Shown here: positions 1 through 64,000 of the stretch, piece by piece | Numbering within the stretch: position 1 is the first letter of the stretch | How the letters are laid out: every line of letters starts with the position of its first letter | Assembly: GCA_036504735.1 (NCBI GenBank) | Contig: DASXUQ010000010.1 | Coordinates: forward strand, 1 to 64,000 | Length of the DNA stretch: 64,000 bases | Origin: a bacterium | GTDB taxonomy: Bacteria; Electryoneota; RPQS01 | Reading direction: 5' to 3' | The notes under the pieces: model-generated | Seen by the model: only the letters and a program-made list of their open reading frames with translations | Told to the model about the DNA's origin: nothing | Database searches by the model: none | Position numbers and translations under genes: made by a program

Positions 1-38
1 ACGGCGAGGGCAGCGATGACAGCAACTGTGCGTTTCAT
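1..38 (-). CDS. 5' end of a secreted-protein gene running off the window
   Basis: Only the first twelve codons are inside the window. They read MKRTVAVIAALA, the start of a classical signal peptide with two positive residues followed by a hydrophobic core. A strong ribosome binding site (GGGAGGAG) lies about ten bases upstream of the ATG. The mature protein cannot be seen, so no function is proposed. Confidence 0.55.
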   Translation of the reverse strand, partial: MKRTVAVIAALA

Positions 39-325
39 GGAGCGAATCTCCTCCCTGGAGAAAATATGGAAAAAGAGAGTTTCACCTGCCTAACTGTCTC
101 GCAGCGCGACATCGGGGCAGGTTTCCGGTGTGCTTTGCTAATATGAACGTGTCCCAACCCGTGCCAGCGGCTCAGACAATCTGCTCCGTATCCGCGAGCT
201 TAGATTCCGCGACCGGGCAGGGCTTAGTCTTTGATGGAGTATGCGGCCGTTATCGCTGGATCGAGGACACGCACCTCCCCCGGCGCAGGTGGCATATCGC
301 CTCGCACTTGAGTGGACGTCAACTG

Positions 326-544
326 CTAATGTTGGGTTGACACAGCGTCTTCCGATTCCACTGTCTTGCGCGACTTCCTCCACGCATGGATGAAGAATGC
401 GAAAAACAATCCCGCCATGAAGAATGCTGCACAGACGCCGGCAACCTTTAGTGGTTTGAGCAGAAACAGTGCGCCCACACTGCCCACACCGACGCCGATC
501 AACAAGACGCAAATCACAGCGTAAAAGAAGGACTTAAATCCCAT
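326..544 (-). CDS. small two-helix inner-membrane protein
   Basis: A 72-residue protein with two predicted membrane helices (roughly residues 4-28 and 34-54) and a charged C-terminal tail rich in Arg, Lys and Glu. The ATG at 544 was preferred over the TTG just upstream because CAGGAG lies five bases before it. No family is recognised. It stands alone between the partial secreted gene and a non-coding stretch. Confidence 0.5.
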   Translation of the reverse strand: MGFKSFFYAVICVLLIGVGVGSVGALFLLKPLKVAGVCAAFFMAGLFFAFFIHAWRKSRKTVESEDAVSTQH

Positions 545-904
545 CAAGGCTCCTGAAGAAATGTTAAGAGAGGTTTCTTCTTATTCCGGCTTCCTGGTTC
601 AGTCATAATTTCCTGTAGAACATTCGCGATTACTCTCTGCATTCTCGCCCTGAATCCATAGGAAACCAGGCTTCTGATCGGACCGCGGCAATTCCGTTCC
701 AACACAGCTTAGTCGCTACGCTCCCAGGTTGCCGCCTCCTCACCCGAAACGGCGACGTCCCGCTTCCGCCTCCGGTTCGGGACGACGAAAGCGGGACGGG
801 GGGACTTCACGCCTTGTACCCAAAGTGCGGGCAGTTCGCGGAAGTCTGCGAATTCTGCACGAGGTGATCTTTGCCAACAACCATGAGTTGTATGGGCTGC
901 GCTT
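545..904. other. non-coding stretch
   Basis: About 360 bases with no supported gene. Long frames here are antisense to one another and lack ribosome binding sites. No hairpin terminator or promoter stands out. Confidence 0.4.
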
Positions 905-1078
905 TCAGTGGGTGGCCTCGACGGCAGGCGTCTGTTGGCGCTTGAAGTTGTCCACGCAATCTTGCTTGCTGGTGTACCCTTCGGATGAACTGCCAACAAT
1001 ATTGCCATTGGAAGCCTTGCGCCTCCAACGCCATTCACTCTTAGCGTCTTTGTAGTATTCGACAGTGTCTTGAGCCAT
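905..1078 (-). CDS. YegP-like DUF1508 protein
   Basis: A 57-residue protein beginning MAQDTVEYYKDAKSEWRWR. The pattern E-x-Y-K-D...EWRWRRKASNGNIVGSS-EGYTSK is the signature of DUF1508/YegP modules, normally one or two repeats of about 48 residues, here a single repeat. AGGAGGTG sits eight bases before the ATG, an excellent ribosome binding site. The molecular role of the family is unknown; some members are stress related. Codon pattern and signal match a real gene although it is short. Confidence 0.85.
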   Translation of the reverse strand: MAQDTVEYYKDAKSEWRWRRKASNGNIVGSSSEGYTSKQDCVDNFKRQQTPAVEATH

Positions 1079-1214
1079 GATCTTTTCACCTCCTCTCGCG
1101 GCTTGTACGCTAAACGAACCTCAGCATTCGTAAGGTGTGTCAGAGAACCTGATCTGCCCCCGGTTTCGGTACCAGGTGCAAGGTTATCGTTCACTCTTTC
1201 GTTGCCGCCCTTGA

Positions 1215-2714
1215 CTACCGCCGTGAACGACGTCCACCCAGGAGTCCGCCCAGCAGTCCGCGCACCAGTTGTCCGCCGATTTGGGTCGCCGCGGCACGGG
1301 CTGTACTCTTGACAAGCGATTCAAGCAGGGTGTCACTGCGTCGGGCGGACGGGCGTGATTTGGCTTGGGCTGTCGTTGCCGCCGCACTTTGGGCCGCTTG
1401 TTCGGCACGTGCTTTCAGGACTTCGTAAGCGGATTCGCGGTCCACTGTCTTTTCATAATGCCCCGCAAGCAATGATGACGAGATGAGTTGCTGTCGCTCG
1501 GGCGGCGTTAGTGCGCCAATGCGGCTATGCGGCGGTATTACGTAGCCGCGTTCCACCATCGTTGGCGCCCCCTTTTCATCCAGCGTAGAGATCAGGGCCT
1601 CACCGATTTCGAGTTCGGTGATGACCTTCTCTGTGTCCAGTTTTGGATTAGCGCGAAAGGTCTGTGCCGCGGCCTTAACTGCCTTCTGATCGACAGGAGT
1701 GAACGCTCGCAATGCATGCTGCACGCGATTGCCCAATTGGCCGAGCACTTTGTCGGGTACGTCGAGCGGATTCTGAGTAATGAAGAACACGCCGACACCC
1801 TTCGAACGAATCAACCTCACCACTTGTTCGATCTTGTCCAGTAAGACATCCGGTGCATCATCGAAGAGCAAATGCGCCTCATCAAAAAAGAAGGCGAGCT
1901 TCGGCTTTTCAAGATCGCCCACTTCCGGCAACTGTTCGTGAAGCTCCGACAGCAACCAGAGCAAGGTCGTCGCATACATTTTCGGAGAGAGGATGAGCTT
2001 ATCCGCAGCCAGCACATTCACTACTCCGGCCCCGTTGGCGCCGGTCTGCATCAGATCCGACAGATCGAGAGCGGGTTCACCGAAGAAATGATCCCCGCCT
2101 TGCTGCTCAAGAGTCAGCAGAGAGCGCTGAATCGCACCCACACTCGCTGCCGAGACGTTTCCATATTGTGTCTGAAGCTCTTTGCTGTGCTCACTGGTGT
2201 ACTGCAGCAGCGCACGCAGGTCCTTCAAATCAAGCAGAAGCCATCCATTCGTGTCGGCAACTTCGAACACAATGCTCAAAACGCCGCCCTGCGTTTCATT
2301 CAGATTAAGCAAGCGGCCGAGCAGCAATGGCCCCATTTCGGAAACCGTAGTCCGCACCGGATGACCCTGCTCTCCATAGACGTCCCATAGAGTGGCCGGG
2401 CAGGCTGCGAAATCAAAATGGGCCATGCCGAGTCTTTGCAGTCGCTGCGCAACTTTCGGAGTGTCGACTCCGTCAGCCGCGATACCCGAAAGATCACCTT
2501 TGATATCGGCCACGAAAATTGGAACGCCGATCCTGCTCAGGCCTTCTGCAATCGTTTGCAAGGTGACGGTCTTGCCGGTTCCCGTCGCACCCGCGATCAG
2601 GCCGTGCCGGTTAGCCATGCGCGGCAAAAGGACCAGATCCTCCCGGCCGCGTGCAATTGTGACCGCAGAAGCGTTCATACTGAGAGTGTCATTGTAAAAG
2701 CGGCCAGTTTTCAA
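1215..2714 (-). CDS. HerA-like ATPase, DUF853 (YjgR) family
   Basis: A 499-residue P-loop ATPase of the DUF853/YjgR type, related to the HerA-FtsK translocases. Walker A is GATGTGKT at about residues 42-49, Walker B is LAFFFDEAH followed by LLFDDAPD, and the segment [32 protein letters not shown] is characteristic of the family. The C-terminus (about 430-499) is Ala/Arg/Gly rich and low complexity. The first codon at 2714 is TTG with a weak ribosome binding site; an ATG at 2678 is an alternative start. Family members hydrolyse ATP but their substrate is unsettled. It is a widespread, housekeeping-like gene and does not look horizontally acquired. Confidence 0.9.
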
Positions 2715-2798
2715 TTCCGTGTGAGTAGATCGCGCCCTTCAGCGTAAGGAAGTCTCGCTTGCGCTGGGGGTCGGCCTGAGTGTGGGTGATCAAGTGTA

Positions 2799-3155
2799 TT
2801 ACTTCGCCGCGTCCGCAACCGATCCCGTGGGAGTCAGTTTGTCCACGACTTTCGGCAGAACTTCGCTCAGCTTGGCGGCCGCTTCATCTGTAGATATACC
2901 GAGCTTGGTCGCTATGCCTTCAACTTGATCCTTGCCGAGGGCTTGGGTGACTTGCGCAGGCGAAATCGGTTTATTCTCGCCGGTACCCACCCACGATGAC
3001 ACAGTTTCTCCCAGCCCCTTTGACTTGAACTGCTCGACAAGATCACCCAAACCACCAGCCTTGCTCTTGATCATCCCGAGCACCGATTCCGCCACACCGC
3101 CGTGAGCGCCGAACAGATCTCCGGCTTTCTCGGATAGTTTGTCTAAGATACTCAT
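2799..3155 (-). CDS. YidB-like DUF937 protein
   Basis: A 118-residue protein starting MSILDKLSEKAGDLF. The order LGDLVEQFKSKGLGETVSSWVGTGENKPISPAQVTQALG is the DUF937/YidB core, followed by a second helical half (ISTDEAAAKLSEVLPKVVDKLTPTG) typical of the family. The start at 3155 was chosen because GGAAGGA lies about eight bases upstream and the residues before it do not resemble the family. Function of the family is unknown. Confidence 0.88.
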   Translation of the reverse strand: MSILDKLSEKAGDLFGAHGGVAESVLGMIKSKAGGLGDLVEQFKSKGLGETVSSWVGTGENKPISPAQVTQALGKDQVEGIATKLGISTDEAAAKLSEVLPKVVDKLTPTGSVADAAK

Positions 3156-3360
3156 GATACGATCCTTCCGATTAGAAATGTTTTGCTTCCTGTCTAATAA
3201 CCAGACTTCAGTATAGAATGTTTCAATTCGTAAGCCGGATGAGACTGCCGTCACTTGCTTTCCCGCGCGGAGGACCTCTATGGCTCCTGTCACGCGGCTA
3301 TCGCTGTTGAACTCAGCATATCAAAGCTCCGGAGCCGAGACTCACTACAGGAGCGATCGC

Positions 3361-4059
3361 TCATCGCTCTGCCGGCGCCAGCCATTGGTACAGCCAACCG
3401 GCCAGAATTGCTCCGAGAATCGGTGCCAGCCAGAACAGCCAGAGCTGTGCCAGTGCCCAGTCGCCGACGAACAATGCCGGGGCCGTGCTGCGGGCCGGAT
3501 TCACCGAGGTGTTCGTCACCGGAATGCCAATCAGATGGATCAGAGTCAAGGCAAGACCAATCGCAATCGGAGCAAATCCCTTTGGCGCGCGGGTATCCGT
3601 CGCGCCAAGGATGACGGTCAGGAAAAAGAACGTAAGCACCACTTCGGCCACAAAGCAAGAGAGCAAGGGATAGCCGCCCGGTGAATGTTCTCCGTAACCG
3701 TTGGATGCGAACCCATTGGCGAGGCTGAAGCCGGCGGAACCGCTTGCAATGATGTATAACACTGTGGCACCCAGGATTCCACCGATCACCTGAGCGATGA
3801 TATACGGCAGTAACTCGGAGGCCGGAAAACGTTTGCCTGCCCAGAGTCCGAAGGACACGGCGGGATTCAAATGACAACCGGAAATGTGGCCTATCGCAAA
3901 AGCCATCGTGAGAACTGTCAACCCAAATGCGAGGGCCACGCCCAGAAACCCAATCCCCAAGTTCGGAAATGCGGCGGCCAGTACCGCGGCTCCACAACCT
4001 CCGAATACCAGCCAGAACGTGCCCATCAATTCTGCGGCGAAACGCTTGGAAAGAGACAT
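3361..4059 (-). CDS. aqpZ: aquaporin Z water channel
   Basis: A 232-residue MIP-family channel, the usual length for AqpZ. Six membrane helices are visible plus the two half-helices carrying the NPA boxes: [10 protein letters not shown] (about residues 59-68) and [10 protein letters not shown] (about 183-192). The Arg directly after the second NPA and the narrow aromatic/arginine filter residues fit a water-selective rather than a glycerol channel. AAGGA lies eight bases before the ATG. It would allow rapid water flux across the inner membrane during osmotic change. No sign of mobility. Confidence 0.95.
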
Positions 4060-5037
4060 CTGCGGATCCTTTCGATGACGCCCAACGCGGGCGGATCTTG
4101 TTTGTCTGTCGCCGACTTCTCGTCGTCATCAACGACCGTTGCATATGCGACAAGTGGTAAGGTGGCAGTGCACGGCAAATCAGTCTCCATGCACCAGGCT
4201 GCCAACGTTCATGAAGCGCTTGCGTTCATTCAGCTCGCGCCTGATAACGCGATTCGTACACGTCGATGGCTGCCTCGCGGAAACGGACATGGTTTCTTGT
4301 GAAGGCAATCTACGTGAACGGGCCGTTAGTGTCGGATGAGGATTTCGCTGCAGATTCCGTTTCGCTTCTTTCAACGCATGCTTGACTCACGCCGCATGCC
4401 CCTACGGCGTTGGGCATAAGCCCAAGAACGGTTGTGCGTCTGCGCTGCGGACTCAAAGTGGGTGGTTAGACGTGAACTGTCTCGAGCCATGCGAGCGGCG
4501 CTAACGACGGGTTGCAGGTAATGGTGCTGATGAGCACAGGATAGACCGCGCACTAAGGCGGGTCACGGCCGTAAGTGGTAGTTGACATAGCTACCCGAGT
4601 GGTAAGCCAATGGCCGGAAAGAACCCATCTCACATACCATTTATTATTCTATGCATAGCATTCTTTTAATCACATAATCATTGAATATAACAATTATGTT
4701 TTCAGAGTCAAGTGTAAGGCGAAAACGAACTGAAAGCAGCGGAAGAGGCGGTCCGATCCGGCATTTCAAGCTCGTGGCAACTCGTTTTTCGTTAAACTGA
4801 TAGGCAACGCGGATGTTATGGAAAATGGAAAGTGGGAACCATGTACCGATTGCACCGCGGGTTTGCAACGGATTGCCGATCAGTGGTTTGCCATTGTTCT
4901 TACTCGACTCGGCGCGAAGGCCGAGACAGCCTTGTGACAGCCGCAATAGCTCTTTGGAGCACAGAAACGCCCCTTGGTTCCAAACGTGAGTAGATGCATC
5001 CGGATCGCCAAGATCGAATCATATCTGCCAGTCAAAC
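4060..5037. other. 1-kb region without a supported gene
   Basis: Nearly 1 kb between aqpZ and the first tRNA-Lys scar. Six-frame inspection gives only short frames without ribosome binding sites. 4630-4700 is clearly AT-richer than its surroundings. This may be decayed DNA at the left boundary of the integration hot spot. Confidence 0.35.
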
Positions 5038-5073
5038 AAAAAGCCCGTAAGTTCATCACTTACAGGCTTTTCT
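5038..5073 (-). terminator. tRNA-associated terminator hairpin (copy A)
   Basis: AAGCCCGTAAGT pairs with ACTTACAGGCTT (one mismatch) across a four-base loop, with T-runs on both sides. On the minus strand it directly follows the CCA end of the tRNA-Lys fragment, so it is probably the original terminator of that tRNA gene. Confidence 0.7.
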
Positions 5074-5074
5074 C

Positions 5075-5185
<111 letters not shown>

Positions 5186-5579
5186 GGGCTGACTGTCAGT
5201 CAGCACTTACATCGCCCCACTCTTCACTAATACTACGGGGTCAACTGTGCCAAGCCGCTTAGCTTGATCGACGAGGCGGACCGAATGGTCCGCAATTTTA
5301 ATGGACCGCAAAACGGCTACATAGAAAAGTATCGAGCTATTTTGCCAGAGCAGGTAAATAAATCTGTTCAAATCGCTATGCCGAGGAAAAGCGTTCACGT
5401 GTTCGTATCTTTAAAGCTACAATTATCGACCGGGTTTGCAGCCAACCTCTACACTGTTCTTTGCGGCGAGGTCGCTTGACGGTGCACCGCAGGGATCCGA
5501 TCCGTCCGTGCTGAAAGGCGGATCGGCATACTGAACCTGAACAGAATGAAAAATCTATCAGAGTAGGTAGGAGTTACTC

Positions 5580-7739
5580 ATGAAGATCATTATGTGGGCG
5601 CCGCTTCTCGCTTGTGTTTTATTGACGGCAAATTTCGCCTTTGCCAATGGCGGGGACACATGTCCCGGGCCGCTGATTAACAGCATTCCGTATTTTGACA
5701 GTACGGGCAATACGACCAACATGAACGGAGACTATGCTCATTGTGGCGCGTTCGCCGCCAGTCGCGATGTTGTCTATTCGATGAATCTGAGTTGCGATTA
5801 CACGGTGACGGCGTCGCTGTGCGGCTCGTCGCTCTCGAGCGTGCTCGAAGTGCGCACGACCGGGAGTTGTCCCGGCGATTCGTTGGTTGGGTGTAACAGC
5901 AACACGGTTTGCCCGACGGGAAACTCGCGCGGCGTGGTGACGTTTCATGCCACGGCGGGAGTCAACTACTACATCCTTGTCTACGGACGGTGCAGCCCCG
6001 TGATCGGCTGCTTTTTCGGCAATTACCAGTTGTTTGTAAACGGCACACCGGACGTGCCCGCTAACGACCAGTGCCCCGGTCCGCTGATTTCGTCCGTTCC
6101 GTACAACGATCAGGGTGGCACGTGCGGGGCGAACAGCGATTACGCCAATTGTGCCTATCCCACCTCGCCGGACGTGGTGTACACGCTGAATCTGCCGGAA
6201 TGCCGGATTATCACGGTGTCGCTGTGTGGCAGCAATTTTGACACCCAGCTGACCGTGAATGCCGGCGGATCGTGTCCTGGCACGAATCCTGTCGTGTGCA
6301 GCGACGACACAATCTGCAACGGGGTTGCGAGCTTTCAGAGCGTGGTGCGTTTTCTTGCGCAGCGGAATGTCAATTATTACATTCTGGTCAGCGGCTTCGG
6401 CTTGGCAACCGGGCATTACATGCTGAACGTAGACGGGCCGCTGTATGTCACGCCGAACGATTTCTGTCCCGGCGCAACTATTCCCGACGTCGCCAATTTC
6501 GGCAACTATTTCGATGCCGGGATTACCACCTGCGCGCACCATGATTTTGATTTGACGACCGGGAGTTTCTGCTATACGACGACCTCGGGAGACGTGGTGT
6601 ACAACTACACGCCTCCGACCTGCCAGTCTCTGACGGCCACGCTATGCGGATCGGGCTATGACACGGAATTGAACGTGCGCGCGGGCGGCGGCTGTCCGGG
6701 CGCAGTGTCCATCGCCTGCGACGACGATTACGTCTGTTCGGCCGGTCACACGTTGCAAAGCCAGGTGACGTTTGACGGCTATGCCGGGGTGACGTATTAT
6801 GTCATCATCAGCGGGTATCAGGGAGCGGAAGGCGGCTATGTCTTTTCTCTGAATTACAACGGTCCGATGGCGACACCGGCGGCGGATGTTTGCCCGGGCG
6901 TGCTGATTCCGGCGCTGCCGTACACGGACATCGCGAGCACAAGCTGCATGGTGCACAACTACCACAACTTCCAGAATAACACCAGCCGCGACGCGATCTA
7001 TAGTTATGCGTCCCCTTCCTGTCAAAATGTTTCCGTATCGTTATGCGGCAGCGGGTATGATACGGGGATCAGTGTGTACCGTGACGGTAGCTGTCCGGGA
7101 ACGACGCTGGTCGCGGGCAACGATGACAGTTATTGCGGCGGCAATGCAACCGTGCAAAGCAACGTGGCGTTTCAGGCCAACCCAGGGATAACGTACTTCA
7201 TTATCGTGCACGGCTTTTCGACCGCTTCCGGACCCTATGTGCTGAATATGACCGGTCAGCCGTGCAACGAGCTGGCGCGTGTAGATTCGCTGGTGATCCA
7301 ATCGTTCTACCCACCCGATCCGGATGTGCAGATCAGTTGGGCCTCGCAGGGGCCGGCGTATTATTATTATGTCTACCGCTCCCCCGATTGGGGCAATTTG
7401 CTGAACCCGGCTAACCGCGTGGATTCGACCACCGATCCGTATTTTTACAATAGCGGCGTGCTGAATCTGCCTGGGATATCGATGTACTATGCAGTGACAG
7501 CGGCGCCGCTGCCTTCCTTGCTTGCACAGGGCGGCAATTCCGAAGGTACGGCGCAGATTGACAAAGCCACAGCGTCGCCAACTTCCGAAGCCGTCTTTGT
7601 TCAAACCTCGCTGTTGCGCGATGCGGAGATAGCGATGGAGAAGGCTCCCGCCCCGCCTGTCTACGAGTACTTCCCCGCTTTGACCAAGTACAACAGCACT
7701 TACACCCCCAACCCAAGCAAGAGTTCGCCGCTGAGGTAG
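5580..7739 (+). CDS. secreted four-repeat PPC-like protein
   Basis: A 719-residue secreted protein with a signal peptide (residues 1-22, ending FAFA). Four tandem repeats of about 135 residues begin with CPGPLI/CPGATI/CPGVLIP, pass through a DVVY/DAIY motif, a SLCGS...SCPG segment and end with a beta strand such as GVNYYILVYG; this layout resembles pre-peptidase C-terminal (PPC, jelly-roll) modules, each with conserved Cys pairs. Residues about 560-620 resemble a fibronectin III strand set (DVQISWASQG...YYYYVYRSPD). There is no clear type IX sorting domain at the end. TAGGAG lies seven bases before the ATG. It is the only gene between scars A and B and is transcribed opposite to the neighbouring secreted operon. 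Confidence 0.85.
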   Translation: MKIIMWAPLLACVLLTANFAFANGGDTCPGPLINSIPYFDSTGNTTNMNGDYAHCGAFAASRDVVYSMNLSCDYTVTASLCGSSLSSVLEVRTTGSCPGDSLVGCNSNTVCPTGNSRGVVTFHATAGVNYYILVYGRCSPVIGCFFGNYQLFVNGTPDVPANDQCPGPLISSVPYNDQGGTCGANSDYANCAYPTSPDVVYTLNLPECRIITVSLCGSNFDTQLTVNAGGSCPGTNPVVCSDDTICNGVASFQSVVRFLAQRNVNYYILVSGFGLATGHYMLNVDGPLYVTPNDFCPGATIPDVANFGNYFDAGITTCAHHDFDLTTGSFCYTTTSGDVVYNYTPPTCQSLTATLCGSGYDTELNVRAGGGCPGAVSIACDDDYVCSAGHTLQSQVTFDGYAGVTYYVIISGYQGAEGGYVFSLNYNGPMATPAADVCPGVLIPALPYTDIASTSCMVHNYHNFQNNTSRDAIYSYASPSCQNVSVSLCGSGYDTGISVYRDGSCPGTTLVAGNDDSYCGGNATVQSNVAFQANPGITYFIIVHGFSTASGPYVLNMTGQPCNELARVDSLVIQSFYPPDPDVQISWASQGPAYYYYVYRSPDWGNLLNPANRVDSTTDPYFYNSGVLNLPGISMYYAVTAAPLPSLLAQGGNSEGTAQIDKATASPTSEAVFVQTSLLRDAEIAMEKAPAPPVYEYFPALTKYNSTYTPNPSKSSPLR

Positions 7740-7923
7740 CCTTCACTCGCGGTCGATAGCCGATCAGTTGGCGGCCACTGTTCTTGCTCAACCTCCGAAG
7801 TCGGAGAGACATTCAAGCCACAGTCATGGTGCGTGCGTGTAGCAGGAAGAATCTTCTTGAATCCCAATTAGTGTATATGAGTCATATGCACCAAAACAGA
7901 ATCTTTTTGGTGGATCTAACTAA

Positions 7924-7955
7924 CAAGCCCGTAAGTCATTGACATACGGGCTTTT
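7924..7955 (-). terminator. tRNA-associated terminator hairpin (copy B)
   Basis: AAGCCCGTA...TACGGGCTTTT forms a strong stem right after the tRNA-Lys fragment at 7960-8002 in minus-strand sense. It is a diverged second copy of the hairpin at 5038-5073, showing that the tRNA end was duplicated together with its terminator. Confidence 0.65.
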
Positions 7956-7959
7956 ACTT

Positions 7960-8072
7960 GTGCACCCAGTAGGACTCGAACCTACAACCCGCTGATTAAG
8001 AGAAAGTGGGCGAGCGTTGTAAAATAAGAGTTTACAAACGATGAGCGACGATTTAGCGACGGTTTCGACAAA
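7960..8072 (-). repeat. attachment-site scar B: tRNA-Lys 3' fragment plus integrase tail
   Basis: Positions 7960-8002 repeat the 43-base tRNA-Lys 3' segment of scar A exactly. Positions 7999-8072 on the minus strand encode a tail ETVAKSSLIVCKLLF...RPLSLN in frame with scar A's tail. The frame then reads on through the tRNA piece, as happens when an integrase gene ends inside its own attachment site. TTAAGAGAAAGTGG (7996-8009) is shared with scar C. No upstream catalytic part of an integrase remains here. Confidence 0.75.
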
Positions 8073-8307
8073 ATGCCTTCAGGGTAGGCAGAAGGAGCAG
8101 TACCACCCGCCATCGAACCATAGCCAACGTAGTGACCTGTGTCAGTGGCGTTAAGAATTCCGATGCCCTCGCGGCTGGGCGCTGGGTAGAGTGGGGAAGA
8201 GATGGACCATTCCACCAACGAGACTCTCGCACCAAACTGCGGCCTACATAAGCAGCAGGCCCCCCCAGTCTGAGGAGCCTGCCTGTGTTTGCGAGCAGTA
8301 TTAGCTG

Positions 8308-11300
8308 TCAGCGAATGAGCATCATCTTTTTAGAGTCCACGAACTTCCCAGCCTTGAGCTGATAGATGTAGACGCCCGATGCTACGCTGTTGCCCGACGT
8401 CGTCTTGCTGTCCCACATGAACCGATAGGCTCCTGCTGGTCTGACCTCGTCAATCAGCTTTGCCACTTCCTGTCCGAGGATGTTGAAGATTTTCAGTTCC
8501 ACCCGTACCGCGTCCGGCAAGTCAAAGCGGATCTCGGTGTTGGGATTGAAGGGATTGGGGTAGTTCTGGTACAAAGCGTACTTGGTCGGAATCGCCACAC
8601 CCTTGCCTTTAACGGCCAGCGCCGGATTATCTAACATTCGCGTCAACTGAATCACTCGATGCACCAGTTCTCTGTGGCTGGCAGTTTTCACCTGATTGTT
8701 TCGTGGCTGGACGCTGTGGTCATGCTGGTTGAAGAAGTACACGCCCATCGCATCCATCAAAGCTCGAATAGAGTCTCGTGGTGTCGATGCAGTCTCCATT
8801 ATCTCCTCCAAACCCGCAAGAGCTTCAACTGGCTTTCCTTCCCTTGCCTTAGCCACCAGAGACAGTCGCTGAGCCAACTTCCGCTGTTCTGGATCAACCA
8901 ATGAACCTGCCTGCACTGATAGGAATTTGCTGACAGACTGGTCGGCGTCTCCCTTTCGTGCCAATCGAGACAAGTCAACCATAGCCGCAGGAGCCAGCTT
9001 TGAGCCCGGATGATCTCGTAGGAAAGTCATCGCGCTTTGAGTTGCCGCCTGTTTGTCACCACTCTTACACAACGCCTTGGCTTCACGCCATTGAGCAAGC
9101 TCCTGATGATGCAGCCTAAGCATCTCTGCACGATTCACCGTCTTCTCGGCCAGAGGCGAAATCGCTTTGGCCACAGGTCCTACGGCACTGGGAGCCTTGG
9201 TGACGGCTTGGCTGAACTTGCTGGCAGTAGGAGGCTGTACTGTTGAAAGACTGGTTGCGGTTTCAGCACCATCGTTCTTCGGATGATATGAATCCGTACC
9301 CGCATGGTCTTCGTTGCCGGGGATAATAAAATTGCTTCCACCGCCGAATGACATCGTGCCGCCTTGATCACAGCCGACGAATGTCGCAAGGGATGTGTCC
9401 ACTAACCAGCGAGCGGAGTTTCTAGGCCAAAGGTGAGAATAGAAGGCTGTATCCGTTGGTGTGTATGGTGCCCATGTATTCAAGCCGATGTCCCAAGTGT
9501 CTGTCGTATCGCCGGACTTCAGGTAGTGTCCTGAGCCTGTAAGCAAGTTGAAGTTGTTTTCGCCGTCACCCAAGTCCACGAAAGAGGGATCGGCGGTGTA
9601 AAGGAGCGCACCGCTGCTATCAGAGAACTGGCTGTGTGCACCGACAAGATTCAAGGTAGAGGCGTCAACCCAAGCCTCGGCGAGCGTGTCTCCGTTACAG
9701 GACAGTTCGCAGCATTCCAACGATGCATCCGAACCATCCGAGACCACCATGCCGTAGCTTTTGCTGCCGTTCACGGTGGTGTTGCGCATGCTGATGCCAG
9801 ACCCGTAGCACACCGCTACGCCGACTTCACCACCATGTTCAATGTGGCAGTTTTCCACAGTCAACTGGCCGTATTCCATTACGGTCAATGCAGCCGTGTA
9901 GCTATTCCATTGAGCAACGCCGCCTCCCAGGTCCGTAAACAAACAGTTGCGAATGTAGCTTGACGAATCCGTCACGTCACACGTAATGCCGTCGCCAAAA
10001 GAGCGGAAGACGCAAGAGTCTGCCTTGAAAACAGGAACATGCGGCCAGTCCCCTTGGCCTGTCGGGTTATTATCGAACACCGCCCAACCCGCGCCGCGAA
10101 GTTCAGCGTGTTTCAGTTCCATGTAGCCGCAGCGGGATTCGATATTCGTCCACGTGTTCGCCGTATCCCAGTTCAGGATTACGCGATTGTCCGGATCACC
10201 CAGAACATAGAGTTTGGCTGCGGGAGGGCCGGGAGAGTAGCTTGACCAGCCCTGCACCAGAATGCCTGCACCAGACGTAAAGTTTACTACGGGGTTATTG
10301 ATCCCTGGATACGGCTTGATTACGAGCACGGCTCCTGGTTCAACCGTGATGGAGCTGTCAACCGTGCACGGCGCGTACATTACCACACTATCGGTGATGT
10401 CGTACCGTTTCCATTTAGTCAGCGAAGCAATGAGGGAGTTTATGCTATCCTGCACGGCGAGCCGTTCGGCAGTGGTAACACAGTCGGTGGTGTCCACAAT
10501 CTGCCGGTAAAGGTCGAGGTTCAACATGGCGATTTTGGCTTCCACCTTTGCCGTATCGGTTTGACCACTATTCACCATGCCTTGCAGAATGCTTTGCGCG
10601 CTGTCAAGATCAGCAGAATGTGCCAGTGACCACGCTTGGGCGAACTTCGCTTCGGTTTTCAATTCACCATAGAAGGCTGAATCTGCGATGTCCTTGAAGT
10701 ACTTTGTCGACTTGTCCGGATCCCCGGCCAATAGGTCTGTGCAAAGAATTCTCTGAAGTCCCGAGACCCCGTATCGTGTGCGGCTACCGGAGCCTACCGC
10801 TTCCCGGAAGCTGACCCGTGCCTCGTCAAAGCTGCCGTCGCTCAGTTCTGTTGCCCCGGCATCGTAGTCTTGTTCCCACGGCGTGGTAGAACCCGTGTCA
10901 TTAGGAAAGGTAAAATCGCATCCGCTGGTGTCATTTAGGAACGGCGTGATCGTCACATCGCCCGGCAGGAATGTTAGGATGGTGGCCGTGTCCGTGCGGC
11001 CCCAGTAGTTGTTCCGCCAGTCTCGCATAACGGTCAGGATGTCCGTCCGTGGCGCAATAATCCACTTGCTGTCTGAGCTCGCGCTGTTAATAGTATTCCG
11101 GCCATTGCGGACAATCAGCGTAGAATGATCCGCTTGAATAAGCGGAGCCTCAGCGGTTCCGTCGTCAGAGATGATATTCCTTCCCCAGTGAGGTGTGGGG
11201 TTTCCAGGGTCTGCTAATCGAACCGTAGAATTGTAGACGTTAATCGCGCCCAGACGATTGTTACTGAGTACACAGCACCTAAACTCAATGTCGGCATCCG

Positions 11301-14300
11301 TTCCACTTACGGCACCTGTCAGGAAGGAAATCCATTCCCAGTCACGCATGGTTCCGCCATTGCGAATCAGTGTGTCCTGGATGAAGGTTCCCCATCCCCC
11401 GTTCATCTGAACACCGGCCACACGGTTATTCGAAACGGTTGATTTAACCAACTGCAACATGCTTTGGGCATCACAGCGAATTCCGCAGTCGTTATCAGTG
11501 AATTGGGAATGCGAGATCGAGTCCAGCGCAAAGGCGAACATGCTTAGTCCTGTAGCACAGCCCCGGAAGGTGCAGTGGTCAATCTTCACCCAGGGGGTTC
11601 GCCCCCAGTACCCCCAGTTGTCTATCCCGGCATTGAGCGTCAACCCAATCGGCGCACCTTGGATCGTCGCGTAATGGAATTCTACCTGGTCTTGCGTATT
11701 TTCGCTCACCACAATTCCATCCCAGCCGCTATCCGCGTTAGCGGGCTGGAAGCGCAGTTGCGTGGTTGGTGATCCCATTACATGCAGTTCCGCTCCTTGG
11801 AGATGATCTTCGAGTCGAATCCCCTTCCCCTTCCAGAACGTGACTGTCGCCACGCTATCGTAGACCGTACTATCATGATTGGCTACGCGAATGGTGCGGC
11901 GCAGTGCCGATGTGTCGGGCAATATCGTCAACGAACCGCCACTGTGGATGACGATATTCTTCATGAGGAACGCCGGTGCATGAAGCGTCTGAGCAGAGTT
12001 GATATGCCATGTTGCCGTGTCTGCCAAACTGAAATGTACCAGTTCGGCTTCACCCGGCTGAAGCGTGACCGTAATCACTTTGCCGTCGATACTCGCGTCA
12101 TTCGCCGCAATGGTAGTCGTGTTTGCCAAGATCTGCTGCACAGCATATTGTGCGTTCTGATTGTAGACGTTGCTAATTCCCAGACTGATTCGCCTGGTCT
12201 CATTCACTAATGCGCGCCGATTGACAATCAGGAACCAGTAATCCTCCCCGCTTTCGCCCGGCGTCTTGAAACGTGTCACCTGCACATACCGTTCATTGGG
12301 TGCTTCCCAGTTCCACGCCATCGGCATGCCCGGCTTTTCTGTCTGGATGTACTCCACATAGCTTTCGGGATGCCCCGGCTCGTTTGGATACTGCTGCAGA
12401 AGATCCTCATGATGCGAGCTGATCCCTAGGTTATCAAGGGTGTCCGAATGCTGTCCGTAATTAACCTGAAAAACGCGGCTTGCGTACGTCTTGATAAAGT
12501 CAAGCGACTCCAGCAAAGGTGCTATCCGTAGAATTTCATGGTCCACCTTCTGAGCAGCGAAGTAGCGCTGTGTCCGATACGCATGCTTTGGCACAGTGAA
12601 GTTGTGACTGGTATCTATGTGTGAGGAATCCGTGCCCCAGTCAATCAACCCGCCTTGCTGTTGATAATGCGATGCGTCTACATACCCGCGCGGCCCCTGC
12701 ATACCCCAGTACCACATGATTCCGTCTACGCCGCTTGATAGCGAGAGCCATGCATTCAATATGACTTCGTTCGGAGTCGGAAATCTGCTGACAGCCCTTC
12801 CATTCATCACATCATTGATGTCATAGTTGATCGCCTCTTGAGCACCACCTTGGATCAACGCCCAGAACTTGTCGCCGTGCTCGTGCACCCTTTGTGTCTG
12901 AGCGACGATCCCTGGAATCAGTGCCAAATCGGTTGAGTCACGCGGTGGCAAAGGGCGCTGGAAGCCTGCCGTCCATAGGAACGGTTCTGATCCCCACAGC
13001 CCTACATCAAGTCCGGCTTGAAGTGAGATCTTGCCGTTGTAACGAGTGAAATGCTGGTTTTCCTGTTCCGGCTGCGGACACGCTGTACAAACCTCGGTAT
13101 CACTATAAGGCACATCTGAATTTGATGTTGTCCACATGCTTTCAGGCATTATTCCGAATTGACTGCTGGGCCAGCAGGTGCTATCCCCTCCATAGGGATA
13201 GAATTCGTACATCATTACCGGAATGTGTACGCCAAGCGTATCCAGCGTGTAGTACAGCTTGTGCCTGAAACCGCCACCATACTTGTCAAACCAGTGATCG
13301 TTTAAGATGAACGTCGGTAGGCCTGCATGCTGGAGTATCTGATTGGTTTTCGACCAGGCAGGAATAGCGTCCCATGTGAATTCGTCGTAATACCATGCGG
13401 CTAACTTTCCGTTGCTCTGAATGCGTTCGTCCGAGAAGGCTCTCGCAATGAGTGAATCGTAGTGCGCAATGGTATCTGTAGGTGCCCGAAACAAACGATG
13501 GAATCCTTCATCCCACACCTCAACGTCATAGACGTAAAGCGCGTGGTGGCCGGAAGACTCAATTTTCAGTCGGACATTATTTGACCCGCCCCAACTTGGA
13601 TTGCCACCGAACGCAAAATAGATAGGATTGTTACAGCACCCCATTGTGTCATCTTGAAACCATCCGTCAATTGGTTGGAAGTCATCGCCGCAGGCGGTGT
13701 AAAGCGTATCGGTGAACCGCAAGGTGTCCGTGATTTGACGAAACAGACGATTATCCGGAACAATGACCTTATCAATGACGCTGAAATACGGATAGTCCGG
13801 ATTCGGATTGAAGTCCGACTTATTAACTGTGATGCCTGGAAAGCGTCTCCACTTGGATCGACCAGTCCAAAAATCCTGCACGTACCAGTAGAGAGTTGCC
13901 ACATGTTGTGTTGCATCGTTATCTGGGTCGATCTTCGCCCGCAATCTGAAGTGCATTGGCATGACATTCAGTGGCCATGAGCATCCTCTTTGGGCCCATC
14001 CGTTCCAATTGCCAACGCCATTTTCCCACAAGGTGGAATCAGTACTTGGGTCATTCGGTATCATGAGCACCGGCACGGAGTTGCCGCCAGGCTCAATCAC
14101 CATCGAAGTGTCTTCCGCATCTAGACCCGCGCAACCTTCCCAATTGTATGGATCAGAGGGCAGACTAAATGGATGAGCTATGCGGATAGTTCGATCATAT
14201 GCGTTCAAGTACTTGAAAGCGTCTGCAGGCCAGTCGTTATTCATGATTCGCAGCGAGTGGCTTGCGACCCCACTCCTGCCGTAATCGGCCTCTGGGTTCC

Positions 14301-14547
14301 AGTAAACGGATAGAATGTTGATCCCCAAGCTGTCCCACCACGAGAGCACTTGGTCATTTACCGCGGCTGCCTGATTTACCCATTGTGTCGTATCCCCATC
14401 TCCAAAGTCAGGTCCCCAGTGTTGTGCTGTTCGGACGTGGGATAGCGGGTCATAGTAGGTGCTGATGTCAAATGCGTACGCAATTCGCACCGCAGTGACG
14501 GAAAGTACGAAAGTGAGGGCTAGCAAGAAGCGAGGAACTTTCTGCAT
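8308..14547 (-). CDS. giant secreted beta-helix protein with type IX-like sorting domain (copy 1)
   Basis: A 2,079-residue secreted protein. In order: signal peptide (1-25); a large N-terminal region to about residue 640 with the segment AAWYYDEFTWD, suggestive of a glycosidase-like barrel although no family is certain; two right-handed parallel beta-helix regions (about 930-1200 and 1480-1720) with short repeats of the VxIxNCxF type; helical repeat regions (about 1260-1420 and 1800-1960); and a C-terminal domain with YQNYPNPFNPNTE and GVYIYQLKAGKF ending KKMMLIR, the pattern of type IX (Por) or FlgD-Ig-like sorting domains. AAGGAGG lies five bases before the ATG. It is the second gene of an operon with the FG-GAP protein upstream (36-base gap) and has a full-length paralogue at 49697-55843. 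Expected location: cell surface or secreted; substrate unknown. Confidence 0.88.
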   Translation of the reverse strand: MQKVPRFLLALTFVLSVTAVRIAYAFDISTYYDPLSHVRTAQHWGPDFGDGDTTQWVNQAAAVNDQVLSWWDSLGINILSVYWNPEADYGRSGVASHSLRIMNNDWPADAFKYLNAYDRTIRIAHPFSLPSDPYNWEGCAGLDAEDTSMVIEPGGNSVPVLMIPNDPSTDSTLWENGVGNWNGWAQRGCSWPLNVMPMHFRLRAKIDPDNDATQHVATLYWYVQDFWTGRSKWRRFPGITVNKSDFNPNPDYPYFSVIDKVIVPDNRLFRQITDTLRFTDTLYTACGDDFQPIDGWFQDDTMGCCNNPIYFAFGGNPSWGGSNNVRLKIESSGHHALYVYDVEVWDEGFHRLFRAPTDTIAHYDSLIARAFSDERIQSNGKLAAWYYDEFTWDAIPAWSKTNQILQHAGLPTFILNDHWFDKYGGGFRHKLYYTLDTLGVHIPVMMYEFYPYGGDSTCWPSSQFGIMPESMWTTSNSDVPYSDTEVCTACPQPEQENQHFTRYNGKISLQAGLDVGLWGSEPFLWTAGFQRPLPPRDSTDLALIPGIVAQTQRVHEHGDKFWALIQGGAQEAINYDINDVMNGRAVSRFPTPNEVILNAWLSLSSGVDGIMWYWGMQGPRGYVDASHYQQQGGLIDWGTDSSHIDTSHNFTVPKHAYRTQRYFAAQKVDHEILRIAPLLESLDFIKTYASRVFQVNYGQHSDTLDNLGISSHHEDLLQQYPNEPGHPESYVEYIQTEKPGMPMAWNWEAPNERYVQVTRFKTPGESGEDYWFLIVNRRALVNETRRISLGISNVYNQNAQYAVQQILANTTTIAANDASIDGKVITVTLQPGEAELVHFSLADTATWHINSAQTLHAPAFLMKNIVIHSGGSLTILPDTSALRRTIRVANHDSTVYDSVATVTFWKGKGIRLEDHLQGAELHVMGSPTTQLRFQPANADSGWDGIVVSENTQDQVEFHYATIQGAPIGLTLNAGIDNWGYWGRTPWVKIDHCTFRGCATGLSMFAFALDSISHSQFTDNDCGIRCDAQSMLQLVKSTVSNNRVAGVQMNGGWGTFIQDTLIRNGGTMRDWEWISFLTGAVSGTDADIEFRCCVLSNNRLGAINVYNSTVRLADPGNPTPHWGRNIISDDGTAEAPLIQADHSTLIVRNGRNTINSASSDSKWIIAPRTDILTVMRDWRNNYWGRTDTATILTFLPGDVTITPFLNDTSGCDFTFPNDTGSTTPWEQDYDAGATELSDGSFDEARVSFREAVGSGSRTRYGVSGLQRILCTDLLAGDPDKSTKYFKDIADSAFYGELKTEAKFAQAWSLAHSADLDSAQSILQGMVNSGQTDTAKVEAKIAMLNLDLYRQIVDTTDCVTTAERLAVQDSINSLIASLTKWKRYDITDSVVMYAPCTVDSSITVEPGAVLVIKPYPGINNPVVNFTSGAGILVQGWSSYSPGPPAAKLYVLGDPDNRVILNWDTANTWTNIESRCGYMELKHAELRGAGWAVFDNNPTGQGDWPHVPVFKADSCVFRSFGDGITCDVTDSSSYIRNCLFTDLGGGVAQWNSYTAALTVMEYGQLTVENCHIEHGGEVGVAVCYGSGISMRNTTVNGSKSYGMVVSDGSDASLECCELSCNGDTLAEAWVDASTLNLVGAHSQFSDSSGALLYTADPSFVDLGDGENNFNLLTGSGHYLKSGDTTDTWDIGLNTWAPYTPTDTAFYSHLWPRNSARWLVDTSLATFVGCDQGGTMSFGGGSNFIIPGNEDHAGTDSYHPKNDGAETATSLSTVQPPTASKFSQAVTKAPSAVGPVAKAISPLAEKTVNRAEMLRLHHQELAQWREAKALCKSGDKQAATQSAMTFLRDHPGSKLAPAAMVDLSRLARKGDADQSVSKFLSVQAGSLVDPEQRKLAQRLSLVAKAREGKPVEALAGLEEIMETASTPRDSIRALMDAMGVYFFNQHDHSVQPRNNQVKTASHRELVHRVIQLTRMLDNPALAVKGKGVAIPTKYALYQNYPNPFNPNTEIRFDLPDAVRVELKIFNILGQEVAKLIDEVRPAGAYRFMWDSKTTSGNSVASGVYIYQLKAGKFVDSKKMMLIR

Positions 14548-14583
14548 ATGAGCCTCCTTAATAGATGCCTGAATAGAAACGTG

Positions 14584-16128
14584 CTATTTCAAAACGACCA
14601 ATTTTTGCATTGTCTGCATGGATCCTGCACTTGCCCGAAGTAGGTAGATCCCGGAAGACATTGCCGTCGCATCCAAGGGGTAGTGTACCGAGCCAATCAC
14701 GTTGCGCAATGTGCCTTCGTGGACAGCCTGCCCTAACAGATTGAACACCGTGAGCCTTACTACATCGCAAAACCGGGGAATTTCCAGCGAAACTGTAGCC
14801 TGGGCGTTAAAGGGATTGGGGTACACCGACATTGCGAGGTCGCGCGATACAAGAGATCGAGGACCCTCAGCGTTGACTGCAAGACCAGAGACAATGACTA
14901 CGTGGCCTCGCAAACCAGTTGGATTGTTATCCCACGCGCCAACTGCGAAGTCTGCGAGACTGTCCCCGTTGATATCACCTAGTCCTGCAGCGCTCTTGAT
15001 ACCCATCAGATTGGTCGGTGCGGTATTTCCCAGAATTTCCAGCGCCGGGCTGGAGGATGGTGTAGGTCCACCGAAGTAAACACACAATTTCCCCCATGGG
15101 TCGTCATCGCAATAATCGGACAATACCGCGAAATCCTTGTAGCCGTCACGATTCAGGTCACCCACACTGGTAATGTTTAGCGGATATTCTGTGCAGCCTG
15201 GCCAAGATAGAACTGCATCCGGCGTCGGCGATATCGTCTGTGCGCCCCAGTGGATGTGGACTTCTGCACTGTTTGTTGACACCAGTTCAGCGCGACCATC
15301 GCCATTCAGATCGTTGATGATCCGGGCGGGGAAATCGGCGAAGGTGTTCCAAATTGCAGCCGGCGATGTATCTGGAAGCGCCGCCCCGTGGAAGATGTAG
15401 AGCATGTGCTGTGTCCAGACGGAATAGGACACGAAATCATCGAACCCATCTCCATTTAAGTCCCCGAAGGTTTGTGCATAAGGCAAGTAATCGTGACCGA
15501 TACTACTGTTTACCGCCCAGTCAGGCAAGGTATCCATCGGGTTGCCACCGAAAAACACCAGTCCGCGATTCGGGTTACCGTGGACGTAGACATACAGGTC
15601 ATCAAAACTATCACCATTGAAATCCCTCATAGGCAACAAGTATCCCAAGAGTAGCGAAGGGGCATGGAATATCAAGTTCGGTATTGTATCCATTCCGGGT
15701 CCACCATAGTAGATTTCCACAAGATTTGTGTCCCCATTCGCCCGAAGTTGTCGCTGCAGACACAGATCAATGTGACCGTCTCCATTGAGGTCCCCGCTTG
15801 CTCCGCCATATACCTCGTACTCGTTGCTTCGTGGACGAAATGTGAGATACGGCAGATTTGACGGCGGATTGCCTCCATGAAATAGTTCGACCCTAGGTTC
15901 GTTCGGGGTTCCCGATTGGCCCCATTGTCCGCCTACTATCACGCCCCAGTCCATATAACCGTCATCATCCTGATCCCCCATGGCGAAGACCGAAGCGCCA
16001 TATAGCGAGCTATCGCCCGCGCCGTTCTGCTGCCAGATCACCTGTGGTGTCCACGGCTGAGCAGTTGCCATAATATCGGTCACGATAACGCATGTGCATA
16101 AAGTCAAGATGTGCAGTGCAGTCTTCAT
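14584..16128 (-). CDS. secreted FG-GAP repeat protein with type IX-like sorting domain (copy 1)
   Basis: A 514-residue secreted protein. The start at 16128 (MKTALHILTLCTC) was chosen because GAGGAA lies seven bases upstream and a signal peptide follows. The body is a series of FG-GAP/VCBS blades with calcium-loop motifs DLNGDGHID, DFNGDSFDD, DLNGDGFDD, DLNGDGRAE, DLNRDGYKD and DINGDSLAD, which together would form an integrin-alpha-like beta propeller. The C-terminus has SVYPNPFNAQ...GIYLLRA...KLVVLK, a type IX-like sorting domain. It is the promoter-proximal gene of a two-gene operon with the giant beta-helix protein. A paralogue of the same length and order lies at 55879-57405. Confidence 0.88.
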   Translation of the reverse strand: MKTALHILTLCTCVIVTDIMATAQPWTPQVIWQQNGAGDSSLYGASVFAMGDQDDDGYMDWGVIVGGQWGQSGTPNEPRVELFHGGNPPSNLPYLTFRPRSNEYEVYGGASGDLNGDGHIDLCLQRQLRANGDTNLVEIYYGGPGMDTIPNLIFHAPSLLLGYLLPMRDFNGDSFDDLYVYVHGNPNRGLVFFGGNPMDTLPDWAVNSSIGHDYLPYAQTFGDLNGDGFDDFVSYSVWTQHMLYIFHGAALPDTSPAAIWNTFADFPARIINDLNGDGRAELVSTNSAEVHIHWGAQTISPTPDAVLSWPGCTEYPLNITSVGDLNRDGYKDFAVLSDYCDDDPWGKLCVYFGGPTPSSSPALEILGNTAPTNLMGIKSAAGLGDINGDSLADFAVGAWDNNPTGLRGHVVIVSGLAVNAEGPRSLVSRDLAMSVYPNPFNAQATVSLEIPRFCDVVRLTVFNLLGQAVHEGTLRNVIGSVHYPLDATAMSSGIYLLRASAGSMQTMQKLVVLK

Positions 16129-16267
16129 TGTTCTTCCTCTGGTCAAGCACGAGCCCATAAGAACAAAAAGCCAACCCTCTCCATACCGCCCAACCGATAT
16201 CCGAGGATCAGCCATTTCGTCGTATGTATGCATCGTCTTTCGCGCCATCAATTCACGCCACAGTATC

Positions 16268-16296
16268 AATCTACTGCACAAAGGGCAAATTGTCAA
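16268..16296 (-). promoter_or_regulatory. promoter of the copy-1 FG-GAP/beta-helix operon
   Basis: On the minus strand TTGACA (16296-16291) and TAGATT (16273-16268) are separated by exactly 17 bases, about 140 bases upstream of the FG-GAP start codon. The paralogous operon also has a TTGACA box upstream, which supports the call. Confidence 0.6.
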
Positions 16297-16571
16297 GTGT
16301 GCGAATGCTCCACGTTCCGGAAAATCCGTGCGAATGCATGTGTCATAATGCCAATATATGCATGTAAGTGATATCGGTTGCGCGACTGCCTTCCATGCGA
16401 CTACTTTTCCAGGCTTGTGAGCCTCCGCACAAGCTTGTTATGACCGTGAGCGACAGTGTTATCCTACTGATCAAGGATCAGTTGTCGCGAGTTGTTTCCG
16501 CTCAGCTTAGAAACGTAGTGGAGACGGTCTGGAGACACATACTATATCTTGTGGTTAATGTCCCCAAAACA

Positions 16572-16599
16572 GAGAGCTTCCCATTGCTGAGAAGCTCTC
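16572..16599 (-). terminator. hairpin beside scar C
   Basis: GAGAGCTTC (16572-16580) and GAAGCTCTC (16591-16599) form a perfect nine-base stem with a ten-base loop. It occupies the same position relative to scar C as the tRNA terminators do at scars A and B. It may be a terminator or part of a lost attachment site. Confidence 0.45.
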
Positions 16600-16606
16600 G
16601 GCACAT

Positions 16607-16680
16607 TTAAGAGAAAGTGGCCTCGTCTTGGAAAACAATAACTTACGAACCGCGAGCGACGGTTTAGCGACGGTTACAAC
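16607..16680 (-). repeat. attachment-site scar C: integrase tail without tRNA piece
   Basis: The minus strand encodes VTVAKPSLAVRKLLF...RPLSLK, aligning ungapped with the tails at scars A and B (shared K-x-S, KLLF and the R-x-L-x-L end). TTAAGAGAAAGTGG (16607-16620) is identical to scar B. The tRNA-Lys fragment is absent; the frame instead enters the hairpin at 16572-16599. It lies 250 bases upstream of the tmRNA gene. Confidence 0.65.
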
Positions 16681-16815
16681 ATGTGGTATGCCAAAAACTC
16701 GGCAAGCTGATGTTTTTCAGCGCCATAGTGGGGGAGAAGACGGTGAGCGACGGTCATTTTGTCACTCGTTCGCGTGTGCCAACGCGTCCGAATCCAACAT
16801 GAAGTCCCTTCTGGC
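16681..16815. other. non-coding DNA between scar C and the tmRNA promoter
   Basis: No gene is supported. A second GAGCGACGGT element at about 16744-16753 echoes the repeat GAGCGACGGTTTAGCGACGG in the scars, so a further decayed piece of the same element may be present. Confidence 0.35.
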
Positions 16816-16844
16816 TTGACATCGTCTTCAAGACTGTCTATATT
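16816..16844 (+). promoter_or_regulatory. sigma-70 promoter of the tmRNA gene
   Basis: TTGACA (16816-16821), a 17-base spacer and TATATT (16839-16844). This is near-perfect consensus and lies about 85 bases before the mature 5' end of tmRNA, leaving a leader to be processed, as is usual for ssrA. Confidence 0.75.
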
Positions 16845-16929
16845 AAGCCTTGAAAACGACTCGGAACAAGTCACGTAGGTTCTGTCGTTGAAGAAGTGAT
16901 TGGCTGTTACGGTCAAACCGTCTTTCCAT

Positions 16930-17283
16930 GGGGACGACATGGTTTCGACGGGATTCGCGATGGCATTGGGTGCAGGCGGAGGCTGGGACATCCTCCTAAA
17001 TCATGGCCCAAATCTATAACTGCCAATAACAGTTATGCCCTGGCTGCCTAATTAATTAGCCAGCCATGCTCCCCGGTTGTGCGCGGAACCGCTGCCGGAC
17101 TGAGCACCAACCCTGTTCCGCTGGTTCTCTGTCTGCCGTGTGCAGAGAGCGAGACCCCGATGCGGCTGGCTGATTGCAGGTTTGTCTATGGCCCTGCACC
17201 CAGCAAGAAACAACCATAGTCTATGCCTGTAGTACCCGGTGTGGTCTGTTTCTCGGACGTGGGTTCAATCCCCACCGTCTCCA
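16930..17283 (+). ncRNA. ssrA: tmRNA (SsrA)
   Basis: Transfer-messenger RNA that rescues stalled ribosomes with SmpB and tags the nascent chain for proteolysis. The 5' end GGGGACG pairs with CGTCTCC at the 3' end (one G-U pair) to give the acceptor stem, followed by discriminator A; CCA is not encoded. The T-arm GTGGG-TTCAATC-CCCAC and the conserved GACATGGTTTCGACGGG 5' segment are present. The reading frame GCC AAT AAC AGT TAT GCC CTG GCT GCC TAA gives the tag ANNSYALAA. Length about 354 bases is normal. It is followed by a terminator. tmRNA 3' ends are known integration sites; an excisionase-like gene begins 257 bases downstream. Confidence 0.96.
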
Positions 17284-17286
17284 CAC

Positions 17287-17323
17287 AAAAGCCCTTGTTA
17301 ACTACGATGTTGACAGGGGCTTT
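17287..17323 (+). terminator. tmRNA terminator
   Basis: AAAGCCCTTGT pairs with ACAGGGGCTTT (one mismatch) around a 14-base loop, ending in a T-containing tail, four bases after the tmRNA 3' end. Confidence 0.75.
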
Positions 17324-17539
17324 ATCATTGGTATCCTTCCATAATCATAAGAACGGGTCTTGGATGGTTTAACATCATCTAAGCGCGTAGACTTGCTAAG
17401 GTATTCGCTTTGATTTCCAGCTCGAAACAGCACACATTTCAGCCAAGTTCCATCCTGCCGCAGTACAGAATGGTGTCTTGAAATCATCGTGAAATGCTTC
17501 ATCGAGTCTACTCGAATTCTTCAAGCCATAGGAGACGAA

Positions 17540-17767
17540 ATGCGAACGCTACTTACGGCCAAACAAGCAGCCGAGTACTTAAACGTGCGGCTGAGCACTA
17601 TTCGGAAGTGGACTCATCTCGGTTTCATTCCCCGCATCAAATTCAGAGGAGCTGTTCGCTACGACCAAGCGAAGCTCGACACATGGATTGACAACCGCTC
17701 TTCGGCTGGGCGTACGAAGATCCGCGATTTATCGTCTCAAGTGAGAGATAAGCGCATGCAGGTGTGA
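17540..17767 (+). CDS. excisionase-like winged-helix DNA-binding protein
   Basis: A 75-residue protein MRTLLTAKQAAEYLNVRLST... carrying the MerR/excisionase-type helix-turn-helix (LTAKQAAEYLNVRLSTIRKWTHLGFIPRIKF, residues 4-34; then GAVRYDQAKLDTWI). GGAGA lies six bases before the chosen ATG. Such proteins act as recombination directionality factors or small regulators of mobile elements. Its location just past the tmRNA 3' end fits a remnant of an element integrated at ssrA, but no integrase gene is visible nearby. It could instead be a plain regulator. Confidence 0.8.
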   Translation: MRTLLTAKQAAEYLNVRLSTIRKWTHLGFIPRIKFRGAVRYDQAKLDTWIDNRSSAGRTKIRDLSSQVRDKRMQV

Positions 17768-17802
17768 CGCTACAAGCAACTGCATTCGAGCAGGAATCAA
17801 AG

Positions 17803-17834
17803 GTAGCCCCGTGATGTCATCATCGCGGGGTTAC
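17803..17834 (+). terminator. terminator after the excisionase-like gene
   Basis: GTAGCCCCGTGATG and CATCGCGGGGTTAC pair with a few wobbles across a four-base loop. It lies 36 bases after the stop codon and could serve both directions. Confidence 0.65.
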
Positions 17835-17995
17835 TCTCTCCTCGATTGAGTGATGCCACGAAGCCTTTATATTTCCACGCTGCCTGCCCTGTGGCGCTCT
17901 CTTCACGCGCCGACCCGACAGAATTCCCATTCGCTTGCAGCATCGCCTGTATGGCCGTAGAATGGCTCGTAGGGGAGTTCTGCTAATTCTTAATG

Positions 17996-18017
17996 CTAAC
18001 TTTAGTCCTAAAGTTAG
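17996..18017. repeat. perfect palindrome, possible operator
   Basis: CTAACTTTAG (17996-18005), two bases, then its exact reverse complement at 18008-18017. It lies in a 315-base gap that has no other recognised content apart from the micro-ORF remnant at 18082-18191. A shorter relative occurs at 33363-33381. Confidence 0.5.
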
Positions 18018-18081
18018 TTGGTCTGACGTTGACTCCGCCACTAACTCTGTGGATGGTGTTAATAACCCATCCGTAGCCAGG

Positions 18082-18191
18082 TTACTTTTTCGGGGGATTG
18101 TCTGTTCCACCCCCTGACTTGGGCCCTGCAACCGCACTCGGCTTCCCTCCTGGGCATTTTTTTCCTTTGCTATCGTTGTGCCCACTGTCAT
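18082..18191 (-). pseudogene. frameshifted micro-protein with GGGxDNPPKK tail
   Basis: An ATG overlaps the kinase stop codon (ATGA, 18191-18188) and starts MTVGTTIAKEK. The frame breaks at a run of seven A residues; adding one A would continue it as KCPGGKPSAVAGPKSGGG and then TDNPPKK-stop at 18082. The last residues match the tail of the glycine-rich micro-protein at 23170-23322 (GGGRDNNPPKK). So this is either a decayed gene, a sequencing error in a homopolymer, or a slippage site. A total of 36 residues would result after correction. Confidence 0.45.
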
Positions 18192-18739
18192 GCAGATGCG
18201 TCCTGCTTCTTGAGCCAGTCCATTACCTGTTCCACGCAGGTGTCTATCGGCAAGGTGGTATCAATGGTGACATCGGCGTGTTGTCTCAGTATTCCATGCG
18301 ACTGAGCTTCTGCCCTATGCTCGCCTTCGCCATCGGACCATTCAGTATCACCCCTGAGCCTCCGCCTCTCCATTCTCACTTCCTCTGGCAGCTCTGTAAG
18401 CACTAAGAAGACCGAACCAGGATTTGTGAGTTCTCTCAACGCCTGAAGGATTTCAAGGTGACGAATGGCCTCGATAACCAGTGAATCTCCAGGACGCCAT
18501 TCAGCATGCTGAAGAAGCGATCTTGCGAATCCCGTCACGTCAGTATCAACCCAGGTTTGTCCCAAGTCCTGAAGTTGCGCACGAGTGGGCTGAACGATGC
18601 CACGGCTCACAAGTTCTGCTCGCAGCAGTTCCACAAATGTGACCCGTTTCCATCCCAGCCGCTCGGCCACGGCGCGAGACAAGGCACTCTTCCCACTACC
18701 GATTTCGCCTCCGAACGTCAGCAATGTGGGCTTATTCAT
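18188..18739 (-). CDS. P-loop nucleotide kinase-like protein
   Basis: A 183-residue P-loop protein starting MNKPTLLTFGGEIGSGKS; Walker A GEIGSGKS is at residues 11-18. The layout (N-terminal P-loop, a middle lid-like segment with ERRRLRGDTEWSDGEGEHRAE, C-terminal VTIDTTLPID strand then helix) matches the nucleoside/nucleotide kinase group (dephospho-CoA, dNMP and cytidylate kinases). The start at 18739 was preferred because GGGAG lies eight bases upstream. It overlaps the ASCH gene by eight bases and so is translationally coupled. A phosphoryl transfer to a nucleotide is likely; the exact substrate is unknown. It is the last intact gene of the six-gene operon. Confidence 0.75.
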   Translation of the reverse strand: MNKPTLLTFGGEIGSGKSALSRAVAERLGWKRVTFVELLRAELVSRGIVQPTRAQLQDLGQTWVDTDVTGFARSLLQHAEWRPGDSLVIEAIRHLEILQALRELTNPGSVFLVLTELPEEVRMERRRLRGDTEWSDGEGEHRAEAQSHGILRQHADVTIDTTLPIDTCVEQVMDWLKKQDASA

Positions 18740-19280
18740 CAGCATGACTCCCTGAATTGTCTGTAAAGAGGTTTACCCAACCGCGTCGATCCTTCTTGGC
18801 GATCCTAATCGGTCTCAGTTCCCGCACCGTCGAGATCATCATCAAGGTTACGTAATTTGCCCTTGACTTCGATTCCCAGAATTCGGGGTCGTCAGCACAA
18901 ATCCGCTTTGCGAATGTTCTCCGGATGTCATCTATGCTATTTCCGGTCAACTGATAGTGCCACACGCGATGCACCGTACAGATTCCGCAGACAGGACCGG
19001 AAACCTCCTTCAAAACCAGAAGATCGCCGTTACACACTGTGCCATAAGGAGCAATTCGATTGACCGAGAATCTACTTTCAACAGTCTTTCGTTTCTGAAG
19101 GATGTAGGTGAGAAAAGGCTCTACGAACACACCCAGATGAATGGAACGAGTTCTGTCCTTGCCATGACACTCGTCAAGCAGCGGTGTCCATAGCTCGTCA
19201 TCCCGAAGCTGTTTCCGGATTGCCATCCACAGTTCACGTGACCAATCTGGGTGTGGCTTCTGCTCCATATTCTGCTGCAT
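18732..19280 (-). CDS. ASCH/PUA-like domain protein
   Basis: A 182-residue protein. Residues about 46-105 (SIHLGVFVEPFLTYILQKRKT, VESRFSVNR, GDLLVLKEVSGPVCGICTV) have the ASCH-domain order: a beta strand, the KTVESR-type motif and the conserved strand pair. ASCH domains are PUA-fold RNA- or nucleotide-binding modules; some hydrolyse modified nucleosides. Here it lies between a radical SAM enzyme and a nucleotide kinase, so binding or processing of a modified nucleotide is a reasonable inference. The ribosome binding site is weak. Confidence 0.7.
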   Translation of the reverse strand: MQQNMEQKPHPDWSRELWMAIRKQLRDDELWTPLLDECHGKDRTRSIHLGVFVEPFLTYILQKRKTVESRFSVNRIAPYGTVCNGDLLVLKEVSGPVCGICTVHRVWHYQLTGNSIDDIRRTFAKRICADDPEFWESKSRANYVTLMMISTVRELRPIRIAKKDRRGWVNLFTDNSGSHADE

Positions 19281-19318
19281 AATACGTTTGCCGGAGAGTG
19301 CTTGATGTTCCTGCGGGA

Positions 19319-20320
19319 TTAATTCCGTATTTGGTGACTATAGATGGGTGCGGATCGCTGGTCGAAGGTAAAGCGGTCCGTGAGCTCATCCATCCAAGCC
19401 GCTGCAACGTCCATTTGGAGAAGGAGCGCTTTCTCCTGCTCACTTCCCATGCGGCGTCCAGTGGGTGTCCATCGTTGAATCTTCAGCGGTACGGTTCGCA
19501 ACGGGAAGAGGGGATGCACCTCTTGGAGCTTGTCTACGAAACCTCGCACTTTCGATTGGATGTGATCATGCCGATCCGTGGTAAAGGTGGCATAGCCGTA
19601 GACATCGAAGCCCTGGGCGACGAGGCGTTTCATGAGCTCAAATTGCCGAGCAAACTCTTGAGGTGCCGCTCTCGTATTGAATGAGAATGAAGACTCGTCG
19701 AACCCTTTGAAGCAGCCCACACGTCCGTAATTGGTGTATCTGCTTAGGCGATCAATCTCCTCCGGCGCGAGATACTTCCATAGGTAATCGTTGCTCAGAT
19801 TGTCATCCGTCCATAGATAGGTTGTTGTGTGCAAGCCACGATGGTGCATCGCATCGGCAAACCACAGTGTCCACTCCGGAATCAAGTCTGGCTGCCCTCC
19901 TGACAGGACGATCACTTGTGGTCGGTTGGCTTCCAATTGGTATGAGTCGAGGAGTTCGTCTGGGCTTTTGAAAGCGGTGTACAAGGGATGTCCGCTCAGG
20001 ACCTCCGAATCGACAAAGCAATACCAGCATCTCCAGGTGCAAACGGCGCTTTGGAACAACTGCACCCGGAGTATGTTGGCTGGCGGAGCGCCGAGCCAAT
20101 GGAGCGCAGGGTCAATAGGCAAGGGGTTTTCCGGCCAGGATTCACCATAATCGCGTTGAAAGTGGCGTATCCGACCAAAACCGCCACAATTTGGCGGCTC
20201 TTTCAGGTCGTTGGCTTGGAGTGTCTTTTCAAAGGATGCGTGGAGAACCTTTCGGTTGGCGAGATCCAGCCCTTTTCTGCGCATGATAGCCGACAGCTTC
20301 TCCGTATCTACGTAGGACAT
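19319..20320 (-). CDS. radical SAM enzyme
   Basis: A 333-residue radical SAM protein. The cluster motif is C94-x3-C98-x2-C101 (CTWRCWYCFVD), and SGGQP at about 140-144 corresponds to the GGEP SAM-binding motif. A partial TIM barrel follows (TTTYLWTDDNLS, GRVGCFKGFDE, VYGYATFTTD). There is no second FeS-cluster SPASM domain. The chemistry cannot be read from sequence; the adjoining ASCH and nucleotide-kinase genes point to a nucleotide or nucleic acid substrate. It is separated by 67 bases from the DUF4186 gene and by 38 bases from the ASCH gene, all on one strand. Confidence 0.88.
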   Translation of the reverse strand: MSYVDTEKLSAIMRRKGLDLANRKVLHASFEKTLQANDLKEPPNCGGFGRIRHFQRDYGESWPENPLPIDPALHWLGAPPANILRVQLFQSAVCTWRCWYCFVDSEVLSGHPLYTAFKSPDELLDSYQLEANRPQVIVLSGGQPDLIPEWTLWFADAMHHRGLHTTTYLWTDDNLSNDYLWKYLAPEEIDRLSRYTNYGRVGCFKGFDESSFSFNTRAAPQEFARQFELMKRLVAQGFDVYGYATFTTDRHDHIQSKVRGFVDKLQEVHPLFPLRTVPLKIQRWTPTGRRMGSEQEKALLLQMDVAAAWMDELTDRFTFDQRSAPIYSHQIRN

Positions 20321-20387
20321 GTTTCTACCCGGTGAGTTCGATTGTCATCTCTTTCGTTACTGCGAGGTCCTTGGCGCACGAATCTGT

Positions 20388-20981
20388 CTATTTAGCCTTG
20401 TTGCCCTTGCGAATAGACGGTACGGGAATCCCTTGTTCAGCCAAATCAGGCATACGCAGGTCAATGTACTTCATCACCAGCGCAGTAAGGTAGCCGAGTT
20501 CATCCTCAGATAGTGTTCGATCTTGGGGAATAGCGTGCCAGTATTCTACACACTTGCGGCAGCAGGTCGCCGTGGCGTGTTGAGCATAATAGATGATATT
20601 GCCTTCCTTGGGCGTCTGACGACCATCCCAAGCATCGGGTTCCTTCCCGATGTTTTGTCTAAGGATCTCATGCGCTCGTGCCTCAATTTGAACCCGCCCC
20701 TTGCGTCGTGCATAGTTCACCGCGTGTTGATCAATGTCCTTGTGCCACCAATCATGCCGCCAGCATTCTGTCTGCAATGAGGCAAAGGTATGGTCAACGT
20801 CGGCCACTTCACGCTTGTGCACACGTCTCCAATCTACTAAGTCAGCACCACAGTCGCGGCATTTCCCCACCGGATAGGGGCTGTTCTTGCGCCCAGCGGC
20901 TCCGTAATAGTGGAGTCCAATCTCGCACCGCGTAGACGAACAGGACAATTCGAGTTTGGGCAGAACCTTTGGTCGCGCCAT
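20388..20981 (-). CDS. DUF4186 family protein with N-terminal zinc ribbon
   Basis: A 197-residue protein starting MARPKVLPKLELSC. AGGGAGGA lies about seven bases before this ATG, which decides the start against longer frames reading back into the upstream gene. Residues about 14-46 carry Cys pairs of a zinc-ribbon kind (KCRDCGADLVDW). The C-terminal half contains YYAQHATATCCRKCVEYWH and LSEDELGYLTALVMKYI, the diagnostic block of DUF4186. Family function is unknown; the conserved His/Cys block suggests metal binding. Confidence 0.82.
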   Translation of the reverse strand: MARPKVLPKLELSCSSTRCEIGLHYYGAAGRKNSPYPVGKCRDCGADLVDWRRVHKREVADVDHTFASLQTECWRHDWWHKDIDQHAVNYARRKGRVQIEARAHEILRQNIGKEPDAWDGRQTPKEGNIIYYAQHATATCCRKCVEYWHAIPQDRTLSEDELGYLTALVMKYIDLRMPDLAEQGIPVPSIRKGNKAK

Positions 20982-20994
20982 ACTCTTTTCCTCC

Positions 20995-22455
20995 CTAAGC
21001 TTCGGATAAAGCTCTAATGAAGACATCTTCGTTTGATTCATCCATGCAGGAAGATCGCAAGTTCCTGAGTAGGACTGACCGAACCGTGCTCCAAGGATTG
21101 ATGTCCGTAACCTGGAGAGCATTAGCGGTGGGCCACCAGTTAGTTCCTTGCTGCGACAAGCGGTAAGCCAAGTAGTTTGCCAGCACTCCAACATCAACCT
21201 GGTTGCGTTCAGCGACCTGTGGCACGGCCCGCTTCAGCCACGGCACTTGCCCTCTCGCTTCAGTAACGCATTCCTGGAGAAGTTCTTCGGGACGTCCATT
21301 AAGCATTACGGCTACGGCAAACCACGTGGCATCGGCCTCTTCTTCAGACTCAGGTGTCTCGCCTGGCATGAGAATATCTTGCTGCTCTATTACCGCAACA
21401 TCGGGCTCATCCGTATGGCTTGCTGCATGGTAGTACTCATGAAGGAGATCGATCATCCATCGTGAAGCGGAGACGACATTTTGCTTTACGACAGCGATAT
21501 CACGCCCATCAATCCTCCAATACGCACCGTGGAAGTATCCGGCATCTTTCAGCGGCAGAACAGCTAACCCACAATCCCAAACGTACTCTGTAATCGATGC
21601 TAAGTCCAGGACTCCGTACCGCGCCAGAATGCTCTCATGAACTTCTACCGGATCCAACGACCTTGTCGCTATCGGCGTACTATCTGTGCACTGAAGAGCG
21701 AGCATCGCCAGATAGTGGGCGTAGACAGTATACAGGCTTACTTGCTGCTCCGTGACATTGGACGCCTTCTTATACTTCGTTCCGAAGGATAACGCGAGTT
21801 GAGGTTGCAGTGGCCTGTTACTGAAAATATCCTCTGAAGTCCAGTTGAAGATTCTACTGAGCCAAGATGCGAATTCATGGGCAACCGTATCGGGCTGTGC
21901 CTTTAGCCGCGCTGCATCGCTAATCTGGTTTTGGAGCCAGTTAGGAAGGAGCTTATCGACGACAAAGGATTTGCTCAGTCCAAGTTCACTCAACCGTTTG
22001 AAGACGAACCCCACAGATGCATGCGGCGCGGGCAGCAAAAGCTTCTTTTCTATTTTTATTCCGAGAGCGTCGACTACTTGCTGGATGCGTTCAAGGTTTG
22101 CCCCTGCATAGTCCGTGGCTTCGTACCTCTGGACTTGTTGCTCTTTGATTCCCAAACGGTCAGCAAGTTCTTGTTGACTCAGGCCGGATGCAATCCTGGC
22201 CTTGATCAGCGCTTGCGGCAATTCATCGAACGAATGGACTTCGATTACGCCTGGACTGGCGGCCTTCAGCGCCTCGTATTCAGCCACTTCCTCTCTAAGC
22301 TCTTCAATTTGATCTCGAAACGACTCGTTCTCTAAGCTTGTCAGCCAGCTCGGTTTCGGGCCTTCCGTCTGAGCCTGCGCGTTTGCTTTCAGAGCGTCTT
22401 CAAACTTAGCCAGTTCAGACTTTGTTATTCTGTATTGACGATCATTCTTGATCAT
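20995..22455 (-). CDS. XRE regulator fused to ImmA/IrrE metallopeptidase
   Basis: A 486-residue fusion. Residues 1-65 (MIKNDRQYRITKSELAKFEDA ... RDQIEELREEVAEYEAL) resemble the N-terminal arm of HigA-type antitoxins. Residues about 80-135 form an XRE helix-turn-helix (GLSQQELADRLGIKEQQVQRYE). The C-terminal half is an ImmA/IrrE (DUF955) peptidase with HEYYH at 338-342 and a downstream EEEADATWFA helix supplying the third ligand. GGGAG lies seven bases before the ATG, and the start overlaps the stop of the upstream gene (ATGA). Such proteins repress their operon and are cleaved or cleave partners under stress, so it is the likely regulator here. Confidence 0.88.
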   Translation of the reverse strand: MIKNDRQYRITKSELAKFEDALKANAQAQTEGPKPSWLTSLENESFRDQIEELREEVAEYEALKAASPGVIEVHSFDELPQALIKARIASGLSQQELADRLGIKEQQVQRYEATDYAGANLERIQQVVDALGIKIEKKLLLPAPHASVGFVFKRLSELGLSKSFVVDKLLPNWLQNQISDAARLKAQPDTVAHEFASWLSRIFNWTSEDIFSNRPLQPQLALSFGTKYKKASNVTEQQVSLYTVYAHYLAMLALQCTDSTPIATRSLDPVEVHESILARYGVLDLASITEYVWDCGLAVLPLKDAGYFHGAYWRIDGRDIAVVKQNVVSASRWMIDLLHEYYHAASHTDEPDVAVIEQQDILMPGETPESEEEADATWFAVAVMLNGRPEELLQECVTEARGQVPWLKRAVPQVAERNQVDVGVLANYLAYRLSQQGTNWWPTANALQVTDINPWSTVRSVLLRNLRSSCMDESNEDVFIRALSEA

Positions 22456-22910
22456 GACAAATCTCCCAAATTCAGCTTTACGATTCCCTTCCGGTTGCCA
22501 GTGTTTCGGTCTTGCTGGAAGAAATCGAGGTATCGGTTTCCGGCGATATCTGCTGTTGCGGATGAAGGAAATATCTCTCCACCGAAGCGGGTCTTTTGAT
22601 TAATTCGTCGCGGACCCGGATCCAGAATTTCAGGAGCGAGCTTCCTCAGAACGTCCGGGTCCACGCCAGTTGGATCAAAGCAAGCATCGAAATCCCTTGG
22701 AAACTCCTTAGAAGTCACGTAACTTCCGTCTACACATATGGATGTGCCGCCAGCTTGCGCCAAAGCCGCCCCAAGCTGTTTCAGACCGTCAAGTTGCTTC
22801 CGGCGGTGATCATTGTAACCGAACCTCTCCGTGAATTCAGCCCATGTAGCGGCGTGAATCCCTGGCGGAAGGTTCCCATTATCTTCAAAATCAGGTATTT
22901 GATTCGGCAT
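22452..22910 (-). CDS. DUF6932-like protein
   Basis: A 152-residue protein. The blocks NGNLPPGIHAATWAEFTERFG, DGSYVTSKEFPRDFDACFD and DFFQQDRNTGNRKGIVKLNL match the small DUF6932-type family, which resembles a nucleotidyltransferase fold (GSxxT...DxD-like) although activity is unproven. The ATG at 22910 gives the family's usual N-terminus; the frame is open up to 22988 and an earlier GTG start is possible. It is the first large gene of the operon and overlaps the XRE/ImmA gene by four bases. Pairing with an antitoxin-like regulator suggests a toxin-antitoxin-like relation, which is inference. Confidence 0.72.
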   Translation of the reverse strand: MPNQIPDFEDNGNLPPGIHAATWAEFTERFGYNDHRRKQLDGLKQLGAALAQAGGTSICVDGSYVTSKEFPRDFDACFDPTGVDPDVLRKLAPEILDPGPRRINQKTRFGGEIFPSSATADIAGNRYLDFFQQDRNTGNRKGIVKLNLGDLS

Positions 22911-23169
22911 GCGGATCGCATATCGCTGTTGATTGGAGGAGTCTACTGAGACAACAATATAGTTGTGTTGCTGCAAAAAGTCAAGCACCTGCTGCCGCTA
23001 TCGGATGCCAAGTCATGCATTGGGTGGCAGCATAAAATACGTTTCGAAACTGAACAGGCTGACACTTTAGTCAGCCTGTACGGAAGTGTGCAAGACCTGA
23101 TACTATGTTGATACATACGCGTCAAGCAGCAATCATAACGAACGCCAAGTAATTCAGCAGGCTGTCAAT

Positions 23170-23322
23170 TTACTTCTTCGGCGGATTGTTATCTCGCCCA
23201 CCACCTGACGGCTTCCCTTGATTTCCACTTGGGAAGCCCGCAGACCCTTTGCCACCGCCTCCACCGCTGCTGCCTTTTCCACCTCCACCTCCGCCTTTGC
23301 CACCACCACTTCCCTTGCCCAT
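23170..23322 (-). CDS. glycine/lysine-rich micro-protein
   Basis: A 50-residue protein, MGKGSGGGKGGGGGGKG... to GKPSGGGRDNNPPKK. GAGGAG lies six bases before the ATG. Over half of the residues are Gly; Lys is spaced regularly, giving a strong positive charge. It has no fold that can be read from sequence. It sits about 180 bases upstream of the radical SAM operon on the same strand and shares its tail motif with the frameshifted micro-ORF at the operon's other end. A nucleic-acid- or membrane-binding role is possible but not shown. Confidence 0.65.
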   Translation of the reverse strand: MGKGSGGGKGGGGGGKGSSGGGGGKGSAGFPSGNQGKPSGGGRDNNPPKK

Positions 23323-23398
23323 TGTTTTCTCCTCGATTTTGTGATTACCTGATCATGTCTGGGCTTGCACTAAATCCTACATGAATGCCGCTATAACG

Positions 23399-23797
23399 TT
23401 AATGCGTTCTTCCATGCCGCGCATGATGTCTTTGCGGATGCTGCGCATGCCTTCTGGCCGCTGCTTCAGCATTCTCCAGTTTATCTTTCGCCTTTGCGGC
23501 TTCCTTGGTCTGAATCTGAAGATTGGAAATATCATTTGTGCCGCCGTTCTCCAGAGCGACGATATGATCCACAACGTAGTTGTGACGCTGAGACCACGGA
23601 ACGCCTGCACGACGAAAGGCCTCTCTCTTCTCGGCAGTTGTAACGCTTCGTTCAGTATGGTAGGCGGAGTCCCGGTGATGAACGGCGTGGGCGCTGTGGT
23701 GGGTGTAGCTGCGCGAGGAGTAGTGGTGCCCGCCTCTGGCGAGAACATCGCTTGATGAAAGCACCGTGATGCACAGGAGAATCGAGAGCAGCCTCAT
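23399..23797 (-). CDS. secreted HNH-type nuclease, histidine rich
   Basis: A 132-residue protein starting MRLLSILLCITVLSSSDVLA, a signal peptide; AAAGGTGG lies upstream of this ATG. The mature N-terminus is rich in His (GGHHYSSRSYTHHSAHAVHH). Residues about 65-105 hold the HNH signature (GVPWSQRHNYVVDHIVALEN, then GGTNDISNLQIQTKEAAKAKDK), and the end is again His/Arg rich. Single-domain secreted HNH nucleases may degrade extracellular DNA or enter as toxins. No immunity gene is obvious. Confidence 0.8.
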   Translation of the reverse strand: MRLLSILLCITVLSSSDVLARGGHHYSSRSYTHHSAHAVHHRDSAYHTERSVTTAEKREAFRRAGVPWSQRHNYVVDHIVALENGGTNDISNLQIQTKEAAKAKDKLENAEAAARRHAQHPQRHHARHGRTH

Positions 23798-23852
23798 TGT
23801 GGTCCACCTTTCTCCATGATAGCCCATTGCGTCTTGCTCTTCTGACCTTCTT

Positions 23853-24521
23853 TTATGAAGTGCTCGGCCACTGCCCAGTACGAATCTTCTTATAGCCTTC
23901 CGCAGAAATACAGTATATTATGTCTTGGTTCAGCTCCGCGTTTACAGCCCTGACTATCTCATTGATCGAGCCCCCAGCAATCCACTTCCGATATAGACGC
24001 ATATTTATGTCAATCGCATCTGCAACGCCTAGATCGTCCTTTGGTCCGATAAGCCCAAAAAATGGATAAGTGGTATCCCCTATCGAAACGGATTTGACAG
24101 CATGAATGCCTCTACACGTAGTCATGTTCAGAATAAGACTGCCTGACATCAATTCGTTCATTGGAACCAGCGCCTTTCGAAGCTCACTCCAAGTCAGGAA
24201 GTCGAATTCACCGATTCCGATACCGTCCTCGCTCCCGTGACCAACAACATGAATGAAGAACTTCTCGCTCTGCGCTGAACACGTCAGTCGGCTAACGGCA
24301 TTCTCAAATGCGCTAATGTTCGCGCAGTCAAAACGTCTACACGAGATTGATTCGTGTTCAAAGAGAGACTTGATCATTCCGCTCAAATCGAACCGCTCGC
24401 GGTCCTCATCCGGAAGAAGATCAATAATAGCTACGAAATCATATTCGACATCAAGCGCTGGTTGGTCATAGCTGAAATCACTGGTCATAACACTTGCCAC
24501 GGTTGGTGTACGGTGGTACAT
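23853..24521 (-). CDS. caspase-like (clan CD) peptidase
   Basis: A 222-residue single-domain protein. FFIHVVGHGSEDGIGI contains the catalytic His-Gly pair (H95), and SLILNMTTCRGIHAVK contains the catalytic Cys in a TTCRG context (C136); the spacing of about 40 residues fits the caspase/gingipain/CHAT fold. No effector or sensor domain is fused. The first Met has no good ribosome binding site; a Met at 24488 is an alternative. Caspase-like peptidases are recurrent effectors in bacterial defence islands, which fits the neighbourhood, but no partner gene is identified. Confidence 0.72.
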   Translation of the reverse strand: MYHRTPTVASVMTSDFSYDQPALDVEYDFVAIIDLLPDEDRERFDLSGMIKSLFEHESISCRRFDCANISAFENAVSRLTCSAQSEKFFIHVVGHGSEDGIGIGEFDFLTWSELRKALVPMNELMSGSLILNMTTCRGIHAVKSVSIGDTTYPFFGLIGPKDDLGVADAIDINMRLYRKWIAGGSINEIVRAVNAELNQDIIYCISAEGYKKIRTGQWPSTS

Positions 24522-24661
24522 GTACTTCGAAGGTCATTAGACCGGAAGGCGCGTATTCGATGCAACGAAGCTTGGGGACTCTTTGCCGTCGAGATTCCAC
24601 ATGAAGCAGCCGCATTCAAGGATGTTTCAATGCATGGTCACAGGATCTGAGGGTATCCAGA

Positions 24662-26536
24662 TTAGAGTAGCTGCCGAATCTCGTCCACGAATGGGGACAA
24701 GCGGACGTACGGAATGTGCAGATACTCCTGCGCCCTCGTCATTGCCACATAAGCCAGCCGTCTTTCAGTCTCGACGTTTCGGTTGTTCCGGGGCATGGTA
24801 TCCAATCCGACGAAGAAGACTACCTTGAACTCAAGCCCTTTGCTGGATTCGATAGTGCACATCTTCGCGCACGGCGAGGTCACGTCCATATTGTGTCGTG
24901 ATTCGTCGTTCTGATTAACCCAATAGAGTCGGTCCGTCTCCTCGAAATTGAACCGCTTGTAGAATGCTGCGTTGAAGGCCATCGGGAACTCTTCATACTT
25001 GTTGGCATACAGAATCCCGATATCAGACCAAGCGCAGGCTCCAGTTCGCACATAGCGATGAATCTCATCCATGATATACTTGCACAGTTCGGTCTCGTCA
25101 GCCAACTGGCGCATCACAGGTCGTGCCCCGTGTCTATTAACGCTCTTCGGCACCAGGACCGCTTCGAGGGATATTGCCTGCTGGGCCGGGATCTTCGAGA
25201 ACTTGGAAGCGAGATCTATAATTTCGGAAGTGCTCCGGTAGCTCGTGTTTAGTTCAATAGGTCGTTTTCCCTGTACTTTCAGCCCCGCATCCTTCCACCG
25301 GGGAGTCTCCCGTCCGAAGACGTTCTGCGAAGGATCGTAGCAGAAGAGCAGGCTATCCGTTTCTTCATTCAGCAGAGAAACGAGACTTCGAACCATGCCA
25401 ACAGTGAAGTCCTGTCCTTCGTCGATGAGAATGGCATCGTACCTGCCGATGTTGCGATCATCATCGGTGTGAGCACTGGCTAACCCTAAACTGCTGACTT
25501 CTTCGAGATAACCAGTAATCCGTTCTTCCCACTTGTCAAAGGGCTCATCCCACGCCCTGCGAAGATCGGTGTTCACGACGCTCTTCACAAGGCCAGTGAA
25601 GTGAAAGACATCTATGTTTGAGACATCAGACAGCCCTCCCGTAACTTCTACCAGCTTCCGGAGGTACTTCGAAAGGGAAGTATTGTAACACACCAGCAGA
25701 ATTCGCCAATCGGGATGGCACTGCTTCAGGTACTTGGCACGAGCGGCAACCACCAAAGTCTTCCCGCTGCCAGCAACACCTTTCAGAATGCGATGACCGG
25801 AACCAATGCTCTTGGCCACGCGCTCCTGGTCGTAGTCCAAGGTACGCAAATCCACTGATGCTGATGGGGCACCAGTGGTGCGGACATCGTTAATTCGGAC
25901 CTCCGGAAAGATCGCATGGCGAAGGATCTTGAGATCCTTTTGCTCTAGGGGCTCTCCCTTGAACTGAACCGTAATGTTGAAACTCGGCTTCAGTCTCTGG
26001 ATGAATGCCTGCTGTTGGGACTTCTCAGTGGGGTCGAAGGATATCTCGTCGGCGAACAGGCATTGGAGTGGCGGCAGTGCTTCGGTGATACCCGCTTTGA
26101 CCGCCGCGTCCCGTGTGATTTCCGAAAACACGGCGCAATAGCCTATCGGAAATCGTGGCTGCCCTTTATGGTTACCATCCGGATGAAGGAGCGAAGGATA
26201 CTTCTTGACCTTATCCATCAACTCGCGGTACGCTTTTCGTGCCTGCGTGAGAGGGCTATCGCATTTCTGAATGTTACCGGAAAGGTCAACCAGAAACTTG
26301 TCCGGGTTCGCCTCCTTGATCTGCCGCAGGGTCCAGTCCTTGACCTCGATGATTAAGAGTCCAAGATACTGACCATAGACAATGAAGTCCGGGTGTTTGC
26401 TGCCGACAGTGAGGTCATACCAGACAATAAAATCATCGTCCGGCTGGAGCGCCTCTCGCAATATGTGAAACAAGTGCTTCTCACCCTTCGTGGCGCTGGC
26501 ACTTGCACTGATACTTTCGGGAATCATTTCAGCCAT
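24662..26536 (-). CDS. NERD-UvrD fusion helicase/nuclease
   Basis: A 624-residue protein. The N-terminal NERD domain (about residues 15-165) has the nuclease-like HPDFIVYGQYLGLLIIEVKDW block with D, E and K in the order of restriction-like folds. The SF1 helicase follows: Walker A GVAGSGKT, Walker B ILIDEGQDF, motif IV-like LNTSYRSTSEI, and motif VI RRLAYVAMTRAQEYL near the end. AAGGAG precedes the ATG at 26536, somewhat far; a TTG at 26563 would extend the protein by nine residues. NERD helicases process DNA and occur often in defence and mobile regions. Confidence 0.88.
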   Translation of the reverse strand: MAEMIPESISASASATKGEKHLFHILREALQPDDDFIVWYDLTVGSKHPDFIVYGQYLGLLIIEVKDWTLRQIKEANPDKFLVDLSGNIQKCDSPLTQARKAYRELMDKVKKYPSLLHPDGNHKGQPRFPIGYCAVFSEITRDAAVKAGITEALPPLQCLFADEISFDPTEKSQQQAFIQRLKPSFNITVQFKGEPLEQKDLKILRHAIFPEVRINDVRTTGAPSASVDLRTLDYDQERVAKSIGSGHRILKGVAGSGKTLVVAARAKYLKQCHPDWRILLVCYNTSLSKYLRKLVEVTGGLSDVSNIDVFHFTGLVKSVVNTDLRRAWDEPFDKWEERITGYLEEVSSLGLASAHTDDDRNIGRYDAILIDEGQDFTVGMVRSLVSLLNEETDSLLFCYDPSQNVFGRETPRWKDAGLKVQGKRPIELNTSYRSTSEIIDLASKFSKIPAQQAISLEAVLVPKSVNRHGARPVMRQLADETELCKYIMDEIHRYVRTGACAWSDIGILYANKYEEFPMAFNAAFYKRFNFEETDRLYWVNQNDESRHNMDVTSPCAKMCTIESSKGLEFKVVFFVGLDTMPRNNRNVETERRLAYVAMTRAQEYLHIPYVRLSPFVDEIRQLL

Positions 26537-26682
26537 TCGGGCTCGATAGCTCCTTAAGGACAACCACTCAACTCACCCTCTTACAGTTTTCTTCGTAAGC
26601 TTCTGGCTATGCATCAAATGGGTCTGAGATCTGGACGCTGATGAGCGGAGTGTAGGGCCAAGCTCAGGAGCGATACGCAATC

Positions 26683-27933
26683 TCATACCGATTCAAGGCT
26701 CTTGGAGGCTTGTCCAATGACTTTCAGCATGCTTGCTTTGAACTTTTCCAGTTGCTCGATTGCCATCTCCACACTGCTCAGACGATACTCATCAGCGATG
26801 AAACTCTCCATGAACTGACCGTCCGCTTCAATCCTGCTGATGGCCCGATCCAGATCCTCGGCACTCCTTTGTACCTTCATGGCAAAGAAGAAGGAGGCGA
26901 AAATCGCGACCAAGAACAGTGCCAGGAAGGACTCCACCATAGAAACAATCTGAGAGAGCATTCCAACCGGGGTGATCTCTGGAATCGAACGAAACAGTAA
27001 GCCGTTGAAGCTGTAGTAAAAGAAACTGTACAGTGAGCCGCTCGATGTCATTTGAAACTGCTGGTGCTCACACTTGTAGAGCCCAAGGTTGATCGCAGCG
27101 AAAGCTAAGGATGCCATGACGATGAGAACCATCGCACTGGTGACGTGGGACGCTATGTGGATTCCGCTATTGTGATACTCCCGCAAACGCTTCGCAGTAA
27201 GCAAGCAGAGGCGGTTTAGGAGAACCAGCATTTGGAGATTCGATGTCCATTTCTCAACCTTCTTCTTGTCACATGTGTCTATCGCTTCGGTTTGTATGCC
27301 GTCCTCCGGCTTAAACTGCGACACAAAGTGCTGCCGCAGGTAGGTGAACGCCTCAACATGAGCCCCGAACTCATTGACAGGTTTCAGAATATGCACAAAC
27401 CGATGAACCATCGTCGTTAGGAGTAGAATCAGGATTGCCGCTGTCGCGGGCCAGAGAATAATCCCGTTATCCGAACTCAGGATCAAGACAAAGGCGATAA
27501 CGAATAGACATGATACCACGAACTTGAATTTGAACGAGCGAAAGAGAGAGATAGTCATGTTGACGAGCGCTATTGCAAGCGTCCAACTCTTCTCTCTGTA
27601 GACAAACGCAGGCACTTTCCAAAAAATGACGACCAAGGGGAAGAACAGGGTGTAGAAGGTCCACCCAAGGATGTGCCTGCTTTTCGTAAGAACACACAGC
27701 AGGGCTGCCGTACCAATCAATAGCAGGAACTTGTAGTGCAGAACCCAGAGCCACGAAGGCGCGAATCTATCTGCCAAGAAGGTATCAATGTCAAAGACGA
27801 AGAGCTTAATCGGGACATAGAGCCAAAACATCATAGCAATCAGGTCTCTGGCTACCCGAAAGATCGACGACGCCAGCGAGTGATTGGTAGCGCGAATTGA
27901 TGCCTTGGGACTGGAGACAATGGATTCTGTCAT
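26683..27933 (-). CDS. multi-spanning membrane protein with ion-channel-like C-terminal pore
   Basis: A 416-residue protein with about seven to eight hydrophobic segments. The C-terminal segment (roughly residues 310-365) reads FFYYSFNGLLFRSIPEITPV then a long helix (MLSQIVSMVESFLALFLVAIF), closely following the pore-helix, filter and inner helix of two-TM potassium channels (Ion_trans_2), where TVGYGDITP would be expected. Here the filter Gly-Tyr-Gly is replaced by FRSIPEITP. A cytoplasmic coiled segment follows (EDLDRAISRIEADGQ...QLEKFKASML). The role is unknown; a non-selective channel or membrane effector is possible. Confidence 0.6.
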   Translation of the reverse strand: MTESIVSSPKASIRATNHSLASSIFRVARDLIAMMFWLYVPIKLFVFDIDTFLADRFAPSWLWVLHYKFLLLIGTAALLCVLTKSRHILGWTFYTLFFPLVVIFWKVPAFVYREKSWTLAIALVNMTISLFRSFKFKFVVSCLFVIAFVLILSSDNGIILWPATAAILILLLTTMVHRFVHILKPVNEFGAHVEAFTYLRQHFVSQFKPEDGIQTEAIDTCDKKKVEKWTSNLQMLVLLNRLCLLTAKRLREYHNSGIHIASHVTSAMVLIVMASLAFAAINLGLYKCEHQQFQMTSSGSLYSFFYYSFNGLLFRSIPEITPVGMLSQIVSMVESFLALFLVAIFASFFFAMKVQRSAEDLDRAISRIEADGQFMESFIADEYRLSSVEMAIEQLEKFKASMLKVIGQASKSLESV

Positions 27934-28144
27934 GTGTCGGAGTATGATTGCTGAAAGAACCGCAAGCCCATATCAAGTTCAGTTCTGCGAGCCAACAACG
28001 GAATATGCGTTCGATGATTGATCGCGGGAAGCGATTCGTGCATGACTCTCGCTTGCGAAAACATATAAATGGTGATCACAAGTCATCACTATGCCACTCT
28101 GTATCGGGGCACATCGCCATCGCGATTCGTAGGCCATGACGTGG

Positions 28145-28471
28145 TTAAAGCACAGTCACGAGCACCTTGGATTGCTTCAAAGCCAGCAAAGTGAATGACC
28201 TTTCCACAATGGCATAGCCATCGTCTGCCACCAGGGTAAGACCTGTGTTTCCCAATTTCAATTGAACTTCGCCTTCAAGAATGTGAACAAACACATGCTT
28301 GGTGCTCGGAGCATGGGTCCACACTTGTCCCGTGTCAATTGCATACGCGGTTACAGATGTTCCTTCGTGGTCGATGTAGATTTTTGTGCCAATGGAATTC
28401 TGCTTGTACGCGAGGGCTTGGCGGATTTGAATCACTTCTTCCTGAGAGTGGGGACTTCCGACTCCGGTCAT
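28145..28471 (-). CDS. small cupin protein
   Basis: A 108-residue single-domain protein. The block VWTHAPSTKHVFVHILEGEVQLKLGNTGLTLVADDGYAIVE has the cupin strand pattern with H...G-E-V-x-L and a late GDxxxxP-like position, though the metal ligands are only partly conserved. GAGGT lies eight bases before the ATG. Function cannot be assigned. Confidence 0.6.
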   Translation of the reverse strand: MTGVGSPHSQEEVIQIRQALAYKQNSIGTKIYIDHEGTSVTAYAIDTGQVWTHAPSTKHVFVHILEGEVQLKLGNTGLTLVADDGYAIVERSFTLLALKQSKVLVTVL

Positions 28472-28676
28472 GATAGTAACCTCTACTGAATGTTATGACG
28501 GCATGATATTTAGGTGCATTGGCAGGCGCGCACCAGTGGGATAGCGGAGAGTTGTGGTTCCTATACTGTTCCCTGCGGTGGGGCTGAAGGTTGGGATTGC
28601 GGCTGCGGGGCTATGGCTGGTTTTGACGGTTCGATTAGCTGGCGGAGGCGGTCAAGGAAACAGGTCATGTCAAGGT

Positions 28677-29360
28677 CTACACGGCTTTGCCTTCTTGCTT
28701 GCCCGGTGCGGTGAAGGCGCGCTTCACCTTCTCCAGAAGCGGTGCATAATGCGGCGCAAGTCTTTCGTCGAGAGGGATCTGCTTTACGTGTAGGATGGGG
28801 AAAAGAGGTACACCTTGTGCGGTCAACCTGCTTCCACAGATCTTCAGAAAGGGAGACGTTCCTTTCGAGGCATAAATGCCTTTCGCGGCATCCTTTTGCC
28901 GTGGTTCGGCACCAGCCAGATACTCAGCCACCGCCTCGCAAAAGCCCAGCTTCTGAAGCCAGTAGTTCACCTGCTGCGACATCGCAAAGATGGACTCGAA
29001 CTGATGTTGGGCGACAACTCCTTTGAGGGCATCTACGCCGCGCAACGCACAGTCTTCCGGAATGTAAACGACCTTGCCTTTATTGTCGGACGTTCGCCTC
29101 AGACGTTCATTGCAGAGGTTCGTGACGTAGATGTCTTCCGGTTTGTATCTGCCGTTGCTCAGGCAGTAGATGTAATCGTACATGGCCTTGGCAAGGTCAT
29201 ACTTTGCCCGTTCCGATCCGGAAGCTGGAAGGGGGCCAAAGTACATGTCCGCAAAGAAGGCGTAAGATGCCTGCGTCGCCGATCCTTGCAGAGCGGGATC
29301 GTGCCCGATCACTAAAGCTTTGGCCGTGTCCAACGGGCCGAAGGGAAGAGTCGCTGTCAT
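28677..29360 (-). CDS. uracil-DNA glycosylase-fold protein (I)
   Basis: A 227-residue protein starting MTATLPFGPLDTAKALVIGHDP. LVIGHDPAL at the end of strand 1 corresponds to the UDG motif GxDP, IYVTNLCNERLRR resembles the second conserved strand (TNL), and FPILHVKQIP is near the third. GGAGG lies five bases before the ATG at 29360, which was preferred over an ATG four codons upstream. The residues replacing the catalytic Asp/His are not certain, so activity on uracil is not claimed. Two other UDG-fold-like genes lie in this window. Confidence 0.62.
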   Translation of the reverse strand: MTATLPFGPLDTAKALVIGHDPALQGSATQASYAFFADMYFGPLPASGSERAKYDLAKAMYDYIYCLSNGRYKPEDIYVTNLCNERLRRTSDNKGKVVYIPEDCALRGVDALKGVVAQHQFESIFAMSQQVNYWLQKLGFCEAVAEYLAGAEPRQKDAAKGIYASKGTSPFLKICGSRLTAQGVPLFPILHVKQIPLDERLAPHYAPLLEKVKRAFTAPGKQEGKAV

Positions 29361-29774
29361 GGGTGCCTCCATTCAACACTCAAAAGATTAGCCTTGGCAT
29401 GCTCATAATTTGCATAATCACAGGGAAATAGTCAAGGTAATTTAGGGACATTTGAAAGGCCGTTAAAGTTCCCAGAGTGTATCCGAGACTGGATGGCAAA
29501 ACCGAGTGAAAGATGTGGATGCCGGAAGCTTCCTTCGCCAGCACTAATAGGGCTGCGGTTGTCAGCCATAAGTGGTTATTTATTATTGCCGTAACCAGAG
29601 ACATGATCTCGTAGGCATTACTCCATAACTCTCCACTTTTTATCCTAATTCGTGGTCCGGCGAGGCGCTCCAATTTGAACGAATCGCCTTAATGTCTCTG
29701 GCACGTAGTTGCACGATGACAAGTTAGCATCCAGAACGTCAAATCTTGACGAACTGGCTGCTTTGTAGGTAAAG
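29361..29774. other. stretch without a supported gene
   Basis: About 410 bases. One minus-strand frame (29380-29673) has two hydrophobic stretches but no ribosome binding site or family resemblance. 29560-29650 is AT richer than its neighbours. Confidence 0.35.
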
Positions 29775-29802
29775 AAAAAGCCGGGTGGAGTGCCCGGCTT
29801 TT
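29775..29802 (-). terminator. terminator of the 553-residue secreted protein gene
   Basis: AAAAGCCGGG and CCCGGCTTTTT form a GC-rich ten-base stem followed by T-run on the minus strand, 20 bases after the stop codon. Confidence 0.85.
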
Positions 29803-29822
29803 CTCGTGTCTGCCGAAAAATC

Positions 29823-31484
29823 CTACTTCAGAAGGAGTAGCTTCGTCGAATGGGTTGTAGCAGCGGTTTTCATCTGCGCCACATACACGCCGGACGGCAG
29901 CTGTGCACCGTCAAATGTCACGCGGTGAATGCCTGCTGCAAAAAGCCCGTCTGCAACATCACATACGCGTCTTCCTGCCACATCGTAGATAGTAACCTGC
30001 ACGTGCTCTGCTATGGGCAAGGAGAAAGTGATCGTCGTGGCCGGGTTGAACGGATTCGGGTAAGCGGCCAGGCTATAGCTGGTGGGAATGCCATTGTCTG
30101 CGCGAACGGTTGCGGATCGCGTCAGGTCCTTGTGTTCGGTCCGGTTCCCTGAAATGTCCACATCGGCAAGGTAGTACCAGTAGGTCTGCTCGCCAGTAAC
30201 GGCGCGATCCGTGAAGTCGTAGCTGTGCGGGGTCGCGGAATTCCCTTGCGAGGCGATAGCGGTGAGTAGGGAGAAATTGCTGTTCGGCGTGGTGCTCCTC
30301 CAGATTTCAAAACGATCATTATCGGTTTCCGAAGCGAGAGTGAAGGAAAGGCGAATGTTGCTCGATGCTGGCACCGCAGAAAATGAAGTCAATTCGACAG
30401 GCAACGTGGAATCCGATGCAGCTCGCTTCCACACTTGGATCGTAAGCCCGCCCGAATTGTCCCAGTAAGAGTCTGGGTCGCTGAATGAGAACACCTCCGC
30501 CTCACCCGTGCCAATGAAGGGATAGTAGTAGACATGATCCGGAGTATAGACATCCGGTGTCGGGCGCACATGCCAATTGTTGTTCCACATCCAACACCAT
30601 GTGGGGTCACCGTATTGATCCGAGGCCAAGGGAGGTGTGCAGATCCCCCAACAGTAGGCCGCATCGAGCCAAGACCACCCATGTGCGATCCCGTAGTTGC
30701 CTATGACCTTCAGATAATACGGTTTGCCGGATTCCAACGGCACACTCTGCACTTCAGAGTACTGGGTCATCGAGAGGCTGTACTCTCCAATCAACAAATC
30801 GGTGGTCGAATCGGGTAATGCCACACTACACTGCGCATCCACATTGTCTATCCAGTGCCACGAGTGGCAATTACCACCTCCCGCGCTGAATACGAAGACG
30901 CCGTGACTGAATTCCACAGGCAAAGTTGCGGATAGCAATAAGGTGTCGTTGACGAAAACGGAAGTGGATCCGTTCTGAAAGCGTACTCGGACATGATGCC
31001 ATTCAGCATCCCCCATCTGCGGATACGAACAGGAAGCAACCTCATTACCGACCCCGTGCGTGACAATCGCCAAAGTGCCGGACAGGGTATGGAATTTTAT
31101 CCCCTGACCGATAACGTCGGACCAGGCCCAACCGAGTTGATAACCGCCATAGCCTCCTACAGGACCCGGAAAACTCAGATCCGGATACCACCAAAAGACC
31201 ATACCGTCGCCGGGGCACCTGTCAGGAATCGGAACTGATCGAAAATCGAATGAAGCTTCAAAGTCCGTGACATCGAACGAGGTCAGGCACGCAATCCGAC
31301 CAATACCTCCAATCCGGAAAGCGCTGTCCAGATGTGCGGCATGGTCGTCGACACTCTCGATGCTGTACGCCGAAGAGTCAAAGCCGCTGCCAAAATCTTC
31401 CTGCCACTGTGTTGGCGTAGTCGTTGTTGCTGCGAAGACACTACTGGCTATCGCCAGCATCAAAATCACGAGAAGTCTGTTCAT
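29823..31484 (-). CDS. secreted lectin-like protein with type IX-like sorting domain
   Basis: A 553-residue secreted protein starting MNRLLVILMLAIASSVFA; AAGGA lies seven bases before this ATG. Residues about 25-210 look like a concanavalin/L-type lectin sandwich (FGSGFDSSAYSIESVDDHAA, FEASFDFRSVPIPD, DGMVFWWYPDLSF, GTLAIVTHG). A linker and fibronectin III-like segment (VELTSFSAVPASSNIRLSFT) follow, and the C-terminus holds SLAAYPNPFNPATTITFSLP and SGVYVAQMKTA ending KLLLLK, a type IX-like sorting signal. It lies 71 bases downstream of the lipoprotein gene and probably shares its transcript. Confidence 0.85.
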   Translation of the reverse strand: MNRLLVILMLAIASSVFAATTTTPTQWQEDFGSGFDSSAYSIESVDDHAAHLDSAFRIGGIGRIACLTSFDVTDFEASFDFRSVPIPDRCPGDGMVFWWYPDLSFPGPVGGYGGYQLGWAWSDVIGQGIKFHTLSGTLAIVTHGVGNEVASCSYPQMGDAEWHHVRVRFQNGSTSVFVNDTLLLSATLPVEFSHGVFVFSAGGGNCHSWHWIDNVDAQCSVALPDSTTDLLIGEYSLSMTQYSEVQSVPLESGKPYYLKVIGNYGIAHGWSWLDAAYCWGICTPPLASDQYGDPTWCWMWNNNWHVRPTPDVYTPDHVYYYPFIGTGEAEVFSFSDPDSYWDNSGGLTIQVWKRAASDSTLPVELTSFSAVPASSNIRLSFTLASETDNDRFEIWRSTTPNSNFSLLTAIASQGNSATPHSYDFTDRAVTGEQTYWYYLADVDISGNRTEHKDLTRSATVRADNGIPTSYSLAAYPNPFNPATTITFSLPIAEHVQVTIYDVAGRRVCDVADGLFAAGIHRVTFDGAQLPSGVYVAQMKTAATTHSTKLLLLK

Positions 31485-31555
31485 CCCCATGTCCTTTTTT
31501 GTGTAATGCGGTTTCTGCATTTCTATTCTTGAATCGGGATTTCCTGTGGAAGCGA

Positions 31556-32446
31556 TCATTGCGCTGAGACCAGCAGTTTGCGCGTGACAGCCAGACGAAC
31601 GCTGTCCGATTGCAACTCAAGCTGCTCGTATTGCAGGATAGATTCCGCTTCATGCATAGCTCTGTCGAAAGCGTTCAGCTTGTCTTCCGCAGAAGCGACC
31701 CGATCTCCGGCCATGCGTATCATGCCCTCATAACCCAGAGTCTGAAGGGAAATGGGGCTAAGAACGATGTCTCCGTCGGTCACGTCTACGACGGCATTGT
31801 CCAGTGTGCTCATGGCCTCGGAGAGCTTCTTGTGGGTGCCTTGAAAGTAGCCCCATGACTTGCCGGACCACTGACGTTCCACGTCACCGAGGCTGTCCGC
31901 AAGCATTTGGTAAGGAAGTGAGGGACCTGGCCGCTTTCCCAGCCTTCTGCTGATAATGCCGACGAGGTCCAGTCGGGAAAAACCGTTTATCAGATTGCAG
32001 AATTTTCTCACATGGTTGGCATAGTAGTTGGCAAGCGATTTGGTTGAGGTGTAATCGAAGTCGAAGCGTGCGGAAAGGTCATTGATGTGGCGCAGCACAA
32101 TTTCGCCTGCTACCTTGGAGTTAGGTGCTTTGGAAAGTATGGTAGCGGAATCGCCCACAGCATACAGAGATTCGCAGGCCGCCTCACAGTAGACCGACTT
32201 AGGGAATGAATCCAGCACCATGATGAAACTGGACGTCTGCCGCCGCCGAAGGAGTTCCAGTGCCAGGGAATCTTGTGCCTGCTTCACAAGAATGATGCAG
32301 TCGGCCTCTTGGTAGCGTGGCTCGTGCGTCAGTCTTCCGTACTGGCGGTTTTGGAAAAGCTCCAGTGCGGCCTCACGTCGACTTTGGCAGCCGATTAATA
32401 GCAAGGAGAGGAGGAGAAGGGGTGGGAAAAGTGCTCGCATTGGCAT
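31556..32446 (-). CDS. outer-membrane-type lipoprotein of unknown function
   Basis: A 296-residue protein with a lipoprotein signal (PPLLLLSLLLIGC, Cys at about residue 20), followed by a helical region rich in charged residues. No family is recognised. The start could be the first ATG or the one two codons later, which has GGA at a better distance. It is upstream of, and probably co-transcribed with, the lectin-like secreted protein. Confidence 0.7.
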   Translation of the reverse strand: MPMRALFPPLLLLSLLLIGCQSRREAALELFQNRQYGRLTHEPRYQEADCIILVKQAQDSLALELLRRRQTSSFIMVLDSFPKSVYCEAACESLYAVGDSATILSKAPNSKVAGEIVLRHINDLSARFDFDYTSTKSLANYYANHVRKFCNLINGFSRLDLVGIISRRLGKRPGPSLPYQMLADSLGDVERQWSGKSWGYFQGTHKKLSEAMSTLDNAVVDVTDGDIVLSPISLQTLGYEGMIRMAGDRVASAEDKLNAFDRAMHEAESILQYEQLELQSDSVRLAVTRKLLVSAQ

Positions 32447-32477
32447 ATTCCGGTTTGGTGAAGAATTCCATGCTGCC

Positions 32478-32780
32478 TTACTCGGATTGTGATTTGAGAA
32501 TATCCTGCTTTGCAGCTTCTATCTTAGTGCGTTTGGCTTCTCTCTTGATTTCTTTCTTTGCAGCTCGTTTTATGCTGTTATCTCGTGCTGCGTCTCTGAG
32601 GTTAGCCATTGCGTCGGCATTCTCCTGCGATCCGAAAAGGAAGGTGCTCTTCAATTCGCGTCTCTGTGCCACTCTTTGTGCAGAGTTCTTGGTGGTCGGC
32701 TGATTAAGTGCTTTCCAAGCAACACGAACCAGAGTACCGATTAAACCCGCAATGAACACCGTGATCATAAGTCCGAACAT
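32478..32780 (-). CDS. small membrane-anchored basic protein
   Basis: A 100-residue protein with one N-terminal membrane helix (MFGLMITVFIAGLIGTLVRV) and a highly charged helical tail rich in Lys, Arg, Ala and Glu that could form a coiled coil. AAGGAG lies seven bases before the ATG. No family is recognised. It is the first gene of the short run with the lipoprotein. Confidence 0.65.
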   Translation of the reverse strand: MFGLMITVFIAGLIGTLVRVAWKALNQPTTKNSAQRVAQRRELKSTFLFGSQENADAMANLRDAARDNSIKRAAKKEIKREAKRTKIEAAKQDILKSQSE

Positions 32781-32884
32781 AGTTATCTCCTTTTAGCCTC
32801 TTATGCCAGGAACACGTGTTGATGATATGGCGCTATCGCGGAAACTGCGAGATTCAGATCGGCTGATTCGAGAGCAAAAAAGAG

Positions 32885-33042
32885 CCCTCGATTATGCCGT
32901 TTCTGACAGCGCTCTGCTTGTCCTACCAAGCGGGAGTTACTGAAAGACGTACAACAACCGAGGGCCTCAATCCAAAAGTGGAGAGAGGCCATCAGTAACG
33001 GCATATGTCTTTCAGAAGTTAGATAACTTCCGCTTGGTAGGA
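32885..33042. repeat. nested inverted repeat, possible structured RNA or small mobile element
   Basis: Outer arms at 32921-32939 and 33024-33042 are inverted copies of 19 bases with one difference (TCCTACCAAGCGG... against ...CGCTTGGTAGGA). They continue inward with CTGAAAGAC (32940-32948) and GTCTTTCAG (33007-33015) after an eight-base bulge, then GGCCTC (32963-32968) and GAGGCC (32985-32990). A second set crosses the first: 32894-32906 is complementary to 32992-33004 with one mismatch, and CCCTCG (32885-32890) to CGAGGG (32959-32964). The competing pairings are unlike a simple terminator. Confidence 0.6.
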
Positions 33043-33362
33043 TGTGTGAATATAGCTTTGAAGATGCACTTAGTCAAGGCTTGAAATAGGTCGTTTGCAT
33101 TATTTTGTGGATGGCAGTAGGGATGGTTCGTGGACGGTGAAAAATACGGTGAATTGGATGAGCTGGGAGGGGCGATCTCCATCGGGAGAGCCGGAGAGGC
33201 TGGGAGGAGGGGTGAGAGTTAAGGGTCTGAGAAAGCGGGAGTTACCCAACTCGCGGGGGCTAACTCTTTGATGGTAAGCCACACATAAACAGCAACTTAC
33301 GCTAACTCCGGGAGGGTCGCCCTAAGGGGTTCCGGGCACCCGCCTAATTTTAGGGCCACCAG

Positions 33363-33381
33363 GCTAACTTTGGAAGTTAGC
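33363..33381. repeat. perfect inverted repeat, possible operator
   Basis: GCTAACTT, three bases, AAGTTAGC. It resembles the larger palindrome at 17996-18017 and lies about 210 bases upstream of the mini-replicon promoter. Confidence 0.4.
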
Positions 33382-33588
33382 GATTATCGCGTTTTTCGAT
33401 TACTTCGCTTAAAAGCAGATTACGTCGGGAACTTTTGTCGTGGTTGTGCGTTTAACAGGTGTAGTGGGAGCAAGTGGGCGTGGCCCCCGATTTTTCGAAG
33501 CGTTCCGGACCGAAAATGCTGGAAAACGCGATGTTCAAGTCAATCGTCCCCCACCTGTTTCACCAATAGTGAACGACACAAATCCGAC

Positions 33589-33616
33589 TTGACAGTTTTC
33601 GATTATTGCTTATATT
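33589..33616 (+). promoter_or_regulatory. sigma-70 promoter of the mini-replicon operon
   Basis: TTGACA (33589-33594), 16-base spacer, TATATT (33611-33616). The predicted leader of about 300 bases holds two compact hairpins, GTCGCTTCGGCGAC (33672-33685) and GCGGG-ATTTGAT-CCCGC (33703-33719), before the first good start codon at 33922. Confidence 0.65.
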
Positions 33617-33921
33617 ATTAACATGACACGACACGATTTACTGACTTAGCGGGGTCTGACCTCGCAAACCCGTCGCTTCGGCGACGCCCACAAAAACTAA
33701 ATGCGGGATTTGATCCCGCAGTAGAGTTTATCACCGTTAACCCGGACAGCGTATTGGAATAATTATCGAACGAACTGGCGAACAAACCACCATCACACGA
33801 CGACTATTCTATATGCGCAGGGCTACGGGTCCGCGCTTTTTTATTGCGCGAAATTCGGGTTCTCTGCTTTTCAACCCAAGATCAAAAAGCAGAACAGTAT
33901 CGATTTATGAAAGGACTTATC

Positions 33922-34404
33922 ATGGCCCACAAATTATTTTCTGGCCGGGATGGACATCGGGCAGAAGATATCTACAACTACTTCCTCAGCCAAGGCGGGA
34001 TCATTTACTCCATCCAACCGATCCCTCCCAAAGGCGAACCTATTGAACAGCACACCTGCTTTATCTGGTTGGACACTTTCAGTTTTGAGGTGACGGACTA
34101 TGACCGAATTTGCACCTGGCTTAAATACCTAGGGCTGATTTCCCCCCGATGGTGGTGGGACATCCGAATCACAAAATTCTTTCTGGAAGGGCTTCTGGAC
34201 AAAGCTCGCCACCGAATCATAGTCGTCAACCCAGCAAAGGAATTGGCGGCCTTCGATCTTCACCAGGGCTATATGCGTTGGTGCGACCCCAAGGAATTCG
34301 CCTACAGACGCGGAATGCGCGCAAAGAATGCCGCCCAGCCTTATGTGCAGGCAATCCTGAACGCAAAATCAACGACAACGAAAGGACAAAAACAATGTTC
34401 ATGA
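33922..34404 (+). CDS. mini-replicon protein of unknown function
   Basis: A 160-residue protein starting MAHKLFSGRDGHRAEDIYNYF. AAGGA lies six bases before this ATG. No family is recognised. It is rich in aromatic residues (WLDTFSFEV, RWWWDIRITKFF) and basic towards the end. It is the first gene of a plus-strand operon with the DUF5659 protein and the primase-helicase and overlaps the next start by ten bases. Confidence 0.7.
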   Translation: MAHKLFSGRDGHRAEDIYNYFLSQGGIIYSIQPIPPKGEPIEQHTCFIWLDTFSFEVTDYDRICTWLKYLGLISPRWWWDIRITKFFLEGLLDKARHRIIVVNPAKELAAFDLHQGYMRWCDPKEFAYRRGMRAKNAAQPYVQAILNAKSTTTKGQKQCS

Positions 34405-34688
34405 CCAAAGACTTCGGACTTATTGTAACACTGAACACTCTCGGCTACCAGTACACCGATTACCAGGTAGACCAGTGGGGCAGAATCTTCTTCCGCTATC
34501 CCGATGACCCCGAAATCATAGCCATCGAAGAAGGGTTTTTTAGAAATACCGTGTCGGTGCCAGTTCAGGATTTCCTGAACGCCCACATGAAAATGAAGAC
34601 ACTCGTCTTCAAGATTAAAGAAAAGGAAATGGCAAATGGGAATAAATCATTCGGCAGCCGTACTGCCACTACAAATTGCACAAGATAG
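34395..34688 (+). CDS. DUF5659-like protein
   Basis: A 97-residue protein, MFMTKDFGLIVTLNTLGYQY then a strand-rich part (GRIFFRYPDDPEI) and a C-terminal DFLNAHMKMKTLVFKI segment. The order matches DUF5659, a small domain found in plasmids and phages that lies next to replication genes. AAGGA precedes the ATG at 34395; an in-frame ATG two codons later is an alternative. It overlaps the primase gene by about 50 bases. Confidence 0.68.
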   Translation: MFMTKDFGLIVTLNTLGYQYTDYQVDQWGRIFFRYPDDPEIIAIEEGFFRNTVSVPVQDFLNAHMKMKTLVFKIKEKEMANGNKSFGSRTATTNCTR

Positions 34689-37212
34689 TCACGTCAGCAA
34701 TACTCAAGATATTAATTTTGATTTTACGTTATCGGTATCACCACTACAAATCTTTACTAAAGCGGACGGCAGATTCGTCGTCTATTTCGAAAGCAAGACT
34801 TTCAATTCAGCCGACACAGACGCGCTGAACGAACTTTTCACAACACACTGCTATTCAGCAAACAGCTGGTATGGCACGTGTGCCAGCGAACACTACGCAG
34901 GGATGACAGGCGTTGTCTTAGATATTGACGGTGGCCTGGCCATCGAAGAAGCGAAGATTCGCTTCCAAGAATACAACTACATTTTACACACCAGCACATC
35001 GCATCAGGCGAAAGAACCGCTTTCGGACCGTTTCCGCGTATTTCTTCCCTTTGCGGCTTCTGTGCCGCGCTTCACTTCGGAAACGGAACATCAGAAGGTG
35101 TACTGGAAGGTGCTGAAGGAAAATCCGGAAGCTGATTCTGCCTGCGGTGATGCGGGCCGTAAATTCTTCCCACATAGTGAAGAATTAGGTTCGCCATTTG
35201 TTGTGCATGTAAACAACACTGGGAAATACTTCGACGTTGATATTAGTGATGTGCCGGATTCTGTGCTAAAGCCGAAGCGGATGGATTGTCTTCCATCCGG
35301 TGAATTAGGCACCAAAGAAGAATTGGCACGGGTCATCAAGTTCTGCCCGTTCATCCAATGGTGCATAGCAAATGCAGCTAAGGGACTACCAGAACCCCTA
35401 TGGTATGCTATGATTTCTAACCTATGCCGCTTTGAAGGCGGCAGGGATCTAATTCATCACATCAGCAGCCAAGACCCCATTCCAGGCCGTTATGATTTCG
35501 ACGATACCGAAGACAAAATTCAAAAGGCTTTGGTTAGCAGTAACCCTATTGGCTACGAAACTATCGTTGGCTGGGAATGGCCGGGTAAGGCACCCGAAAG
35601 ACCCTATTCACCAGCTGGGTGGGGGAAGCTGGGCCAAGTTCGTGGGCGTAAGGGATTGGGTGAAGATGGGGAAGTCCCGGTCACCTATGACGACCACCTG
35701 ATCGTAAACCTTGACGGACACTGGCAGGTCACCAATTTAGAAGCGGTGAAGAACGACCTTCTTGCCCGTCAGCGGGAAATCCGGGCCGTTTGCCCGTTCT
35801 GTGACTGCGATGATGCAGTGTTCAGCGAAAACGTCTATTGCTTCGCCAAGTTGGAATGTCCAAAGTGTCAGAAGACCTACTTCGAACACCCGCTGGCACC
35901 CAACATCTTTTCCTATAAGAATCAGGTAATGCGGATCGAACAGCGGTATGGCAAGTTCAGCAGCATGGAAATGCTTAAAGAAGATAACTTCCGCAACGAC
36001 GCTGCATACTGCTTTGTTCACAAGGTGCTGGTGAACAGCCGGAATCGTCGTTTTTTGGACGATAACTTCCAAATCCGCAAGATGGGCAGCGGCGACTTTG
36101 AAAAGTTAAGTTATGAATTCCGGATCGAAGAAAACGCCGTGCAGTACCACTACCCCGCGTTACCGCCGAAGATCCAGGATAACGCCTTCATTGACGCATT
36201 CTTGGACCGGATGTTTGGGCTGTATTCGGGATTTATCAAGGATTGGATGGCACTGTACAGTTACACCAATTACATTGGGCTCCCGGTGATCGTGCTTACA
36301 GGTCCACGCGGATGTGGCAAAGGCACCTTCGCACAGATGATGGCGGCGATCTTTCCGTCTTTGGCCGGACTCTGGGACGGTGACTCGAATCACTTCAACG
36401 AAAACTACACCAGCAAACTTTTGTTCGTAGATGAAAATCCGAATGCAGACAAGGCTTCGCAGTACACGGAAATCAAGAAGATCACTGGCAACAAAACGAT
36501 CATGATCAACGGGAAGTACAAGCCGGAATATTACGTGCCGAATAACATCAAGATTATTATTGCGACTAACGATCCCAGGCCAATGTTCTTGAAAGCTAGG
36601 GAAGAACCGAAATCCGAAAACAACAACAACTTTTTTATCTTCGAATGCCCGGACGTGGATCCATCACAGCTAAATAATCAGTTGGGGCAGCAACTGGAAG
36701 ATAGGCTGGGCTACTATGTACGTACAGCACTGAAGGCGAGATATCAGAGATTGGCCGTCAGTTTCAGCACGAATGCTCGGTATACGCTGCCAACACCCAT
36801 TACGAACTTTGCCAAGGAACTGTTCTGTTCAGCGAAGACATTGATCGAAACTGAAGCAGACGAACTGGCAAGGTACATCGTCCTGGGAATAGACATGAAG
36901 GATCCGTACAACCCGTCAGGACCTGTCATAACTTTGGATCGAACCCCCAACGGCACTGAATGGTACGTCCAGCAGAAGGACATTCGGCGGCTGATCGAAA
37001 GGCTGCGCTTCAAAGGTAACTCGAACCCGAAAGCGTACATCAACGAACTGCAGAACATGGGTGTGATTAGTCATAAGGACGACTATCGAAACAGCTTGGA
37101 ACGTCTGGGTTACCGGATTCTCCGCGATAAGTCCCACTATGACAATGAACAAGACAACACCAATGAAGAACCGAAATCCAATGCATCATTGGATCCTGCG
37201 GATAGCGATTAG
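34636..37212 (+). CDS. primase-superfamily 3 helicase replication protein
   Basis: An 858-residue replication protein. The N-terminal part has an archaeo-eukaryotic-primase-like core: GVVLDIDGG (about residue 95, acidic pair), then ILHTSTSHQAKEPLSDRFRV. A zinc-binding segment follows (VCPFCDCDD ... LECPKCQKTYFE, about 385-420). The helicase has Walker A TGPRGCGKGTF (about 555-565), Walker B-like KLLFVDENPN and IIIATNDPRPMF sensor 1, the DUF5906/SF3 order used by plasmids and satellite phages. AAGGA lies nine bases before the ATG. It would start and unwind replication of the element. The C-terminus ends in an acidic Asn-rich tail. Confidence 0.85.
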   Translation: MGINHSAAVLPLQIAQDSHVSNTQDINFDFTLSVSPLQIFTKADGRFVVYFESKTFNSADTDALNELFTTHCYSANSWYGTCASEHYAGMTGVVLDIDGGLAIEEAKIRFQEYNYILHTSTSHQAKEPLSDRFRVFLPFAASVPRFTSETEHQKVYWKVLKENPEADSACGDAGRKFFPHSEELGSPFVVHVNNTGKYFDVDISDVPDSVLKPKRMDCLPSGELGTKEELARVIKFCPFIQWCIANAAKGLPEPLWYAMISNLCRFEGGRDLIHHISSQDPIPGRYDFDDTEDKIQKALVSSNPIGYETIVGWEWPGKAPERPYSPAGWGKLGQVRGRKGLGEDGEVPVTYDDHLIVNLDGHWQVTNLEAVKNDLLARQREIRAVCPFCDCDDAVFSENVYCFAKLECPKCQKTYFEHPLAPNIFSYKNQVMRIEQRYGKFSSMEMLKEDNFRNDAAYCFVHKVLVNSRNRRFLDDNFQIRKMGSGDFEKLSYEFRIEENAVQYHYPALPPKIQDNAFIDAFLDRMFGLYSGFIKDWMALYSYTNYIGLPVIVLTGPRGCGKGTFAQMMAAIFPSLAGLWDGDSNHFNENYTSKLLFVDENPNADKASQYTEIKKITGNKTIMINGKYKPEYYVPNNIKIIIATNDPRPMFLKAREEPKSENNNNFFIFECPDVDPSQLNNQLGQQLEDRLGYYVRTALKARYQRLAVSFSTNARYTLPTPITNFAKELFCSAKTLIETEADELARYIVLGIDMKDPYNPSGPVITLDRTPNGTEWYVQQKDIRRLIERLRFKGNSNPKAYINELQNMGVISHKDDYRNSLERLGYRILRDKSHYDNEQDNTNEEPKSNASLDPADSD

Positions 37213-37541
37213 GCTTGACGGCCTCGAAGACTAACCGACTTCGAATGACAAATTTGACAAAATGGGCGGTGGCATTTCGAAAAATGTCATCGCCCAACCC
37301 TACACTTTTACAAATACTTAGAATGCTTTATGACAAAATGACAAAAATGACACTGACTTCAAAAACAGATTTCAAAGGAACCAAGACCGCTGGAAGGAAC
37401 TGGCTCAGGGAAAAACGAAAGTAGATCGGCTGTCATTTCCGTCATTTTGTCATTAGTGTCACAGCAAGAGGCGCTCCCGAAAACCCAAGCCACTACTTCT
37501 ATACTGGCGTGTCGTCCACCAAACTTCTCGAAAGGAACATT
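37213..37541. promoter_or_regulatory. iteron-like repeats and hairpin, candidate replication origin
   Basis: A 330-base gap. A 14-base stem with CGAA loop occupies 37264-37295. ATGACA units recur at 37330, 37338 and 37348 (each followed by A or C), and the same unit in inverted form (TGTCAT/GTCATT) recurs at 37431-37462. Closely spaced direct and inverted copies beside a replication-protein gene are typical of plasmid origins. The A/T-rich segment 37296-37365 could be the unwinding region. Confidence 0.55.
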
Positions 37542-37763
37542 ATGATACCCAACCACTTAATGCAAAGCTTACGCAAGCTAAGAAGATCCGATCCCGAATT
37601 CGTGGCCCTTTTCAAGCCACAGGTGGCCCGAAAGGATCCAACCAACTACAACAGTGCCGCAATCCAGCTGAAACGCGATCTCTGCCTATTTGATGATCCC
37701 GTCGAACGTAAGGCCCCAACCGCAGCCCAGATCTTCTGGGATGATATTATGCGGATGTTTTGA
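37542..37763 (+). CDS. small basic protein of the mini-replicon
   Basis: A 73-residue protein, MIPNHLMQSLRKLRRSDPEF..., with AAAGGA about six bases before the ATG. It is basic at the start and ends with an acidic/aromatic tail (IFWDDIMRMF). No family is recognised. It is the last gene of the element and is followed at once by a terminator. Confidence 0.6.
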   Translation: MIPNHLMQSLRKLRRSDPEFVALFKPQVARKDPTNYNSAAIQLKRDLCLFDDPVERKAPTAAQIFWDDIMRMF

Positions 37764-37770
37764 AAACAGA

Positions 37771-37797
37771 AAGCCCAGGGGTGAGACTCCTGGGCTT
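37771..37797. terminator. bidirectional terminator between mini-replicon and Thoeris
   Basis: AAGCCCAGG and CCTGGGCTT form a perfect nine-base stem with a nine-base loop. It lies between convergent genes (stop at 37763 plus; stop at 37840 minus) and probably serves both. Confidence 0.75.
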
Positions 37798-37839
37798 CTG
37801 AGTGTCCACTTCTAATACCTCCCCAAACTCGTCACGCGA

Positions 37840-38385
37840 CTAATAGCCTCTTGCCGCCCTTTGCCGCAACCAATCCCCAGCCCCGGGACTGTAACTACTC
37901 CCCGCAGCAAACATGCTGATAACTCCAAGCTGGGAGATTTGAATCGACGGGTAGAGCAGGATGTATTCGCTTCCATGAGTCTTCCCGTATGCATCATCGA
38001 CGGGGACTACGAAGATATTTTCGCGTGCCTTGAAACCGTCCGCTATTCCGAGTTCCCACGGGACCCAACGTGATGCTAATCCGTTCTGAGTGGCTAACAG
38101 CATGAAGTATCCGCACTCGCGGATCTTTCCTTTGATTTTGTCCGCTGTTGCTGCCGTAGGCGGCGGGGTCATCTCGTGATCCTTCCAGTCGATGTACAAA
38201 TCAACGCCTTGCGAAGCAAGAAAGTTCTTAAGGCCCTCCGCCAGCTGATGGTCCTTGTGGCTATGCGAAAGTAATAGAGAGATCCTTGCCGAAGCTGCAA
38301 AGGACTTCTCGAACCTGCTTGCTGTAACCCGTATCGAAGGATCAGCAGCATAGGTTCGCAATTGATTCTCAGAAAGAAATGCCAT
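37840..38385 (-). CDS. thsB2: Thoeris TIR-domain protein, second ThsB
   Basis: A 181-residue TIR protein. Residues 34-120 form the TIR core: ISLLLSHSHKDHQLAEGLKN, LYIDWKDHEM, YFMLLATQNGLASRWVPWELGIADG. E111 in WVPWELG is the expected catalytic glutamate. In Thoeris, ThsB senses phage and makes an ADP-ribose-type cyclic signal from NAD that activates ThsA. It is the third gene of the operon, 36 bases after the first ThsB, and belongs to a different TIR subgroup, so it may recognise different phages. Confidence 0.85.
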   Translation of the reverse strand: MAFLSENQLRTYAADPSIRVTASRFEKSFAASARISLLLSHSHKDHQLAEGLKNFLASQGVDLYIDWKDHEMTPPPTAATADKIKGKIRECGYFMLLATQNGLASRWVPWELGIADGFKARENIFVVPVDDAYGKTHGSEYILLYPSIQISQLGVISMFAAGSSYSPGAGDWLRQRAARGY

Positions 38386-38421
38386 GTTTTACGGTCTACT
38401 TTGGCTGCTGAAGTTGAGGCA

Positions 38422-38919
38422 CTAGTTGTCATTACGAACAGTGATTGCGTTCTCAACCCAGCTTGCGAGATTGTCCTTGATATGGTCGTACACGTACGTA
38501 CTGGTTGAGTACGGCGGATCGTAAACAGGCACTAGGCTGTACAGGGATTTGCCGTCAACCGTTAAGCCCCAGAATGGACTCGATCCTTTGGTGCATTGAT
38601 CGCCACCCTGGTTCTTCAGATTATGGACATAGATTCCAAGCACACCTTTGCCGTCTCTCCATGCTTTCTCGATTTCGTACTTAACCCATGGTCGCCCAGA
38701 CGTGTTAGTGCCGATCAGGACAACTGCACACGAGCGACCTGACATCTGCTCGTCGATCCACTTCTTAATAGCGGCATCGCCCTTTTTTGTGACGGTTTCC
38801 CAATCATTGTCGGAAACCGGAGTGTTGCCTTCGACTACTCCAGCATTTCTGACTTGACTAGCACGCCAGCAATCTGGTTTGTAATGGAAGCTGAAAAATA
38901 CTCGTCTTGCCACGATCAA
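38422..38919 (-). CDS. thsB1: Thoeris TIR-domain protein, first ThsB (DUF1863 type)
   Basis: A 165-residue protein of the classical ThsB/DUF1863 type: RRVFFSFHYKPDCWRASQVR, KKWIDEQMSGRSCAVVLIG, SGRPWVKYEIEKAW. The glutamate in KYEIE (about residue 82) is the predicted NADase residue. It lies 38 bases downstream of thsA. The role is detection of infection and production of the signalling nucleotide read by the SLOG domain of ThsA. Confidence 0.9.
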   Translation of the reverse strand: MIVARRVFFSFHYKPDCWRASQVRNAGVVEGNTPVSDNDWETVTKKGDAAIKKWIDEQMSGRSCAVVLIGTNTSGRPWVKYEIEKAWRDGKGVLGIYVHNLKNQGGDQCTKGSSPFWGLTVDGKSLYSLVPVYDPPYSTSTYVYDHIKDNLASWVENAITVRNDN

Positions 38920-38957
38920 ATCTCCTGTCTCTTGTAACTACTGTCTATTGTGAGTCC

Positions 38958-40415
38958 TCAACGGCTTCGTGCTACTTTTACCTTCTCTGCAACGGAGAAG
39001 ACCGCTTTCAGCAATTCCTGATCTGACAACTTGGCATCACCCAGCGCCTGAAGTTCAGTACTGACGTTCGCGTTGCCGTAGAATCTGGCTTGGTCACCTC
39101 TTACTTCATCCCAAATCTTCCGCGCAGCCCAGCCCGTCGCTCCGATAGGAATTGGCACCGCTGTGAACGCCTGATTCTTAGCGATGTCAAATTCCTCGAT
39201 GACGCCATCAGCCATTATCACTTGGGCCTTGGAGTCTCGCTTGTTTCCCGCCAAAAAGATCGAAAAACCTGCTTGGGAAATCATAGACTGTCGCCATTCG
39301 GTGAAGACTTGTTTGCGCTTAGCCGGATCAATAGTAATCGGAAATGGCCGCAACATGAGTCGCTCTTTTAGATGTGAAGGAGAAGTGTAAGCTTTCTCAA
39401 GAGCGCCTGCGAGAATGTCGCTCCCGATGCCGAGGCCGTAACCAGAAATAATGTTGTAACCTTTATCAATGATCGCTGTGCCAAGCTTTCGCGCAAATAA
39501 TTCCAATCGAGCCTTGTCAAAATCTGCGACGCCTTCTTCTGCGCTGCCGGAGACAAAGATATTCTTGGCAAACGCGCTCTCGTTGATTTGCCGAAGGATC
39601 TCCGTGACCTCCGAATAGTCGTCAATAAGTACTGTTTGGATTCCAAATCTCTTAAGGTCATCGATCCGCAAGGCAAGTTTGGTTCTAGCGTAGTCGTACT
39701 TCGCAATTTCTTCTGCCGATGGCTGTGCTGGCAGTTGTGGGGCTCGCATGAGACAATAGTGCGGAGGAACATCCTTTTCAAGCAGCAAGCGCACACGACT
39801 CAGTATATATTCAATGTTGGGGTCATCGAAGCTGAATCCCAAAAACAGAAACGTCTGAGTGATCAAATCACTTCTCAGCCTAATTGAATATGCGCCGCGA
39901 GTTTGTTCATATCTTTCATAGTCATCCTTCGTGAGCACTGCTTCATTGGGAAGCAAAACGTCGCCATGCATCTTGTATATGGTTACGTCTGTGCCGGGCA
40001 GATAGGTCGCCAGACTTTTCGCCGTGATCTTGGCGTCAACCTGCTTTTCCTCGCGCTTGAAAGCCTCTTCAAGCAAGTGGTCATAGTTGGTTGTCCACAC
40101 TGTCCGCACAGGCAGTCGGGCAATCAGCGTGTGGTTATCGTTCGCCGCAGCGTTCTTCGTAAACTCGTGAAGCAGTTTTTCGTTAAGTTTGGCTCGACTT
40201 CGCTTTCGATTTTCGTGATACTGTGCCACAGCTACGAGGTCGTGCTCAATGTCAACGTCAAGACCCAAGTCGTCAGCAACCTCTCGCAGCAGGTCGCGCC
40301 AATTTACGTAGCCTACCGAGCACGACATACCTGCACCGATGAAGAGCGCTGCTGTACCGTCGGCGAGCCTTCGACTGTATTCGCGGAGGAATTCACGTTT
40401 AGGTGTGGGGGACAT
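38958..40415 (-). CDS. thsA: Thoeris effector ThsA, SIR2-SLOG NADase
   Basis: A 485-residue protein with a SIR2 domain (about residues 10-280) and a SLOG domain (about 290-480). SIR2 motifs are FIGAGMS (25-31), TTNYD with N110 and KMHGD with H150, the two catalytic positions known from Bacillus cereus ThsA. The SLOG part has NIFVSGSAEEG and IISGYGLGIGSDIL, a nucleotide-binding Rossmann-like loop. On binding the ThsB product, ThsA depletes NAD and stops phage growth. The SIR2-SLOG form defines type I Thoeris. It is the promoter-proximal gene of thsA-thsB1-thsB2. Confidence 0.94.
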   Translation of the reverse strand: MSPTPKREFLREYSRRLADGTAALFIGAGMSCSVGYVNWRDLLREVADDLGLDVDIEHDLVAVAQYHENRKRSRAKLNEKLLHEFTKNAAANDNHTLIARLPVRTVWTTNYDHLLEEAFKREEKQVDAKITAKSLATYLPGTDVTIYKMHGDVLLPNEAVLTKDDYERYEQTRGAYSIRLRSDLITQTFLFLGFSFDDPNIEYILSRVRLLLEKDVPPHYCLMRAPQLPAQPSAEEIAKYDYARTKLALRIDDLKRFGIQTVLIDDYSEVTEILRQINESAFAKNIFVSGSAEEGVADFDKARLELFARKLGTAIIDKGYNIISGYGLGIGSDILAGALEKAYTSPSHLKERLMLRPFPITIDPAKRKQVFTEWRQSMISQAGFSIFLAGNKRDSKAQVIMADGVIEEFDIAKNQAFTAVPIPIGATGWAARKIWDEVRGDQARFYGNANVSTELQALGDAKLSDQELLKAVFSVAEKVKVARSR

Positions 40416-40474
40416 GATATTGGTTTATCAGGTGTTTGAGGACACGAAAATCAACACAAGATTAGTACCAGAGT

Positions 40475-40503
40475 AATGTACAAGTAAGATTGTAAAATGT
40501 CAA
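40475..40503 (-). promoter_or_regulatory. thsA promoter
   Basis: On the minus strand TTGACA (40503-40498), a 17-base spacer and TACATT (40480-40475), about 60 bases before the thsA start codon. Confidence 0.6.
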
Positions 40504-40523
40504 GTTGGATGATGTGTGCGCAG

Positions 40524-40555
40524 GTTTACCAGATTGTCAGCCAAATCTGGTAAAC
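40524..40555. promoter_or_regulatory. inverted-repeat operator upstream of the thsA promoter
   Basis: GTTTACCAGATT (40524-40535) and AATCTGGTAAAC (40544-40555) form a perfect 12-base inverted repeat with an eight-base spacer; matching GCAG/CTGC bases extend it outward. It sits 20 bases upstream of the -35 box, a position typical for a regulator-binding site rather than a terminator. Confidence 0.6.
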
Positions 40556-40999
40556 TGCACCTGTAAGATGCTGTAATGTAATAGGTAAGGGATGCGGTAA
40601 TTCGATAGGTCATCGAAACGCGATTTCTGATAACGAGTTAGTTACCTCGCTCAATGAATGTCTCTCATACGTGCTTGTTCCACGCTCCATAATGGCCCCT
40701 TCCCTGCGATTGGCATCAAAAAAGCATTCTTCCCCCAAACGGCAGTCCTTCAACTAAACCCTGCCAGTATCCCCTACACAACTGATTCAAAGGGTCCTTT
40801 CGAAACCTAGGCAGGAAACGCCTTCGTAAATTTTTTTTGGGAATTTTGGAAGGTCACTGAATACAGGATCGTCTCAATACTGGGTGCTACCAGCCATGAA
40901 GCCTTGATATTCGCAACTCGCTGACATGCATTTGAAAATTTCTCAGTTCTGCCAGAATGACTCAAAGATGGCTGTCATTGTGGCATATACCTATAGAAG

Positions 41000-41019
41000 A
41001 AGCCCGCGTGAACGGGCTT
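41000..41019 (-). terminator. terminator of the UDG-like/membrane-protein operon
   Basis: AAGCCCG and CGGGCTT form a seven-base stem; T-runs lie on both sides. It is 38 bases after the stop of the UDG-like gene. Confidence 0.65.
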
Positions 41020-41056
41020 TTACATTCTTGTGGAGATACTGTCATGGGTTACTTCT

Positions 41057-41773
41057 TCACCGTAGCTTGGTCATCTCGATCAGATCGCAGATCTGTTTTG
41101 CCGTGGATTCGAACAGTGCCGGAGTGTAGGGATGCCCACCATGTACTTGATCGCCGGGATGACGGGTTGCAATTAGACGGCACGGCTTGCCATCAAGAGT
41201 TATCTTCGCGAGATCAATAACTATGGACTGGCCGTAGTCGGGTCTATTCCATTTCTTCGCGAAGGGCGCAGTCATACCAGCGTCAGATAGCACTTCGCTA
41301 ACTCTCTTCACTGGTTCCTTTCCGAAGATGATCACCCACCGAGGGTGAAAGAGTCGAAAGAGGTCAAGCAGGATCTTTCGACATTTCTGCTCGACTTGGT
41401 AAGGAAGTTGTTTCGCTGAGTCCTTATCCAGCCCTGGATAGCAATATGCGTTGGTTTCGAGTACCGACGCTCCCCCCGTCGAAATAGACAGGCTGCGGGT
41501 CAGCTCTTCAAAGCGGCCTCTGGAGGTTGATGATGCGCCGATCAGTTGCTTTAATTTCAAGTAGTCGTAGCACGATTTCGCGACCTCTTCGAGCGGAGTA
41601 ACTTCAGGAATCGGGTTCTTCGGACTAAAGCCTACGTAGAAAATCCCGATGTTATTGATGTCCCCTTCGCAGGTGAAAGGCCGAAAGAAGGTCCGGTCTG
41701 GTGCAACGGGACGGCACCAGCCAAGAAGAGTTTCGAACGAGATGGGCAGTTGAACTGAAGGCGTCACGGACAT
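41057..41773 (-). CDS. uracil-DNA glycosylase-fold protein (II)
   Basis: A 238-residue protein. NIGIFYVGFSPKNPIPEVTP resembles UDG motif 1, ASVLETNAYCYPGLD the second conserved strand, WVIIFGKEPVKRV the central strand and RLIATRHPGDQVHGG the C-terminal HPS-like motif. The fold assignment is supported by the order of all four blocks; catalytic residues are only partly recognisable. It lies 48 bases downstream of a multi-TM protein gene and is probably in the same operon. Confidence 0.6.
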   Translation of the reverse strand: MSVTPSVQLPISFETLLGWCRPVAPDRTFFRPFTCEGDINNIGIFYVGFSPKNPIPEVTPLEEVAKSCYDYLKLKQLIGASSTSRGRFEELTRSLSISTGGASVLETNAYCYPGLDKDSAKQLPYQVEQKCRKILLDLFRLFHPRWVIIFGKEPVKRVSEVLSDAGMTAPFAKKWNRPDYGQSIVIDLAKITLDGKPCRLIATRHPGDQVHGGHPYTPALFESTAKQICDLIEMTKLR

Positions 41774-41821
41774 TCGGCGAATCCTCTCGTAAGGTTCCAG
41801 ATGTAGGCACTTTCAGGAGCA

Positions 41822-43372
41822 TTAGGCGAAAAACGATACAACGAACACGATGATAGCCGCCGTTGATCCGATCAGGATCCCGATATGGTCCAGCACCTTC
41901 ATGTCATCGCGGCGCATTGCTCCTAGCAACCGAATGATGAAGTTGTGAACCCACTTAGGGATGAATCTAACAATAAGCGCAGGGAATGTTGCAACTATTG
42001 CAGCCATGGTAGAAAGTGTGGATCCGACGACGAGCCAAGCCATAAACCGTCCAGCAAGGGGGTCGAATATCAACGGTGACAAGTACCAGATTACTAAGCC
42101 GAAAGATGAGAGCCAGAGTAAAACTAACCCAGTTCCAACGTGCCCCAGTACCTCCGTGATCTTCTGCAGACGCTGACGATTGAGGCGAAGGATTGTCTTG
42201 GCAACGAAATAGATGACCGGACTGCTCTCTTTCAGCTTTGCCCCAGCTTCTGCTATTCGTGTAGGTGTAAGCGTTGTTGAACCAGTGCGCCCTTTGCGAA
42301 ACCCATGTGTGATTGCCTTGCTCTCGCCGTCTACGGCAGTATCTTCTACAGTCTGCAGAACGTCAGCGGAATCGTCTTTATGGGACTTAGCCACTTCGAT
42401 GATCATATGTAGCATAGACCCTAACGCAGCGAGAACGATCAGCGCGGCAAAGACGAAGAACACGAGCATTAACAATAGCGGCAAATAGAACGGAAATAGG
42501 TTCAGGCGGACCGTCTCAATAACACTTGCGAACCTGCCCGACGTCAGCGCCATGATGAAGAACGGGATCCACAAAAGTATTGGATATCCCATCAGCTTGC
42601 TAAACTTTCGAAGCGCTGCAGGTATGGGTTTCATGTCGATCACAGGGCGAGTGATTAGCCACGTAAGCGTACCGAATAGTAAGACATCGAACGCGCTGTT
42701 CAGCAAGCCGATCATGGGATCCCGCATGAACCAGAAGTAAACGCTCTTCGCGACAATCCAGATGACAGCCGCCAGAGTCACAACTCCCACTGACAGCGTA
42801 ATCGTGAGGAAGCCCGCGTTTCTCGCAGTCCTGGCGACTCCGATCAGGAAGAGGGTCGCGAGAAGGGAGTAAAGATCCAGCAGCGTTAGCTCAATCGTAG
42901 CACCGCCAATTTGCCAAATGCTTGGACTTATGCGGAGTGCATGGACGTATCCTTCGCTCCAGAACGTTGAAGGCACTTGGGCGAGGTTGACCTCACGGTA
43001 AATCGGCATCAAGTAGGCACCATCAATCGAAAAATAGCCCGTGGCTTGAGAAAGCGTTAACGCATGCAGCAGTACGAAACAGAGAACCAAGGTCGGCAAG
43101 GCGTAGCGCTTCGCGATGAGCATTATGAAAGATGCAAATAACCGCCGATACACTGTCTGAAGAACTTCAACCAGCCCTTTCGAGACCAATGAATCGTGCC
43201 CATGCGCTATGACCTGTCGAAGACTCGCGTCTCTGTCGGCATACACCAGCCCCAAGTACTTCAGTGTACCGACGACGAACCCGAACACTATGACGGCCAA
43301 TTCCAAATGTGGCAATAATTGGTTTATCATAACAACCGCTGAAGAGCAATCCGCCAAGGATAGTATGAACAC
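41822..43372 (-). CDS. multi-pass membrane protein of unknown function
   Basis: A 516-residue protein with about ten hydrophobic segments spread over its length and a basic linker (about residues 345-400, SHKDDSADVLQTVEDTAVDG, KGRTGSTTLTPTRIAEAG) between an N-terminal and C-terminal membrane part. The listed start is GTG; an ATG at 43330 is an alternative. No transporter family is recognised. Paired with a UDG-fold protein. Confidence 0.6.
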   Translation of the reverse strand: MFILSLADCSSAVVMINQLLPHLELAVIVFGFVVGTLKYLGLVYADRDASLRQVIAHGHDSLVSKGLVEVLQTVYRRLFASFIMLIAKRYALPTLVLCFVLLHALTLSQATGYFSIDGAYLMPIYREVNLAQVPSTFWSEGYVHALRISPSIWQIGGATIELTLLDLYSLLATLFLIGVARTARNAGFLTITLSVGVVTLAAVIWIVAKSVYFWFMRDPMIGLLNSAFDVLLFGTLTWLITRPVIDMKPIPAALRKFSKLMGYPILLWIPFFIMALTSGRFASVIETVRLNLFPFYLPLLLMLVFFVFAALIVLAALGSMLHMIIEVAKSHKDDSADVLQTVEDTAVDGESKAITHGFRKGRTGSTTLTPTRIAEAGAKLKESSPVIYFVAKTILRLNRQRLQKITEVLGHVGTGLVLLWLSSFGLVIWYLSPLIFDPLAGRFMAWLVVGSTLSTMAAIVATFPALIVRFIPKWVHNFIIRLLGAMRRDDMKVLDHIGILIGSTAAIIVFVVSFFA

Positions 43373-43512
43373 GCATTGAATCGCTTTGCATCTAATTTAT
43401 GCATTCAGAGCGATAGAGTCAACAAGAGAACCACTTAAGCCTCACAACTCATTGCCCATACGAAGTTTAGTCGGTTAGCACCAGCGAAGTCTTTGCTCGT
43501 TCGCAATTAGTT

Positions 43513-43546
43513 AAAAAGCTCGTCAGGGATTCCTGCGAGCTCTTTT
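43513..43546 (-). terminator. terminator after the 55-residue gene
   Basis: On the minus strand AGCTCGCAGG...CCTGACGAGCTTTTT forms a stem of about ten pairs with one bulge and a T-run, 48 bases past the stop of the 55-residue frame. Confidence 0.6.
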
Positions 43547-43594
43547 CTTGATCCCATGCGGCTTTCTGATCTAATTCCGCAGGTCGAGAATCCG

Positions 43595-43762
43595 TCATCC
43601 AACAATCGCAGGCGTCCGAGCCAGCATCATGCTGATTAGACGCAGCACAGCGATCAAACCATGTAGGTAAGCCCGCAATGCAGCCCACAGTGCTGGCAGT
43701 TCAAGAATTCGCTCACGCAGATATCCGATGAAGCTTTGAATTCCGGCAAGTATTTTCTTCAA
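43595..43762 (-). CDS. possible 55-residue hydrophobic protein with TTG start
   Basis: The frame reads MKKILAGIQSFIGYLRERIL, then a mostly hydrophobic stretch ending ARTPAIVG. GGAG lies seven bases before the TTG start and a terminator follows the stop. It is the most downstream frame after the SEC-C gene. It could form one amphipathic and one membrane helix, as many toxin or effector micro-proteins do. The call rests on the ribosome binding site and terminator only. Confidence 0.4.
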   Translation of the reverse strand: MKKILAGIQSFIGYLRERILELPALWAALRAYLHGLIAVLRLISMMLARTPAIVG

Positions 43763-43855
43763 TAGAAGTCTCCTGGTAAATGATAGGCGGGCCGACCTGT
43801 CATCTTATGCCAGAGAATCGGAGCCGTACCCTATTAAAACCAGGCAATCTCGCCG

Positions 43856-45364
43856 TCAGCCATTCTCCCGTTTCAGGCGAGCGAAATATGCTGCGGGATA
43901 ATTCTGATTTGCGTAAAGAGCCTCTTTGCGTCGTATCCGCCCTGCATTGATCGCCGCTGAACATCCCAGTGCCCCCAGCCACAAGATGTTACCGCTCACA
44001 ATAGTTTGTGTTATAGATGCCACAATCTCTCTGCCGAGCGTGGCGAGGCCACTGACCTGTATGCGTCGCCACTCCTCTTCTGCATGGCGCATGGTGTCCG
44101 TAAGCTCCTCAGCCAAAAGCTTTGCGTTGGCATTACTCATGACGTTGTCTGAGCGGCTCTGGTGCCAGAGCTTCCGCAAGAATTGTCTAACATCCCGCAA
44201 GCGTTCATCCTTACGAACCTGAAGCGCTGAATCGAGAGAGACATTATTCAAGAACTTGAACTCTGTGGCTTGAAAAGCCTTTGCCACAGGTTCCCAATCA
44301 TCTCCCGAAAGGTCATTATGCTTTCGGTCTAACTCAATCTCCTTCCACCGGATCGCAGAGTCAGTAACAAGATGTGAACCTGTAAGGGCACACATGACTT
44401 TTGCAACTTCGTGGTTGGTTCCTGTGGTTGTAATAATGAATTCACTCCAGGATTTCGGGCTTTCACCGTTGGGCTCAGGCAGAGCAGTGCAATAAGGGTG
44501 TGCATCTCGCAGCCTTCGGCACCCCTGCAAATACTCTTCAACTTTGGCTACGTCGAAATGAGGGTGCATCTCTTTGATCTGCCTACGTAGGCTGCTATCG
44601 GGCACTCTGAGAAACAGGAATTGCCGATACTGCTCGAAGACCTCGCTGTTCTTTGTTTCATCAAGCAATTGGGCTCGTAATGCCAACAATTCCGGTTCTG
44701 TCTGATAACGTTTCTCTTCGACGTCAATACTCTGGCAGAATAGCTGATAGTCAAAGTCGCTGGGTGTTCTGACGAACTTGATGATGTTCGCTGCAATCCA
44801 CGGCTGAAGCTTTATCCATAACCAGAGATTCATCAAGGTATTTGAGACATACTTCTCCGGATACTGGAGCGGATTGAGTTCTGGACTGACGCCCATTACA
44901 TAAGGGAAAGGGTCTACAAGCAAGATGCTCTCGTCATATAGGCTATGGCGCGTTATCCCCCTCAGAATGGCCTCCGGATTGTACGTTCCAACATATAGTC
45001 CAGATGCTCCACGCTTTTCCCGCTCCAAGCAATGCACGAGATCTTCCTTGTCGGGCCACAATTTCGAAATCATGTAATGTATCTGCTGTACAATCTTGGG
45101 CGTACAGGCTTTCTTGATCGCAGGCCAAGGAATTCCCTTATCAAACCGATCCAACTGAAACAGACTACCGACAAAGTCAAGGAATTTCAGATTCTTCCCG
45201 CGCACTGAGAGACTTCGGACGTAGACATCATCGCTCGCGACACCGGACAGAATCGAAGGCCAATCGATATTGCCTTCACAGCAGACATTGTATTTGTCCC
45301 CGCTGCCGCACGGACACAGTTCATTTCGGCCAACGTGTGGTTGCGCCAAGTTTACGCTCCTCAT
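43856..45364 (-). CDS. SEC-C motif protein of unknown function
   Basis: A 502-residue protein. The start at 45364 gives MRSVNLAQPHVGRNELCPCG; the SEC-C zinc motif (NELCPCGSGDKYNVCC) lies at residues 14-29. The remainder is largely helical with many aromatic and charged residues and a hydrophobic segment near the end (VSGNILWLGALGCSAAINAG). No enzymatic domain is recognised. SEC-C motifs occur as zinc-binding caps on unrelated proteins, including several in defence islands. Longer starts up to 45421 are possible. Confidence 0.68.
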   Translation of the reverse strand: MRSVNLAQPHVGRNELCPCGSGDKYNVCCEGNIDWPSILSGVASDDVYVRSLSVRGKNLKFLDFVGSLFQLDRFDKGIPWPAIKKACTPKIVQQIHYMISKLWPDKEDLVHCLEREKRGASGLYVGTYNPEAILRGITRHSLYDESILLVDPFPYVMGVSPELNPLQYPEKYVSNTLMNLWLWIKLQPWIAANIIKFVRTPSDFDYQLFCQSIDVEEKRYQTEPELLALRAQLLDETKNSEVFEQYRQFLFLRVPDSSLRRQIKEMHPHFDVAKVEEYLQGCRRLRDAHPYCTALPEPNGESPKSWSEFIITTTGTNHEVAKVMCALTGSHLVTDSAIRWKEIELDRKHNDLSGDDWEPVAKAFQATEFKFLNNVSLDSALQVRKDERLRDVRQFLRKLWHQSRSDNVMSNANAKLLAEELTDTMRHAEEEWRRIQVSGLATLGREIVASITQTIVSGNILWLGALGCSAAINAGRIRRKEALYANQNYPAAYFARLKRENG

Positions 45365-45430
45365 ATTACCGTCCACCACTTCACGAACCACAGCAGAGCC
45401 CCTGCGGCTCGCTGAATCCAAAATAGGCTC

Positions 45431-46230
45431 TCACACTGGCAGTTCAAGATGTCGCGCAATTGCCTTACCCCCAGGGCTGTTGATGAGGGATAGGCTTGCA
45501 CCTCGAACCGAACTCCCAGTGAATACGACTACGTTCTTCTTTCCGGCCAGCTTCTGCACACCCCACTCTTTGCATTTGCGAATCGCGATCAGTAGTGCTT
45601 CGCCGCGCAGGGCTTTCGGGACGACTACTTCGTGCACGTATTGAACCGCGAGCCTATTCGATTCCAGTTCATCGGCCAAGCTTCGCGGAAATTGCAATGA
45701 CGGGCCGTGATACGGCCAGTATTGAATGACCGCCAACCGCTTGGAGAGAATGCTAAGTGCCTCCCAATAACTGATGCCACGACTCCCCTCAATTCGATGT
45801 AGGATCTCCGTTGCTTTCCTTCCCAGAAACGGAATCCGCCATGAAACGCAAATGCCGGATTCAACCAGATGAACGGGTAAGCCCGGTCCAAACGCTGTTG
45901 CCGTAAGTTGCATTCCAATGCTGATTGCAAAGCTGCATCATGCTCTTCAGCGTAGTAATCCGCAGCACTCAGTCCGGGATTCATCATCAGAACGAAGATA
46001 TCCGCACGGCTGAGATCGCCCATGTAGGGCGTCGGTATCAAGCCCAAATGTGCCGTGTGATCACTTTCCTGCCCAAAGGCATCGCTGCGAATGTACTCGT
46101 CAAACGACGTGCAGGTGGTCACGCAGCGGTCATACTGAAGGTCTAGAAGCACGCTATCTTGCGGGAGGAGAAATGGCGCGCTGGTCAATGGGCATTGACG
46201 CCAAGCGTATACAAGCTGGTGAACAGGCAC
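45431..46230 (-). pseudogene. frameshifted UDG-fold protein (III)
   Basis: Two overlapping frames belong to one gene. The upstream frame (from 46230) has IPTPYMGDLSRADIFVLMMN then PGLSAADYYAEEHDAAL and FIWLNPAFAFHGGFRFW. The downstream frame (to 45431) continues with GRKATEILHRIEGSRGISYW, EALSILSKRLAVIQYWPYHG, and a C-terminal VVVFTGSSVRGASLSLINSP. The switch lies near 45820-45835 in a G/A-rich run and needs one base added or two removed. Motif 1 (LMMNPG) and the late PYHG/S segment suggest a UDG-like fold. Either the gene is broken or the assembly has an error. Confidence 0.6.
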
Positions 46231-46234
46231 GGCG

Positions 46235-47806
46235 TCAGTCTCCGACCTTCGAGGAGTCCGCAGGCAGAAAGTGATTCGACAGCGCTTCCAAGAGCCATAT
46301 TGTACGTCGTAGAATCATTGCAAACGCCTTCGTAAAGCCAATCTCGTCCACCTTGAAGTATGCAGCACCCCGTGCGTATCTCTCGCCTTTTCGATGCCCT
46401 GCGCCATCTCGCAGATCTTGCATATTGCGAAGAACCTTCACTATTTCGACTCTATCCGCCGCTCCATTGGATTCAAGGAACTGATCGAGCACGCTGATCG
46501 TCGCGCTCTTGGGCTTCAATTTAACCCTCTCCCCAATCGCCGCGACATTGATGGACTCGATCAGGCACTTTGCCAGCGACATGACCTGTTCGTCGAACGC
46601 TTTTTGGTTATTGTGCAGCGGGATCGTCAACGAATCCAGATTATGCGCGTCTTCCGAGCCAAGTGGTTTGAAAAGTGGCCAACCGTACGCTTCCGTCCAA
46701 CGACTGCCGAATAACCGCAACCGCTGCTTAAACAACAGATCGGGCTGCTCTGGATTGGTGAATTCCGCCATGATTGCCCGCTTGAAGGTAACCGGGCTGA
46801 TCCCACCGTCGTGAGCAATATTGAAGCTGCGCCAATATGCACGTTCAGATGCAGGGAGGTACTTTCCCAAATCGCCCAAGAAAACGACTACGAAGTCAGG
46901 GTGGTTGTTATCAATGCGCAAACTCCATAGGCTTCCACAAATGATTTGGCCATCTTCCACGGTATACCGTTGAGTGTCTGCCAAGTACTTCGTGAGCACT
47001 TCACGACGGAAGAAGACGGGAGCAAAAGCGTTCGGTGAATCAGGTGTGCAGGGGAGCAGGATCGGTCTGCTGTCGGCATCGGTTCCGACGATGAACTCTT
47101 GCTCTCCTTCCCATAGATCTCCATTCAACGCAGATCGGAATGTTGGAGGAGCAGTTATGAATCGCTTTCCGCAGAGCCTGGCCCTGGACTTATGCGTGAC
47201 AGACGAGTCAACTGGCCAGATGTCAAGACAATAGCACCATTGCTCATTGGAGACGACATCATTGCTCGGTCTTAGATTCAACTCATCGAGAGATTTTCCA
47301 GAGCGTCGGTGTTCATCGAAGTACAAGATCAGGGTGAATTGCTTGGCGGCCAGAAACTCCTTCAGGCAATCCGCTCGTACAAGAACGCGGTCTTCCGCGA
47401 TGCGAGCGACGGTTTGTTCGGTCCCGTCATCCAGGAAAGTGACATACTCTCCGCGCCGTGAGTCAAACCACAGGTTGTAGAAGAGCCGAAATTCCTCGCA
47501 TAACTCGATCCACGGTTCTCGCAATTCGTTGTAATCCCAAACGATGACCAAGGGCTCCAAACCTAATTTGCCGCCATTCCGATTGTATGCCTGATATCCG
47601 GCTCTCCAATCTTCGACATTGGGCAAGCCAGTTTCCGTGTGCGTGTCCCAGGAACAATCGCCGATCAGCAGCGGAACGACGCTATTCGGCGCGAGGATAC
47701 AGGTGAACCCGTTTGGGGAGTAGACGGTGATCCATTTCTCGCTCTCGATGCCTTTCTCAAGGTGTGCGATAACATCGGAACAATCTAATGGCGGCTCATT
47801 CTTCAT
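46235..47806 (-). CDS. large protein of unknown function
   Basis: A 523-residue protein from the Met at about 47806 (MKNEPPLDCSDVIAHLEKG). The frame is open back to a GTG at 47899 and the true start is uncertain. No domain is recognised. It has many Trp, Tyr and Phe residues and a helical C-terminal third (VLRNMQDLRDGAGHRKGERY). R...GAGH near residue 465 recalls the Rx4H motif of HEPN ribonucleases, but the surrounding helices were not enough for a call. It lies four bases upstream of the frameshifted UDG-like gene. Confidence 0.6.
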   Translation of the reverse strand: MKNEPPLDCSDVIAHLEKGIESEKWITVYSPNGFTCILAPNSVVPLLIGDCSWDTHTETGLPNVEDWRAGYQAYNRNGGKLGLEPLVIVWDYNELREPWIELCEEFRLFYNLWFDSRRGEYVTFLDDGTEQTVARIAEDRVLVRADCLKEFLAAKQFTLILYFDEHRRSGKSLDELNLRPSNDVVSNEQWCYCLDIWPVDSSVTHKSRARLCGKRFITAPPTFRSALNGDLWEGEQEFIVGTDADSRPILLPCTPDSPNAFAPVFFRREVLTKYLADTQRYTVEDGQIICGSLWSLRIDNNHPDFVVVFLGDLGKYLPASERAYWRSFNIAHDGGISPVTFKRAIMAEFTNPEQPDLLFKQRLRLFGSRWTEAYGWPLFKPLGSEDAHNLDSLTIPLHNNQKAFDEQVMSLAKCLIESINVAAIGERVKLKPKSATISVLDQFLESNGAADRVEIVKVLRNMQDLRDGAGHRKGERYARGAAYFKVDEIGFTKAFAMILRRTIWLLEALSNHFLPADSSKVGD

Positions 47807-47902
47807 TTCGGGAGTCATGATTCGGTGAAAGGTTGATGTTCCAGTGGTGCGCAATGGACGTCGTGACGTCGCAGTGCAATAAGTGCTTTGCGGGGTCACC
47901 TC

Positions 47903-48274
47903 TTATGGTTGCTTCAAGAAGAAGTCCATCGCAGTAAGCTTAGACCAGGCCGTAGCCTTAATTATCAGACACGATGCATAGTGTTTTGCCAGCCTGGTAG
48001 GCACGCTTTTCTTGGGAGCCTTGCGCGGTGGCTTCATTATGTTCGGTTTTCGAGGACCACCCGTCGCTTGACTGGTAAACAGGAGATAGTCACCGTCCAG
48101 ATCGCGAACCCAGCCACTGGAAAAGCGTCCTAAATATCTTCCAGAATACGCATAAACACATTGGCGGTCCTTATCGAAGCATGCAACAACCTGTCCGTCG
48201 TAGAGAAAGATGTTTTCACCGTCTTCGCAATAGGCGATAGCATCACCGTTCTGGTCGTAGAATGAGAGTTCCAT
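47903..48274 (-). CDS. 4-fold beta-flower-type protein
   Basis: A 123-residue protein. Residues 1-70 contain four short repeated beta units (FYDQNGDAIAY, IFLYDGQVVACF, CVYAYSGRYLGRF, WVRDLDGDYLLF), the pattern of the 4-fold beta-flower family. A basic Pro/Lys-rich tail follows (GGPRKPNIMKPPRKAPKKS). Function unknown; it is the second gene in this run. Confidence 0.65.
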   Translation of the reverse strand: MELSFYDQNGDAIAYCEDGENIFLYDGQVVACFDKDRQCVYAYSGRYLGRFSSGWVRDLDGDYLLFTSQATGGPRKPNIMKPPRKAPKKSVPTRLAKHYASCLIIKATAWSKLTAMDFFLKQP

Positions 48275-48298
48275 GCGTTTCCCGATTTGTGCAGCGGC

Positions 48299-49165
48299 TT
48301 ACCAGACCGCAGGATTTGCTTGGAAATATAAAATGAGCTGGTAGACTCGGCTTATATATTCGGGAAACACCCGGAGGTTGAGGAAGACATCGTCGCTGCT
48401 GATATTGCCCAGTAATTCGGGATGCCCGGCGGCATTCCGGTGCCTGCGGATCAGTTGAAACAGCCCTGGAAGTTCACCTTTCACGATCTCGGCGAGAGCC
48501 TTGTCGAGCTTCTTTGCGGCAACCATCTTCAGGAGACGATCATGCAACTCTGCAAAGTGAGAGAGAATTGTCCAGTTTGTCGCTTTCTCGAAGTTCGCCT
48601 TTTCTGCCGCTAATGTAATCGCATTCAGAAAAGTGTCGTACAGAACGAGAATCGCTTTCTCCGAGGCAGCTCCCACCATCACCGCCGTCGATTTTGGGCA
48701 GTTGGCATTGAAAGCGACAACGGCCTCAGTAACGTAGTCCAGAATCACGGGGTCCACGTTTGGATTCTTCGTCAAGAAATCTCGTAAGAACCCGTCTGGA
48801 TCGTACGGCTGCGGTCCTCCTTGACCGACAACGAACTCTCCATATTCCGTGAGCGTGTAGAAGGGCCAATTCTGGTTGTCTTGATCCTTGCCGAAAACAA
48901 TGATTCCTTGAATTAGTAATCGCCACATAACGTGCCGAATCAACTCAGGTATGCGTTGCTGGTCCTCTGGCTTGAGCAGAAGTTTGAGTTCGATCACAGG
49001 ACCTGCATACCTTGTGGTAGGGGCGGGATATAGGCGCTTGGCAACAGCCAACTGGATTACTTCAACTACCGCCTTTTCAAATCTGCGATCTTCCATATTG
49101 GGTTTCGTTGAGAGGTACTCCAGTAGAAGCGAACGTAGCATTTGCGTTGAAAGAGGTGCAGCCAT
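48299..49165 (-). CDS. HEPN-domain protein
   Basis: A 288-residue protein starting MAAPLSTQMLRSLLLEYLS. The C-terminal half is a helical bundle with the motif IRRHRNAAGHPE, matching the HEPN R-x4-H ribonuclease motif (RNAAGH). The N-terminal half resembles a winged or mixed fold (WPFYTLTEYGEFVVGQG). HEPN proteins often cut RNA as toxins or defence effectors; an antitoxin nucleotidyltransferase is not seen next to it. AAGGA precedes the ATG at some distance. It is the first gene of a six-gene minus-strand run. Confidence 0.68.
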   Translation of the reverse strand: MAAPLSTQMLRSLLLEYLSTKPNMEDRRFEKAVVEVIQLAVAKRLYPAPTTRYAGPVIELKLLLKPEDQQRIPELIRHVMWRLLIQGIIVFGKDQDNQNWPFYTLTEYGEFVVGQGGPQPYDPDGFLRDFLTKNPNVDPVILDYVTEAVVAFNANCPKSTAVMVGAASEKAILVLYDTFLNAITLAAEKANFEKATNWTILSHFAELHDRLLKMVAAKKLDKALAEIVKGELPGLFQLIRRHRNAAGHPELLGNISSDDVFLNLRVFPEYISRVYQLILYFQANPAVW

Positions 49166-49640
49166 TGATTTGCTTTCCTTTAATGTCACACTGACAACCA
49201 TACCTGCGGTGTCAGCAGGTGGTAAGAAGTCTGCCGTTGAACTGTAACTACCAATATACGACTTACGCTTGCAATGTCAACGGTGATCGGCAATAACTGA
49301 TGAAACTCGTCTTGACTCATCAATATGCGAGTTTGATCTAAGCGCCAAATAGTCAATGTCTTAGTGACATCGCCTTGGGCATGCGACAGTTTGGCAATCG
49401 CTTACGCCACTGATGCCGTAGCGGCACAAAGGAGTCCGTTCGTAGTTAGCGTAATGTCAGGTCAAAAAGAAGCCCGCATTCCACTATTTCCGAAAACTAC
49501 GCCATCTTCGGCCACTCTCGCGAAGCACCAAAGAGGAACTCGGTTGGCTTGAAGGAGAATTTGCATGCCTCGAAGAGGCTGAAGATAGTGTTCTCTGCTG
49601 ATTTGGGCGTAGCGGCGAAACACCTGCCAATTGGAGGAAA
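49166..49640. other. stretch without a supported gene
   Basis: About 475 bases. It must contain the promoter of the HEPN-gene run; no clear -35/-10 pair was found. No tRNA fragment or scar resembling those at 5-16 kb was seen. Confidence 0.35.
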
Positions 49641-49668
49641 AGAAGCCTGAGCAATCGCCCAGGCTTCT
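49641..49668 (-). terminator. terminator of the copy-2 beta-helix operon
   Basis: AGAAGCCTG and CAGGCTTCT form a perfect nine-base stem with a ten-base loop, followed by T-rich sequence on the minus strand, 29 bases past the stop codon. Confidence 0.8.
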
Positions 49669-49696
49669 CTTTTGGGTTTCGACCATAAACGCCTTA

Positions 49697-52600
49697 CTAT
49701 CGAATGAGCATCATCTTCTTGGCGTCGGTGAACTTTCCAGCCTTGAGCTGGTAGATGTAAACGCCGGAAGCTACCGTCGTACCCGCTGTGGTCTTGCTAT
49801 CCCACATCACGCGGTAAGCTCCGGCTGGCCGTACTTCGTCCACGAGCTTGGCCACTTCCTGACCCAGAATGTTGAACACCTTTAGTTCCACTCGTACCGC
49901 ATCAGGCAGATCGAATCGAATTTCGGTATTGGGGTTAAAGGGATTGGGGTAGTTCTGGTACAGAGCATAAGTCAACGGCACTGCCGGGCCTTTGTTCTTC
50001 GCGATCAGGGCCGGATTGTCGATCATGCGGGAGATCTGGGTCACCCGCTGAACCAGCGAACGAATGTCCGCACACCGGACTGCTTCATTTCTTGGACGCA
50101 CGGATCGATCATGCCGATTGAAGAAACACACGCCCATTGCATCCGCCAAAGCCCGAAGTGAATCTCGCGGGGTCTGCGCCGTTTCCATCATTTCCTCTAG
50201 GCCCGAAAGCGCTTCGGAAGGCTTCCCTTCTGCGGCCTTGGCGACAAAGGAGAGTCTCTTGGCAAGCTTCTTCTGCGACGGTTCAATCAACGAATTCGAT
50301 TGCGCCATCAGAAACTTGCTGACGGTCTGATCCGCATCACCTTTACGTGCCATGCGCGTTAGATTCACCATCGCTGCTGGAACGAACTTCGAGCCGGGGA
50401 ATTGCCGCACGAAGTTCATGGTCGCTTGGGCTGCTGCAACCTTGTCCTGATTCTTAGTTAGAACCTTGACGGAGCGCCACTGGTTCAGTTCCTGATGATG
50501 CATCCTTAGCATCTCCGCACGGTCCGGTGCTGCCTTTGCAAGCGATGGCGTCTTGGTGGCTGATAGGTTGGCGGAGTTCACTTTCGTAGCACTCGCCGTC
50601 ATACCAGTGGAGGAAAGCTTGGTCGCCTCAATAGGCACGGTGCTGGAAACAGCGATTACATCGGCTCCGGCGGGTCCGCTTCCATGCCACGAGTCTTCTC
50701 CCGCACGGTCATTATCCCCAGGGATCAGTAGATTAATCGCGCCGCCTCCGACAGACATGGTGCCGCCTTGATCACAGCCCACGAACGTCACGAGGGATGT
50801 ATCCACCAACCAGCGACCAGGAGTATGCGGCCATAAGTGCGAATAGAAAGCCGTGTCTAAAGGTGTAAACGGCGTCCATGTGTTCATGCTGATATCCCAC
50901 GTATCCGTCGTATCGCCGGACTTCAAATAATACCCGGTTCCACCACCCAGCTTGAGGTAATTCTCGCCGTCGCCCAAATCCACCATTGAAGGATCGGCAG
51001 CGTAAATCACCACACCACCCGTATCGGATAATTCCGTGTGGCCGCCGACAAGATTCACCGTACCGTCCTCTACCCATACGTCTGCCGTTGTGTCTCCATT
51101 GATAGATACGTCGCTGCATTCCAGAGACAGGTCTCCGGTCTCCCAATTCAGGATACCATAATTCTTGTTGCCGCTGATGCTGCTATGCGCAATGTCCATA
51201 TCGGAGTAGTAGTAGTTGAATACGCCTACCCCGCCACCATTGATGATTTGGCAGTTATCCAGCCGCATAGTGCTGTATTCCATATTGGTCAAGGCAGTCC
51301 CAAAGCCATTGTATGAGACATCGCCGCCTGCACCCATATTCTCCAGCAGACAGTTGCTCAGATAGCTGGTGGTGTCGTTCCGTCCCCAAAACCAGAGTCC
51401 CTCGGAGAAACTCCTGAAGGTACACGAATCGGCTCGGAAGATCGGAAAGCGATCAGGGTTGTCCATTGGATTATCGTTGCAACTTACCCAGCCTGCTCCT
51501 TCGAGAACGGCATGTGAGAGAACTATTTGGCCGCAGGTGGACTCGATATTGGCCCAACTCGATGTGGTGTCCCAGTGCAGCGTCACCGGACTATCGGCTT
51601 CGCCCTGGACATAGAGTCTGCCGCGTGGGGTCGGCGTGTTAAAGCCTTCCACCCAGATATCCGCGCCGGGCTTGAAGGTCACCACCGCTGGCTTGATGCC
51701 AGGCGTTGGTTTGATCACTAGCACTGCACCCTCGTGAATGTCTATTGCACTGTCCACGGTGCAGGGAGCATACATTACGACGCTATCCGTGATGGAGTAG
51801 CGCGTCCATTTAGATAGTGAAGCGATCAGGTAGTTGATGCTGTCCTGCGTGGCGACCAGGTCCAGGGCGGCAACCGAATCGGTGGGACTGCTGGCTTTGC
51901 TCATCAGGCCGAGATTCAGCAGTTCGATTTGCGCTTCCACCTTCTCTGTGTCTGTCAGCGCGCTGCTCAGCATCGTTTGCATCCGATCATTCGCCTTGTC
52001 CAGATCACCCGAAAACGCCAGTGACCATGCATCTCCATACATAGCAGCTCTGTACATTTGCCTTGACGTCGCGGTATCTGCGATGGACTCGAAGTACCCC
52101 ACGGAGCTTGCAGACTGGTGCGCCAGAATATCTGTGGCAATGAGGTCATGGCTGACCGATTGCGTATACTGGCATGGACCGCTGTTTACAATCACGGCTT
52201 GGTACTGACTTCTTGCGGTAGCGAATTGGCTGGATAGCTCCGCCGATTTGCCATCCACATAATTGCCTTCAACGGCGCACGCGGCTTCGCCTTGCGAAGA
52301 GGATTGGCAACCACTCCAAGTGTTCAGCGGATAACGCAAGGTTACGCCGGAGGGCAAGTGGTTATGGATACTGCCTGTGTCCGTCAGCACCCAGTAGTTT
52401 TGCCGCCACACGTGCGGGCAGTTGGCCACATTGGGGTAATAGATCCATTGCAAATTGCTGGGCTGAGTCAAGCCACTGATACGATTTTGTCCATTGTCCA
52501 TGATAAGCGCCGAGGAGGGAGCACTGATTTGGAGACTGTCTCCGGCGTTGAACTCGACGCGATTCCAGCCCCAGCGAGGGGTCGGCTGGCCGGGGTCAGC

Positions 52601-55600
52601 CATGCCAACCGTCGAATTATAGGCTCCGATACCGCAGCGGTGATTATATACTACGTTGCAGCATTTCAACCATACGCTTGCGCCCCAGGCCGTGATACCT
52701 CCGGCGACGGTCCAGTTTCCGATGCCTACCTCGGCATTGCCCGCGATAGAATCTTGGGTTAAGTAGCAAATCGCATTGCTGACCGCATAGACACCCGCGC
52801 CCTTATTGTTCAGCACTTGCGAGTGATTCAGTTGCAGCGTACTGCCAGTGTTGGAAACGCCATAGGAAGTATTGGTGGCGAAGGTCGAATAGTCCGCGTG
52901 GACATTAGCTCGACTTCCCAGAGCCAGGCCAATGCCGCAGTTACGGAAAGAGCAATGATCCACCACGGCATACGGCGTATCCCAATAGCCGTTTCTTACG
53001 CCTCCTGTGATCGCCAGTCCTGCAACGGGAGCATTCTGGATATCTACGTACCGGAACTCAATGTTGCCCCGGATCGCTTCAATCGCCTGCACTCCCGCCC
53101 AGCCAGCATTCGCATCAGCAGCCTGCAAACGTATGTGTGTGGTATCACTGCCGAGAATGTGTAGCCCCGCAAGGCTGTCCGAGCTGTGCTGGACTGTACG
53201 AATGCCTTTCCCTCGCCAAAACGTGACCGCGGCCACGCTGTCGTAGCGGTATTGCCATGTGCTGCCGACCAGGAAGCTGTCGCGGAGCGCCGACATCCTG
53301 GGCCCAATGGTAAGGTTGCCATTTCCCTGTACGATGATATTGCGATGGAAATAGGCGGGTGCGTAGATCGTTGTATCAGTCGTGATTACCAAATCCGTCG
53401 TGTCGGCCCGGTAGAAATGGAGTAGGTCTCCCTCGCCGGGGCCGAGAGTAACCGCGATTCGGCGTTCCGAACTGCCGCCTGCGGGAATGAACGCTGCCCG
53501 TGCACTTTCCGCCAGCATTGCTTCATAGAAGTACGGTTCGCTGGGATGGCGCACATTGTCAATCGTAAGCCATGCGATGCGATTCTCGTCGTGAAGTGCC
53601 CGTCGGTTGACCACGAGAAACCAGTAGTCCTCCGCCAAGGGGTCAGCGCCTGCGGCCATGAAGCGACTGACTTGGATATAGGTGCTGTCCGCATCTTCAA
53701 GATCGTCGTCTAAGTGACTCGGCGGAACGTGATCGTCCGTCTGGATCTGGGAGATAGTCGAAGGGTTGGTCTGGCTAGCGATTAGCGTGTCGCGTGGATT
53801 GTCCATCGAGCCGTAATTCTGCTCGTAGCGCCGACTGGCATAGGTCTTGACATAGCGCAAGGGCTCCAGCACCGGAGCAATTCGTAGCACCTCCGAATCA
53901 GCGTGCGCTGCTGCCCAGTAATTCGGAGTGCGCTGAAGGTTGACAGGGTTTCTGCACAGCGCGCCGTTCCAGCAATTTGCACAAAGCGAATCCCAAACCA
54001 GAGTGCTTCCGCCGGGTCCAAAGGGGTAATAGATGATCCCATCGGCATCGCACGCTACTGATAGCCACACTCCAAGCTTAACTTCGCCAGGGACCGGAGT
54101 ACGAATTGGCGCAAAATACCCCCCTGCTCCTGTCGAATCGGTGTTATCCACGGCTGTCGCCACCATGCCCCATGATCTGTTTCCGTGCTGGTGATCAAAG
54201 CGAATTTGGTAATCCAAAGCAAACCATGAGGAATCAGCCCATAGCACGTCGGCGGGTATGTCCTCAATAAGATGATCGGAAGAACCTGTGGGGTAGCGCC
54301 TGTAAACTGGACCATCGCCCCATATGTTAACATCTAATGCGCACTGGAGCGATTTGTGCCCCTCCCAGCGGGCAATAGAGGCGCCTTGGTAGTTGCAAAA
54401 ATCTGCAAAGTTCACGTCAATATATGCACCGTTTGACGTCGAGTCCGTTTTCAAGAACTCGACCGAGCTTCCCCCGCAGACAGAAGGTTGAACTGTGCCG
54501 TTTCCCGTGAAATAGAATTCATTCATCTGGATCGGCATGCTAACATTCTGCAGGGCCATCTCCCGGTAGAGATCATCGCGTGCGAGTGTCCAGTAAGGGC
54601 GAGGATTGGTTGGGCTGTGCGGGTTCCCATTCATAAATATTGTGGGCAATTCCTGCGCCTGAATAATCTTGTTCACCTTCACGATGGAGCGAACCTGAGT
54701 ATCTATGTGATGCGAGTCTCCCGACGGCCACTCATCGTAATACCAGCCCGCCACCGTGCCTTGAGAGCTGTCCCAATTCGCTTGAAAGGCCTGCCCGATG
54801 GCGTTCTGCACGGCGGCGGAGTCGGGAGACACCATCATGCGCCAATAGCCTTCATCGTAGACGTCAACCTTACGGATATAAACATCGTGCGCACCGTAAT
54901 AGTGGATCTTCATGCATACTTCGCGAAACCCGTCAAAGCGATGTATGAAGGTACTGTCGAACATTGCCGTATTGCAGTCGTAATTCCAGAAAGTGTGTGC
55001 TTGACTGGTTGCAGGATCAATAGTGAACTCGCGATTCTCAAAATCGTTACCGAGTGATGAGAAGTCGCTGAGGCGAACTACGCATTCAGGATAGCTCCAG
55101 AACCCGTCTTGGTTGTGCCGCTTATCGGAGACATACCATGTTACCCCCAGAATCGGGTCGTTTGAAGATCCGCCGTGCTGCGTGGCGTCACACCACACGC
55201 GAATATGCCAACGCATGTTGGCGCTGTCGGGGTTTGGCGACAGTAATCCGTCCCGGTCAGCCCAGCCCCGAAACCCGCCCAGTTTCATCGTCGGAACCCA
55301 CATGTCGTGGGCGTTTCCGGTTGAACCCTGGACAAATGGCCCGCTTGCGAGAACAGCAACATCGTGCCAATTGGGATTTTGAGTGTACTGTCCCCACCCA
55401 AAGTGCTCCGGTGCCACCCATTGGTCGGCAACATCGCCAACGAAGATTTCGCGGTAGCCGGACTCAAGATACTTGAAGGTCTCGCTGGGCCAGTTCCAGT
55501 TCACGAGCTTCATGTCCCCCGTATAGGCGGCGTGGTTAGCGAAATCGTGGTAATCCTGCACGTAAGGATAGTTTACCATGATGTGCGACACGCCCATGTC

Positions 55601-55843
55601 TCGCAACCAGCTAAGTGCTTGAGTCTCATTACCGATGCGACTGATCGTCAAACGGCTTCGGTCGTACTGAGACATGTTGGACGGGTAGTTCGGGCAATTC
55701 CAATACTCTGATAACCGAACAATCTCTGAACGCGGGTCGTACGATACCATGATGTCAAAGGACAGGGCACACTGCACACAAAACACGAACACGAATGCGA
55801 AAGCAAATGACATACGTGCAAAAAGAGCTGGACCAAATCTCAT
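49697..55843 (-). CDS. giant secreted beta-helix protein with type IX-like sorting domain (copy 2)
   Basis: A 2,048-residue paralogue of the protein at 8308-14547. The start at 55843 (MRFGPALFARMSFAFAFVFV) has AAGGA six bases upstream and is followed by a signal peptide. Domain order is the same: N-terminal region with AGWYYDEWPSGD, two parallel beta-helix regions, helical repeats, and the C-terminal YQNYPNPFNPNTE...ASGVYIYQLKAGKF...MMLIR domain. The C-terminal 90 residues are almost identical to copy 1, whereas the N-terminal half is clearly diverged. It lies 35 bases downstream of its FG-GAP partner. Confidence 0.88.
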   Translation of the reverse strand: MRFGPALFARMSFAFAFVFVFCVQCALSFDIMVSYDPRSEIVRLSEYWNCPNYPSNMSQYDRSRLTISRIGNETQALSWLRDMGVSHIMVNYPYVQDYHDFANHAAYTGDMKLVNWNWPSETFKYLESGYREIFVGDVADQWVAPEHFGWGQYTQNPNWHDVAVLASGPFVQGSTGNAHDMWVPTMKLGGFRGWADRDGLLSPNPDSANMRWHIRVWCDATQHGGSSNDPILGVTWYVSDKRHNQDGFWSYPECVVRLSDFSSLGNDFENREFTIDPATSQAHTFWNYDCNTAMFDSTFIHRFDGFREVCMKIHYYGAHDVYIRKVDVYDEGYWRMMVSPDSAAVQNAIGQAFQANWDSSQGTVAGWYYDEWPSGDSHHIDTQVRSIVKVNKIIQAQELPTIFMNGNPHSPTNPRPYWTLARDDLYREMALQNVSMPIQMNEFYFTGNGTVQPSVCGGSSVEFLKTDSTSNGAYIDVNFADFCNYQGASIARWEGHKSLQCALDVNIWGDGPVYRRYPTGSSDHLIEDIPADVLWADSSWFALDYQIRFDHQHGNRSWGMVATAVDNTDSTGAGGYFAPIRTPVPGEVKLGVWLSVACDADGIIYYPFGPGGSTLVWDSLCANCWNGALCRNPVNLQRTPNYWAAAHADSEVLRIAPVLEPLRYVKTYASRRYEQNYGSMDNPRDTLIASQTNPSTISQIQTDDHVPPSHLDDDLEDADSTYIQVSRFMAAGADPLAEDYWFLVVNRRALHDENRIAWLTIDNVRHPSEPYFYEAMLAESARAAFIPAGGSSERRIAVTLGPGEGDLLHFYRADTTDLVITTDTTIYAPAYFHRNIIVQGNGNLTIGPRMSALRDSFLVGSTWQYRYDSVAAVTFWRGKGIRTVQHSSDSLAGLHILGSDTTHIRLQAADANAGWAGVQAIEAIRGNIEFRYVDIQNAPVAGLAITGGVRNGYWDTPYAVVDHCSFRNCGIGLALGSRANVHADYSTFATNTSYGVSNTGSTLQLNHSQVLNNKGAGVYAVSNAICYLTQDSIAGNAEVGIGNWTVAGGITAWGASVWLKCCNVVYNHRCGIGAYNSTVGMADPGQPTPRWGWNRVEFNAGDSLQISAPSSALIMDNGQNRISGLTQPSNLQWIYYPNVANCPHVWRQNYWVLTDTGSIHNHLPSGVTLRYPLNTWSGCQSSSQGEAACAVEGNYVDGKSAELSSQFATARSQYQAVIVNSGPCQYTQSVSHDLIATDILAHQSASSVGYFESIADTATSRQMYRAAMYGDAWSLAFSGDLDKANDRMQTMLSSALTDTEKVEAQIELLNLGLMSKASSPTDSVAALDLVATQDSINYLIASLSKWTRYSITDSVVMYAPCTVDSAIDIHEGAVLVIKPTPGIKPAVVTFKPGADIWVEGFNTPTPRGRLYVQGEADSPVTLHWDTTSSWANIESTCGQIVLSHAVLEGAGWVSCNDNPMDNPDRFPIFRADSCTFRSFSEGLWFWGRNDTTSYLSNCLLENMGAGGDVSYNGFGTALTNMEYSTMRLDNCQIINGGGVGVFNYYYSDMDIAHSSISGNKNYGILNWETGDLSLECSDVSINGDTTADVWVEDGTVNLVGGHTELSDTGGVVIYAADPSMVDLGDGENYLKLGGGTGYYLKSGDTTDTWDISMNTWTPFTPLDTAFYSHLWPHTPGRWLVDTSLVTFVGCDQGGTMSVGGGAINLLIPGDNDRAGEDSWHGSGPAGADVIAVSSTVPIEATKLSSTGMTASATKVNSANLSATKTPSLAKAAPDRAEMLRMHHQELNQWRSVKVLTKNQDKVAAAQATMNFVRQFPGSKFVPAAMVNLTRMARKGDADQTVSKFLMAQSNSLIEPSQKKLAKRLSFVAKAAEGKPSEALSGLEEMMETAQTPRDSLRALADAMGVCFFNRHDRSVRPRNEAVRCADIRSLVQRVTQISRMIDNPALIAKNKGPAVPLTYALYQNYPNPFNPNTEIRFDLPDAVRVELKVFNILGQEVAKLVDEVRPAGAYRVMWDSKTTAGTTVASGVYIYQLKAGKFTDAKKMMLIR

Positions 55844-55878
55844 CGCCAATCCTTTCTGCAAGACTTTGTAAAGATCTG

Positions 55879-57405
55879 TTACCGAAGTACCATGAGTTTC
55901 TGCGTGGTTTGCGCTGCACCGGCTTCAGCGCGGAGAAAGTACACGCCTGTCGTAAGTGGCGTGGCAGTGCGCTGTGAATCGAAGTGATAGGTCAGGGCTT
56001 CACCGAAGGCCGGGAGCGTGGTCTGGAAGGCCACTTGCCCCAGCACGTTGTACAAGGTCAACGTGACTTCCCGCGCCGAGGGAGGAACCTGTAGGGCAAT
56101 GTTGGCTTCCGAATTAAAGGGGTTGGGGTACACTATCACTTGAAGCAGCTGCGGAATCGCCGCATGCGGCTGAGCAGCGTCGGCCCGCCACGCACTATCG
56201 CCTCGGAGAATCAACGCTCTTCCCCGCCAGCCGACATACGCGAGGTCATCCCACGCTCCGATACCTAAATCGTCAATGCTGTCTCCATTGACATCGCCCA
56301 GATTGGCTGCCGTCTGAACGCTGATGAGGTTGAACGGCGGGCTGTCCCCATAGATCGAGAAGGCCGGTTCCGAGTAAATCCACGGATGCCCTAAGTACAA
56401 CGACAAAATGCCGTTGGGAGAATTGTCGCAGTAGGAGCGGATCTGCACGAAGTCCTGATAGCGGTCATGGTTGAAATCCCCGGCGCTGATCACCTCTGTC
56501 GCTCCGCTGCTGCACGGGAAGTTGACGGTAACGTCCGGTGTGGAATGCAAGACCGGCCCGCCGAAGTGAATCTCCGCGCCGCCGATTGTCGTCACAATCA
56601 GTTCGTCGCTGCCATCGCCGTTCAAGTCCTTGACAATCCCGCGTGGCGGGTACAGCATATTCGGCCACGTGTATGCGGGAACCGTATCGGGATGCGCTCC
56701 TCCGACAAAAATATAAGCCGCATCTGTGAGGTATGAGTAGCCTACAAAGTCCGCACAATGATCACCGTTGAGATCACCGAAAGAAAGAGGGATCACTTGC
56801 TGCGGTTGCCCTACGGGGCTGCGGTGCGTCCAGTTCGGCATAATGTCAGGTGGATTTCCGCCATAGAAAACATCCAGTGCGTCCGCGAAGTAATGATACC
56901 AATACAGATCGCTATAGCCATCCCCGTTGAAATCGCCTACCGTGCCGAAGTAATCCGCCCACGGGATGCGCCAGGTGAGAGCAGCAGTGGTGTCCGCGTT
57001 AGGGCCGCCCAAATACACATTGACGCGGAAGAAGCCTGTGGTGTCATACAACTTGATAAACCAGTCGGTGTAGCCATCTCCATTCACGTCACCCAGGTCT
57101 CCAACTTGTCCCCAATGAGCGAAAATGCCCTGCTGGGTAAGATAGGGCAGCATTGAGGGTGGATTGCCTCCGTGAAAGAACTCTAAATGGCACTGAGAGG
57201 TGTCGTGCCCAGCACCAGCCGACAGCACAGCCCAATCGTCGAAGCCGTCATTATTCTGATCTCCTAATGGCAGAAGGGCGTACCCGTATCGGCTGCTGTC
57301 CGCTGCACCTACACGGCTCCAGATTAAGTGCAGAGAATCGGGCTGGGCCTGAATTGCAGCCGATAGACTTAACACTGCCATCAGCGCCATCGTAAGGGAT
57401 TTCAT
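55879..57405 (-). CDS. secreted FG-GAP repeat protein with type IX-like sorting domain (copy 2)
   Basis: A 508-residue paralogue of the protein at 14584-16128. The start at 57405 (MKSLTMALMAVLSLSAAIQA) has GGAG seven bases upstream and a signal peptide. FG-GAP calcium loops DVNGDGYTD, DFNGDGYSD, DLNGDHCAD, DLNGDGSDE, DFNHDRYQD and DVNGDSIDD are in the same order. The C-terminus contains VYPNPFNSEANIAL and GVYFLRAEAG ending KLMVLR. It is the first gene of the copy-2 operon. Confidence 0.88.
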   Translation of the reverse strand: MKSLTMALMAVLSLSAAIQAQPDSLHLIWSRVGAADSSRYGYALLPLGDQNNDGFDDWAVLSAGAGHDTSQCHLEFFHGGNPPSMLPYLTQQGIFAHWGQVGDLGDVNGDGYTDWFIKLYDTTGFFRVNVYLGGPNADTTAALTWRIPWADYFGTVGDFNGDGYSDLYWYHYFADALDVFYGGNPPDIMPNWTHRSPVGQPQQVIPLSFGDLNGDHCADFVGYSYLTDAAYIFVGGAHPDTVPAYTWPNMLYPPRGIVKDLNGDGSDELIVTTIGGAEIHFGGPVLHSTPDVTVNFPCSSGATEVISAGDFNHDRYQDFVQIRSYCDNSPNGILSLYLGHPWIYSEPAFSIYGDSPPFNLISVQTAANLGDVNGDSIDDLGIGAWDDLAYVGWRGRALILRGDSAWRADAAQPHAAIPQLLQVIVYPNPFNSEANIALQVPPSAREVTLTLYNVLGQVAFQTTLPAFGEALTYHFDSQRTATPLTTGVYFLRAEAGAAQTTQKLMVLR

Positions 57406-57584
57406 CTGCCGCTCCAAACATTAAAGCCCTGCTTCGGACAAGTCAAAGCAAGGCGGCTAAGTATCTCGGACGTAGGAATCGAATCAGAATCAAAGTGGTG
57501 ATGACAGCCCAGTCCCATGACAGTCTTCACTTACCGCTGAACGATACCGAAGTTCTTACTAATCTTCTATTTCCCTTCCCACTC

Positions 57585-57614
57585 AATATATACTAGTTCG
57601 GATAACATTGTCAA
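57585..57614 (-). promoter_or_regulatory. promoter of the copy-2 FG-GAP/beta-helix operon
   Basis: On the minus strand TTGACA (57614-57609), an 18-base spacer and TATATT (57590-57585), about 180 bases before the start codon. The rest of the gap 57406-57860 shows nothing else recognisable. Confidence 0.6.
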
Positions 57615-57860
57615 CGGCAAGGTCGGGATTATTTTAAGTAAGGTGAAACATCAGCTTAGAATTCAGTGTACCAGTTTTGGGTCGAAATTAGGTACAGTGA
57701 GCTATCTTAGAATATTACATTTACGCATGCTCGTCCAAAACTCGTGTCAGAATGCGTTTCCGCGCATATTGGTGAACCGAAGCGGTCCAAGCCTCTGTGG
57801 ATAAGTCTTAATAACGAATAGGGTTGCATTTCAAAGATCACGGGCCAAATGATCTAAAAG

Positions 57861-57879
57861 GAAAGCCCGGAAGGCTCTC
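57861..57879 (-). terminator. weak terminator of the ubiquitin-like operon
   Basis: On the minus strand GAGAGCC-TTCCG-GGCTTTC folds into a seven-base stem (one G-T pair) followed by CTTTT, just after the last stop codon at 57887. Confidence 0.55.
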
Positions 57880-57886
57880 CTTAGCG

Positions 57887-58129
57887 TCATCGCCTGAGTA
57901 GTCGCCTCAACCTGCGTTCACTCTCGATTACCTTCCCAAAGTCTTCATCCGTCACACGAACAACGCGGTGGATTTCCTGCCGTGGAGAACGCTCTCGAAG
58001 CTCGCAGGTGTGATATTCAGCGTCTCCAGAGAGAATCCGCTTCATGGCGTCTTCTGGGTTGTCAGCTTCTGCGCGGTAGTGAACACCATATTCCCATCGT
58101 TCAATCGTCTCGATCTCGAAGGTCGGCAT
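57887..58129 (-). CDS. small operon protein, unknown (80 residues)
   Basis: An 80-residue protein starting MPTFEIETIERWEYGVHYRA. It looks like a compact alpha/beta domain with a basic C-terminal tail (SERRLRRLLRR). No family is recognised. It follows the preceding gene by three bases and is the last gene of the ubiquitin-like operon, so co-translation is likely. It could be a substrate, a regulator or an adaptor; none is shown by sequence. Confidence 0.6.
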   Translation of the reverse strand: MPTFEIETIERWEYGVHYRAEADNPEDAMKRILSGDAEYHTCELRERSPRQEIHRVVRVTDEDFGKVIESERRLRRLLRR

Positions 58130-58132
58130 CGG

Positions 58133-58387
58133 CTAATCCTCCACACGCTGGCAAATGCACAGGGCAGTTGAATGCCCACATGCAGGACAGCGTTCATCCG
58201 CTTCAATGCGGTCCAACTTCACCTGGCCGACAATCAAGTCAACGAGGTAATCCTTCGGGGATCGCTTCAGAAAGTGTTGCAAAGCCTTCTGGGCTTCGTC
58301 TTCGGTTACGTCACCTGGCTTCTTGCAAGCACTCTTGAAGTCAACGCGAATTCCGAATGGCTGGAAGAACGCTGTATATTTAGGCAT
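58133..58387 (-). CDS. small zinc-binding operon protein, unknown (84 residues)
   Basis: An 84-residue protein ending ERCPACGHSTALCICQRVED. CPAC and CIC supply a likely single zinc site. The rest is helical with a basic segment (ACKKPGDVTEDEAQKALQHF). It starts 12 bases after the E1 stop codon and overlaps nothing. No family is recognised. Its constant zinc motif next to E1 and E2 genes makes a conjugation-related role plausible. Confidence 0.6.
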   Translation of the reverse strand: MPKYTAFFQPFGIRVDFKSACKKPGDVTEDEAQKALQHFLKRSPKDYLVDLIVGQVKLDRIEADERCPACGHSTALCICQRVED

Positions 58388-58399
58388 CAGCGTTCTCCA

Positions 58400-59056
58400 T
58401 CACGTCATCAATGTGAAAGTCGCCAGATCCAGCACGATCCGTTGCGGAATCTGCTCTTCATTCACGTATCTTTTCACTAGGTTGCAGAGCACAGCAGCAG
58501 CCATCAAAGGCGTGTAGCACACCGTCCTTGCCGTACACGGTTCAGCGAGTGAATCGGCATCTGTATGCAGCGAATCCCAATACCGACTCCTCTCTTCACG
58601 GACTTGAGGATGCATAGTGTACACGATAAGAGTATCAAGTCCCATGCGCGCATCCAGGTACAATTTCACTGCTGGCTGACCGCGTACGGCACGAAAGATC
58701 GTGTTCCGAGAAACCATCGAATCCACAGCCGAAATGACTACTTCGGTTAGTGGCTGGTCTTCATACTTGGCAGCAATTGCATTGGGAGTGTGTCCACCGA
58801 ACTGCTGCATGACTTCCGACAAAGCTGTGCATTTCAGTTTGCCGATGTCTTCATCGCGGTAGAGTTGGTTCGACCAGTTATGTTCTTCAACGTAATCCGA
58901 GTCGTAGATCGTAAGGCCGCAGGCACCCATCTTGCCCAGGAACACAGCCGTGGTGCTTCCGATTGCACCTGCACCGATGAGGGTGATGCCGAGTCCGGTA
59001 AGACGGGACATGTTGACCGCGTCTTGCTGGCGAAGGTGGCGAAGATCGTTGTCCAT
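58400..59056 (-). CDS. E1-like (ThiF/UBA) activating enzyme
   Basis: A 218-residue minimal adenylation domain. GITLIGAGAIGS (residues 23-34) is the nucleotide-binding loop, DSDYVEEHNWSNQ holds the conserved acidic and N-x-Q positions, and EPCTARTVCYTP provides the candidate catalytic cysteine (C174). There are no extra E1 domains and no zinc CxxC pairs. It would adenylate the C-terminal Gly of the Ubl and pass it on. It overlaps the JAMM gene stop by one base. Confidence 0.85.
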   Translation of the reverse strand: MDNDLRHLRQQDAVNMSRLTGLGITLIGAGAIGSTTAVFLGKMGACGLTIYDSDYVEEHNWSNQLYRDEDIGKLKCTALSEVMQQFGGHTPNAIAAKYEDQPLTEVVISAVDSMVSRNTIFRAVRGQPAVKLYLDARMGLDTLIVYTMHPQVREERSRYWDSLHTDADSLAEPCTARTVCYTPLMAAAVLCNLVKRYVNEEQIPQRIVLDLATFTLMT

Positions 59057-59781
59057 CAGAACGGCCTTTCCAGTTCATCTGCTTCTCCGGGGTAAAACCA
59101 GTCCATTTCTTCTTGAAGCTCTTCCATCGTCAACGCGCCTCGGTCATGTGCGGCCCGGAGGTCAGTCACATGGTCTTGCGTGTCACGAGCCAATTGACGA
59201 TGCCCGTTGAAGCCATGCGCTTCTTCCAGCACCTTGGCTTTGAATTCGGTGAGACATTGTTCGGCCAATCCGTCAATCAAGGGGTAATGCACCTCCCAGA
59301 CTACGTCCGTTAAGAATAAATGTGCCGGATGATACTGGTCAAGCCGCATCATCGAATCGCGCTTCCTGTTGACCACAAGGCTGAGTAGATAATCACCGTT
59401 AGCCAGGCCCGCGATTGTATCATCGTCTGTTCCTGACCAAAATACCGACATATTTGCGTGAGAATGTGCGAACATTCTTAACTTACGGCTGTCGATGCCC
59501 TGAGCTTCGAGATCAAGCATCAGCTGTGCTACTGCCGCCGGATCCATCGTTGTCTCATCAGCTGAACACCTCTGCTTCAAGAGGAAGAATTCTGTTACTA
59601 GCAGGGTCGATACTGCGCCAGAGTTGGCGTCGAGGATTTCCTCGACCAAACCCAAAGCCGAGACTTCACCCTTGGCAATGTCAACCCACGCCCAGAACTT
59701 CGCCATTGCCACGGCTTCCACCTCTACACGGATTGACAATTGCACGGGATCACGCCGCGACTTGTTCTGCCACTGATTCAT
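59056..59781 (-). CDS. JAMM/MPN-type deubiquitinase-like protease
   Basis: A 241-residue protein with a complete JAMM zinc motif: E39, then H106-S-H108-x7-S116-x2-D119 (FAHSHANMSVFWSGTDDD). AGGAGGT lies five bases before the ATG. Its role in such operons is to trim the Ubl precursor to expose Gly-Gly and to remove Ubl from targets. The C-terminal quarter (GHRQLARDTQDHVTDLRAAH) is an additional helical tail. It overlaps the E2 gene by 32 bases. Confidence 0.85.
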   Translation of the reverse strand: MNQWQNKSRRDPVQLSIRVEVEAVAMAKFWAWVDIAKGEVSALGLVEEILDANSGAVSTLLVTEFFLLKQRCSADETTMDPAAVAQLMLDLEAQGIDSRKLRMFAHSHANMSVFWSGTDDDTIAGLANGDYLLSLVVNRKRDSMMRLDQYHPAHLFLTDVVWEVHYPLIDGLAEQCLTEFKAKVLEEAHGFNGHRQLARDTQDHVTDLRAAHDRGALTMEELQEEMDWFYPGEADELERPF

Positions 59782-60889
59782 GGGTGACCTCCTCGGTTGT
59801 ATCTTTCGGACGGTTAGGACAGTCTTCTTCGTCGTGGTCTACGTATTCATTGCAGTGATCGCACCACCAGCAGCTATCACACTCGCTTATCGTATGACCA
59901 TAGTCGTCGCAGTAGCTGCAATAAGGCTCTTCATCATCGCTGGGTTCTTCGTAGTCAGGATCCCAGCGTTCAATCTTTTGGTAAGGATCAGCGCTGTTGT
60001 ACGAGGAAAGAAATTGGTGCACCAATTGGAATAGACCAAATAAGTCAAGCTCTCCGGACAATCGGCTTACAAGATGGCCGCAGTTGCCCCAACAGATGTT
60101 TGATGGCTCGTCTGTCACATGCGGATGCACATAACCGTTTATGTTTGTTCCGCCTGATATCCGAGTCTTCCCTTGTCGAAGGTTTACCTCGACCTCATAG
60201 GGGTCGAATCTGTAGTCGTAACCGTCATACGAAATCACGATCTCATGCGTGACACCAACCAGTGACTCGTCTTCGATTCTGAAGCTGGCGTAAGTGCTCG
60301 GTACGAGCTTCATCAGATCTACGAATGTGTGGTTTGCCCGGCGTCTTATCCACTCCGGGTCGTGTCGGAACATCTCCAACAACTGCCTATCCGTTTCCAG
60401 CTTGCGGGAGAGCTGCATGACTTGTAAGGACAGGCGCTCTAACTCGTATGAGTCTTCGCGTATGGACGCTTGTAGTTCGCGCTTACGATCCGACACGCAG
60501 CCAGCGATGCTCTCGATCAATGCGTCCTTCTGCTGATGGCGATACGCTCTACAGAGCTTCGGTAAATGCTGATCAATCAGCTTACGAACGAACGACAACG
60601 CAGACGGATTCTTCGGCCAGATCAGAAATACGAGCCACTGCTTTCCGATTCGAGCCACAGGAACATCGTCGCACACAATGAGATCACCCGGCAGAAATTT
60701 GGCAAAGCCCGGTTCGTGTAGCACTACCATATCTGAGACGTGTTTCGTCGTCGAGACGTTGCCTGGCAATGCAACCGCCAACCCAGTGCGGTCCCAACTT
60801 TCTGCTTGCCAACTGTCCGTCAGGTCGACAATTGGGCAGTGATACTTCTGCGCATAGAAGCGTAAGAGATCCTGAATCTGTTGAATCAT
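59750..60889 (-). CDS. E2-like conjugating enzyme fused to C-terminal zinc knuckles
   Basis: A 379-residue protein. Residues about 190-300 look like an E2 fold: strands HEIVISYDGYDYRF and YEVEVNLR, then HPHV (255-258) and NICWGN with C266 as the predicted thioester cysteine, followed by a helix. Residues 1-125 are an N-terminal domain of uncertain type (PGDLIVCDDVPVARIGKQWL resembles PUA-like strands) and 125-175 a coiled coil. The C-terminus has C324-x2-C327-x4-H332-x4-C337, an exact CCHC zinc knuckle, then C340-x2-C343-x2-C346-x5-H352-x4-C357, a second knuckle-like cluster. GGAGG lies near the ATG. A fused zinc domain could act as an E3-like or RNA-binding module. Confidence 0.78.
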   Translation of the reverse strand: MIQQIQDLLRFYAQKYHCPIVDLTDSWQAESWDRTGLAVALPGNVSTTKHVSDMVVLHEPGFAKFLPGDLIVCDDVPVARIGKQWLVFLIWPKNPSALSFVRKLIDQHLPKLCRAYRHQQKDALIESIAGCVSDRKRELQASIREDSYELERLSLQVMQLSRKLETDRQLLEMFRHDPEWIRRRANHTFVDLMKLVPSTYASFRIEDESLVGVTHEIVISYDGYDYRFDPYEVEVNLRQGKTRISGGTNINGYVHPHVTDEPSNICWGNCGHLVSRLSGELDLFGLFQLVHQFLSSYNSADPYQKIERWDPDYEEPSDDEEPYCSYCDDYGHTISECDSCWWCDHCNEYVDHDEEDCPNRPKDTTEEVTHESVAEQVAA

Positions 60890-60913
60890 AGATTGTTTCC
60901 TCCGGAGGAAGAA

Positions 60914-60943
60914 GAGCCCTGACAGATTACTCCATCAGGGCTC
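60914..60943 (-). terminator. intra-operon hairpin between the Ubl and E2 genes
   Basis: GAGCCCTGA (60914-60922) and TCAGGGCTC (60935-60943) form a perfect nine-base stem. On the minus strand it lies between the Ubl stop (60991) and the E2 start (60889) and is followed by T/C-rich sequence. It may act as a leaky terminator or processing site that makes Ubl more abundant than the enzymes. Confidence 0.6.
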
Positions 60944-60990
60944 CTCTTATGTCTGGTAGCGGTGTAGGACGGACCGCCAACAGATCCTCC

Positions 60991-61200
60991 TTAGATTCCG
61001 CCTTTGACCTGCGGCACCAGCGTCAAAACGCTGCCGTCGGTCAGCACGTCCGAATCGAACGCGGGCGAGCCGTTGACGTGGCGCGTATAGCTCGAATCCT
61101 TCGGGAAGCCAGCCTGCTGAATGGCGGCTTCGACGGTGGTGCCTTCTTCAATTTGGATCTCATTTGCGGATCGTCCTAAGCACAAAACCTTGACTTTCAT
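60991..61200 (-). CDS. ubiquitin-like beta-grasp modifier ending Gly-Gly-Ile
   Basis: A 69-residue protein, MKVKVLCLGRSANEIQIEEG ... HVNGSPAFDSDVLTDGSVLT, LVPQVKGGI. The strand-strand-helix-strand order is a ThiS/MoaD/ubiquitin beta-grasp. The end is KGG followed by one Ile, so a single-residue trim by the JAMM protease would expose Gly-Gly for activation by the E1. AGGAG lies eight bases before the ATG at 61200. It is the first gene of the operon. Confidence 0.82.
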   Translation of the reverse strand: MKVKVLCLGRSANEIQIEEGTTVEAAIQQAGFPKDSSYTRHVNGSPAFDSDVLTDGSVLTLVPQVKGGI

Positions 61201-61315
61201 GAGTTTTTCTCCTAACTTGTGTGAAGCATGCCATCTACACATTCACTGGTCTTAGTTCTTATTCCCGATACTGTTCTGTCTGAACCTGTGTAGAGTTTCA
61301 ACACACAAAGATAAA

Positions 61316-63340
61316 ATGCCATATCGTGAACGTACGTCGCAGACTGAGGCGCTGCCTTCGGTTGATTTCGTAGATTTACAGACTGCCCTGCATGAAATTG
61401 AACTGCATCTGGAAGGCGGTGCTCCGCCTACAGGGTTTGGTCATCCTGCATCAGTCCTGACGAGTTCGTTTGCAGGCTACCTTCCGAAACTCCTTCGTCT
61501 CCTGTGCGCCACTGATGATAGACACCGAGCTCTAAAATTTGCGGACGGTTTGCGCCGTGTTCGCGATCAACTCCTGACTCGGAGATGCACGTACAGTCTT
61601 GCAGTGCTCTACGTCAAACTCTTGAGGCAGGTGGCTCATTACATATACGAATCCGACGCTGAATTCAGCAAAGCTGTGGCCGACCAGTCAGCTGATACAC
61701 TCGGCACGTTGCTACCCGCTTACGTTCCCGCTGTTCGTCAATTATGCGCCCAATTGCGTCACACAGACGCCGCAAAGGATGCTTTCAAGACGCTTCATCT
61801 CGGAGCACTTATCCTGCAAGAGCTCGACTATCCAGTCTCAATCATGTCCCCTCGAGAGCAACAGACCGTGGCTAAGCTCAGAGCAGACACAGAAAAGATT
61901 TTGACTCCATGCCTATTGGAGTGCGAACGACAAGCTGGAAAGGCCGTCGTCAAATTCTATATTGCTACAGAGAAAGGTCGCCATGAGGACTTGACAAACT
62001 TACGCGATGAGATTGAATCCCTTGAACACATGCTGAGCCAGTACGGATTTCTGTTTCATTCCAAACACGTTCAGGTGCACACCAGCAGATTGCGCTGCGC
62101 ACGACTTGCCATTCAAATGACGTATGGCCTCTGGCCAAGTAAGTGGCTCCTCTCGAATGATAGAGCTGATGACGGTATCATTACGAGACGAAATCTGGAT
62201 CGTCTTGATGGGCGGATGGGCGCAGAGCACTTACAGAAGATTGCGGAATCAGTGAACCAGTTGCTCGCACTTCACGAAAAGGAATTAGGCGACTTCTACC
62301 ATGCGAAGGAAATTTGTTTGTTGAGGAGCTTCTTCAATTCGCTGGCACCATTCCGGAATGTCATCCAACTGAAGTTTGTCGCTGATTTTACCCTGGCTGC
62401 GCATCTTAATTATTTGGTGAGAAGGTCGAAGGGGACTCTGGAAGAGTTCCTGTCGGCATATAGCGGCGATATCCGGGCCGTAAGTGAAATGCTGGCGAGC
62501 ATTAGAGATGAGGATATCACGGACTTCGCACTGTACGTCGCGAACAATAAGGAATCTGTGGGCACTATGCAATTCGGAACACTGGTTGCCGTGTTGCTCC
62601 GGCCCCGAATCGACGAGGAGCTTCCCTCAGCGGTTAAGTCGGCGATCAACCACTTGGCTCAAGGTCTGTCACAGACAGCAACTGCCATGCCCAAGGTTGA
62701 CCTCTTGGACAACTTGCGGCGTGCCCTATGCAGTTATGTGCAGTCGCACCTCGCAAATAGAGGTTATTGGGCGAAGACTAATGCGCCGATACGACAGGAC
62801 AAGCAGGATTTGGATAGCTATCCGGCAGAGGCTCGCTTCAATTCGAAGGACAAGGAACGTGATTTTTTCAAAGCTGTAGCGCGGTTGCGAGAACAGTCCT
62901 CGCAGAAGTGGATCGAAACAATAGAAGATGTCGTCAGGAAAGCAGAGAAGTTAGCGCAACAGCTACTTGACCTTCATCGAGGAGCCGAGGAGAAGGGTTG
63001 GGACACCAAGAAGGTAGTAATCACAATGCGGAAGTCAGTTCTTAACGGGCACAAGACCGTGCGCGATTATATTGATAAGGAGCTGACCGAGTCATCCCCG
63101 CATGAGAAGAAGGGATTCTCCTATCTCGTTGGGCGGTACGCTGTGCTGAAGCTAGCTACCGTCATTAACAACGACTCGTCGCTCGCGGTCTACTTTGGGC
63201 TCGTGGACGAGTTTTGTGAACCGGAAGGACTGTTCAAGTATCTAAACCTCCTCGGCCTACTACGGGACGACATCTTCGGTGATCATCGGTTCCAGCGGCT
63301 GAGTCAGCGCGAAAAGAAGTTCTTGGGGCTTGAAGTTTGA
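61316..63340 (+). CDS. large helical protein of unknown function
   Basis: A 674-residue protein, mostly alpha-helical by composition, with no recognised catalytic motif or membrane segment. It begins MPYRERTSQTEALPSVDFVD without a clear ribosome binding site, and is divergent from the ubiquitin-like operon with 115 bases between start codons. It may belong to the same system as a target or sensor, but only position supports that. Confidence 0.65.
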   Translation: MPYRERTSQTEALPSVDFVDLQTALHEIELHLEGGAPPTGFGHPASVLTSSFAGYLPKLLRLLCATDDRHRALKFADGLRRVRDQLLTRRCTYSLAVLYVKLLRQVAHYIYESDAEFSKAVADQSADTLGTLLPAYVPAVRQLCAQLRHTDAAKDAFKTLHLGALILQELDYPVSIMSPREQQTVAKLRADTEKILTPCLLECERQAGKAVVKFYIATEKGRHEDLTNLRDEIESLEHMLSQYGFLFHSKHVQVHTSRLRCARLAIQMTYGLWPSKWLLSNDRADDGIITRRNLDRLDGRMGAEHLQKIAESVNQLLALHEKELGDFYHAKEICLLRSFFNSLAPFRNVIQLKFVADFTLAAHLNYLVRRSKGTLEEFLSAYSGDIRAVSEMLASIRDEDITDFALYVANNKESVGTMQFGTLVAVLLRPRIDEELPSAVKSAINHLAQGLSQTATAMPKVDLLDNLRRALCSYVQSHLANRGYWAKTNAPIRQDKQDLDSYPAEARFNSKDKERDFFKAVARLREQSSQKWIETIEDVVRKAEKLAQQLLDLHRGAEEKGWDTKKVVITMRKSVLNGHKTVRDYIDKELTESSPHEKKGFSYLVGRYAVLKLATVINNDSSLAVYFGLVDEFCEPEGLFKYLNLLGLLRDDIFGDHRFQRLSQREKKFLGLEV

Positions 63341-63373
63341 CCTAACTCCTGCCTCATCCCGATTCTCACACTG

Positions 63374-63400
63374 TCCCAGGCAATGGCCTGGGATTTTTTT
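63374..63400 (+). terminator. strong rho-independent terminator
   Basis: TCCCAGGC-AATG-GCCTGGGA is a perfect eight-base stem with four-base loop, followed by seven T residues, 33 bases past the stop codon. Confidence 0.92.
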
Positions 63401-63542
63401 GTCTCTGGATCGGCCAAATCATTCTCGTTCCCTGGGGTGGCAAAGGAATGGGATAGCCCTATCTTAGTGGTTACAAATTGCACACGTAGGGCATAACATC
63501 GGCAACGCAGCGTTTCTGCGGACACAAGCGAAGGAGAACAAT

Positions 63543-64000
63543 ATGAGAAAGGCTGACGATGCACCTAGGCGTTGGTGTCTGCTTGCAGACGGTGCCAAGG
63601 CGCTGGGTCTGAAACTTACGGACGAAGCTCAAGACTTGGCAACACAACATAAAGCCATTAAGATGGTAGATGGCGTGTTCCTCGTAAACGTTGAGAAGAT
63701 CCGCAAGGCGCTGGAAAAAGCGGCGAGCAGCCGAGGGGCTAAGGGAGGGCGACGTGGCGGGGGCTTCAATCCCTTCCGGAAGCATGTTGGGCGGATCGAA
63801 GGCACCATGCGGCGTAATAAATCCGCACTGGCAACTGCTGAGGCGAAGATTTCGGGTTTACAGGCTCGGCTGGCTGACCGCTCTCTGACCTTTTATGATC
63901 AGGAGACGGTGCTCTTGGCTATCAAGAAGCTTGAAACTGAAGTTGTGCATCGTCGCAAGCGTGTCGACGAGGACCAAGCCGAGATCTCGACGCTAAAGAA
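63543..64000 (+). CDS. coiled-coil protein of unknown function, 3' end outside the window
   Basis: An open frame of 152 codons from ATG at 63543 to the window edge. AAGGAG lies seven bases before the start. It begins MRKADDAPRRWCLLADGAKA; a Gly/Arg-rich basic segment (SSRGAKGGRRGGGFNP) follows at about 62-78, then a long coiled coil (ISGLQARLADR ... AIKKLETEVVHRRKRVDEDQ). No family is recognised. Confidence 0.7.
   Translation, partial: MRKADDAPRRWCLLADGAKALGLKLTDEAQDLATQHKAIKMVDGVFLVNVEKIRKALEKAASSRGAKGGRRGGGFNPFRKHVGRIEGTMRRNKSALATAEAKISGLQARLADRSLTFYDQETVLLAIKKLETEVVHRRKRVDEDQAEISTLK

What the first reader, a model, noticed from the sequence alone, without database searches (positions are those of the whole stretch)
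57861..61200. Ubiquitin-like conjugation operon whose E2 carries C-terminal CCHC zinc knuckles
Seen: six minus-strand genes in tight order: beta-grasp Ubl ending KGG-I, E2-like protein (HPH...ICWG), JAMM protease (full E/HxH/S/D set), minimal E1, and two small proteins, one with a CPAC/CIC zinc site. The E2 ends in an exact C-x2-C-x4-H-x4-C knuckle plus a second C-x2-C-x5-H-x4-C cluster. Known: bacterial Ubl/E1/E2/JAMM operons (Bil and Bub types) exist and some protect against phage. Inference: a zinc-knuckle E2 fusion with two unknown small partners may be a distinct subtype in which the fused domain selects RNA or protein targets, replacing a separate E3.
Basis: partly seen in the sequence, partly recalled or inferred. 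Interest (0 to 1): 0.82.

Follow-up and report, generated by a model that had tools for sequence, protein, structure and literature searches.

The report
Mobile ubiquitin-like operon with zinc-tailed E2
This bacterium carries, on small mobile DNA elements inserted beside tRNA and tmRNA genes, several copies of a compact four-gene protein-tagging system that resembles ubiquitin, whose central enzyme has its own zinc-binding tail; related sets occur in other bacterial phyla and partly in phages, and no known family model describes it.

Summary
The core is Ubl-E2-JAMM-E1 (58400-61200, minus strand): four copies in this genome, 17 places in 10 of 39 genomes of the phylum. The E2 zinc ligands (C324, C327, H332, C337, C340, C343, C346, H352, C357) are conserved except in three copies (one decayed, one with an in-frame stop, one divergent). 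The two small genes are accessory. Evidence for an E2: an invariant HPH-x5-8-C-x-G site across four bacterial lineages; broad profiles have an E2 as best (2onu, E 0.05) or only (3we5, Ube2w-type, also HPH, E 0.12) PDB match. AlphaFold models of this domain were poor. It is not Bil (single Ubl, minimal E1) and falls below every PRTRC cut-off. Homologous operons lie in three further lineages, two with other zinc tails, one with none. In 12 of 16 informative copies an integrase lies nearby, 10 of them beside a tRNA or tmRNA gene: the operon is cargo of integrative elements. One copy neighbours a CBASS operon. Most likely: an E1-E2-JAMM conjugation system whose E2 carries a built-in zinc docking (E3-like) module. 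Anti-phage function is plausible but untested. New variant of a known kind.

The parts
60991..61200 (-). Ubl modifier precursor (69 aa, ThiS/SAMP2-like beta-grasp, ends VKGG + 1 residue)
   Evidence: Pfam ThiS above cut-off; profile hits SAMP2 5lda at 2.6e-8; V65-K-G-G68 invariant in 15 copies, each with 1-3 different residues after GG
59750..60889 (-). E2-like enzyme: N-terminal alpha/beta domain (1-110), long helix/coiled coil (about 95-173), E2 core (about 174-312) with H255-P256-H257 and C266-W-G, zinc tail (324-357)
   Evidence: Invariant HPH...C.G across four bacterial lineages; best or only PDB profile hit is an E2; AF2 pLDDT is good only for residues 1-130
59819..59920 (-). E2 residues 324-357: two CCHC knuckles plus an extra invariant Cys (C340)
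   Evidence: Conserved in own-phylum copies; Pfam CLIP1_ZNF in 5 of 13 members, best E 0.00096; PDB 3e2u CLIP1 knuckle E 0.21
59056..59781 (-). JAMM/JAB metalloprotease (241 aa; E39, H106-S-H108-x7-S116-x2-D119), acidic C-terminus ending in Phe
   Evidence: Invariant motif in 13 copies; weak Prok-JAB; weak PRTRC_A in 12 of 13 members; profile hits crAss-phage JAB at 1e-6 in a small set
58400..59056 (-). Minimal E1/ThiF-like enzyme (218 aa, single adenylation domain, conserved C174)
   Evidence: Pfam ThiF 4e-14; PDB UBA5 1.8e-10; C174 invariant in the family and matched in crAss-phage and PRTRC E1s
58133..58387 (-). Accessory small protein S1 (84 aa, CPAC-x7-CIC)
   Evidence: No family match; similar C-terminal motif after E1 in G006 only (L024)
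57887..58129 (-). Accessory small protein S2 (80 aa)
   Evidence: Relatives after E1 in copies C9, C5 and G010:C10 (37-75% identity)
61316..63340 (+). Divergent gene (674 aa): variable N-terminus, C-terminal region shared with the divergent genes of other copies; probable sensor or regulator
   Evidence: Shared C-terminal region (weak for this copy, E 0.003); other copies have sigma54-type AAA+ domains
63543..64000 (+). Next element gene beyond the divergent gene (191 aa ORF, runs past the window to 64118)
   Evidence: Same contig continues with two unknown genes, a tyrosine integrase at C10:66301-67407 and tRNA-Lys at 67666-67741

Best explanation
A self-contained Ubl conjugation system carried by tRNA/tmRNA-targeting integrative elements. 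Inferred steps: (1) the JAMM protease trims the 1-3 residues after the Ubl GG; (2) the minimal, single-domain E1 adenylates the Ubl and forms a thioester (likely at C174); (3) the Ubl passes to E2 C266, with the second His of HPH in the oxyanion role usually held by Asn of HPN; (4) the E2's own C-terminal zinc module, helped by the N-terminal domain and coiled coil, docks the target or a partner and so does the job of a separate E3; (5) JAMM removes the Ubl again. Biologically it most likely acts in conflict between the element's host and phages or rival elements, under control of the divergent gene. Shown: gene set, order, conserved catalytic and zinc residues, element context. Inferred: every enzymatic step, the zinc role, the function.
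For: Four-gene core conserved in order in own-phylum copies and in two other lineages (in g107 the Ubl gene stands last). Ubl GG invariant with a variable short tail; Ubl closest to SAMP2, E1 to UBA5. HPH-x5-8-C-x-G invariant over four lineages. The best PDB hit of profile A8 is an E2 (2onu, E 0.05) and the only hit of profile A9 is a Ube2w-type E2 with HPH (3we5, E 0.12), with His and Cys aligned (HPH role in PMC4630614). Zinc tails follow this E2 core in the own phylum, G077, family f143 and, next to an E1, in jumbo phage PhiXhv-12. Integrase in 12 of 16 informative copies, 10 of them next to tRNA or tmRNA; excisionase-like and replication-initiator-like genes. One copy beside a CBASS operon.
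Against: AF2 models of the E2 core are low confidence and Foldseek gave no significant E2 match. The PDB profile E-values (0.05, 0.12) are suggestive, not significant alone. Nothing tests defence, conjugation or zinc binding. Genus g107 has the same core with no zinc tail, so the tail is not essential. No att repeats were found, so element ends are undefined.
Confidence: 0.6

Rival explanations
1. The conjugation system is real but serves the mobile element itself (excision or integration control, superinfection exclusion, or modification of a phage or host protein for its own spread), as the phage- and plasmid-borne relatives may do, rather than defending the cell.
For: Mobile context of most copies; E1 relatives in crAss-like and jumbo phages and in PRTRC plasmid cassettes; up to four copies in one genome, not from one recent duplication.
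Against: One copy lies beside a CBASS operon. Phage defence systems also ride such elements, so context does not separate the two.
Confidence: 0.27
2. A sulfur-carrier or cofactor pathway (ThiS/MoaD-like carrier, ThiF-like adenylyltransferase, JAMM) and not protein conjugation.
For: The Ubl scores as ThiS and the E1 as ThiF in Pfam and NCBIfam.
Against: An E2-like protein is always present with an invariant His/Cys active site; the Ubl needs trimming; mobile, patchy distribution; no cofactor genes recognised next to the copies examined.
Confidence: 0.06
3. The zinc tail is only a structural or dimerisation element of the E2 (or a docking site for the operon's own JAMM C-terminal acidic-Phe tail), with no role in choosing targets.
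For: The tail is absent in genus g107. In the own phylum all 13 aligned JAMM proteins end in an acidic stretch plus Phe. CLIP-type knuckles are protein-binding modules in eukaryotes (background knowledge).
Against: Very different zinc architectures occur in the same place, which fits a fast-changing recognition module better than a structural brace.
Confidence: 0.25

Closest known systems
PRTRC cassettes (Ubl-like C, E2-like B, JAB A, ThiF; operon type 6d of Iyer 2006 by my reading of PMC1779556)
   Same: Same gene logic and order Ubl-E2-JAB-E1 in Polaromonas; weak JAB and ThiF profile matches; mobile-element borne
   Different: All family cut-offs missed; no PRTRC_B match; no ParB-like gene recognised beside it; E2 has HPH and a zinc tail; E1 tree puts PRTRC outside
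crAss-like phage cluster (e.g. PhiCrAssBcn18 genes 94-97)
   Same: Ubl-like, E2-like (motif level), JAMM, E1 in the same order; closest E1 (5e-30) and JAMM (1e-6) among the outside references compared
   Different: Ubl has a long C-terminal extension; E2-like protein has HSH...PCTG and no zinc tail; phage genome
BilABCD (ISG15-like anti-phage operon)
   Same: Ubl, E2, JAMM and E1 as four genes in the same order
   Different: BilA has two Ubl domains, BilD has IAD+AAD and further domains, BilB uses a C-E-H-H motif (PMC11354881); here single Ubl, minimal E1, HPH-C, zinc tail
Caldiarchaeum E1/E2/small-RING E3/Rpn11 operon
   Same: Minimal prokaryotic cascade with pro-Ubl trimmed by a JAMM protease (PMC5654768)
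   Different: Separate RING E3 gene there; here the zinc module is fused to the E2
Ube2w-family E2 (UbcA1, 3we5)
   Same: HPH in place of HPN (PMC4630614); the only PDB match of profile A9
   Different: Eukaryotic single UBC domain; modifies N-terminal amino groups; no coiled coil or zinc tail

Membership tests
Ubiquitin-conjugating (E2) enzyme | Catalytic Cys a few residues after an HPx motif | tested here: met
   HPH-x5-8-C-x-G invariant in four lineages; aligned with HPN/HPH and Cys of E2s
Ubiquitin-conjugating (E2) enzyme | UBC fold | tested here: inconclusive
   Predicted order helix, beta-meander, active-site loop, helices fits, but low pLDDT and no significant Foldseek hit
PRTRC system | Family models A, B, C and ThiF above curated cut-off | tested here: not met
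   A 15.7 vs 101.8 bits, ThiF 39 vs 144.75, no B or C match; B over cut-off in 0 of 39 genomes of the phylum
PRTRC system | ParB-related gene in the cassette | tested here: inconclusive
   No ParB-like gene recognised among the neighbours scanned; not every neighbour was scanned
Bil (BilABCD) | Two-domain Ubl (BilA) | tested here: not met
   Ubl is 69 aa, one domain
Bil (BilABCD) | E1 with inactive + active adenylation domains | tested here: not met
   E1 is 218 aa, one domain
Bil (BilABCD) | E2 Cys followed by E-H-H (C-E-H-H) | tested here: not met
   No such invariant pattern after C266; the invariant His of the active site lies upstream
Bub | Component genes of Bub operons | not testable with these tools
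   The defining papers are not in the held library
Bub | CapW, CapH+CapP or CapK+CapS regulators next to the operon (a frequent, not universal, feature) | tested here: inconclusive
   The divergent genes of the window and four other copies were Pfam-scanned and show AAA+ or no informative domain, none of these; others not scanned
CLIP1-type zinc knuckle | C-x2-C-x4-H-x4-C with flanking sequence of the family | tested here: inconclusive
   Pattern met; Pfam CLIP1_ZNF in 5 of 13 members, best E 0.00096, none in the window copy
Anti-phage defence system | Reduces phage infection | not testable with these tools
   Only context: mobile element, CBASS neighbour of one copy

The most novel reading that the evidence does not exclude
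A bacterial class of E2-E3 hybrid enzymes: a Ube2w-like HPH E2 core that attaches a GG-type modifier to protein N-terminal amino groups, with exchangeable C-terminal zinc modules choosing the target, spread between bacterial phyla, phages and integrative elements as a conflict system.
Probability: 0.2. Interest if true: 0.87.

Novelty: new variant of a known kind. Interest (0 to 1): 0.7.

Why it matters
Known prokaryotic Ubl systems mostly lack an obvious way to choose targets unless a separate E3 is present. Here a conserved but exchangeable zinc module sits on the E2 itself, in three bacterial lineages and probably in a jumbo phage, and one lineage without it offers a natural control. That makes the origin of E3 function testable in a four-gene system. 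The invariant HPH active site predicts unusual chemistry (possibly N-terminal amines). The placement on tRNA/tmRNA-targeting elements, with one copy beside CBASS, ties such systems to mobile-element conflict, and the same gene order in crAss-like phages suggests that phages use them too.

Tried and rejected
AlphaFold2 on the whole E2 and on the E2 core + tail: low confidence from residue about 140 on; Foldseek hits not significant. hhalign of the E2 core profile against single phage and PRTRC proteins: uninformative. Searches for relatives of E2 or JAMM in IMG/VR (E2, JAMM), plasmids (E2) and phages (JAMM): none; A9 was too divergent for a pattern scan. att direct repeats at element ends: none convincing. 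dN/dS: synonymous sites mostly saturated; the few finite whole-gene values are low (0.07-0.16). Considered and rejected: PRTRC membership, Bil membership, sulfur-carrier pathway, and the six-gene operon (small genes are accessory). RNA targeting by the knuckles was left open but is not favoured.
Full report
1. Check of the observation. The six ORFs are present in the stated order on the minus strand. Pfam gives ThiS for the Ubl and ThiF for the E1 above cut-off, and a weak Prok-JAB match; it gives nothing informative for the E2 or the small proteins.

2. Copies and conservation. The window is contig C10 of G000. The E2 occurs four times in this genome: C10, C9 (89%), C5 (80%) and C2 (73%), each with Ubl, JAMM and E1. 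In the phylum (39 genomes held), 10 genomes hold 17 places, two of them fragments. Records found by name search are titled only 'bacterium', 'candidate division KSB1 bacterium' or 'Calditrichaeota bacterium'. The catalytic HPH/C and the zinc ligands are conserved throughout. The exceptions are copy C5, where HPH is SPH and one knuckle Cys is His, and which has no integrase; G001, with an in-frame TAG between the knuckles; and G018, which lacks the His of knuckle 2. The Ubl ends V-K-G-G plus 1-3 unrelated residues in all copies, which predicts trimming. JAMM has the full E / H-S-H / S / D set. The E1 has one domain and an invariant C174 that aligns with a Cys in crAss-phage and PRTRC E1s (the jumbo-phage Cys is off by one column). 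S1 is otherwise seen only in G006, S2 in C9, C5 and G010:C10.

3. Is the E2 an E2? Two AlphaFold2 models have low confidence in this domain and Foldseek found nothing significant. Sequence evidence is better. The own-phylum profile ranks a putative E2 (2onu) third among 177,635 PDB sequences (E 0.61). Adding G077 and the jumbo-phage sequence makes 2onu the best hit (E 0.05, HP and Cys aligned). A profile over four bacterial lineages has a single hit up to E 10: 3we5, E 0.12, the Ube2w-family enzyme UbcA1, whose HPH replaces HPN and whose second His is proposed to stabilise the oxyanion (PMC4630614). HPH, Cys and the Gly two residues on are invariant across these lineages. None of the E-values is significant alone; the repeated choice of an E2 with the catalytic residues aligned is the argument. 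HPH could also bias the match to Ube2w, so N-terminal conjugation is only a lead.

4. A wider family. Profile searches of up to 386 genomes per call found: G077, in another phylum (Ubl ending VEGG-N; E2 with HPHVSSDGIPCLG and a long Cys-rich tail; JAMM; E1); genus g107 (E2 with HPHIREGVPCLG and no zinc tail, JAMM, E1; in G110 the Ubl follows and ends exactly at GG); and family f143, 15 of 61 genomes sampled, up to four places per genome (Ubl ending KIEGA..., E2 with HPH...LCEG or LCVG and a multi-CxxC tail, JAMM, E1). None of the E2s tested from them matched a known Pfam, NCBIfam or PADLOC family informatively. Phages: crAss-like phages have a Ubl-like protein, an E2-like protein (motif only), JAMM and E1 in the same order, and the best-scoring E1 (5e-30) and JAMM (1e-6, in a small reference set) among the outside proteins compared. 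Jumbo phage PhiXhv-12 has an 892-aa protein with IHPHM...LCLG between Cys-rich ends beside an E1. In the E1 tree the own clade (96/97) joins G077+g107 (92/90); f143 and phage rows come next, and PRTRC lies outside with midpoint rooting; long branches make the phage position unsure. The C2 copy groups with other genera (93/89), so the four copies are not one recent duplication.

5. Element context. Upstream of the Ubl runs a divergent gene with a changing N-terminus (sigma54-type AAA+ in some) and a related C-terminal region in most copies. Beyond it lie unknown genes, in C9 excisionase-like and replication-initiator-like genes, and then a tyrosine integrase. Of 16 copies with this side visible, 12 have the integrase; 10 of these 12 lie directly beside a tRNA or tmRNA gene: tRNA-Lys (C10, G001), tmRNA (C9, G005), tRNA-Ser (C2, two in G009), tRNA-Asp (G007), tRNA-Glu (G004, G002). 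att repeats were not found. Between copies of this genome only the operon itself is alike at DNA level, not the rest of the elements. The C5 copy has no integrase and lies beside a patatin-CD-NTase-E2 CBASS operon.

6. Mechanism. Shown by sequence: gene set, order, conserved catalytic and zinc residues, Ubl precursor tail, mobile context. Inferred: JAMM trims Ubl, E1 activates it, E2 C266 carries it, the zinc tail docks the target or a partner, JAMM deconjugates. The tail differs between lineages and is missing in one, which fits an exchangeable recognition module but also a structural role. CLIP1-like scores weakly favour protein over RNA binding. The conserved acidic-Phe end of JAMM is an alternative partner to test.

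7. Comparison with the known. Not Bil: BilA has two Ubl domains, BilD several E1 domains, BilB a C-E-H-H motif (PMC11354881). Not PRTRC by its own models, although gene order and logic agree. Bub could not be tested (PMC13373217). The nearest functional analogue with an E3 is the Caldiarchaeum operon, where a separate RING protein is used (PMC5654768). The literature held is incomplete, so an earlier description of the f143-type operons cannot be excluded.

8. Verdict. The six-gene partnership is not supported and the E3-replacement idea is untested. New variant of a known kind; interest 0.7.

Noticed in passing
L066 2251-6603 and L070 1885-5600 (crAss-like phages): crAss-like phages carry a Ubl-like protein, an E2-like protein, a JAMM protease and an E1 in the same order as the bacterial operon; annotated only as hypothetical protein, metalloprotease domain and 'thiamine biosynthesis protein'.
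   Followed up: partly
L069 2196-5570 (Xanthomonas phage PhiXhv-12; also Erwinia phage Ep032): An 892-aa jumbo-phage protein with an E2-like HPH...CLG site, a coiled coil and Cys-rich ends lies next to an E1-like gene.
   Followed up: partly
L006 11746-14701 (G000 contig C5): A CBASS operon (patatin phospholipase, CD-NTase, E2-like protein) lies divergent to the C5 copy of the Ubl operon, where the element's integrase is missing.
   Followed up: partly
L085 and L098-L106 (family f143): 15 of 61 genomes of an unnamed family hold a relative of the zinc-tailed E2, in Ubl-E2-JAMM-E1 operons where looked at; one complete genome (G434) has four places, three scoring alike. An AAA ATPase lies near the G173 copy.
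   Followed up: partly
window 61316-63340 and divergent genes of other copies: The divergent genes share a C-terminal region but swap N-terminal parts (sigma54-type AAA+, helical, unknown), like a modular sensor or regulator.
   Followed up: partly
L025 9295-10422: The G001 copy has an in-frame TAG between the two zinc knuckles; the rest of the operon is intact. Truncation, read-through or sequencing error not resolved.
   Followed up: no
window 49697-57417: Next to the element lie a 2054-aa protein and a 512-aa FG-GAP protein with a Por secretion-type C-terminal tail; similar proteins flank several other copies, probably because they are common in these genomes.
   Followed up: no
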